34,979 nucleotides of DNA, taken from NCBI GenBank assembly GCA_021731365.1, contig JAKFXL010000043.1, positions 1 to 34,979 on the forward strand. The letters run 5' to 3'. This document shows, in pieces, positions 1-34,979 of the stretch (within the stretch, counting starts at the first letter, position 1; every line of letters starts with the position of its first letter). Source of the DNA: Gammaproteobacteria bacterium (GTDB lineage Bacteria; Pseudomonadota; Gammaproteobacteria; Tenderiales; Tenderiaceae). The notes below the pieces were generated by a model. It saw only the letters and a list, made by a program, of their open reading frames with translations, made no database searches and had not been told where the DNA came from. The position numbers were made by a program, and so were the translations under genes.

Positions 1-96
1 GACCGTTACACCTACTGCTGGGGCGAACGCTCACCCTATCAGTTTGGCGATGGCAACGCCTGGAAGAGCACACCACAACCGCTGTCGCTACAGTAA
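1..96 (+). CDS. C-terminal fragment of an unidentified protein
   Basis: An open frame enters from the left edge and stops with TAA at 94-96, giving 31 residues that begin DRYTYCWGER and end PLSLQ. It is rich in aromatic and polar residues and has no recognisable motif. It is convergent with lysA, with 49 bp between the two stops. In Pseudomonas-type genomes dapF commonly follows lysA, but this gene is on the opposite strand and its tail does not look like DapF. No function can be given from so short a tail. Confidence 0.5.
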   Translation, partial: DRYTYCWGERSPYQFGDGNAWKSTPQPLSLQ

Positions 97-145
97 TAAC
101 GGGGCAAACACCGCCCCACCACATTACCGGATAGAGCCAACGGCA

Positions 146-1393
146 TTAAGGCAACAGCGTCTCGTGGGCAAACAGTTCGTCTACGGACTCACGACGCCGA
201 ACCAGATGGACCTGATCCCCATCCACCATCACCTCTGCCAGGCGAGGGCGTGAATTGTAGTTGGAACTCATGGTAAATCCATACGCCCCCGCCCCACGGA
301 CCGCCAGCAGATCGCCCTCGGTGATCGCCAATACCCGCTCCTTACCGAGAAAGTCACCTGTCTCGCAGACCGGACCGACAATGTCGTACTCTTTTGCCAC
401 CACGTCACGACCTGGACATACCGCCACAATCTCCATCCAGGCCGAATAGAGTGCCGGGCGCAGCAGATCATTCATGGCCGCATCGACGATGGCAAAATTC
501 TTATCGCCACTGCTCTTGAGATGCTCGACCTGTGTCACCAGGATACCGGCGTTACCAACGATGGCGCGGCCTGGCTCCACCAACAACTCAATGTTGGAGT
601 TGTTGAGACGCTGCTTGATGGCAGCGGCATATTCCGCCGGTTGCGGCGGGGTCTCGCCCTTGTAGCGAATGCCCAGGCCACCGCCGATATCGAGATGGTC
701 GATCTGAATCCCTTCACCTCCCAGCGCCTCGATCAGTAGCAGCACCCGATCCAGGGCATCCACAAACGGTGCCACCTGTGTCAGCTGCGAACCGATGTGA
801 CAATCGACACCGGTGATCTGAATGTTGCTCATTGCCGCTGCCTGACGATAGACCGATACCGCCTCATCAATCGCAATACCAAACTTGTTGTCCTTCAGGC
901 CGGTTGAGATGTAGGGGTGGGTCTGGGCGTCAACATCGGGGTTCACACGCACCGAAACGGGTGCCATCACCCCCATCTGTGCCGCCACCCCATTAAGCCG
1001 CTCCAACTCCGGCAGCGATTCAACATTGAAACATTTGATCCCCACCTCCAGCGCCCGGCGCATCTCATCGGCTCGTTTGGCAACACCAGAGAAGACCACC
1101 TTCGCGGGATCACCACCAGCCTTGATGACACGCTCCAGCTCACCCACAGAGACAATGTCAAAACCAGAACCAAGCCGCGCCATCAGATTGAGCACAGCAA
1201 TGTTCGAGTTGGCCTTCACTGCATAACAGACCAGATGTTTCTGTCCCGCCAGGGCATCATCAAAGGCGTGCCAGTGGCGTTCAATAGTGGCGCGGGAGTA
1301 GATATAACAGGGGGTGCCATACTGCTGCGCCAGTGCTTTTACTGGCATTTTTTCAGCAAACAGCTGGCCATCACGAAACTCAAAATAGTCCAT
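146..1393 (-). CDS. lysA: Diaminopimelate decarboxylase LysA
   Basis: PLP-dependent, cytosolic enzyme that decarboxylates meso-diaminopimelate to L-lysine, the last step of lysine synthesis. The protein is about 415 aa, the usual length. The N-terminal alanine-racemase-like barrel carries the PLP-lysine motif CYAVKANSN and the glycine-rich phosphate-binding HLDIGGGLGI. The C-terminal beta domain carries the substrate motifs EPGRAIVGNAG and GPVCETGDFL, and the tail has GAYGFTMSSNYNSRPR. The ATG at 1393 is taken as the start; a GTG directly before it (1396) is an alternative. It lies 11 bp downstream of lptM in the same direction, a conserved lptM-lysA arrangement. The usual dapF partner does not follow. 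Confidence 0.97.
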   Translation of the reverse strand: MDYFEFRDGQLFAEKMPVKALAQQYGTPCYIYSRATIERHWHAFDDALAGQKHLVCYAVKANSNIAVLNLMARLGSGFDIVSVGELERVIKAGGDPAKVVFSGVAKRADEMRRALEVGIKCFNVESLPELERLNGVAAQMGVMAPVSVRVNPDVDAQTHPYISTGLKDNKFGIAIDEAVSVYRQAAAMSNIQITGVDCHIGSQLTQVAPFVDALDRVLLLIEALGGEGIQIDHLDIGGGLGIRYKGETPPQPAEYAAAIKQRLNNSNIELLVEPGRAIVGNAGILVTQVEHLKSSGDKNFAIVDAAMNDLLRPALYSAWMEIVAVCPGRDVVAKEYDIVGPVCETGDFLGKERVLAITEGDLLAVRGAGAYGFTMSSNYNSRPRLAEVMVDGDQVHLVRRRESVDELFAHETLLP

Positions 1394-1404
1394 CACTCAC
1401 ACCA

Positions 1405-1545
1405 TCAATTCTGTTGTAACGGTTTTGACACCGCTGTTTGTTCTTTAGGAAAATAGAGATCGCCTCTCTGGCCGCACCCAATCACCAACAGTGAAAGCAC
1501 TACACAGAGACTCACCGCCGGAACCTTCATACGTCGCCAGTTCAT
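1405..1545 (-). CDS. lptM: Small lipoprotein LptM (YifL/LppL family)
   Basis: A 46-aa reading frame with a charged N-terminus (MNWRRMK), a hydrophobic segment and a lipobox LVIGC, followed by GQRGDLYFP. This lipobox-plus-GQxGxLYxP signature is characteristic of the LptM/YifL family. Family knowledge: LptM is an outer-membrane lipoprotein that helps the LptDE lipopolysaccharide translocon mature. The lipidated cysteine is residue 24. It sits directly upstream of lysA, as in Pseudomonas (lppL-lysA). The frame is short enough to be missed by length-filtered gene calling. The match rests on position and motif together. Confidence 0.9.
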   Translation of the reverse strand: MNWRRMKVPAVSLCVVLSLLVIGCGQRGDLYFPKEQTAVSKPLQQN

Positions 1546-1626
1546 ATCTGCACACCCTGTAGACAATAACGCAAGAAGCGGGAATTATCCCAGAATTGAC
1601 GGGATGGGACCAAAGATAATTACGAT

Positions 1627-4527
1627 TTATTTAGACCGCGGAAATGTGGCCACAACCGGCGTAACCGGACCATCCAGGTTTTGCAGCGCGCCATTCAACT
1701 TAATTTCAATGTTCTTTTTATAATTCAGGAAGTCAACTGTTGGCACCCGCCCATCTATATACCCGTCCACCATGACCGGTGAAAGATCCAGATCGGTAAT
1801 AAAAATAGGATAACGCTGGCCACTCTGTCGTAAACGCACCACATGCATTGCCAGCGCCTTAAACAGGTCACTACCATACTCAATCGACGAGAACTCACGA
1901 TCGTCGCAATAAATGGTGAGCAGTGGACGCCCCACCGGATCATCCGACACAATCACCTGTATGTTGAAATAGCCCCGCTTATCAAACGCTATGCTGGTTT
2001 CACACTTAACAACCTGCTTTGGCGCATAGCGATCACGCACCACGTGGTAATACTCCACCTCAGTCGCAACCACAGCATCCCCCACCAGCCCCACCAATTG
2101 ACACTGCTGGCGCTGCATGACTGCATCAAGAAAACGGTGAAACCGCCCCAGCAACAGCTCACCCTCAATAAATTCCATCTCCTGATGAAAGAGCGAGCCA
2201 TTTTCATCAAGCACATACACATCCACCTGCTTGCCATTTTCCCGATAAAAAAGCTGCACCACACCTGGTTTGTTAAAGGTATAAATAAGTGGCAGCAGCG
2301 TCTCCTGCAGCGCCAGACGATCGATCACCACCTGGCCATAGGATTGCCGCCCCCGTCCCAGATAGAGCAACAACTCACCATAATTGGGAATAGCATGGTA
2401 AGACAGCGTATCACCGTCAAAATAGAGCACATAGTATGAGCGGTCGACGTGCATCACATAACGGTTGCCAAGTGATGCCTCATCGCCATAAAAACACTCC
2501 ACCAGATCAATACAGAGCCGCTCAATACGTTGCTGAATCGTATGGCGATGGTTAGATGAAAAACAGAGCACCTTGGGGATAGGCGGCACCACCCCTTTTC
2601 CGGGCGGCATCAATTTAAAATAACCACTCAGACACTTAAATGCACTATCCCCCCCCTCAAAGTGATACGTCATCACCTCTTTCCAGCTATTCAGGGCGAT
2701 AATATCCACCCCCTTCACCATATTTTCCAGCAGCCCTCCATAGCTAAAGGCATCCGTGCGGTTACTTGCCAGGTGTTGACCGTTACGCAGATGTGCCGTC
2801 ATCACATCACACCCCAGATTAACCACAATAACCGCCTGTTCGGTATAGGCAGCCTTACCTAAATCCTCAACCTTCGCCTCCAATACCTGTCCCGCCGGCA
2901 CCAACCGTTCAAACTCACGGACAAAATCCACCACCTCCTGACTCCGCAGATGGCTATCGTGACGACTGATTTTAATAAACGTTGCCGCCGTCAACAGACC
3001 ATTAAAATAGCCCCACGCCAGCAGCTCCACCACGTTCAAGCCACGTTTCAGGGCAACCATGCTGGAGAGATCACTGGATTTACCACTGTCACCATCTGCC
3101 AGCAGCGCCCAGCCACCATCACGCCCCGTCTGACGCAGCTGGTAGAGTGTTAAAACCGTTTCACGCACATCCTCGGAGATACCCCGGTTTACAATCTCAA
3201 CCTTGCCGGTTTTCCGTTCAAACGCCGCATAGAGCTTTCGCCCCAACGCATTAAGATCATATTTATTGATTGCAGACAGCTGGGTATAACGCCGGCCAAA
3301 GTCGGAGAGAAACTGATAGGTATAGGTAAGCTCCTTAACCAGCGAACCACGCTCTTTCAATACCTGGCGAATCTTCCAGCCGGAACGGTCATCCAGCAGT
3401 ACCAGACACCCCAACTCCCACCCCCAGGCGTTGGTCATGGAGCGCAACAGCTCGCGTCGCCAATCATATTGCGCCGGCTCGGGCTGACTCAACTTCTGGT
3501 TGACCTTAAAGTAGAAACAGCGCCGTACCAGTTCGAGCCGTTCATGCTCATCACGCTGCAGCAGATACTCCTCAAGCCGACGATAGAGCATCAGGTAGGG
3601 GTCAAGGCGATCCAGATCAAACTCACCTGCATAAATTGACTCTTTAAACCGCTGGCAGAGCAGCTCAATATCGGGATACTGCGCGGCATAAACCTCCATC
3701 AGCAGCAACTTCAACACCGATTTATAGGGCGAATCTATCCCCTTAAACAGCTGCCATAATGCGGCACCAAAGAACTCCTCCGCTGGAATAGTGGGAATAC
3801 CACCAAAATCGACACACTCCCCCTCATTAACAATGCGCCTGCTGTAAAGATCATGCAGATACGCGTCATAATGGCCCGCCCGCTCCTGCTCCACCGGCAC
3901 CAGCCACCAGGCCGGATAGCGCCCCGCCAGCAACAGACTGGTGCGGTAAAACTCCTCCAGCAACAGATAATACTGAGCCGTGCCACTGCTTTCTGACGAA
4001 AGATCAACAATAGTGCCTTGCTTAAAACTCTCTGCATTCATCAGGAAAAAGTGGACCTCAAGCTCCTGCCCCTCCGCCCACTGCTCAATCGCCGCCGCCT
4101 TATTTTGCAACAGCACCAACTGCTCAGCACTCAAACCAGGCTGGTAACAGAGCCAGATATCAAAATCGCTTTTTTTGGAATACGCCACCGTGCCACTACT
4201 GCCCATCAGAAACATGGACAACAACTCATAACGGGCCATGGCCCGTTTTTTATACTCAAAACGGCTGACATAACGGTTGGCCCCTGCCAGCGCCCGTTCC
4301 GTCGGCATATAATCACAAATCCCCGAGGGGGCTTCCACCGCCGAATACCCTGGCAGCCGTGGGTGATTAATATGGAACAGCAGGGGTAAAAAATCGAGAA
4401 AATCGCGCTGGGTGGCACGCATACAGTCGCCCGCACGTTTCAAGCGCTCCCTGTTCAGCTGCAGGAAGCGCTTTTTAATCGCCTCCACTTCAGCAAATTC
4501 ATTTTTTTTAATATCACCGTTAGACAT
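1627..4527 (-). CDS. cyaA: Class I adenylate cyclase CyaA
   Basis: Cytosolic enzyme converting ATP to cyclic AMP, the signal read by CRP. At 966 aa it is somewhat longer than the enterobacterial enzyme (about 850 aa). The N-terminal nucleotidyltransferase-like catalytic part shows the signature GSSGT at residues 109-113 and DFD at 121-123 (metal-binding Asp121 and Asp123), then WLCYQP. Other blocks typical of the family include SPYKSVLKLLLMEVYA, NAWGWELGCLVLLDDRSGWK and LNSWKEVMTYHFEG. The long C-terminal half corresponds to the regulatory region. It is transcribed towards lptM and lysA but is separated from lptM by about 80 bp, so co-transcription is uncertain. Confidence 0.97.
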   Translation of the reverse strand: MSNGDIKKNEFAEVEAIKKRFLQLNRERLKRAGDCMRATQRDFLDFLPLLFHINHPRLPGYSAVEAPSGICDYMPTERALAGANRYVSRFEYKKRAMARYELLSMFLMGSSGTVAYSKKSDFDIWLCYQPGLSAEQLVLLQNKAAAIEQWAEGQELEVHFFLMNAESFKQGTIVDLSSESSGTAQYYLLLEEFYRTSLLLAGRYPAWWLVPVEQERAGHYDAYLHDLYSRRIVNEGECVDFGGIPTIPAEEFFGAALWQLFKGIDSPYKSVLKLLLMEVYAAQYPDIELLCQRFKESIYAGEFDLDRLDPYLMLYRRLEEYLLQRDEHERLELVRRCFYFKVNQKLSQPEPAQYDWRRELLRSMTNAWGWELGCLVLLDDRSGWKIRQVLKERGSLVKELTYTYQFLSDFGRRYTQLSAINKYDLNALGRKLYAAFERKTGKVEIVNRGISEDVRETVLTLYQLRQTGRDGGWALLADGDSGKSSDLSSMVALKRGLNVVELLAWGYFNGLLTAATFIKISRHDSHLRSQEVVDFVREFERLVPAGQVLEAKVEDLGKAAYTEQAVIVVNLGCDVMTAHLRNGQHLASNRTDAFSYGGLLENMVKGVDIIALNSWKEVMTYHFEGGDSAFKCLSGYFKLMPPGKGVVPPIPKVLCFSSNHRHTIQQRIERLCIDLVECFYGDEASLGNRYVMHVDRSYYVLYFDGDTLSYHAIPNYGELLLYLGRGRQSYGQVVIDRLALQETLLPLIYTFNKPGVVQLFYRENGKQVDVYVLDENGSLFHQEMEFIEGELLLGRFHRFLDAVMQRQQCQLVGLVGDAVVATEVEYYHVVRDRYAPKQVVKCETSIAFDKRGYFNIQVIVSDDPVGRPLLTIYCDDREFSSIEYGSDLFKALAMHVVRLRQSGQRYPIFITDLDLSPVMVDGYIDGRVPTVDFLNYKKNIEIKLNGALQNLDGPVTPVVATFPRSK

Positions 4528-4700
4528 GTTTTATCCCCACCCACTGCATATCGGTTCAGGCCCATTCGAACTGAAGAAGGAGATACAAGCCATTACCCAA
4601 GAGGGGAAATGTAGGATATAAACAGCTCACAGGATCAACACTCTCCTCAAGCTATTTGAAAAGCCGCCGATAGGAGTGCCATCTCAGGGAAGGGATACAA
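4528..4700. other. Divergent intergenic region upstream of cyaA
   Basis: Non-coding stretch between cyaA (minus) and the leader ORF at 4701 (plus), so both promoters should lie here. No convincing sigma-70 pair or palindromic CRP site (TGTGA-N6-TCACA) was found by eye. The only clear signal is the AGGGA ribosome-binding sequence just before 4701. Confidence 0.4.
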
Positions 4701-4817
4701 ATGACAACAATGATGTGTAAGATGGTGACTCAACGATCTGCTGCTGCTCAACTGTCCGCAGCAGTGGCCCCTATTCCTATTTGCCACCACACAGACTCAG
4801 GAGACCACATACCATGA
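4701..4817 (+). CDS. Possible leader peptide coupled to the PAS-GGDEF gene
   Basis: A 38-codon frame starts with ATG at 4701 behind AGGGA at good spacing. It ends with TGA at 4815-4817, overlapping the ATG (4814) of the next gene in an ATGA arrangement, the layout of translational coupling. The peptide is alanine-rich with no known motif. Inside it, CTGCTGC (4741-4747) can pair with GCAGCAG (4758-4764) to form a hairpin. It may be a regulatory upstream ORF or a chance frame. Conservation of the overlap and spacing in relatives would decide. Confidence 0.3.
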   Translation: MTTMMCKMVTQRSAAAQLSAAVAPIPICHHTDSGDHIP

Positions 4818-5638
4818 ACCAGATGACCCTGACGGTAGTTCATGATGCCCTACAATCTGCCCCTGTCGGGATCGTTCTGCTGGATGAAAAAAAGGGTGTC
4901 CAGTGGCACAACGACACCCTGCCGCAGCTACTGGGCGTCAGCCGCGAGGAGCTGTCAGGCACGACCAAAGAAGAGCTGCGTGCCATCCTGACCGATCCAC
5001 CCGAAACAATCCGGCTTCAGATCAACGACAAACCGCGCTGGCTACGCTGTAACCGGCAAGCCATCGATGCCAAAAACAGCGTCCACTTCTACCTCGACAT
5101 CACCACCGAGCAGCTATTGAGACAAGAGCGCGACCAGCTGGTCGAAGATCTGCAGCAGCTCACCACCCGTGATATCGCCACCGGCCTGCCTAACCGCCAC
5201 GCCCTGCTGCAAGGGCTGGAGCCACTGATATCCCGCAGTCGCCGCTACGGCAATCCATTATCCCTGATAATGTTACATGCCCATCTGGATGGCAGCGAAT
5301 CGATGAACGACGCACTCCAGGAGCAGATCTGGACTCAGATGGCGCAACTGCTAAAAGATCAGATGCGCTGGGCTGACATCATCGGCCGTTATGACGGTGC
5401 TAACTTCTTGTTAATACTGCCAGAAACAACTGAAGAGGCCGCCGGACAACTGGCTGAAAAACTCTCCGCCCTGGTCAAGGAACAGACACTGGAGGGCGAA
5501 GATGGCGAGCGTTACGGCATAAAACCCTACTGCGGCATTACCGGCTGGCACAAGGGGGATGACGCCACACTGATGTTGCAACGTATCAGCGATAACGTCT
5601 CCGCCGCCAAGGCGGCGGATCGCTCAATCGCCGCCTAG
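4814..5638 (+). CDS. PAS domain protein with degenerate GGDEF domain
   Basis: A 274-aa cytosolic protein. The ATG at 4814 is preferred over upstream TTG codons because CAGGAGA precedes it at proper spacing. Residues about 5-100 form a PAS-like sensor (APVGIVLLDEKKGVQWHN, then a VHFYLDITTEQ tail). Residues about 105-270 follow the GGDEF fold: RDIATGLPNRHAL at the start and ADIIGRYDGANFLLILPET at the signature site. The signature reads DGANF instead of GGDEF, and the metal-binding aspartates of the LxDxDxFK block are replaced (LIMLHAHLDGS). It is therefore unlikely to synthesise c-di-GMP and may act as a sensor or binding partner. It converges with argH with no bases between the two stop codons. 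Confidence 0.85.
   Translation: MNQMTLTVVHDALQSAPVGIVLLDEKKGVQWHNDTLPQLLGVSREELSGTTKEELRAILTDPPETIRLQINDKPRWLRCNRQAIDAKNSVHFYLDITTEQLLRQERDQLVEDLQQLTTRDIATGLPNRHALLQGLEPLISRSRRYGNPLSLIMLHAHLDGSESMNDALQEQIWTQMAQLLKDQMRWADIIGRYDGANFLLILPETTEEAAGQLAEKLSALVKEQTLEGEDGERYGIKPYCGITGWHKGDDATLMLQRISDNVSAAKAADRSIAA
5601..5618. repeat. Perfect 18-bp GC palindrome at a convergent gene end
   Basis: CCGCCGCCAAGGCGGCGG is self-complementary and lies inside the last codons of the PAS-GGDEF gene, about 20 bp beyond the argH stop as read on minus. It could fold in transcripts of either strand. No U-tract follows on either side, so intrinsic termination is not shown. Confidence 0.4.
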
Positions 5639-7036
5639 TTAGTTTTGTTCCGCAGATAACCGGTGGCGCGCCCGCGCCACCGCCAGTTTCACCTGTGCTG
5701 GCGCGGTGCCCCCCACATGGTTACGGGCCGCCACCGACCCCTGCAACGTTAATACCGTAAAGACATCTTCGCCGATCAGTGGCGAGAATTTTTGCAGCTC
5801 CTGCAAACTCATCTGCGCCAGATCTTTGCCCGTCTCTACCCCATAACGCACCGCCTTGCCCACGATTTCATGGGCATCACGGAAGGCGATGCCCTTACCC
5901 ACCGCATAATCAGCAAGATCAGTGGCCGTGGAAAACCCCTGCAATGCAGCACGCTCCATGTTGTCACGTTTGACCGTCAGCGCTGCCATCATATCGGCAT
6001 AGACCTTCAGCGAACCACGCACGGTATCCGCTGTATCAAAAAGAGGCTCTTTATCCTCTTGATTATCTTTGTTGTATGCCAAGGGCTGACCCTTCATCAA
6101 TGTCAACAGTGCGACCAAATTGCCATTCACACGCCCGGTTTTGCCACGCACCAGCTCAGGCACATCGGGATTTTTCTTCTGCGGCATGATCGACGAGCCG
6201 GTGCAGAAGCTGTCGGGGATATCGACAAAATCAAACTGCGCTGACGCCCAGAGGATCAGCTCTTCAGAGAAACGCGACATATGGGTCATCAGCAGTGCCG
6301 CTGCCCCACAAAACTCAATCGCAAAATCACGATCACTCACCCCATCCAGAGAGTTCTGAGTCACCCCGTCAAACCCCAGTAACTGCGCGGTATATTCGCG
6401 ATCAATCGGGTAGCTGGTCCCGGCCAGTGCCGCCGAACCGAGTGGCAGAATATTCACCCGCTTGCGACAATCAATCAGACGGTCAGCATCACGCTGCAAC
6501 ATCTCAAACCAGGCCAGCATGTGGTGGCCAAAGGTGACGGGCTGCGCCACCTGCAGATGGGTAAAGCCAGGCATGATGGTCGATGCCTCGCGCTCAGCAA
6601 GATTTATCAGTGCTATCTGCAGGCGACGGATATCGGCAACAATAAAATCGATCTCGTCACGCAAATAGAGCCGAATATCGGTGGCCACCTGATCATTACG
6701 TGAACGGCCGGTATGCAGCCGCTTGCCCGCATCACCAATCAAGGCCGTCAGTCGCGCTTCGATGTTCATGTGTACATCTTCCAGCGCCACCGACCACTGC
6801 AACTGGCCGGACTCGATCTCCGCCTGCACCTGGTCCAGCCCCTGGATGATCTGATCACGGTCCGCCACGCTCAGCACCCCAACTTTAGCCAGCATAGTGG
6901 CGTGGGCCTTGGAACCGTCGATGTCATGACGATAAAGGCGCTGATCAAAACCGACGGAGGCGGTAAACGCCTCCACAAATGCATCGGTCGGCTCGGTAAA
7001 ACGCCCGGCCCAGGGCTTGGCACGCTGTTCAGTCAC
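5639..7036 (-). CDS. argH: Argininosuccinate lyase ArgH
   Basis: Splits argininosuccinate into arginine and fumarate, the last step of arginine synthesis, as a cytosolic homotetramer of the fumarase/aspartase superfamily. The start is placed at GTG 7036 ([16 protein letters not shown]), preceded by AGAGG; this gives 465 aa, the normal family size. The same frame runs upstream to 7168, but that part has no family similarity and overlaps algZ. Signatures visible: the N-terminal [49 protein letters not shown] and the catalytic-serine loop [12 protein letters not shown]. It is divergent from algZ, as in Pseudomonas where argH neighbours algZ/algR. Confidence 0.98.
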
Positions 7037-7150
7037 GGTGAACCTCTGTTGTTTTATAGGTAAAAGGGGGCAATTATAACAAACGCGGGTAAGATACGTC
7101 GGCAGCAAACCGATACAGGATGTAATCCGGAGAGCATTCACAGAAACCCC

Positions 7151-8230
7151 ATGGCCGACACAGAGCACAATCTCAACCAGCGCACCTTTCTGCCGGACTT
7201 TTGCAACATCCGCATTGTCTTTTCAATCGTGGTCATTGCCGAGCTGCTGGCCATCGTACTAACCTTGGCCAGCCCCGGCAGCCAGCAGGACCAATGGAGC
7301 TATCTAAGCCTCAGCTCCCTGTTTATCCAATGGATCGCCCTGCTCTCCGCCGCCACCCTCTGCCTCTTGCGCCCCCTGCTGGCACGGCTGGATGACAATC
7401 ATACCGCCATCGCCGCGTATGGGCTGTTACTGCTGATCACCCTCCTCCTGAGCGAAGCGGCCTATTGGGTCAGCGATAACCTGGGGGCCGGCTCACTCAG
7501 CATCACCATGAATCACCTGGAGTTTCTGGGCCGCAACTTGGCCATCTGCGCCATCACCAGCTTTATCACCCTGCGCTACTTCTATCTACAACATCAACTC
7601 ACCCGGCGTATCGAGGCGGAAAACCAGTTTCGCCTTCAGGCACTGCAGGCCCGTATTCAACCACACTTTCTGTTTAACAGCCTCAATACCATCGCCAGCC
7701 TGATCCGCCGCCAACCGCGCCAGGCCGAAGAGGCCGTTGCCGATCTGGCCGACCTGTTCCGCCACACACTCAGCGATACCACCACCCGTGTGGCACTGAC
7801 CGAAGAGCTGGAGATCACTCGCCGTTATCTGCAGATTGAGCAATTACGTCTCGGCGATCGACTGCACGTAGAGTGGCAGATAGAGTCCCTCCCCAGCGAC
7901 GCCACCCTGCCATCATTAACACTGCAACCGTTGCTGGAGAATGCCATCTACCACGGCATTGAAAAACTGGCCGATGGCGGTACCATTCAGTGCCACGGCA
8001 GCTTTGATGGCAAACTACTACGGTTAACAGTCATCAACCCTGTAGCCAGACATGACGAAAAAAACAGCCGCCCCAGTCTTAACATGGCGCTGGACAATAT
8101 CAGCCAACGCCTGCAGGCCCATTTTGAAGAGCAAGGACGGCTAACAGCCAGCCAGCAGGCGGGGCACTATCAGGTCGAGTTACAATTCCCCTATATGCCA
8201 CACCAGCAGAGCACGACCACCCCCCGATGA
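7151..8230 (+). CDS. algZ: LytS/AlgZ-type membrane histidine kinase
   Basis: A 359-aa sensor with four predicted membrane segments in its first 145 residues (for example [20 protein letters not shown] and [12 protein letters not shown]). A His_kinase domain follows, with the phospho-acceptor motif [10 protein letters not shown] (His172) and the ATP-binding N-box [13 protein letters not shown]. The later G-box region is degenerate ([12 protein letters not shown]), as in Pseudomonas AlgZ/FimS. The gene overlaps algR by ATGA, and the pair lies between argH and the hem genes, the classic AlgZ/AlgR position. In Pseudomonas the pair controls exopolysaccharide and type IV pili; the targets here are unknown. 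The best ribosome-binding sequence (GGAGAG) is about 16 bp upstream, rather far. Confidence 0.9.
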
Positions 8231-8985
8231 AAATATTGATCGTTGATGATGAACCCCTCGCCCGCAGCCGACTCCGCGACCTGCTTGATGACATTGGCGG
8301 CCACACCATCGTCGGGGAGGCGAGCAATGGTCGCGATGCGCTGACACAGGTGCAGGCACTGCAACCGGAGATCGTCCTGCTCGACATCCGCATGCCCGAA
8401 CTGGGCGGCCTTGAGGTAGCCATGCATCTGCGTCGCTTTGACAACGCCCCCACCGTCATCTTTACCACCGCCTATGACGAACACGCCTTAAAGGCGTTTG
8501 AGGCCAACGCCATCGACTACCTGCTCAAACCGATTCGCAGCAGCCGGCTGGAGCAGGCCCTGGCCAAAGTGCACCGCCCAACCCAAGATCAACCCATCAT
8601 CCCCCCCACACATACCGATGGCACACAATCAGGACGACAGCACATCTGCGCCCACCACCGTGGCGGCCTCAAGCTCATCCCCATCGATGAGATCATCTAC
8701 TTCCAGGCCGACAGTAAATATGTATCCGTCTTTTTCCAAGGCGGCGAAGTGCTGATCGATGATCCACTGAAAGAGCTGGAACAGGAGTTTGGCGACCGCT
8801 TCATCCGTATCCACCGCCGCACACTGGTGGCCAACGCCTTTATCGAAAGTCTGAACCGTGACAGCCAGGGGCAATGCCTGCTCAAACTCCGTGAAATCGA
8901 CACCCTCTTCGAAATCAGCCGTCGCCAACTACCTCAGGTACGTAAACTGCTAGCCGCCATCGGCGGCATTGGCGCAGCGGAATAG
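8227..8985 (+). CDS. algR: LytTR response regulator AlgR
   Basis: A 252-aa DNA-binding response regulator. The receiver domain occupies residues 1-120, with the acidic pocket Asp7/Asp8, phospho-acceptor Asp53 in LLDIRMPELGG, and the conserved lysine in YLLKPI. A linker rich in Pro, Thr and His follows. The LytTR DNA-binding domain (about 140-245) shows DEIIYFQADSKYVSVF and RFIRIHRRTLVA. The start overlaps the algZ stop, so the two are translationally coupled. The family binds as a dimer to direct repeats. Next to it in Pseudomonas comes hemC; here two extra genes intervene. Confidence 0.93.
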   Translation: MKILIVDDEPLARSRLRDLLDDIGGHTIVGEASNGRDALTQVQALQPEIVLLDIRMPELGGLEVAMHLRRFDNAPTVIFTTAYDEHALKAFEANAIDYLLKPIRSSRLEQALAKVHRPTQDQPIIPPTHTDGTQSGRQHICAHHRGGLKLIPIDEIIYFQADSKYVSVFFQGGEVLIDDPLKELEQEFGDRFIRIHRRTLVANAFIESLNRDSQGQCLLKLREIDTLFEISRRQLPQVRKLLAAIGGIGAAE

Positions 8986-9013
8986 CTTAAAAGCCCCGCT
9001 TTAATCCGTTTCC

Positions 9014-9032
9014 CTGTCGACAAAATTTACAG
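9014..9032 (+). promoter_or_regulatory. Candidate activator-binding site upstream of the PEP-CTERM gene
   Basis: CTGTCGACAAAATTTACAG is an imperfect inverted repeat (CTGT...ACAG) containing the perfect palindrome TGTCGACA. It lies about 90 bp upstream of the sigma-54 -24 element, the distance expected for an enhancer-binding activator. In some bacteria PEP-CTERM genes are controlled by RpoN with the PrsK/PrsR two-component system. Assigning this site to a PrsR-like protein is inference. Confidence 0.4.
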
Positions 9033-9102
9033 CACTGTCCCTACCACTGCTCAGACCACATAAAAAATCAATTAAATCAATCAAGTAACCGTCAAAAAAA
9101 GA

Positions 9103-9118
9103 TGGCTCACAACTTGCT
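9103..9118 (+). promoter_or_regulatory. Sigma-54 (RpoN) promoter
   Basis: TGGCTC-A-CAAC-TTGCT matches the -24/-12 consensus TGGCAC-N5-TTGCW with the invariant GG (9104-9105) and GC (9116-9117) exactly 10 bases apart. Transcription would begin near 9129, leaving a 5' leader of about 37 bases. The AT-rich upstream stretch with ATCAA repeats (9066-9085) could be bent by IHF, although no full IHF consensus is present. Confidence 0.75.
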
Positions 9119-9165
9119 TGTGCCCTCCCCGGGGATTAATTTAAGCATTACGGGAGAGCACAAAC

Positions 9166-10116
9166 ATGAAGCTGGAGTTTTTTCCAAAAAGACCACTTGT
9201 CATACTTATCACCAGTATCGGACTACTCGGTACCCTGCCCGCCCATGCCACCGTCATTGACGGCCTGACGGCGCAGACATCGACCCAGGTAGGCACCAAT
9301 GCGGTCGTCACCAACGGCCCCAATATGAGCACTACCGCAACATCAGCCTTCTCAAACGACAACGATACCCAATCCGCGGCAAACGCCAGCTCATTTGGCA
9401 ATGCTGTTGGCCCCTATGGCGCGGGGGGTAACGGCAGCGGCGTCTTTGATACCACAGGCAGATTTATGCGCCAGTGGGACATCACCAATGACAGCGGCGT
9501 TGCACAAAACTACAGCTTTAACTTCTTCATCTACTACGGCAACCTGTCTGCCAGTGACAACAGCGCTGGCGGCAGCGGTTATGCCGAATACGAGGCCAAA
9601 ATCCTGCGTGACGGCATCACCACACTCTTCAGCAGCGCCGCCAAAATCACCAGTGGCGGCACACTCACCACCAGTGGCACCACACTCACAGGGGCCACAC
9701 AGTCTGGTTCCAGTTACAGCTGGGGCGGCACCTACTTTACCGTCGATCTAGGCGTACTCAATCCTGGTGAATTCACCTTTGTACAGTACGACCTGGTCGG
9801 CCATGCCTTCGGAGACTACGGCTTTTCCACCTATGATTGCGGTGGTGATGGCTATGGCAGCGGTGATGGCTACGGCAGTAGTGATGGTTATGGCAACGGC
9901 GACCTCATCACCCCCTTGGTCACCGACACCCCTGGTGCCAGCCAATGCACAACCACCGGTTCATCTTACTCATTCCTGGGGGACCCCGACACCCTCAATA
10001 CCACCCCCATCGCGGGTATCGGCATAACATCACAGGCGGTACCCGAACCGGCCATGCTTGGCCTGATGGGATTGGGTCTGGCGGCCTTTGGACTACGCCG
10101 TCGCCCACGCAACTAA
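9166..10116 (+). CDS. PEP-CTERM sorted extracellular protein
   Basis: A 316-aa secreted protein. It has an N-terminal signal peptide (KRPLVILITSIGLLGTLPAHA, cut near residue 27), a long Ser/Thr/Gly/Asn-rich beta-type body, and a C-terminal sorting signal: the motif VPEPAML, a hydrophobic stretch and RRRPRN. Family knowledge: such tails are recognised by an exosortase in the inner membrane, and the mature protein goes to the surface or matrix of exopolysaccharide producers. Residues 227-244 hold three copies of a GDGYGS-like hexapeptide. GGGAGAG precedes the ATG. The gene has its own sigma-54 promoter and a strong terminator, so it is a single transcription unit. No exosortase gene is in the window. 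Confidence 0.9.
   Translation: MKLEFFPKRPLVILITSIGLLGTLPAHATVIDGLTAQTSTQVGTNAVVTNGPNMSTTATSAFSNDNDTQSAANASSFGNAVGPYGAGGNGSGVFDTTGRFMRQWDITNDSGVAQNYSFNFFIYYGNLSASDNSAGGSGYAEYEAKILRDGITTLFSSAAKITSGGTLTTSGTTLTGATQSGSSYSWGGTYFTVDLGVLNPGEFTFVQYDLVGHAFGDYGFSTYDCGGDGYGSGDGYGSSDGYGNGDLITPLVTDTPGASQCTTTGSSYSFLGDPDTLNTTPIAGIGITSQAVPEPAMLGLMGLGLAAFGLRRRPRN
9844..9897 (+). repeat. Three tandem 18-bp repeats encoding GDGYGS-like units
   Basis: In-frame units encode GDGYGS, GDGYGS and SDGYGN, differing mainly at third codon positions. The coded segment is Gly/Asp/Tyr-rich, and calcium binding or flexible-linker behaviour is plausible. Slippage could change copy number without breaking the frame. Confidence 0.8.
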
Positions 10117-10135
10117 CCATCCGCAGTTTTTTATA

Positions 10136-10161
10136 ACGGGCACTCGGGTGCCCGTTTTTTT
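10136..10161 (+). terminator. Intrinsic terminator of the PEP-CTERM gene
   Basis: An 8-bp GC-rich stem, ACGGGCAC with GTGCCCGT around a TCGG loop, is followed by a run of seven T. It lies 20 bp after the PEP-CTERM stop codon and 20 bp before the glycosyltransferase start, separating the two genes. Confidence 0.9.
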
Positions 10162-10181
10162 GACTGCGTAAAAGGAAACAC

Positions 10182-11399
10182 ATGGCTACCATTGTAATGA
10201 TCTGGGAGCTGGGGGCCGATCTGGGCCACATCAACCGGCTGCTGCCCATAGCATTGTGTCTGCGCGAGGCGGGGCACCACCCCGTGATGCTGCTACGGGA
10301 TATCAGTCGTGCCGAGTCGATCCTCGGCGCACATCAGCTGGCGTTTTTGCAGGCACCAGTCTGGCTGACTCCCGTCCATGGATTGCCACCCGACATCAAT
10401 TTCACCGAAACACTGTACCGTTTTGGCTATCTCCATCCCGACGGCCTGTTATCAATGGCCAAGGCGTGGCGCACCCTGTGGGCGCTGCTAAACCCCGACC
10501 TCATGATTTTTGACCATGCCCCCACCGCGCTACTCGCCGCACGTGGCCTACCCATTCCACGGATGATCATCGGCAATAGCTTCGGCATCCCCCCGGCGGA
10601 ACGCCCGCTGCCACGTTTTCGCTGGTGGACAAACGGTACGGGAGAACAGCCACGGCTTGAAGAGACCGAGCAGCGCGCCACCCGTAACAGCAATGCGGTA
10701 CTCAAACAGCTGGGTGCGCCCCCCATCGACCAGCTCTCCGACCTCTTCCAGGCCGAAGCCCTCCACATCTGTGGCCGCCCCGAACTGGACGTCTATGGCC
10801 CACGCAACCACGAGGTGTATATAGGCCCCATCAATACCACCACCCTGGGGGCCACACCGCACTGGCCACTGGCAGAGGGACCTGCAGTTTTTGCCTACAT
10901 AAAACCCCACTACCAACATTTTGAGGCGCTGCTCAAAACAATAGGCAACAGCAAGGCGCGCTACCTCATCTTTGCCCCCGGCATACCCGAGGCGCTGGTA
11001 CGCCGCTATCAAAAAGGGCACATCCGGTTCAGCACCACCCCTTTGCGGATGGATGAGGTCATTAAACAGTGCCATGCGGTTATCTGCCACGCCGGTGGCA
11101 TGACGGATATCGCCCTCGACGCCGGCAAGCCTCTGCTCCTGTTGCCCACCCAGATGGAACAGACCATGACCAGCCATCGGGCGGCGGCCTTGGGCGCGGC
11201 GCTCTTTTTACCCACAGAAGGCAATCCCGGGCTGCTGCCAAAACTACTCAGACAACTACTGGAAGATAGTGCCCTCGGCCAGTGCGCGGCTCAATACGCC
11301 GCCACTCTGCCACACACCGACCCATCAATAGCCGTCGCCCAAGTGGTTGCCAGTTGCAAAAACCTGTTGGCCATACCGACCACAGCAAACCAGCGATAA
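10182..11399 (+). CDS. GT1/MurG-like glycosyltransferase
   Basis: A 405-aa cytosolic or membrane-associated enzyme of GT-B fold. The N-terminal half starts with a Rossmann strand and acceptor-side loop, IVMIWELGADLGHINR, as in UDP-glycosyltransferases that modify lipids or small molecules. The C-terminal half has the nucleotide-sugar site VICHAGGMTDIALDAGKP (His303), LLLLPTQMEQ and the Gly/Ala-rich helix after it. AAAGGAAA precedes the start. The acceptor and sugar cannot be told from sequence. It sits with the PEP-CTERM gene in a segment that separates algR from hemC, which suggests a role in surface glycans, but the terminator between them means they need not be co-transcribed. Confidence 0.85.
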   Translation: MATIVMIWELGADLGHINRLLPIALCLREAGHHPVMLLRDISRAESILGAHQLAFLQAPVWLTPVHGLPPDINFTETLYRFGYLHPDGLLSMAKAWRTLWALLNPDLMIFDHAPTALLAARGLPIPRMIIGNSFGIPPAERPLPRFRWWTNGTGEQPRLEETEQRATRNSNAVLKQLGAPPIDQLSDLFQAEALHICGRPELDVYGPRNHEVYIGPINTTTLGATPHWPLAEGPAVFAYIKPHYQHFEALLKTIGNSKARYLIFAPGIPEALVRRYQKGHIRFSTTPLRMDEVIKQCHAVICHAGGMTDIALDAGKPLLLLPTQMEQTMTSHRAAALGAALFLPTEGNPGLLPKLLRQLLEDSALGQCAAQYAATLPHTDPSIAVAQVVASCKNLLAIPTTANQR

Positions 11400-11459
11400 T
11401 TTGCTTCAAAGCGGCCCAAGCCGTAGCATAGGCACTCCGCTGTAAACTAAAGAACAATC

Positions 11460-12392
11460 ATGTCAAAAGAGACTATTCGCATTGCAACCCGCAAGAGCCC
11501 ACTCGCCATGTGGCAGGCTGAGTATGTTCGTGACCGCCTGCTGGAGGCCCACCCCGGCCTGCAGGTAGAGCTGCTGGGCATGACCACCCAAGGGGATAAA
11601 ATCCTTGATTCACCACTGGCCAAAATCGGCGGTAAGGGGTTATTTGTCAAAGAGTTAGAGGTCAGCATGCTGGAGGGTGAGAGTGATATCGCCGTGCACT
11701 CCATGAAGGATGTGCCTGTGGCCTTTCCTGACGGCCTGCATCTGGCGGTCATCTGCGAACGTGAAGATCCACGGGACGCCTTTGTCTCCAATCGATTTGC
11801 CACTCTGACCGATCTGCCACAGGGTGCCCGTGTTGGTACCTCCAGCCTGCGCCGTCAGTGCCAGATCCGCGCCCTGCGCCCGGACCTGAAGATTCTCGAC
11901 CTGCGCGGCAACGTCAACAGCCGTCTTCGCAAGCTTGATGATGACGAATACGACGCCATCATCCTCGCCGCCGCCGGACTGATCCGCCTCGGCTTTCATG
12001 ACCGCATCACCCAGTTCATCGATACCGATACCAGCCTGCCCGCCATCGGCCAGGGGGCGGTTGGCATTGAATGCCGCAGTGGTGATGCCCGCATCAACGC
12101 CCTGCTGGCACCACTCAACCACCGCCCTACCCAGATCAGGGTACTGGCGGAGCGGGCCATGAACAACCGCCTTGAGGGGGGCTGCCAGGTCCCTATCGGC
12201 GGCCATGCCACCCTGGATGGCGATGCTATCCACCTGCGCGGGCTGGTTGGCGAGCCTGACGGCAGCAAGATCATCAGCGGCGAAGTTCGCGGCCTTGCCA
12301 GCGACGCGGAGGCATTGGGCATCAAACTCGCCGACGACCTGCTCAGCCGGGGTGCCGCCACCATTCTTAACAAACTGTACGGCAAAGGCTGA
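11460..12392 (+). CDS. hemC: Porphobilinogen deaminase (hydroxymethylbilane synthase) HemC
   Basis: Polymerises four porphobilinogen units to hydroxymethylbilane in haem and sirohaem synthesis. The 310-aa protein has the family blocks [54 protein letters not shown] and [12 protein letters not shown]. The dipyrromethane cofactor cysteine lies in [13 protein letters not shown] and falls exactly at residue 242, as in E. coli. The domain order and length are standard. It opens the hemC-hemD-hemX-hemY run; hemD follows after about 80 bp. Confidence 0.98.
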
Positions 12393-12473
12393 CGCAAACA
12401 TGTGCGAGTGGAGTATGGTGGAAGGGTCAGCAACCGCAAGAGAGGCGCACTCCCCACGGCCGTTGCCCTCTGT

Positions 12474-13238
12474 ATGACTGAACCGCAGCCACTGACGGCA
12501 ACCACCATTGTGGTCACACGTCCGGCCCATCAGGCCGGGCCGCTGTGTCGATTAATAGAAGCCCAGGGGGGCAGAGCCATTACCTTTCCGGCATTGGAGA
12601 TCAGCGCAACCGACTCGCCACAACCGCTGCTACAGCGGCTGCAGCAGTTCGACATGGCCATCTTTATCAGCGCCAACGCGGTAGAGTATGCCACTGCCCA
12701 CATCTCCAAAATACCGCCGGCACTAACACTAGCTGCCGTTGGCAAGCAGACCGCCGCCCAACTCAGTCAGCGTTACCAGCACCCCATACTCACCCCCGCC
12801 ACACAGGCCGACAGTGAGGCGCTGCTGGCACTGCCGGCACTGCAACAGGTGACGGGGAAACATATTCTGATTATACGGGGCGACGGAGGGCGGGAATTGC
12901 TGGCGGAGACCCTGGCACAGCGGGGGGCCCACGTCGAGTATGCGGAGGTCTACCGTCGTGTCCGCCCCAGCGGCGATCTGGCCCCACTTCAGGGCCAACA
13001 GCCGATTGACCTGCTCACGGCCACCAGCAATGCCAGCCTGCAAAACCTGTACGATATGGCCACTGTGCCACAACGTGGCTGGCTGCTGCAGCTACCGCTG
13101 ATTGTGATTGGCCAACGCTGCGTGACACTGGCGGCCCAGCTCGGCTTTCGCCATCCGGCCACTGCGGCCCATGACGCCAGCGATGCCGGACTGTTACAGG
13201 CGATGCTCCGCTGGCGTCACCACCACCCGATTCATTGA
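12474..13238 (+). CDS. hemD: Uroporphyrinogen-III synthase HemD
   Basis: Closes hydroxymethylbilane to uroporphyrinogen III with inversion of ring D. The family is poorly conserved, but IVVTRPAHQAGPLCRLIEAQGG at the start, MAIFISANAVEYA, LAAVGKQTA, ILIIRGDGGRELLAETLAQRGAHVEYAEVYRR and DLLTATSNASLQNL are all characteristic. The ATG at 12474 gives 254 aa, the normal size. The frame stays open to a GTG at 12402, but the added 24 residues lack family similarity. Position between hemC and hemX supports the call. No strong ribosome-binding site is visible. Confidence 0.95.
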   Translation: MTEPQPLTATTIVVTRPAHQAGPLCRLIEAQGGRAITFPALEISATDSPQPLLQRLQQFDMAIFISANAVEYATAHISKIPPALTLAAVGKQTAAQLSQRYQHPILTPATQADSEALLALPALQQVTGKHILIIRGDGGRELLAETLAQRGAHVEYAEVYRRVRPSGDLAPLQGQQPIDLLTATSNASLQNLYDMATVPQRGWLLQLPLIVIGQRCVTLAAQLGFRHPATAAHDASDAGLLQAMLRWRHHHPIH

Positions 13239-13266
13239 TGATACTTTTTGCTGCAAGGACTACGTT

Positions 13267-14514
13267 ATGACCGATGTCACCGAAAAGAGAGAGCCTGCCA
13301 CCCCAGAGCAGCCCCCCCAGGAGAGCGCCTCCAGCGCCCCGATCGCCACCACTGGATCGACCACTGAGGCGACGCCCAAGTCTGCGGAAAAGGCCAAAAC
13401 AGAGGAGAGCAGCAGCGCTGCCAAAACAGCGGCTGAACCCCTCGTTACCAAACCAGCCGATAAGAGAAACGACACCAAAAAGGGGGGCGGAACCGCTATC
13501 GCTGTCGTGGCCCTGATCCTGGTGATTGGTGCCGCCGCAGCCGGTTACGGCGGCTGGTATAAACTTCAGCAACAGCAGCAGGCACTGGAGCAGCGACTGG
13601 CGGCAGAGGAGCAGACCGTCTCGGGGATCCGCTCCGCCAGTCAGTCCGATACCCAGACGCTACAGCAGCAGATCAATGGCCTCAGCGAGGCGGTAAACGC
13701 CGCCACGCAACACGACACCCTGCTTGACGAACGGCTGACCGACATCGACAAACGCCTTGAGGAGCGTCGCAGCAATACCTGGATGGTCTCTGAGGCCCGT
13801 TATCTCATCAACATCGCCAGCTACCAGACCCAGCTCAACTACAACATCAAGACCGCACTGGTGGCCCTGGAGGGGGCTGACCACCGGCTCCGGGATCTCG
13901 ACGATCCATCCCTGCTCAAGGCCCGTCAGATTGTTACCGACAACATTGCCTCCCTGCGGGCGGTCACCCCTGTTGATCTCCCCGGCATCGCCCTGTTACT
14001 GAGCCAACTGGAACAACAGGTCACCACCCTGCCACTGCTCGATCAGGATGCTCCGCCAGCGACTGCCGCCAGCGCTACCACCGACACTGCCGAGGTATCA
14101 GGTCCAGAACGTTTTCTGAATAAAATATGGAGTGATATCAAGGGGCTGGTGGTTGTCCGCCACAACAGCGGGGCGAAGGGTGATGCTGTCTCCACCCCGG
14201 ATCAACGCATCTACCTGCAACAGAACCTGCGCCTGAAGCTGGAGGTCGCCCGTCTGGCCCTGCTGCAACGTGATACCCGAACGTTCCATGGCACCATCGC
14301 CACCATTCAGGCATGGCTGAACCGCTATTACGATATCAACGCCAGCAGCACCAACGCGATGCTCAGCAGTTTGACACCATTGGCAACACTGGAGCTGCAA
14401 CCAGCACTGCCGGACCTGAGCGGCGCGCTGCATCTGCTCGATAGCTGGCAGGAGCTGCATAAGAGCAACACCAAGGTTGAGACTCCACAGCAGAAGGAGC
14501 CAACCTCGCTATGA
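13267..14514 (+). CDS. hemX: HemX-type membrane protein of the hem operon
   Basis: A 415-aa protein beginning at ATG 13267 behind AAGGA. The first 75 residues are a Pro/Ala/Glu/Lys-rich cytosolic region. One membrane segment follows (AIAVVALILVIGAAAAGYGGWY), then a coiled-coil (KLQQQQQALEQRLAAEEQ) and a helical periplasmic-side domain with SEARYLINIASYQTQLNYN. This matches the HemX family, often annotated as a uroporphyrin-III C-methyltransferase although these proteins have no methyltransferase motif and their role is unsettled. It overlaps hemY by ATGA. The frame can be extended upstream to 13171 but would overlap hemD. Confidence 0.92.
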   Translation: MTDVTEKREPATPEQPPQESASSAPIATTGSTTEATPKSAEKAKTEESSSAAKTAAEPLVTKPADKRNDTKKGGGTAIAVVALILVIGAAAAGYGGWYKLQQQQQALEQRLAAEEQTVSGIRSASQSDTQTLQQQINGLSEAVNAATQHDTLLDERLTDIDKRLEERRSNTWMVSEARYLINIASYQTQLNYNIKTALVALEGADHRLRDLDDPSLLKARQIVTDNIASLRAVTPVDLPGIALLLSQLEQQVTTLPLLDQDAPPATAASATTDTAEVSGPERFLNKIWSDIKGLVVVRHNSGAKGDAVSTPDQRIYLQQNLRLKLEVARLALLQRDTRTFHGTIATIQAWLNRYYDINASSTNAMLSSLTPLATLELQPALPDLSGALHLLDSWQELHKSNTKVETPQQKEPTSL

Positions 14515-15782
14515 AATTTATCCTCTACACACTGCTCGTATTACTCGCCATTATCGGTCTCGCCTACTCGGCCCAGCAGGATCCGGGTTACCTCATGGTC
14601 ACGCTGCACGGCTGGAGCATAGAGACCAGCGCCACCTTTGGTGTCGTGGTCATGTTACTTGCCTTTCTCTGTTTCTACCTTGTGCTGCGACTGATCAACC
14701 TCACCCTGCAGCTACCGCGCCGGCTACGCCGCTGGCGTAAATTGCGCGCCGCCCACAACAGTCGCAAACAGCTGATTCAGGGCATGATGCAGCTCACCCT
14801 TGGGCAGTGGTTCAAGGCTGAAAAGTCACTGCTTAAATCGGCCCAGCACGACGATCTGGCGGTCCTTGCCTACATGGGGGCGGCCCGCGCCGCGCAAGGG
14901 CTCAAGGTCAAAAACCGTCGTGACGGCTACCTGTTGCTGGCAAAAGACAGATCACCCAACAATACCCTGGCCCTGGCCCTCACCCAGGCCCAGCTTGAAG
15001 CGGAGGATGGTCACCCCGAACAGGCCGTCGCCACACTCAACCGGTTGCCACTCAACCATCGCAACAACGGTTATGCCCTGGGCATACTGGCGGGCTACTA
15101 TGCGGAACTCAAGGAGTGGTCAACCCTGGTTGAGCTGCTGCCACGCCTGCGCCGTCATGACGCACTGCCACTCAACCAATATTACGAGTGTGAACATCAG
15201 GCCTATTCAGGGCTGATCAATCAACTGGCGCAAAAAAATGACGGCACTACCCTCTGGCGACTCTGGGATGAGCTACCCTCCCGGCTGCAGGAGCGTGAAG
15301 ATATTGTTGCCGACTACAGCTGTGCCATGATCAACCTCGGTTACGCCGATGAGATCGAAGAGCTGCTCTACCGCCATATCAACAAAAAATGGAGTGACTT
15401 CCTCGTCTATCTCTATGGTTTGATGGATGGCAAGGCCGACATCCACCTCAGCCGTGCCAAGAACTGGCTCAAAACCCACCAGGGCAGCGCCGTTTTACAC
15501 CTCACCCTGGGTCGGCTTGCGGTACGGGCACAGCAGTGGAAAAATGCCCGCTATTATCTGGAGACCAGCCTGAAGATCAGCGCCAGCGCCGAGACCTATC
15601 AGGAGCTGGGCAATCTGCTATCACACATCAGCGAGCCAAAACTCGCCCTTGAGTGTTATCGCCGAGGGTTGGCGCTGTCAGACAACCGACTGGTCAGGCT
15701 TGAGGTTAAAACCGGTGTGGTTGAACGACCTGGCTTGCCAACATCAAAAACAGACACCGCGATGGTGACGGCAGAGGCCTAA
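14511..15782 (+). CDS. hemY: HemY-type TPR membrane protein
   Basis: A 423-aa protein with two N-terminal membrane segments (ILYTLLVLLAIIGLAYSAQ and SATFGVVVMLLAFLCFYLVLRLI) and a soluble helical region of TPR-like repeats to about residue 400. The family block following the second segment, PRRLRRWRKLRAAHNSRKQLIQGM, is typical of gammaproteobacterial HemY. It is unrelated to the protoporphyrinogen oxidase that shares the name in Bacillus. Its exact role with HemX in tetrapyrrole synthesis is not settled. The start lies inside the hemX stop (ATGA). Confidence 0.93.
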   Translation: MKFILYTLLVLLAIIGLAYSAQQDPGYLMVTLHGWSIETSATFGVVVMLLAFLCFYLVLRLINLTLQLPRRLRRWRKLRAAHNSRKQLIQGMMQLTLGQWFKAEKSLLKSAQHDDLAVLAYMGAARAAQGLKVKNRRDGYLLLAKDRSPNNTLALALTQAQLEAEDGHPEQAVATLNRLPLNHRNNGYALGILAGYYAELKEWSTLVELLPRLRRHDALPLNQYYECEHQAYSGLINQLAQKNDGTTLWRLWDELPSRLQEREDIVADYSCAMINLGYADEIEELLYRHINKKWSDFLVYLYGLMDGKADIHLSRAKNWLKTHQGSAVLHLTLGRLAVRAQQWKNARYYLETSLKISASAETYQELGNLLSHISEPKLALECYRRGLALSDNRLVRLEVKTGVVERPGLPTSKTDTAMVTAEA

Positions 15783-15792
15783 TAGCAACAAC

Positions 15793-15819
15793 GGCTGCGG
15801 CAACCACAACGCCGCAGCC
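15793..15819. terminator. Hairpin between convergent hemY and reductase genes
   Basis: GGCTGCGGC (15793-15801) and GCCGCAGCC (15811-15819) form a perfect 9-bp stem with a 9-base loop, 10 bp past the hemY stop. It is placed to serve both convergent transcripts. No clear U-tract follows on either strand, so termination is inferred from position. Confidence 0.6.
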
Positions 15820-15855
15820 TTAAATCGTCCCACCAGACTCTTACCAGCAGGCGTT

Positions 15856-16866
15856 TTACTGGCTGGCAAACTCAAAACTATCAAAATAGAACTGCTCACC
15901 CGGCAAACCGTGTGACCGTGCCCCTTGGCGCATCGCATCCACCATGCTCGGCGGACCGCTGGTGTAGAGGTCATAACCACTCAAATCAGCAAAGTCATCC
16001 AGTACCACCTGATGTACCCAACCGTTGCGACCACGCCACTGATCTTCAGGCTTGGCATCGGAGAGCACCGGAATGTAATGGAAATTGTCCCGCTCACCCC
16101 ATGCACTGGGCAGGGCATTCAGGTAGAGGTCACTCTGCGTCCGAACCCCCCAGTAGAAATAGATCGTCCGTGCCAGTTCGCTCTGGATAAAGTGTTCAAC
16201 CATGCCCTTGATCGGCGCAAACCCGGTCCCCCCGGCCACACAGATGATCGGGCGCGGCGACTCTTCACGCAGATAAAAACCACCAAAGGGGCCTTCAATG
16301 CGGAGGATCTCCTTCTCTTTCATACTGTTAAACACATAGCTGGAAAATGTACCCCCCTCCACCAGCCGGATATGCAGCTCAACAAACTGATCATCATGGG
16401 GGGCATTGGCAATGGAGAAACTGCGCCGACGTCCATCCGCCAGCAGGATATCGATGTACTGCCCAGCCAAAAACTGCATTCGTTCACTGTCGGGTAACTT
16501 CAGGTAGAGCCGCATCACATCATTGCCCAACCGCTCCAGCTTTACCACCCGTGCCGGCATTTTGCGGATCGGCACCTCCTGACTGCTGCTAACCTCATGA
16601 ATCTCCAGCACCAGATCGCTACAGGCACGGGCCTGGCAGCAGACGGTCTGACCAATCGCCTCCTCCACGGGACTGAGCGCCCCCGGACGACCATCCGGAT
16701 ACACCACCTGACCGGTCACAATTTTGCCTTTGCAGGCACCACAGATGCCGTTGCGGCAACCATACGGGATGGATAGACCGTGGCGCAGGGCCGCATCCAG
16801 GATCACTTCGTCAGCCTCCGCTGTCACACAATGGCCGCTTGGTTGAATTATGATTTGGTAACTCAT
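15856..16866 (-). CDS. 2Fe-2S/FAD/NAD(P)H oxidoreductase (CDP-4-keto-6-deoxyglucose reductase-like)
   Basis: A 336-aa electron-transfer flavoprotein. Residues 1-90 are a plant-type ferredoxin domain with cluster ligands Cys37, Cys42 and Cys45 (YGCRNGICGACKG) and a fourth Cys at 76/77 in TVCCQAR. The FAD domain has RRRSFSIANAP and the NAD domain has CVAGGTGFAPIKGM, with a GYDLYTSGPPSMVDAM tail. Such genes are widely annotated as AscD/CDP-6-deoxy-delta-3,4-glucoseen reductase, but in gammaproteobacteria they usually lie far from any deoxysugar cluster, so the true electron acceptor is uncertain. It is divergent from the epimerase, 49 bp away. Confidence 0.9.
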   Translation of the reverse strand: MSYQIIIQPSGHCVTAEADEVILDAALRHGLSIPYGCRNGICGACKGKIVTGQVVYPDGRPGALSPVEEAIGQTVCCQARACSDLVLEIHEVSSSQEVPIRKMPARVVKLERLGNDVMRLYLKLPDSERMQFLAGQYIDILLADGRRRSFSIANAPHDDQFVELHIRLVEGGTFSSYVFNSMKEKEILRIEGPFGGFYLREESPRPIICVAGGTGFAPIKGMVEHFIQSELARTIYFYWGVRTQSDLYLNALPSAWGERDNFHYIPVLSDAKPEDQWRGRNGWVHQVVLDDFADLSGYDLYTSGPPSMVDAMRQGARSHGLPGEQFYFDSFEFASQ

Positions 16867-16915
16867 ACTACTCCCCTATATCCTTATCCCATCTCTCACC
16901 AAAGAACGATTCTCC

Positions 16916-17803
16916 ATGATTTCCAATTCAAGCAAAACCCTGGACCCTGTTTTTATTATCGGCAGCGGTGATATTGGCTGTCGTATTGCCCTGTTGTGGC
17001 ATCAGCGCGGGGCTGCCGTCACCACCCTTGGCCGCCGCAGTGCGCCATGCGGTGGCACTACCCACCACCTGCGCGCCGATCTGGATCAACCCGCCACACT
17101 AACAACACTACCAACAGCGGGGACCCTGCTCTACATCACCACCCCGCCGCCGCCACAGGGCGACCATGATCCACGCATCGAGAACCTGCTGGCGGCAATC
17201 GATCCAGGCACTTTACCAAAGCGTATCATCTACATCAGCACCAGTGGCGTCTACGGCGACTGCCATGGCGACTGGGTGGATGAGCACCATCCGACCCAGC
17301 CACAGGCGGCACGTTCAAAGCGGCGGCTAGCCGCTGAGCAGGCGCTGACCAAGTGGGCCAAGAGACATGCCGTCGCCACCACCCTGTTACGGGTCGGTGG
17401 CATCTATGGCCCCGGACGACTACCCCTGGAGCGGCTACGTCAGGGGATGGAGATCCTCAAACAAGAGCTCGCCCCCTACAGCAACCGCATTCACGCCGAT
17501 GATCTGGCGCGGGTCTGTGTGGCAGCCGCCCAGCCACCGGAGCAACATGCGCTCTACAACGTCAGCGACGGCCACCCCACCACCATGAGCGACTACTTTA
17601 TCCGTGTTGCCCACGCCGCCCAGCTGCCCGTGCCTAACGAGATCGACTGGCAGACCGCAGAGCAGACCTTATCCGCCGAGATGCTCTCCTACCTGCATGA
17701 ATCCAAGCGGCTCGACAACCGCAAAATGTTACAGGCCCTGGGGGTGACCCTGGACTATCCCACATTAGCAGAGGGTTTAAAGGCGTGTGACCTACCGGCC
17801 TGA
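16916..17803 (+). CDS. NAD(P)-dependent epimerase/dehydratase (YeeZ-like SDR)
   Basis: A 295-aa extended-SDR-like protein. The N-terminal nucleotide-binding loop reads VFIIGSGDIGCRIA, followed by a basic/polar patch TLGRRS that suggests NADP. IIYISTSGVYGD and WVDEHHP are the typical active-site-side blocks, and LLRVGGIYGPGR completes the family pattern. The canonical YxxxK is not obvious (the region reads ARSKRRLAAEQ), as in YeeZ-like members, so catalysis by the usual SDR tetrad is doubtful. The substrate is unknown. It is followed after 46 bp by hslO in the same direction. Confidence 0.8.
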   Translation: MISNSSKTLDPVFIIGSGDIGCRIALLWHQRGAAVTTLGRRSAPCGGTTHHLRADLDQPATLTTLPTAGTLLYITTPPPPQGDHDPRIENLLAAIDPGTLPKRIIYISTSGVYGDCHGDWVDEHHPTQPQAARSKRRLAAEQALTKWAKRHAVATTLLRVGGIYGPGRLPLERLRQGMEILKQELAPYSNRIHADDLARVCVAAAQPPEQHALYNVSDGHPTTMSDYFIRVAHAAQLPVPNEIDWQTAEQTLSAEMLSYLHESKRLDNRKMLQALGVTLDYPTLAEGLKACDLPA

Positions 17804-17849
17804 GGCGCTATACTGGCAGCCCCGCAAATCATCAAACCAAGGATTACCC

Positions 17850-18722
17850 ATGCACGACGGCGATACCCTGCAACGCTTTCTGTTTGAAGACAGCCATGTC
17901 CGGGGGCTGTTTGTCCACCTCAACGCCAGCTACACCGCCGTCAGCGACCGTTACAACTATCCAGCCATTGTGCAACAGCAACTTGGCGAGGCACTGGCCG
18001 CCAGCACCCTGCTGGGGGCAACCATCAAGTTTGGCGGCTCCCTGATCATGCAGCTGCAAAGCAGCGGCCCGATCCAGCTGCTGGTGGCCCAGTGCAACAA
18101 TGAGCGCCATATACGGGGACTGGCCCGCTGGCAGGATGAGGAGTTAAGTGCCGATATGGCCAACCCCTTTGGCCAGGGCCGCCTCGTCATCACCCTCGAT
18201 AGCAGCGCCAGTGATGAGCGTTATCAGGGCATTGTCGGCATTGAGGGGGGGCGTTTAAACCAGGCCATCGAGACCTACTTCACTCAGTCCGAACAGCTCC
18301 AGACACGGTTGTGGCTAGCCGCAGATGGGCAGCAGGCCGTCGGCATGTTGCTGCAACATATGCCGGGGAGCGAACCTGACCCTGACCTCTGGGACCGTAT
18401 TGAGGCGCTGGGGGCCACCCTCACCCCAAATGAGATGCTGACCCTACCGACCCAGACGATACTGCACCGGCTCTTTCACGAAGAGGATCTGCGCCTGTTT
18501 GATGCCGAACCCGTCAGCTTCCGCTGCAGCTGCTCCCGCGACAAAATTGCCACCGTGTTACGCACACTGGGTAGTACTGAGGCCCAAGAGATTCTCAACG
18601 AACAGGGCAAGATCAGCGTTGACTGCGACTTCTGCAACCAACACTACCACTTTGATAGCATTGATGTTGAGCAGATTTTTGCCACCAGCGCCCCACCCCC
18701 TGGTAGTGATAGCAGCCATTGA
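17850..18722 (+). CDS. hslO: Redox-regulated chaperone Hsp33
   Basis: Holdase chaperone that is switched on in the cytosol by oxidants and heat. The ATG at 17850, behind AAGGA at 7 bp, gives 290 aa. The N-terminal domain has QRFLFEDSHVRGLFVHL and the GRLVITLD block. The C-terminal redox switch has zinc ligands in a CxC (Cys226, Cys228) and a CxxC (Cys259, Cys262), the diagnostic pattern. Oxidation releases zinc, forms disulfides and unfolds the linker to expose the binding surface. All four cysteines are present, so the switch should work. Confidence 0.97.
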   Translation: MHDGDTLQRFLFEDSHVRGLFVHLNASYTAVSDRYNYPAIVQQQLGEALAASTLLGATIKFGGSLIMQLQSSGPIQLLVAQCNNERHIRGLARWQDEELSADMANPFGQGRLVITLDSSASDERYQGIVGIEGGRLNQAIETYFTQSEQLQTRLWLAADGQQAVGMLLQHMPGSEPDPDLWDRIEALGATLTPNEMLTLPTQTILHRLFHEEDLRLFDAEPVSFRCSCSRDKIATVLRTLGSTEAQEILNEQGKISVDCDFCNQHYHFDSIDVEQIFATSAPPPGSDSSH

Positions 18723-18811
18723 AAGTCGACCCACTTAAGCCAAAAATAGCCCCTGACCAAAAAAGTTCCGCACAAGACTGGACTTGCCAGACAAAGCCTG
18801 TCTAAAATCGT

Positions 18812-18869
18812 GCTCCCCGGCTAGGTGAGGCATAACACAACGGCTGACTACGGGGGGGAGCGCCTCACC
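18812..18869 (+). promoter_or_regulatory. Two crossing stems, possible pseudoknot or switch
   Basis: GCTCCCC (18812-18818) pairs with GGGGAGC (18855-18861), and GGTGAGGC (18824-18831) pairs with GCCTCACC (18862-18869). The pairs cross and the two 3' arms are contiguous, so the RNA could form a pseudoknot or two mutually exclusive hairpins. It does not match a riboswitch class I recognise, and transcription of this stretch is not shown. Confidence 0.4.
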
Positions 18870-18887
18870 AAACAACAAACAGTTTAA

Positions 18888-18996
18888 TAGAACCTATCTC
18901 AAAGTTTTTTGCGGTACCCCAAGGCGATGCGTGCAACTGCCAGCAGCCCATGTATATGGTCAGCACCACCACAACTCAGCTTTGAGATAGGTTCTA
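18888..18996. mobile_element. MITE-like element with 17-bp perfect terminal inverted repeats
   Basis: TAGAACCTATCTCAAAG (18888-18904) recurs inverted without mismatch at 18980-18996, bounding 109 bp with no ORF. If the outer TA on each side is the target duplication, the inverted repeats are 15 bp starting GAACC, which would suit a TA-targeting transposase. The size, lack of coding capacity and perfect ends fit a miniature inverted-repeat element or an IS-end remnant. It sits just upstream of the delta carbonic anhydrase, where it may affect expression. The IS family is not identified. Confidence 0.7.
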
Positions 18997-19030
18997 ACCA
19001 AAGTTCTTAAATGAAGAAGGGAGTATCTAC

Positions 19031-19870
19031 ATGAAAGTAACAATGAAACAGACCGCTTTAATCCTGGCCATGGGGCTGATCTCTGCCAGTGCCATCGCCG
19101 CTGATGGTGCCGGCCACCACGCCGAAGGGGCCGCCTGTGAAGGTTTTGGTCCACAGACCCCACGCGACATCGACAACCTGTCAGGCGAAAACAAGCGCAG
19201 CGCCACCTTGGCGCCAAGCTCAACCGAGATGAACCTCTGCAACATCCACTTCCACAAAAATGCTGAACACAAGGCCAAGGCATTTGCCATCTACGCCGGC
19301 GAAGGTGATGGCCATGGTTTTGAGAGCGGCTACCAGTGCGGTATCAGCAAGGAGCTGAGCAAAGCCGAGATGGCCCCAACCAAGGAAGCAATCTGCAAAG
19401 GCGAACATGGCGAACTGAAACCAGGCGATACCATTGAAGTTCACTGGGTTCACAGTTCTGGTGACGTCAAACCCGGGCCAACCCTGGGTTCATGCCTCTC
19501 CGACAGCCTCATCAACCCGGACCTGCGGGTAGAGACTCAGGTCTTCACCCTGGTGAATGATGCCAAGGCCCTGGACTTCAACACCATGGATTACGATGGC
19601 AACATGGTCAACGGTTACCACCAGCCCAAGTCCATCCCCAGCAACACCGGCAAACCCATTGAGTTCACGGGTTCAACCACTGGTCCAAAATACAACGAGC
19701 AGGCCTGTTCCCCGATCAATGTTACCTGGAGCGTTCGTCCACAGTGCGCCAAGGTCAACATCAACACTGTTGGCGAATGGTGCAAGAGCAACGACTTCAA
19801 GGAAGACCACGCTCACGGCGTACGTAAGCTGGTGACCAATCCTAAGCTGCTCTCTAACATCAAGAAGTAA
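19031..19870 (+). CDS. Delta-class carbonic anhydrase, exported
   Basis: A 279-aa protein with a signal peptide (TALILAMGLISASAIAA, cut near residue 24), so it is periplasmic. Zinc ligands and family signature are visible: LCNIHFHKNAEHK with His73, His75 and His80, and IEVHWVHSS with His138 and His141. These blocks are characteristic of the delta/CA-like family first known from marine algae and also found in some chemolithoautotrophic bacteria. It would interconvert CO2 and bicarbonate outside the inner membrane. Several cysteines (36, 70, 103, 122 and more) suggest disulfides in the periplasm. GAAGGGAG precedes ATG 19031; Met5 is an alternative start. Confidence 0.88.
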   Translation: MKVTMKQTALILAMGLISASAIAADGAGHHAEGAACEGFGPQTPRDIDNLSGENKRSATLAPSSTEMNLCNIHFHKNAEHKAKAFAIYAGEGDGHGFESGYQCGISKELSKAEMAPTKEAICKGEHGELKPGDTIEVHWVHSSGDVKPGPTLGSCLSDSLINPDLRVETQVFTLVNDAKALDFNTMDYDGNMVNGYHQPKSIPSNTGKPIEFTGSTTGPKYNEQACSPINVTWSVRPQCAKVNINTVGEWCKSNDFKEDHAHGVRKLVTNPKLLSNIKK

Positions 19871-19881
19871 GGGCACAGCAA

Positions 19882-19907
19882 CGGCTGGGAGCGACCGCTG
19901 CCAGCCG
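19882..19907 (+). terminator. Hairpin downstream of the delta carbonic anhydrase
   Basis: CGGCTGG and CCAGCCG form a 7-bp outer stem that continues inward through AGC/GCT. It starts 12 bp past the stop codon. No U-tract follows, so it may be a weak terminator or an mRNA 3' stabiliser. Confidence 0.5.
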
Positions 19908-19950
19908 CGCTGTCAGGTTGAAGAAACCACCGTCATAATGGGGGTCATAA

Positions 19951-20610
19951 ATGAAAGACTTACTCATTCCAATTGTTTTTCCTGATTACATAATCACAGT
20001 TGAGACCTCTCCTGCCAGAATCAAAATACCGGATTATCTGCCTTATGTAGACATATTGCCAAATGAAATACGCGTTCCGCACACGAAAAACAAGTTGAGC
20101 GATCTTGGGCATGCTGGTGTGCTATTCATTAATGGAAAAACAGGCGTTACGAAATATTATGAGTATGGACGCTATGACTCAAAAAAACTGGGGTGGGTAA
20201 AAAAGATACTAAATCTACCTGATGCGAAAATAAATTCTAACGGAACACTTGTAGAAAGTTCGTTCCAAAATATATTACGAGTGATATCAGGAAAAGCTGG
20301 GAAAGGCGGTAGAATTAGTGGGGCCTATATTGAGGTCGAAAACAAATATGATGCAATGCTCAAATATGTCACCACAAGAATGGCAATGAATAATAACCCT
20401 AACAGGGAGCGTTATGACATTACGTCATATAGCTGCGTTCACTTTATGAAAGGCGTCATGGAGTCTGCGGGTATTGACACGCCGAAGATGATAGATCCAC
20501 GACCTAATTCATACATTAAAGAAATTCAAAATGATTATCCAAGGTTGGAATATCACCCATCAAGAAACAAACTAACTATCAATGAACCAAATTCAATATT
20601 TGGGTTTTAA
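19951..20610 (+). CDS. Putative papain-like (permuted NlpC/P60-type) effector or toxin
   Basis: A 219-aa protein, AT-rich and unlike its neighbours in composition. It has no signal peptide. The central block LGHAGVLFINGKTGVTKYYEYGRYD holds His54, and SYSCVHFMKGVME holds Cys162, the only cysteine in the protein. A histidine before the cysteine, each in a hydrophobic strand/helix setting, suggests the circularly permuted papain-like fold seen in several peptidoglycan- or lipid-targeting bacterial effectors. The same type of protein occurs, to my recollection, near type VI secretion genes, but none are in this window. A small membrane-anchored protein follows 2 bp later and is a candidate immunity partner. 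GGGGG at 19939-19943 serves as ribosome-binding site. Confidence 0.55.
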   Translation: MKDLLIPIVFPDYIITVETSPARIKIPDYLPYVDILPNEIRVPHTKNKLSDLGHAGVLFINGKTGVTKYYEYGRYDSKKLGWVKKILNLPDAKINSNGTLVESSFQNILRVISGKAGKGGRISGAYIEVENKYDAMLKYVTTRMAMNNNPNRERYDITSYSCVHFMKGVMESAGIDTPKMIDPRPNSYIKEIQNDYPRLEYHPSRNKLTINEPNSIFGF

Positions 20611-20612
20611 TC

Positions 20613-21026
20613 ATGAAAAAACTAGGTATTACTTTTGCTCTTATATGTGCTGCATTTATCACGCTTTTTATTATAAATCCCCCAGAGATTACCTTTGAAG
20701 AAACAGAAGCAACAGCGCCTAGAAAACCAAAATCAGTTCCCAATAGCGCCTTCTGGGCAGGAGGTATTGATGGTGGTAATTTTATTCTTGTAAGCAAGCG
20801 CGAGGGCGAACACAATCTATTTTCAGCGCAAATTTATAATGATAATACAGGAGATATAGAATACTCCGGAGTTCTTAAATATTCAGGAAATCAAACCATT
20901 GAAAGATCATTAAACGACCCATCCTTGTACCAAGGCTGGGATGGAGAAAAGTTACACCTTGCAAACGGCGAGTATATGGCCATATACGAAAATAACGACC
21001 TAACAAAAAGCCCAAGCGGACTCTGA
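20613..21026 (+). CDS. Putative membrane-anchored immunity protein
   Basis: A 137-aa protein with a short basic N-terminus and one hydrophobic segment (LGITFALICAAFITLFII). No lipobox is present, so it is an uncleaved anchor or Sec signal. The mature part is polar, with a compact beta-rich look (AFWAGGIDGGNFILVSKREG and IYNDNTGDIEYSGVLKYSG). The gene starts 2 bp after the effector candidate stops and shares its AT-rich composition. A small periplasm-facing protein directly behind a candidate cell-wall effector is the usual layout of an effector-immunity pair. I do not recognise a named family; immunity is inferred from context. Confidence 0.5.
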   Translation: MKKLGITFALICAAFITLFIINPPEITFEETEATAPRKPKSVPNSAFWAGGIDGGNFILVSKREGEHNLFSAQIYNDNTGDIEYSGVLKYSGNQTIERSLNDPSLYQGWDGEKLHLANGEYMAIYENNDLTKSPSGL

Positions 21027-21058
21027 AAAGCGCACCGCTTAGCTTGGCATTAAAAACC

Positions 21059-21090
21059 AAAAAAAGAGGGGCCGCAGATGCGGCCCCTCT
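21059..21090 (-). terminator. Intrinsic terminator of terC (possibly bidirectional)
   Basis: A perfect 12-bp stem, AGAGGGGCCGCA with TGCGGCCCCTCT (21065-21090), is flanked on the left by seven A, which read as a U-tract on minus. It therefore terminates transcripts arriving from terC. For the plus-strand cassette it gives a strong hairpin but only a poor T-run. Confidence 0.9.
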
Positions 21091-21147
21091 CCATTTCTAC
21101 CTGATGAGCGCTGATACAGACTGATCCGCATCAACACCCACGCACGC

Positions 21148-21909
21148 CTACTCTTCGTTGATGCGTTTGTGCAACTCCACCGGCGGGGTCTTACTCTTAC
21201 TCTTGGCACGCAACCGCATATTGACCATCTCTACCGCCAGTGAGAAGGCCATGGCAAAGTAGATGTAGCCCTTCGGTACATGGGCATCCAACCCTTCAGC
21301 CATCAGCGCTATACCAATCACCACCAGGAAACTCAGCGCCAGCATCTTGATGGTGGGGTGTCTATCCACAAATTCACCGATGGATTTTGCCGCCACCATC
21401 ATCACCATCACCGCCAGAACAATCGCAATCACCATCACCGAGACATGCTCCGCCATGCCCACAGCGGTAATAACGGAGTCGAGGGAAAAGACAATATCAA
21501 TAATGGCAATCTGCACCACAATCGAGAGGAAACTGGCCCCCGCCTTGGCGGCAGTGCTCTGCTGCTCCTCTTCACCCTCAAGTGAGTTGTGGATCTCCAT
21601 GGTGCTTTTAACCAGCAGGAAGAGCCCGCCACCGATGAGGATCAGATCACGACCGGAGATCTCCTGATCAAAGATGGTGAACCATGGGTCAACCAGCTTC
21701 ATGATCCACGCCAATGTCAGCAACAGGGCGATACGGCTGCCCATGGCCAGTGCCAAACCAATCTGCCGCGCCCGCTGTCGCTGATGCTCTGGCAGACGGC
21801 CCACCAGAATAGTGAGAAAAATAATGTTATCAATCCCTAACACTATCTCCAACGCAGTCAGTGTGGCTAACGCAATCCACGCCTCGGGTAAATAGATCCA
21901 CTCAAACAT
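21148..21909 (-). CDS. TerC family integral membrane protein
   Basis: A 253-aa inner-membrane protein with about seven hydrophobic segments. The acidic membrane motifs typical of the TerC/YgdQ/YoaE family are present: LTALEIVLGIDNIIFL in the first segment and IIDIVFSLDSVITAVGM in the middle. These paired Asp-containing motifs are thought to handle divalent metal ions; characterised members act in manganese export or in loading metal onto secreted proteins. A charged linker (EGEEEQQST) and a basic tail rich in Lys and Arg are cytosolic. It is not part of a tellurite operon here, so the name should not be read as tellurium resistance. Confidence 0.93.
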   Translation of the reverse strand: MFEWIYLPEAWIALATLTALEIVLGIDNIIFLTILVGRLPEHQRQRARQIGLALAMGSRIALLLTLAWIMKLVDPWFTIFDQEISGRDLILIGGGLFLLVKSTMEIHNSLEGEEEQQSTAAKAGASFLSIVVQIAIIDIVFSLDSVITAVGMAEHVSVMVIAIVLAVMVMMVAAKSIGEFVDRHPTIKMLALSFLVVIGIALMAEGLDAHVPKGYIYFAMAFSLAVEMVNMRLRAKSKSKTPPVELHKRINEE

Positions 21910-22011
21910 TCAGGCTCTCCATCAAAACTCAGTGATAAAACCGCGTAGCCCATACACTATGTGCTGGCTTTTGCGCGCCGCTATTCTACAGCCCCGTACG
22001 AAGTTACGCAG

Positions 22012-23481
22012 CTACTCAAAAATCCCCAGCGACTGCCACAGCCCATCGACCCGCTGCTTGACTGTTTCATCCATCACAATCGGCACACCCCACTCGCGGG
22101 TGGTCTCACCGGGCCATTTGTTGGTGGCGTCAAACCCCGCTTTGGACCCCAGCCCCGAGACTGGCGAGGCAAAATCAAGATAGTCGATCGGGGTATTCTC
22201 AATCATCACCGTATCCCGCGCCGGGTCCATGCGGGTGGTCATGGCCCAGATCACATCCTTCCAGTCACGGACGTTAATATCCTCATCCACCACAATCACA
22301 AATTTGGTGTACATAAACTGGCGTAAAAATGACCAGACCCCCAGCATCACCCGCTTGGCATGACCGGCATACTGTTTTTTGATGCTGACACAGGCCATGC
22401 GGTAGGAGCACCCTTCCGGCGGCAGATAAAAATCGACAATCTCCGGAAACTGCTTTTGCAACAGCGGTATAAAAACTTCATTTAACGCCACCCCCAGTAC
22501 GGCCGGCTCATCGGGCGGGCGGCCGGTATAGGTGCTGTGGTAGATCGGTTTGTCGCGATGGGTAATACGTTCGATAGTAAAGACCGGGAATTTATCCACT
22601 TCGTTGTAGTATCCGGTATGGTCGCCAAACGGCCCCTCGTCCGCCAGTTCACCCGGCTCCAGATACCCTTCCAGCACAAACTCTGCCGAAGCAGGTACCT
22701 GCAGGTCGTTACCGATACATTTGGTCACCTCGGTTTTGCCACCCCGCAGCAGACCGGCAAAGGCGTATTCAGAGAGCGAATCAGGTACTGGCGTTACCGC
22801 ACCAAGAATCGTCGCCGGGTCGGCCCCCAGTGCCACCGCCACCGGAAACCGCTGCCCCGGATGGGCCAGCTGCCAATCACGGAAGTCGAGCGCGCCACCA
22901 CGATGGGCCAACCAGCGCATAATCACCTTGTTGCGACCGATCACCTGCTGGCGGTAGATCCCCAGGTTCTGCCGCGCCTTGTGTGGCCCCTTGGTCACTA
23001 CCAGCGCCCAGGTGATCAGCGGACCCGCATCACCGGGCCAACAGGTCTGAATCGGGAATTTGGCCAGATCAACATCTGCCCCCTCTATTATATGGGTCTG
23101 GCAGGGGGCATTTTTTACCACCTTCGGGGCCATGTTCAGTACCTGTTTATAGATGGGCAGTTTGTCGAGGGCATCACGCAACCCCTTGGGCGGCTCTGGC
23201 TCTTTTAAGGTGGCCAGCAGTTTGCCAATCTCACGCAGCGCCGTCACAGAGTCCGCCCCCATGCCCATCGCCACCCGTTTGGGGGTGCCAAACAGGTTCC
23301 CCAACACGGGAATGTCGTAACCCGTCGGGTTTTCAAACAGCAAGGCCGGCCCCTCGGCACGTAACGTACGATCACAGATCTCGGTCATTTCAAGATGGGG
23401 GCTGATGGGTTGGGCAATGCGTTTAAGTTCGCCCTGTGTTTCAAGCTGGCCAATAAAATCACGTAAATCTTTATATTTCAT
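22012..23481 (-). CDS. ubiD: 4-hydroxy-3-polyprenylbenzoate decarboxylase UbiD
   Basis: Prenylated-FMN-dependent decarboxylase of ubiquinone synthesis, cytosolic and hexameric. The ATG at 23481 ([22 protein letters not shown]) gives 489 aa, the family length; the 14 upstream codons in frame are not conserved. Family blocks include [24 protein letters not shown], the active-site-side [35 protein letters not shown] and the late [20 protein letters not shown]. The UbiX partner that makes prenylated FMN is not in the window. It is divergent from the gene at 23644, with 162 bp between. Confidence 0.98.
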
Positions 23482-23643
23482 ATTCAAACTCAGTAGAGGC
23501 AGAACAGTGCGGGAGCATAACAAACAACAGCAGAGTACGCCCCCTGTTCACGATCTCGGTGAAGGGATGCTGCAGCCACCCACCGCATCAGGCATAATGG
23601 CCAGCAGCAGATTTGTCATCAGCAGGCAGCATACCGTAGCACT

Positions 23644-25653
23644 ATGTATAAGCAGCAACGACCACGCCATCGAACCCCAATAACAGCACTGCGTCACCTC
23701 AGCGCCGCCCTGCTGCTATGTATGGCGCCAATCACCCCCCATGCCGCCAGTGATACACCACCGCCCATTGTTGATACCGAGCCACCCACCAACATCAATA
23801 TCGTCGAACCGGGTCCCACGACACTGCCCGCCAGCCGCCCAGTAATCACCCTGAAGATGGCCACCGAAGTGGCCTCCAGCATCACCGCCACCGACAGCAC
23901 TCAGGCCGGTAGCCCCAGCTCCGATATCACCGGTTATCCCACCAGCACCGTGGGACCGATGGCCCCCGGCAAACATACCATCACCTGGACCGCCACCGAT
24001 CTGGGCAATAACAGCAAAAGCATTGAACAGAACATTTATGTATTGCCGGAGGTCAATCTTGCCGTCGACCAGACCGTCGGCGAGGGGAACAGTAACGTCA
24101 CCGTCACCGCTCATCTCAGTGGCAAAGCCCCGCACTATCCAGTCACACTGCCCTACACCGTCAGCGGCACCGCCAGTGCCGGTGGTGTGGATCACAACGC
24201 GATTAGCGGTAATATCATCATCAACGCCCCAAACACCTCAGGCCGCATCAACTTTGCCGTGGCCAGCGACACCCTGGCGGACGCCAATGAAACCGTTATC
24301 TTTGAGTTGACGACCCCCTCCCTGGAGCCAGACCGCGTCATCGCTGGCAGCAAAACCCGCCACACCGTGACCATCATTGAGACCAACCTGGCCCCCATCG
24401 TCGCCCTCTCTGCCCAGCAAGGCAGCGGCGGCACCACCCAGATAGTCAGCACCGGTGGCGGCCCGGTAATACTCACCGCCAGTGCCAACGACCCCAACGG
24501 CGACACCATCAGCAACTATGACTGGAGCGCCAGCGACAATGCCCTGGTTCCCACCAGTGGCACCACCAGCAGCAGCTTCACATTCAACCCCGCCGGTCTC
24601 ACCCCCGGCACCTACACCGCCCGTATAACCGTGAGCGACAGCAAAGGTGCCACCAGCACCCGCGACCTGCTGCTGCAGGTCAACGCCACCGCCAGCCTAC
24701 TCTCCACCACCGCTGACAGTGATGATGATGGCATCGTTGACAGCATCGAAGGTGATAAAGATGATGATGGTGATGGCATCCCCAACTACCTCGACGCCGT
24801 CGACAATCCCGCCTGGTTGCCCGGCTGGGAGCTGCTCACCTACCGTGCCGATCTCAAACGTAACAACAGCTTTGTCTCAGGCCCGATCACCTTCTCCTGG
24901 GTGCTCAACACCGTTAGCAGCAACCGCGTCTACTACCCGCTGCTGCTTGCCACGGAACCAGGCCTCAAACTCAGCGTTGGCCCCACCGCCCGCGCCAATA
25001 GCAGCAACCATGGTCGCATCAGTACCACGGCCGCCTCACTACACTTTGGCAGCACACCAGGAGACACGCTTGTAAGCGCCGATGGCCAAGTGGTCGATAT
25101 CGAAATCAGCAGCCTTGGTACCACCGGCCAGAGCGTCTACCTCGTCATTCCCCAAGCCGCTGCACTGCCCGATACCTCCAGCTTCAAAATCATCAGCGCC
25201 GCACACATCTGGCAGGATTTCACCAATCAAGGTGCCGGAGGCAAAAATGAACTGCTCTTCATCCTCAACAAAGATAGCAACAACTACTGCGCCAACCCCG
25301 GCGGTGCCTATACAACCGTCACAACTGGCAACAATACTCTGGACACAGGTGTCTCATGCATTGAACTGCTCATAGAAGATGGCGGCCCCAACGACTACGA
25401 CGGCAAAGCCAACGGCGTCATCCGTCTGCTCGGAGCCCCCTTTGTCAACAGCAGCGCTAACAATGAAACACTTACCACACCACCCGACTTTAGTGGCACC
25501 GCCGAAGAGTCCGTGGAATCACTCAACAAAATCACCCTGACTCAGGGCGGTGGTGGCATCGGCTTTATCACCCCCTGGGGAGTCATTGGCTTACTGCTGC
25601 TCTACACGCTACGTCGTCGCTACTGGCGCAACGTTATGACGCGCCAAACTTAG
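23644..25653 (+). CDS. Large mosaic surface protein with GlyGly-CTERM-like tail
   Basis: A 669-aa exported protein with a signal peptide (LRHLSAALLLCMAPITPHAA). Order of modules by eye: HYR-like (about 60-132, GKHTITWTATDLGNNS), Calx-beta-like (about 134-240, TASAGGVDH and ANETVIFELT), PKD-like (about 250-345, ANDPNGDTISNYDWS), an acidic thrombospondin-type-3-like calcium segment (about 356-385), and a choice-of-anchor-U-like domain ending CIELLIEDGGPNDYDGKANGVI. The tail has GGGG at about 636-639, a hydrophobic segment and RRRYWR, resembling GlyGly-CTERM signals cut by rhombosortase. It overlaps the convergent GFA gene by 20 bp. No strong ribosome-binding site is visible. Confidence 0.85.
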   Translation: MYKQQRPRHRTPITALRHLSAALLLCMAPITPHAASDTPPPIVDTEPPTNINIVEPGPTTLPASRPVITLKMATEVASSITATDSTQAGSPSSDITGYPTSTVGPMAPGKHTITWTATDLGNNSKSIEQNIYVLPEVNLAVDQTVGEGNSNVTVTAHLSGKAPHYPVTLPYTVSGTASAGGVDHNAISGNIIINAPNTSGRINFAVASDTLADANETVIFELTTPSLEPDRVIAGSKTRHTVTIIETNLAPIVALSAQQGSGGTTQIVSTGGGPVILTASANDPNGDTISNYDWSASDNALVPTSGTTSSSFTFNPAGLTPGTYTARITVSDSKGATSTRDLLLQVNATASLLSTTADSDDDGIVDSIEGDKDDDGDGIPNYLDAVDNPAWLPGWELLTYRADLKRNNSFVSGPITFSWVLNTVSSNRVYYPLLLATEPGLKLSVGPTARANSSNHGRISTTAASLHFGSTPGDTLVSADGQVVDIEISSLGTTGQSVYLVIPQAAALPDTSSFKIISAAHIWQDFTNQGAGGKNELLFILNKDSNNYCANPGGAYTTVTTGNNTLDTGVSCIELLIEDGGPNDYDGKANGVIRLLGAPFVNSSANNETLTTPPDFSGTAEESVESLNKITLTQGGGGIGFITPWGVIGLLLLYTLRRRYWRNVMTRQT

Positions 25654-26056
25654 CAAACACCTCGGCCTCAGTCATATTCACCGTCTCATTTGCAAAGTTA
25701 TAAAAATCAGGTTTTTTATCGATAAAGATCTGGTGGTCAAAAACAAACTCACCCTGGTCATCAAAAAGACCGGCCGACAACATATAGTGCTGACTCGCTT
25801 TTAATCTGTAAAAAACATGGCTGCCACACTTCTTGCAAAATCCACGTTCAGCCCATGCCGACGAATTGTATACGGTTAAATTATCCTCCCCCTCAAATGC
25901 AACATCTGCACCACAATCAGCAGCAAAAAATGGCCCACCACTCCACTTCCTGCACATCCCGCAATGACACGCCCCCACATTTGCATTCAGTTTAGCCACT
26001 GAAACACGCACACCACCACACAGGCAACTGCCCGTACCGCTCTTCATGTCACTCAT
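25634..26056 (-). CDS. GFA/CENP-V family zinc protein
   Basis: A 140-aa protein with the full cysteine set of the family once linked to glutathione-dependent formaldehyde activation: Cys11 and Cys13 (CLC), Cys30, Cys32 and Cys35 (CHCGMC), and Cys74 and Cys77 (FCKKCG). These bind zinc. Family members are mostly of unknown substrate, and the formaldehyde role is disputed. AAGGAGG lies 6 bp before ATG 26056, which fixes the start. Its last 20 bp overlap the end of the convergent surface-protein gene. Confidence 0.9.
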   Translation of the reverse strand: MSDMKSGTGSCLCGGVRVSVAKLNANVGACHCGMCRKWSGGPFFAADCGADVAFEGEDNLTVYNSSAWAERGFCKKCGSHVFYRLKASQHYMLSAGLFDDQGEFVFDHQIFIDKKPDFYNFANETVNMTEAEVFAKFGAS

Positions 26057-26249
26057 GCCATCCTCCTTGAGTTCTGAATATTTTCAACCACAATACCTCT
26101 GCAGCATCAATCAACACTTACGTGTTGTCGCAAAATCAAAACATAAACGTCGACAAAATTATAGACACAAAAATCCGGTTAATGCCAAACATGGACAATA
26201 GTGTCCATCAACATCATTCAAGAAAACATACATAAACAACCAACCCTCA
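26057..26249. other. Intergenic region with two small hairpins
   Basis: AT-rich spacer between the GFA gene start and the GNAT gene end. CAACAC-TTAC-GTGTTG (26112-26127) and ATGGACA-ATAG-TGTCCAT (26191-26208) are perfect inverted repeats. The second lies about 40 bp downstream of the GNAT stop but has no U-tract. GTCGACAAAATT (26149-26160) repeats the core of the site at 9016-9027. No gene is visible. Confidence 0.5.
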
Positions 26250-26843
26250 TCAGGGGCTATTGGCAATAGGCGGGGTAAACTCTGACTGCAAAAGCCCAAA
26301 ACATTTAAGGTCATGAAAGGCACCTTTCCAGTAACCACTTTCGCGCCGGAGCCCCTCCTCCTTAAAACCCAACCGACGTAACAATGTTTCAGAGGCATCA
26401 TTGCCAGGTACCGTATCAGCCTGAATTCTATTCAACGCCCCACATACAAGCCCACCAGAAAATGCCGCTTGAATAGCTGCACACACCGCCTCCGTAGCGT
26501 AACCATTGCCCCAAAAATCTGGCAGCAGGTCATACCCGATAACAGCAGATCTCATCGTCTGACTCCATGAGTTAAAACCACATGTACCGATGACACCGCC
26601 GGAGCTTTTTAGATAGATGGCCCAACGAATACCCAAAGAAGCCGCATGACGCGTTTGAAATAGATCGATCAGACTTCGTGCCTGTTCAATATGGGAAAAA
26701 ACTTCCAGGTCGTAGTACTCAACCACCTTGTGGTTAGAAAACAGATTAAAGACCGCAACGTCATCGCTGGCCTTAAGTTCGATCAATGCCAGGCGCGGGG
26801 TATTAATTTCTGGAAATATCACACTGTTCTCTTTTTGAACCAT
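26250..26843 (-). CDS. GNAT N-acetyltransferase (RimJ/RimL type)
   Basis: A 197-aa cytosolic acetyl-CoA-dependent transferase. The start at ATG 26843 is chosen because GAGG sits 5 bp upstream; the frame runs 12 codons further without support. It begins with the typical INTPRLALIEL strand, has GVIGTCGFNSW, then the acetyl-CoA loop region LPDFWGNGYATEAVCAAI and NDASETLLRRLGFKEEG. These match the RimJ/RimL-like group that acetylates protein N-termini, small molecules or antibiotics. The substrate cannot be told. It lies in a somewhat AT-richer stretch and is followed on minus by the GFA gene. Confidence 0.88.
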   Translation of the reverse strand: MVQKENSVIFPEINTPRLALIELKASDDVAVFNLFSNHKVVEYYDLEVFSHIEQARSLIDLFQTRHAASLGIRWAIYLKSSGGVIGTCGFNSWSQTMRSAVIGYDLLPDFWGNGYATEAVCAAIQAAFSGGLVCGALNRIQADTVPGNDASETLLRRLGFKEEGLRRESGYWKGAFHDLKCFGLLQSEFTPPIANSP

Positions 26844-26886
26844 GATGCCCTCGACAAGCCATGTGCACAGGTCAACCAATCAACGA

Positions 26887-27408
26887 TCAATCCTTCTTGG
26901 GACACATACACTCTTTGGCGATCGTTCTCAGCTCCGATACGTACCCTTTAAAGGCCTCCTCCATAATCGGTTGATTTCTTTTTTGAACGTGCAGGGTAAA
27001 CTCAGCCAGCGTCTCTTTGGTGGCGGCAATATCTTTCTGGCCAACCTCAGAGGTGTAAAATGCAATCAGCTGATCCAACTCACGGTCTGAAAATTTCGGA
27101 CCGTAATATTGTGCCCACACCTCAACAATCTGCTCTGCCGTCCAGTCTCCTTGTGCCTTCGCCATAAAATGGGTCAAGGCTTGTTCAAACCGTTTTTTAT
27201 ACTGCTCATCAGGGTTAAGGTGAAGCATCGCCTGTTCAATCATGGAGTGGGCCTGCTTCTCACCTTCGAGCCGCCCTGAGTCAATCTGTTGTTGCCACAT
27301 GCCAAGCAACCCCTGGGCCTTTACCAGCGTTGCTATCTTGTCCATACGCTCATCCGCAACAGCCAGCGCTGGAATTACCATGAACACTATTAATAGTATG
27401 TGACGCAT
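26887..27408 (-). CDS. DUF2059 family exported protein
   Basis: A 173-aa protein with a signal peptide (RHILLIVFMVIPALAVADE), hence periplasmic. The body is helical and contains the DUF2059 pattern, notably FSDRELDQLIAFYTSEVGQK. The start at ATG 27408 has GGAG upstream and gives the signal peptide directly at the N-terminus; the open frame above it adds 20 residues that would spoil this. The function is unknown for the family. It lies 60 bp downstream of prlC in the same direction and may be co-transcribed with it. Confidence 0.85.
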   Translation of the reverse strand: MRHILLIVFMVIPALAVADERMDKIATLVKAQGLLGMWQQQIDSGRLEGEKQAHSMIEQAMLHLNPDEQYKKRFEQALTHFMAKAQGDWTAEQIVEVWAQYYGPKFSDRELDQLIAFYTSEVGQKDIAATKETLAEFTLHVQKRNQPIMEEAFKGYVSELRTIAKECMCPKKD

Positions 27409-27468
27409 TATCAACTCCAACTGTTTACCTACCCTCTCCTCATCAACAGAGAAGAGGGCAGTACCCAT

Positions 27469-29508
27469 CTATGCTGCTAAACCGCTATGACGCAACAGCG
27501 CATCGATATTTGGCTCCCGGCCACGGAATTCAACAAACAGATCCATCGGCTCCCGTGAGCCACCTTGCTCCAGCACTGTGGTCAAAAATTTCAAACCCGT
27601 CTCCCTATCAAAAATACCATTCTCTTCAAAAGCAGAAAAAGCATCCGCAGAGAGCACTTCAGCCCATTTATAACTGTAGTAACCCGCCGCGTAACCACCG
27701 GCAAAGATGTGAGAAAAGCTGTGTGGGAAACGGTTGAACGAAGGTGGATTAAGTACCGCTACCTGCTTGCGCACCTCTTCAAGAATTTCATAGACCCGGC
27801 CACCACGATCAGGGGTATATTCCAGGTGCATCCTGAAATCAAAAATCGAAAACTCAAGCTGCCGCACCATCTGCATCGCTGACTGAAAGTTCTTCGCTGC
27901 AATCATCTTATTAAAAAGCAGATCGGGCAGTGGTTCACCATTTTTATAATGGCTTGAGATCAGATCCAGCGCCTCTCGCTGCCAACACCAGTTCTCCATA
28001 AACTGGCTTGGCAGCTCCACCGCATCCCAAGGTACCCCGCCGATACCAGCAACGCTGGGGTAATCGACCTGGGTCAGCATGTGGTGCAGGCCATGACCAA
28101 ACTCATGGAACATGGTCAGCACTTCATCATGAGTAAAGAGCGCGGGGTCACTGCCAATGGCAGGAGAAAAATTACAGATCAGATACGCAACCGGCGCCTG
28201 CACCCCGTTAGCCGTGACCATACGGGTGAGGCAGTCATCCATCCAGGCCCCACCACGTTTGTGCGGCCGGGCATGAAGATCAAAATAGAAGCTGCCACGC
28301 AGTGTGCCCTTGGCATCGTGAATCTCAAAGAAACGCACATCCTTGTGCCAGAGATCAACATCGTTGCGCTCCTTGATGGTGACACCATAAAGTCGATTGA
28401 CCACCGCAAACATGCCGTTCAGCACCTTGCTCTCGGGGAAGTAGGGCTTCAACTCCTCCTGACTGATTGCATATTTATGCTGCTGTAGTTTTTCTGAGTA
28501 GTAGGTAATATCCCATGACTCCAGCGCCTCCGCACCGTGTTGTTCTTTGGCAAAGGCACGCAACTCATCCAGCTCATTTTTAGCCATAGGCAAAGCGCGC
28601 TCCGCCAAATCATTTAAAAACGTCAACACCTGATCGGTACTCTGCGCCATCTTGGTGGCGAGTGAATACTCGGAATAATTTTTAAATCCCAGCAGCTGTG
28701 CCTCTTCATGGCGCAACGCCAGAATCTGCTCCATCACCGACGTATTATCCCACTGTCCCGCATGCGGTCCTTCATTCGAAGCGCGTGTAGCAAACGCGGT
28801 ATAAACTTCGCGGCGCAACTCACGATCATCGGCGTAGGTCATCACCGGCAGATAGGAGGGGTACTCAAGATTAAAGACCCAACCATTCATCTCCTCACGC
28901 TCAGCAATCTGTTTTGCCATGCCGAGCGCTGACTCAGGCAGACCACTCAGACGTGCCTCATCAGTGATCTGAATCTTCCAGGCGTTGGTGGCATCAAGTA
29001 CGTTCTCGCCGTACTTGCTGGTAAGGCTGGATAGCTCTTGGGCAATCTCTTTATAACGCGCTTTTTTATCCGCAGGCAGACCAATGCCAGAGAGTTTAAA
29101 ATCACGCAGGGCATTATCGATGATCTTCTTCTGCGCCACGTTCAATGTTTTATACTCAGCGCTGGCGGCGATCTGTGTAAAGGCATTAAAGAGACCCTCG
29201 TGCTGACCCATCTCAGTACCGTAATCACTCAACTTGGGCAGACAGGCGTTGTAGGCAGCACGCAACTCATCACTATTCAGCACCGAATTCATATGGCTCA
29301 CCGGCGACCAGATACGGCCAATGCGCTCATCCACCTCCTCCAGCGGCTGCACCAAGTTATCCCAGGTATAAACGCTATTAGCCGCCAACAGATCCGCCAC
29401 CGCCTGACGACTCTCTGCCAGCAGCGTATCCAACGCCGGTTCAACATGCTCAGGTTTGATCTGGGAAAAAGGTGGCAGACCGGCCATCTCCAGCAGTGGA
29501 TTAGTCAT
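27469..29508 (-). CDS. prlC: Oligopeptidase A (M3 zinc metallopeptidase)
   Basis: Cytosolic peptidase that degrades short peptides, including cleaved signal peptides. At 679 aa it has family length, and the N-terminus (MTNPLLEMAGLPPFSQIKPEHVEPAL) is typical. The zinc-binding motif HEFGHGLHH places His468 and His472 as ligands and Glu469 as the catalytic base; the downstream ligand glutamate is in NWCWQREALDL. The C-terminal GGYAAGYYSYKWAEVLSADAF block is strongly conserved in the M3 family. In E. coli the gene is heat-shock induced; no convincing sigma-32 promoter was found in the 134 bp upstream. Confidence 0.98.
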   Translation of the reverse strand: MTNPLLEMAGLPPFSQIKPEHVEPALDTLLAESRQAVADLLAANSVYTWDNLVQPLEEVDERIGRIWSPVSHMNSVLNSDELRAAYNACLPKLSDYGTEMGQHEGLFNAFTQIAASAEYKTLNVAQKKIIDNALRDFKLSGIGLPADKKARYKEIAQELSSLTSKYGENVLDATNAWKIQITDEARLSGLPESALGMAKQIAEREEMNGWVFNLEYPSYLPVMTYADDRELRREVYTAFATRASNEGPHAGQWDNTSVMEQILALRHEEAQLLGFKNYSEYSLATKMAQSTDQVLTFLNDLAERALPMAKNELDELRAFAKEQHGAEALESWDITYYSEKLQQHKYAISQEELKPYFPESKVLNGMFAVVNRLYGVTIKERNDVDLWHKDVRFFEIHDAKGTLRGSFYFDLHARPHKRGGAWMDDCLTRMVTANGVQAPVAYLICNFSPAIGSDPALFTHDEVLTMFHEFGHGLHHMLTQVDYPSVAGIGGVPWDAVELPSQFMENWCWQREALDLISSHYKNGEPLPDLLFNKMIAAKNFQSAMQMVRQLEFSIFDFRMHLEYTPDRGGRVYEILEEVRKQVAVLNPPSFNRFPHSFSHIFAGGYAAGYYSYKWAEVLSADAFSAFEENGIFDRETGLKFLTTVLEQGGSREPMDLFVEFRGREPNIDALLRHSGLAA

Positions 29509-29642
29509 GACAATGGATTCCTTATTTTAAGATGAAACGTGGCCAAACTTTACCACAGTGGGGTTGTTGTCCGTTAAACACGCAGATGAACGCAATAACC
29601 AGTACATATGCGTATTCATTCGCACATGTCCCTCATATTTTA

Positions 29643-30248
29643 TTAGATTTGCTGCTTTACTTTCTCTGCTGCTTGTTTGGGAAATTTATTAATGAGCCAC
29701 CGCAAGACTTCAAGCTGATCTTGGGATGTCGCACGGCGAACCTGAATTAACAATTTCTGTAAATCTGGACGGGTTAAAGTTGCATTTGATGCACCTTCAT
29801 TACACACGGAACAAATTGCACGGAGATTTAATGGATCATCTGTACCGCCCATGCCTTTATCAATGACATGACCAAGGTGAAGCCTGGTTTTTCTTGTTGT
29901 GTCATATGGGTGGGGTTCGCCAGCAACTGCGCCACACATTTGACAGGTAAAGCCATTGCGATCAAGAACAAAAGCGCGTGTTTCTTTTGATATGGTACGC
30001 TCAAAGGCCGGTTGTGGTTTAGAAGTCTCCAGCAGATATTGACCGGGCTTTAATTCACTACGGTCATTGTGCGTGAGGATTAAATAACCTTCTTCTGTCC
30101 GAAGCTCACGAACACGACGTGCCCACTCGGATTGGTTATCCCCAATAGCTCGTAACTCTTCGGAATCCATGACGCGGCCAATATTCGCTAAAAAGTGTGC
30201 ACGTAATTTTCCACGCGCACCGCCTCTTGGTCTTTTTTCTTTCGCCAT
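29643..30248 (-). CDS. HNH endonuclease, likely restriction enzyme
   Basis: A 201-aa protein. An N-terminal helical/winged-helix-like part (ANIGRVMDSEELRAIG, RVRELRTEEGYLILTHNDR, LKPGQYLLE) is followed by an HNH domain. Zinc cysteines are Cys102/Cys105 and Cys146/Cys149, and the catalytic side is LHLGHVIDKGMGG with His127, then Asn141 or Asn150. This architecture is common in type II restriction enzymes. The gene starts 2 bp after the stop of a C5 cytosine methyltransferase in the same direction, which makes a restriction-modification pair the natural reading. The recognition sequence cannot be inferred. No truncation is seen. Confidence 0.88.
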   Translation of the reverse strand: MAKEKRPRGGARGKLRAHFLANIGRVMDSEELRAIGDNQSEWARRVRELRTEEGYLILTHNDRSELKPGQYLLETSKPQPAFERTISKETRAFVLDRNGFTCQMCGAVAGEPHPYDTTRKTRLHLGHVIDKGMGGTDDPLNLRAICSVCNEGASNATLTRPDLQKLLIQVRRATSQDQLEVLRWLINKFPKQAAEKVKQQI

Positions 30249-30250
30249 TG

Positions 30251-31210
30251 CTACGCTCGTTTAAGTTTTGGCTTTGCTGCAGCGTTCAGTGCCACCTGGA
30301 TTTGCATACCAACAGCACAGGCAACCGGAGGCGGGAACGCATTACCAACTTGACGGTATGTGGAAGTTTTCTTGCCGCTGAATTGCCAGTGGTCAGGAAA
30401 ACCCTGTATCCGTGCGGCCATGCGAACGGTTAGGCGTGGCATACCAATAAAATCTTTTTCTGGCGCAGCATTGGCAATACCCATACCATCTACACCAATT
30501 GAAGCCCACGCCTTTTTTGCCCGGGTGGGGCCAAGGTCAGGGCCGCCATGTTTTTTACTACCACCAACCAGGGTAGGGGCAATATCGCACGCTATTTTGC
30601 GCCACTGTTTTGCACCGTTCCAACCGTTCTCAGCCATCAGATCAAAAAGCGCCTCACCAACCGTTGGCGGAGGAGTGGTAAGTACTGTTGGCCAAGTGAA
30701 ATATTCCGCGATGTTTTTCTTTAGCGCCACAAAAACAACTCGCGGGCGTAATTGCGGAACGCCAAAATCACTTGCATTAAGCAAGCGCCATTCTGCGACA
30801 TAGCCAAGTTTTTTTAAATCGGCGATTATTTTTGCGCGGTACTCATCAAAAACAGAATCAAGCAATCCACGTACATTCTCCAACATTACGGCTTGTGGCT
30901 TACACTCAGACACCAACCGAATTGCCTCTGGGAAAAGGTCACGCTCATCTTCATTACCATGTTGCTTGCCTGCCTTTGAAAAAGGCTGACAAGGTACGCC
31001 ACCGGCCAAGAGTTCGATGCCTTTCCAGTTTTCGGCTGAAAAATGACGAAGATCTCCTTCTATGACATTCCAATGATTACGGTTAAAACGGAGGGTTTGG
31101 CAGGCTGCCGCCTCAATCTCTACGAGACTGACATGTTCAAAACCGGCTTGTTCTAACCCAAGGGCTTGGCCTCCAGCACCAGCACAAATCTCTATTGAAT
31201 TTAGTAACAT
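30251..31210 (-). CDS. DNA (cytosine-5) methyltransferase
   Basis: Transfers a methyl group from S-adenosylmethionine to carbon 5 of cytosine in DNA. The start at ATG 31210 puts motif I (EICAGAGGQALGLEQAGF) right at the N-terminus and gives 319 aa. Other motifs: IV with catalytic Cys74 (GGVPCQPFSKAG), VI (ENVRGLL), VIII (RPRVVFVAL) and X (QVGNAFPPPVACAV). The variable target-recognition region lies about residues 170-260. It precedes the HNH nuclease by 2 bp, so the protective enzyme is translated first. No separate controller gene is visible upstream. Confidence 0.96.
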   Translation of the reverse strand: MLLNSIEICAGAGGQALGLEQAGFEHVSLVEIEAAACQTLRFNRNHWNVIEGDLRHFSAENWKGIELLAGGVPCQPFSKAGKQHGNEDERDLFPEAIRLVSECKPQAVMLENVRGLLDSVFDEYRAKIIADLKKLGYVAEWRLLNASDFGVPQLRPRVVFVALKKNIAEYFTWPTVLTTPPPTVGEALFDLMAENGWNGAKQWRKIACDIAPTLVGGSKKHGGPDLGPTRAKKAWASIGVDGMGIANAAPEKDFIGMPRLTVRMAARIQGFPDHWQFSGKKTSTYRQVGNAFPPPVACAVGMQIQVALNAAAKPKLKRA

Positions 31211-31330
31211 AAATCTGCGCCTTTTTATGTGTGTTTCGCTAATTCTACAGGTCATCAGCTAGTCAATAAAGTATTGTTTCATACGCTGTGCTGAGAAAAC
31301 CGACCGTTAATCACACCAATTCTAGGGTGA

Positions 31331-32164
31331 TCAACTCATCCACAACCACACCGCCACGCTGCCAAACAGAAAAAACCCCGCAAGCGCACCCATTGCCCAG
31401 AGCCGATAGCGATGTCTCAACCCCTGCTGTGGATGTGTTGATAATATAAAGGGACGTTCGCTGTTTGCCGGTTTAAAGAGGGTGTGAATCTGTGGCTGTT
31501 GCGCCCGCTTCTCAAACTCTTTTTGTGCCTGCACCTCTGCCACCTTGCGTACCAGCTGCCACTCTTTTTCATCGATCTGGCCGTCGCGATTGCCATCAAA
31601 CCGTTTCAGCAGTGTGACTTGATCCTGCTTCCAGCTGCGAATAAGGTCTCGGGTGATGTCGGCGACGTTGTACTGCTCTGCCGGACTGATGGAGCGGAAT
31701 TCACCAATAGCATAGAGCGGTTGCCCAATCAGGATGAGTGATTCGGTGTAGCGGTATTCACCACTGTCATCGAGCCATACCCGCGTGGTTTCACCGATGA
31801 TTTCAGCGCCGTCGGGATCGATAATGCACTGCCCTGTCTCATCTTCCAGATGGAACAGGTTGTCGCTCACCCCTTTGCGGATGGTGCGCCAGGTGTCGTT
31901 CTCTCCGGTTGTCTGTTTTTCTGCCACAGAAAAACGCCACCAGAGGCAGTGGGTAAAACTCAGCGGCGCGACAATTGGCACACCACTCATCAGGCGGCCA
32001 ATGCCTTCAAGCTCCAGATACCCTTGATGGGCGGAGCGTACTCGGGCGGTGGCGGTATCTTCAATCAGGCGCAACCGCCGCCAGTTGCGTTGGCCAAAAT
32101 AGAAACCGATCAGCGCCAACAAAGTCGAGGCGGTCAGCAGAAACCAGTACTGCCCCTCGCTCAT
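31331..32164 (-). CDS. GIDE-type membrane protein with a C-terminal EF-hand
   Basis: A 277-aa protein with membrane segments at both ends (YWFLLTASTLLALIGFYFGQ and LWAMGALAGFFLFGSVAVWLW). The central region (LELEGIGRLMSGVPIVAPLSFTHCLWWRF, EDETGQCIIDPDGAEI) resembles GIDE-like domains that often accompany LemA. Residues 190-201 form a canonical EF-hand loop, DGNRDGQIDEKE. The start at ATG 32164 lies 13 bp after the lemA stop; an in-frame TTG further up would overlap lemA. The function of LemA/GIDE pairs is not settled. Confidence 0.8.
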   Translation of the reverse strand: MSEGQYWFLLTASTLLALIGFYFGQRNWRRLRLIEDTATARVRSAHQGYLELEGIGRLMSGVPIVAPLSFTHCLWWRFSVAEKQTTGENDTWRTIRKGVSDNLFHLEDETGQCIIDPDGAEIIGETTRVWLDDSGEYRYTESLILIGQPLYAIGEFRSISPAEQYNVADITRDLIRSWKQDQVTLLKRFDGNRDGQIDEKEWQLVRKVAEVQAQKEFEKRAQQPQIHTLFKPANSERPFILSTHPQQGLRHRYRLWAMGALAGFFLFGSVAVWLWMS

Positions 32165-32177
32165 GCCAACAGGAAAA

Positions 32178-32750
32178 CTATCCAAACAGCGCCTTTACAT
32201 CGACGTCGCGCTTCTCTTCATCGCTGAACTCCAGCAGCTCACGGGCAGTAAATGCAAAGTGGCGCGCCAGTATGACATCGGGAAACTGTTCGATACGCAC
32301 GTTGTTATTGTTAACACTTTCGTTGTAATACTCACGACGATCAGCGATGGAATTTTCCAATCCGGTGATACGTGTCTGCAGGTGCTGAAAGGTTTGGCTC
32401 GCCTTAAGGTCGGGGTAGGCCTCTGCCACGGCAAACAGATTGCCCAGCCCCATGCGGAGTTGTGTCTCCGCCGGCCCCAGCGCGGCCACGTCGCCGGCCA
32501 TACGTGCGGTTGCCACTTGCGAACGGGCCTGCATGACACGCTCCAGGGTATCCTGCTCATACTTCATATACTGTTTGCAGGTCTCGACCAGCTTGGGCAG
32601 TTCGTCGTGACGCTGTTTGAGTAAAATATCGATGTTTGACCAGGCTTGCGAGACGTCGTGTTTCAGCCGCACCAGGTTGTTGTAGATCATGACACCGTAG
32701 ACCACGACAACAACCACTAGCCCCAGAAGTATAAATATAGTCACTGCCAT
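32178..32750 (-). CDS. lemA: LemA family protein
   Basis: A 190-aa protein with an N-terminal membrane anchor (VTIFILLGLVVVVVVYGVMIYNNLVRLK) and a long helical-bundle domain. Family markers include AWSNIDILLKQRHDELPKLVETCKQYM at the start of the bundle, AVAEAYPDLKAS in the middle and YYNESVNNNN followed by FPDVILARHFAF near the end. The ATG at 32750 has GAGG upstream and gives the family length; the frame stays open 38 codons more without similarity. It is followed by the GIDE-type gene and is divergent from the gamma carbonic anhydrase. Confidence 0.96.
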   Translation of the reverse strand: MAVTIFILLGLVVVVVVYGVMIYNNLVRLKHDVSQAWSNIDILLKQRHDELPKLVETCKQYMKYEQDTLERVMQARSQVATARMAGDVAALGPAETQLRMGLGNLFAVAEAYPDLKASQTFQHLQTRITGLENSIADRREYYNESVNNNNVRIEQFPDVILARHFAFTARELLEFSDEEKRDVDVKALFG

Positions 32751-32894
32751 AAACGTTGCCTCAACTGATGAAGTTTGGGTATCCCCCGTATTAATCGGGT
32801 AAACCCCGCCTATTATTAACCATTCTGTCGTCAGAGTGTTGCAGTCGTCCCGCTGCGCCATCACAATAGCCGACTATTTATTCAGGAGAGCACC

Positions 32895-33422
32895 ATGAGT
32901 GTACGCAGCTTCCAGGGGATTACCCCGACCATCGCCAGCAGCGCCTATATTGATGAGGCCTGTGTGATCATTGGCGATGTGACGATTGGCGCGGACAGCT
33001 CTATCTGGCCCACGGTGGTTATTCGTGGCGATGTGCAGAAAATCACCATCGGTGCCCGCACCAATGTTCAGGATGGCTCGGTGCTGCACGTGACGGCTGA
33101 TAACCAGTTTAACCCCGGCGGTTACCCACTCACCCTTGGTGATGGCATCACCATCGGCCATCGGGCAATTTTGCACGCCTGTACCGTTGAGGACTTTGCC
33201 CTCATCGGTATGAACGCCACTATTCTTGACGGTGCGGTCATCAGGGCCAAGGCGCTGGTGGGGGCCGGCAGCGTGGTCTCTCCTGGCAAGGTGATTGAGG
33301 GTGGTTATCTCTGGCTGGGGACACCGGCCAAAAAGATCCGCGCACTCACAGAAAAGGAACTGGACTATCTTGAGTACTCGGCCCAGCACTACATCGATCT
33401 TAAAAACCGATACATGCCATAG
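32895..33422 (+). CDS. Gamma-class carbonic anhydrase-like protein (YrdA family)
   Basis: A 175-aa left-handed beta-helix protein built of hexapeptide repeats, trimeric and cytosolic in the family. The three zinc-binding histidines are all present: His65 in SVLHVT, and His89 and His94 in IGHRAILHAC. The glutamates needed for high activity in the archaeal Cam enzyme are not evident, as in most YrdA/CaiE-like members, so carbonic anhydrase activity may be weak or absent. CAGGAGAG precedes the ATG. With the delta-class enzyme at 19031 this makes two candidate carbonic anhydrases in different compartments. Confidence 0.93.
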   Translation: MSVRSFQGITPTIASSAYIDEACVIIGDVTIGADSSIWPTVVIRGDVQKITIGARTNVQDGSVLHVTADNQFNPGGYPLTLGDGITIGHRAILHACTVEDFALIGMNATILDGAVIRAKALVGAGSVVSPGKVIEGGYLWLGTPAKKIRALTEKELDYLEYSAQHYIDLKNRYMP

Positions 33423-33533
33423 AACCACCGGAACCTACCGCCCCACCGCAACCCCATTAACACAACCAGAGCCGGGCATTAATCCACCACAATACCTGAC
33501 CATTTTTCTTGGTCTATAGTGATAGATGGGATG

Positions 33534-33550
33534 GGCCGGGGTTTCCGGCC
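33534..33550 (+). repeat. GC-rich hairpin upstream of the DUF4870-like gene
   Basis: GGCCGG and CCGGCC flank a 5-base loop. It is preceded by a weaker GACCA/TGGTC hairpin (33498-33514). Both lie in the 191-bp gap after the gamma carbonic anhydrase. They may end that transcript or shape the next leader; no U-tract is seen. Confidence 0.35.
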
Positions 33551-33613
33551 ATACGTCGGCGAGACTATCCTGGACGTTGAAGTTCTCTCTGGCGCACACA
33601 GGAGGAACAGGCA

Positions 33614-33991
33614 ATGCACACACATAACGACACCATGCATAAGATTCAGACGGGCGAATTGTGGCTGACCTATCTGCTTTACATCTTCTTTTTTACCGCC
33701 CCTGTTGCTGTTTTGATCAGCGTTATCAAGGCAGTGCAATATCGTTATCAGCTCAAACAGGGGGATCGCCCCGACGCCAAAGAGTTACAGCAGCTCGTTG
33801 ACCATTATGACTGGCTCAACCGGACCGTACTTGTCACGGCCCTGCTGGTGATGATGGCACTGGGCACGCTCTACTACTTCTTTGGCTATTTTTTTGCCGT
33901 GGCGGCACTGGTCTGGTGGGTTTACCGCATTGGGCACGGGATCATCACACTCATGGATGACAAGTCACCACTGGTGACAACGGCCACGTAA
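33614..33991 (+). CDS. Small membrane protein, DUF4870-like
   Basis: A 125-aa protein with membrane segments near residues 17-43 (LWLTYLLYIFFFTAPVAVLISVI) and 72-105 (VLVTALLVMMALGTLYYFFGYFF and AALVWWVYRIGHGIITLMD). A soluble loop (QLKQGDRPDAKELQQLVDHYDWLNR) joins them. The YRIGHGI ending resembles the DUF4870 group of unknown function. AGGAGG lies 9 bp before the ATG, giving a strong start. A Met at residue 8 is an alternative start. Confidence 0.75.
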   Translation: MHTHNDTMHKIQTGELWLTYLLYIFFFTAPVAVLISVIKAVQYRYQLKQGDRPDAKELQQLVDHYDWLNRTVLVTALLVMMALGTLYYFFGYFFAVAALVWWVYRIGHGIITLMDDKSPLVTTAT

Positions 33992-34006
33992 CGACGCCCC
34001 ATCGGC

Positions 34007-34918
34007 TCACACACCACGCGGCGGCGACTCGGCCTGAGCCGCAGGTGTGGAGCGCCACAACAGCAACGCAACGACCATCAATGCCAGCTGCCCCAGGGCC
34101 AAATGGCTGGGCAGACCACTCAGCAGCGGCACCACCATACTCGCAATCGCAGCATTGCCCAGCATCTGCACAAAGCCGTGTACCGCTGAGGCGCTGCCAC
34201 GGTTGAGGGGAAAACAGTCCAGCGACATCACCGTCATCGCCGGCATGGCGATACCGATACCACAGGTATAGAGCATCAACGGCGCGATAGTGGTCACCAC
34301 CATCACCGGCAGCCAGAACGACTGAGCAACATTCAGCGCTGCGCCTAATGCCATCAACGTTAACGCCAGCTTGACCGTCCGTTCTGCTGGCCAGCGGTGT
34401 GCCAGTCGGCCACTCAGCCAGGCCCCTGAGATCATGCCCACCACCATCGGCACAAACATCACCGCAAAGTCATCACTCTGCAGTTGCATAAAATCAAAGA
34501 TCACCGTTGGTGCGCCAGCAATGTAGAGAAACATGCCGCCGAAGTAGCAGGAGACAATAAAGACCAGCGATAGAAAACGGCGATGCGCCAAGGCACGGCC
34601 ATAGACACGGGCGACACTGGCAGGGTGAAAGGATTGCCGCAACGCCGGTGCCAATGTTTCCGGGATCACAAATAACATCAGCAGAAAGACCAACCCGCTA
34701 TAGAGCGCCAGAAAATAAAAGACGCTGTGCCAACCCCACAGATCATGCAGCCAGCCACCAATCACCGGCGCAATGGCCGGGGCGATGGCAAACAGCATCA
34801 TCACCTGGGACATAGCACGCTGGGCATCCTGTGGATTGTAGACATCACGGATCATCGCCCGCCCCGCCGCCAGCCCAACGCCACCCTTCTGGTTGGTTAC
34901 TGCGATGATCTTGGCCAT
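34007..34918 (-). CDS. ParA N-terminus fused to a truncated Bcr/CflA drug transporter
   Basis: The 303-aa frame begins MAKIIAVTNQKGGVG, the start of ParA/Soj including most of its Walker A loop. At about 34874 it switches to LAAGRAMIRDVYNPQ, an internal sequence of Bcr/CflA major-facilitator drug exporters. From there to the end it is a normal transporter, with about eight membrane segments (for example VMMLFAIAPAIAPVIGGWL and FVPMVVGMISGAWLSG). Roughly the first 100-115 residues of the transporter (its first three or four helices) and all of ParA after the P-loop are missing. Neither protein should work. The upstream 28-bp gap and rsmG-like tail are as expected for parA. The cause could be a deletion or an assembly join. 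Confidence 0.8.
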   Translation of the reverse strand: MAKIIAVTNQKGGVGLAAGRAMIRDVYNPQDAQRAMSQVMMLFAIAPAIAPVIGGWLHDLWGWHSVFYFLALYSGLVFLLMLFVIPETLAPALRQSFHPASVARVYGRALAHRRFLSLVFIVSCYFGGMFLYIAGAPTVIFDFMQLQSDDFAVMFVPMVVGMISGAWLSGRLAHRWPAERTVKLALTLMALGAALNVAQSFWLPVMVVTTIAPLMLYTCGIGIAMPAMTVMSLDCFPLNRGSASAVHGFVQMLGNAAIASMVVPLLSGLPSHLALGQLALMVVALLLWRSTPAAQAESPPRGV

Positions 34919-34946
34919 GGGCTAGTCGCTATTTATCTGTTCACAA

Positions 34947-34979
34947 TCAGTCCGCGACCCGGGCCACAATGGCCAGATG
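34947..34979 (-). CDS. C-terminal tail of a gene upstream of parA, probably rsmG
   Basis: Eleven codons enter from the right edge on minus and read HLAIVARVAD then TGA. RsmG (GidB, 16S rRNA m7G527 methyltransferase) often ends with a similar RHLxIxxR tail and normally precedes parA by a short gap, here 28 bp. The call rests mainly on this context. Confidence 0.35.
   Translation of the reverse strand, partial: HLAIVARVAD

Follow-up and report, generated by a model that had tools for sequence, protein, structure and literature searches.

The region in front of the PEP-CTERM gene at 9166–10116 of the window (the whole stretch of DNA that was analysed, 34,979 nt) is very probably a PEP-CTERM box, that is, an enhancer-dependent sigma-54 promoter run by PrsK/PrsR. 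We make this assignment because a 17-nt element ending in TTTACA is followed, 71 bp further on, by a -24/-12 element. Both the operator and its assignment to PrsR are already published, and there is nothing unusual about this locus as a member of a known family. At the level of that family, however, the boxes appear from their sequences to share a positioned IHF-like site and a helically phased spacing; a specialist is likely to find only these two results of interest.

Operator, promoter and gene

Motif 1 of the box, the predicted PrsR-binding site, is 17 nt long, ends in TTTACA and has no mismatch to the family consensus TGTCGR-N5-TTTACA (Table 1); TGTCG-N6-TTTACA occurs once in the window, both strands counted, and that occurrence is the motif 1 site. 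An earlier reading of this DNA (the sequence-only reading) had proposed as operator a palindromic 19-mer, CTGTCGACAAAATTTACAG (9014–9032), inside which motif 1 lies. The symmetry is present in the outer CTGT/ACAG arms, but the core is asymmetric (TTTACA reads TGTAAA on the opposite strand and so differs from TGTCGA), a property common to the rest of the box family. The base that follows the consensus shows little preference across a set of 159 boxes, in which TGTCG and TTTACA are invariant by design, having been fixed by the search pattern. The same reading had put the operator forward as a new candidate specific to this locus, a view that does not hold, a motif 1 ending in TTTACA having been published in 2006 (PMC1569441).

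The promoter reads TGGCTC-ACAAC-TTGCT, with GG at 9104–9105 and GC at 9116–9117 and thus exactly 10 nt between them, as had been claimed and as can be read directly from the letters; these coordinates place the predicted start near 9129. The only match to TGGC-N7-TTGCW on the + strand of the window is this element. From edge to edge, the gap between motif 1 and TGGC is 71 bp (the "about 90 bp" given earlier is correct as a start-to-start distance), and about 47 nt separate the -24/-12 element from the ATG. Both distances fall inside the ranges of Haft 2006, 32–92 nt and 23–221 nt, respectively.

The 316-aa product of the downstream gene carries a C-terminal PEP-CTERM domain that exceeds the cut-off of both PF07589 (29.7 bits; cut-off 20.7) and TIGR02595 (24.0 bits; cut-off 16), which confirms the earlier designation of the gene. 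A strong terminator (10135–10156, followed by a T run) lies 3' of the gene, which therefore is predicted to form a single-gene transcription unit.

Table 1. Features of the PEP-CTERM locus, in window coordinates
Feature	Position	Strand	Basis or remark
PEP-CTERM box motif 1, predicted PrsR-binding site, TGTCGACAAAATTTACA	9015–9031	+	Sequence read; consensus match; class-wide recurrence; Haft 2006
AT-rich spacer, operator to promoter, 71 bp	9032–9102		Sequence; spacing distribution of 159 boxes
IHF-like site AATCAATCAAGTA, 1 mismatch to WATCAANNNNTTR	9075–9087	+	Weak for the locus taken alone
Sigma-54 -24/-12 promoter, TGGCTCACAACTTGCT	9103–9118	+	Sequence; predicted start near 9129
GGGAG, Shine-Dalgarno-like	9152–9156	+	Sequence; inferred
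PEP-CTERM protein gene, 316 aa	9166–10116	+	PF07589, TIGR02595 above cut-off
Sorting motif VPEPAMLGLMGLGLAAFGLRRR of the PEP-CTERM protein	encoded at about 10036–10110	+	PF07589/TIGR02595 searches
Intrinsic terminator, 9-bp stem and T run	10135–10163	+	Terminator search and sequence read

Recurrence of the box and its regulators

The TIGR02595 model has 16 hits in this genome. A scan for the motif upstream of other PEP-CTERM genes, which the sequence-only reading had proposed as a check, placed boxes at half of them: the pair of motif 1 and -24/-12 element precedes eight hits (0–2 mismatches, spacers of 62–85 bp), and the remaining eight have at least 5 mismatches. A loose composite pattern gave 6 matches in the genome versus 0 for the reversed control. 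Two simpler search patterns were rejected. A search for the 19-mer as such, with as many as 3 mismatches allowed, was uninformative (22 hits versus 24 in the control) because its outer C/G and inner A-run are not conserved, and the -24/-12 element alone was too degenerate, with 138 matches in the genome versus 44 in the reversed control. At two of the genome's own boxes (L025 and L021) the -12 element departs from TTGC (GTGCC, ATGCT), so that strict promoter patterns undercount the regulon. Another box (L019; contig C38, about 10744–10961, minus strand) precedes a 47-aa PEP-CTERM protein that comprises little beyond a signal peptide and the sorting motif.

In addition to the anatomy of the locus, the presence in this genome of genes for PrsK, PrsR, PrsT, RpoN and IHF-alpha is established here. 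In profile searches, in which the three Prs proteins were called by NCBIfam cut-offs, PrsR scored 728 bits (cut-off 502.6), PrsK 812 (cut-off 300) and PrsT 806 (cut-off 312); their genes are adjacent on contig C18, alongside that for an EpsB2-type TIGR03013 glycosyltransferase of the XrtA system. The genome encodes one RpoN (512 bits) and one IHF-alpha.

Across the class, a strict composite pattern gave 51 matches in 35 of 274 genomes, as against none for the reversed control, and a relaxed version applied to 369 genomes found matches in 90 of them, with 4 control matches in total. PrsR exceeded the cut-off in 73 of the 274 genomes, and its distribution follows that of the box: it is present in 32 of the 35 genomes with a strict box, compared with 41 of the 239 without a match (Fisher p = 3e-18), and, conversely, the strict box occurs in 32 of the 73 PrsR-positive genomes but in only 3 of the 201 PrsR-negative ones. 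PEP-CTERM proteins were called downstream of 29 of the 51 strict boxes and 41 of 108 further boxes (with 6 and 10 on the wrong strand), counts that come from crude automatic calling and are not exact fractions. With recurrence at PEP-CTERM genes, co-occurrence with PrsR, and PrsK, PrsR, PrsT and RpoN all encoded, the earlier proposal of a sigma-54 promoter with a distal site for a PrsR-type activator is supported.

The same data bear on whether the -24/-12 element, although real, might be driven by a different PrsR/NtrC-like sigma-54 activator of this genome. About nine further NtrC-type proteins are encoded (240–382 bits against the PrsR model), and in the PrsR search of 274 genomes three box-positive genomes (G136, G206 and G224) had no PrsR over the cut-off. 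However, a single protein of this genome passes the PrsR cut-off, the co-occurrence of box and PrsR in the class is strong, and DAP-chip in Desulfovibrio (see below) links a PrsR homologue to promoters of this kind; we regard control by another activator as highly unlikely.

The PEP-CTERM gene is flanked by an AlgZ/AlgR-like pair (7151–8985) on one side and a glycosyltransferase gene (10182–11399) on the other. The AlgZ/AlgR-like pair adjoins argH and hem genes, such that the PEP-CTERM and glycosyltransferase genes sit between the algR-like gene and hemC. AlgR regulates exopolysaccharide in pseudomonads, and the PEP-CTERM gene lies directly downstream of the pair, so the LytTR response regulator at 8227–8985, which is AlgR-like, could together with its AlgZ-like kinase control the gene, the box being decayed or secondary. 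Against this, the box is intact (0 mismatches), a search of 8900–10250 yielded no sigma-70-like promoter, and boxes elsewhere in the genome were matched irrespective of the neighbouring regulators, and we consider such control extremely improbable. That the motif match arose by chance in an AT-rich intergenic region, as short degenerate patterns do (witness the -24/-12 element searched alone), is barely credible given composite counts of 6 versus 0 in the genome and 51 versus 0 in 274 genomes, upstream of PEP-CTERM genes.

Control by PrsK/PrsR is thus the reading that we prefer. A Burkholderiales MAG (L039), the sole useful relative from one orthologue scan, encodes homologues of the PEP-CTERM protein (44% identity) and of the glycosyltransferase (60%) in the same order, and in the box in front of this pair motif 1 has a single mismatch and the spacer is 86 bp long. 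The sequences support the idea that the promoter is conserved along with the gene pair, and the retained order (9166–11399 in the window) suggests that the PEP-CTERM and glycosyltransferase genes may be a functional pair. A search for the PEP-CTERM protein in 11 genomes from this organism's family, among them the genome analysed here, gave one weak relative, which had no clear box.

Spacing classes and an IHF-like element in the spacer

The spacers of the 159 boxes fall into three classes, 49–54 bp (19 sites), 61–65 bp (90 sites) and 71–77 bp (42 sites), with only 4 sites at 55–60 bp and 4 at 66–70 bp between them. The classes are about 11 bp apart, or roughly one helical turn, and this regularity suggests that PrsR has to lie on one face of the helix. 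Because the searches covered only spacers of roughly 48–80 bp, longer ones (such as the 85- and 86-bp cases, seen by hand) are under-sampled. (A Rayleigh test for periodicity was set aside in favor of the three-class histogram because any period would look significant in data with one dominant cluster.) The 71-bp spacer of our locus sits at the lower limit of the third class.

The sequence-only reading had described the spacer as an AT-rich, bendable stretch, and at the level of the family the spacer indeed holds a positioned IHF-like site. Spacers were scored for the IHF consensus WATCAANNNNTTR against dinucleotide shuffles. Among the 51 strict boxes, 27 contained a match with at most one mismatch versus 6.3 plus or minus 2.3 in the shuffles (maximum 14 in 300), and 8 contained an exact match versus 0.4 expected. 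Matches in the reverse orientation start 31–33 bp upstream of TGGC, and those in the forward orientation 19–21 bp upstream. IHF introduces a pseudo-symmetric bend, a geometry on the basis of which the bend centre can be placed; from both start positions, we infer a bend centre that lies some 20 bp ahead of TGGC whichever way the site points.

Positions fixed from the 51 boxes were then tested on 108 boxes found by the relaxed search and absent from the first set; these come from the same class and in part from the same genomes, and are independent by site but not by lineage. At the fixed positions, 33 of the 108 had a match with at most one mismatch versus 1.0 plus or minus 1.0 in the shuffles (maximum 4), and 69 had a match with at most two versus 7.8. 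In neither box set did any of 1000 permuted consensuses reach the observed count, and the signal dropped to background once the positions were slid by 4 bp or more. Moreover, column composition, which makes no assumption about IHF, revealed the same footprint, with AA peaking at -31/-30 and AT-rich sequence spanning -25 to -15. The text of Haft 2006 (PMC1569441) makes no mention of an IHF-like element or of three discrete spacing classes, and a search of the openly accessible literature for PEP-CTERM together with integration host factor returned nothing on PEP-CTERM promoters by title or abstract. In the reports covered, a positioned IHF-like site in PEP-CTERM boxes appears to have gone undescribed.

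At the locus itself, the best IHF-like match starts 28 bp upstream of TGGC, 8–9 bp away from the family norm of 19–21 bp. We think it likely that the box has three parts, namely a PrsR site, an IHF site that can point either way but keeps its bend centre about 20 bp from TGGC on the upstream side, and a -24/-12 element. In this model the PrsR site would be allowed just three positions, one helical turn apart (spacers near 52, 63 and 74 bp), and the present locus, with its 71-bp spacer, would be a variant whose IHF site is displaced. Together, the positioned IHF-like site and the spacing classes would provide testable rules for how PrsR reaches the RpoN polymerase.

Proposed mechanism and relation to known systems

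Haft 2006 described a 17-nt motif ending in TTTACA, separated by a spacer averaging 62.8 nt (32–92) from a sigma-54 motif, as a pair that precedes 99 of 167 PEP-CTERM genes from proteobacteria, with the start codon 23–221 nt away, and matched the distribution of the box to PrsR, PrsK and PrsT (PMC1569441). The switch described there relies on a two-component regulator dedicated to activating genes for exported surface proteins. Our locus shares with that description the TTTACA-ending operator, a spacer in range, the -24/-12 element, a single PEP-CTERM gene, and PrsK, PrsR and PrsT in the genome, and differs from it in nothing of substance. In Desulfovibrio vulgaris, DAP-chip showed in vitro binding of the PrsR homologue DVUA0057 to its five predicted PEP-CTERM targets (Rajeev et al. 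2011, PMC3333781), although, by the authors' account, no binding motif was validated for it; this regulon, too, has a PrsR-type regulator with predicted PEP-CTERM targets, but in a different organism. The start of pepA of Aquincola tertiaricarbonis RN12 was mapped to a -24/-12 element by primer extension, its transcription needs rpoN1, and an enhancer is predicted upstream (PMC9850573). Our locus resembles pepA in its promoter, its predicted upstream enhancer and the terminator after the gene; however, pepA lies beside prsT, whereas here the gene lies between algR-like and glycosyltransferase genes.

At IHF-assisted sigma-54 promoters such as nifH and Pu, a bend site lies between the activator site and the -24/-12 element, which is also where the box family has its putative IHF-like site. 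In the boxes, unlike at those promoters, the site, recognized from sequence, occurs in both orientations, and its inferred bend centre is common to many genomes.

The DAP-chip and pepA literature makes the mechanism at the locus known in outline, and its local steps are as we infer them here. The membrane kinase PrsK would phosphorylate PrsR, which would bind motif 1 about 106 bp upstream of the predicted start. The spacer would then loop, probably aided by IHF or by intrinsic bending, and the ATPase activity of PrsR would open the RpoN-RNA polymerase at the -24/-12 element, giving a single-gene transcript predicted to run from the promoter to the terminator at 10135. PrsR binding and RpoN dependence are carried over from relatives in the literature, and the signal, looping and IHF binding are presumed for this locus. 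Under control of this kind, about half of the PEP-CTERM hits in this genome, the present gene among them, would belong to a single PrsK/PrsR regulon.

The family-level rules may also sharpen the pattern by which members of the regulon are recognized, among them proteins without a PEP-CTERM motif. Boxes in this genome (L032, contig C2 190384–190491 and downstream) and in another (L054, genome G178) precede two homologous proteins (BLASTP 6e-9, 27% identity) that have a twin-arginine-like N-terminus (SRRKFS/SRRRLA) and neither the PEP-CTERM motif nor an NCBIfam match; judged by sequence, these are possible non-PEP-CTERM targets of PrsR. Further candidate targets of this kind are a short conserved protein of about 115 aa preceded by a box in two relatives (L103 and L104), and a protein, likewise preceded by a box (L070), whose N-terminus resembles by eye that of a C39-peptidase ABC exporter.
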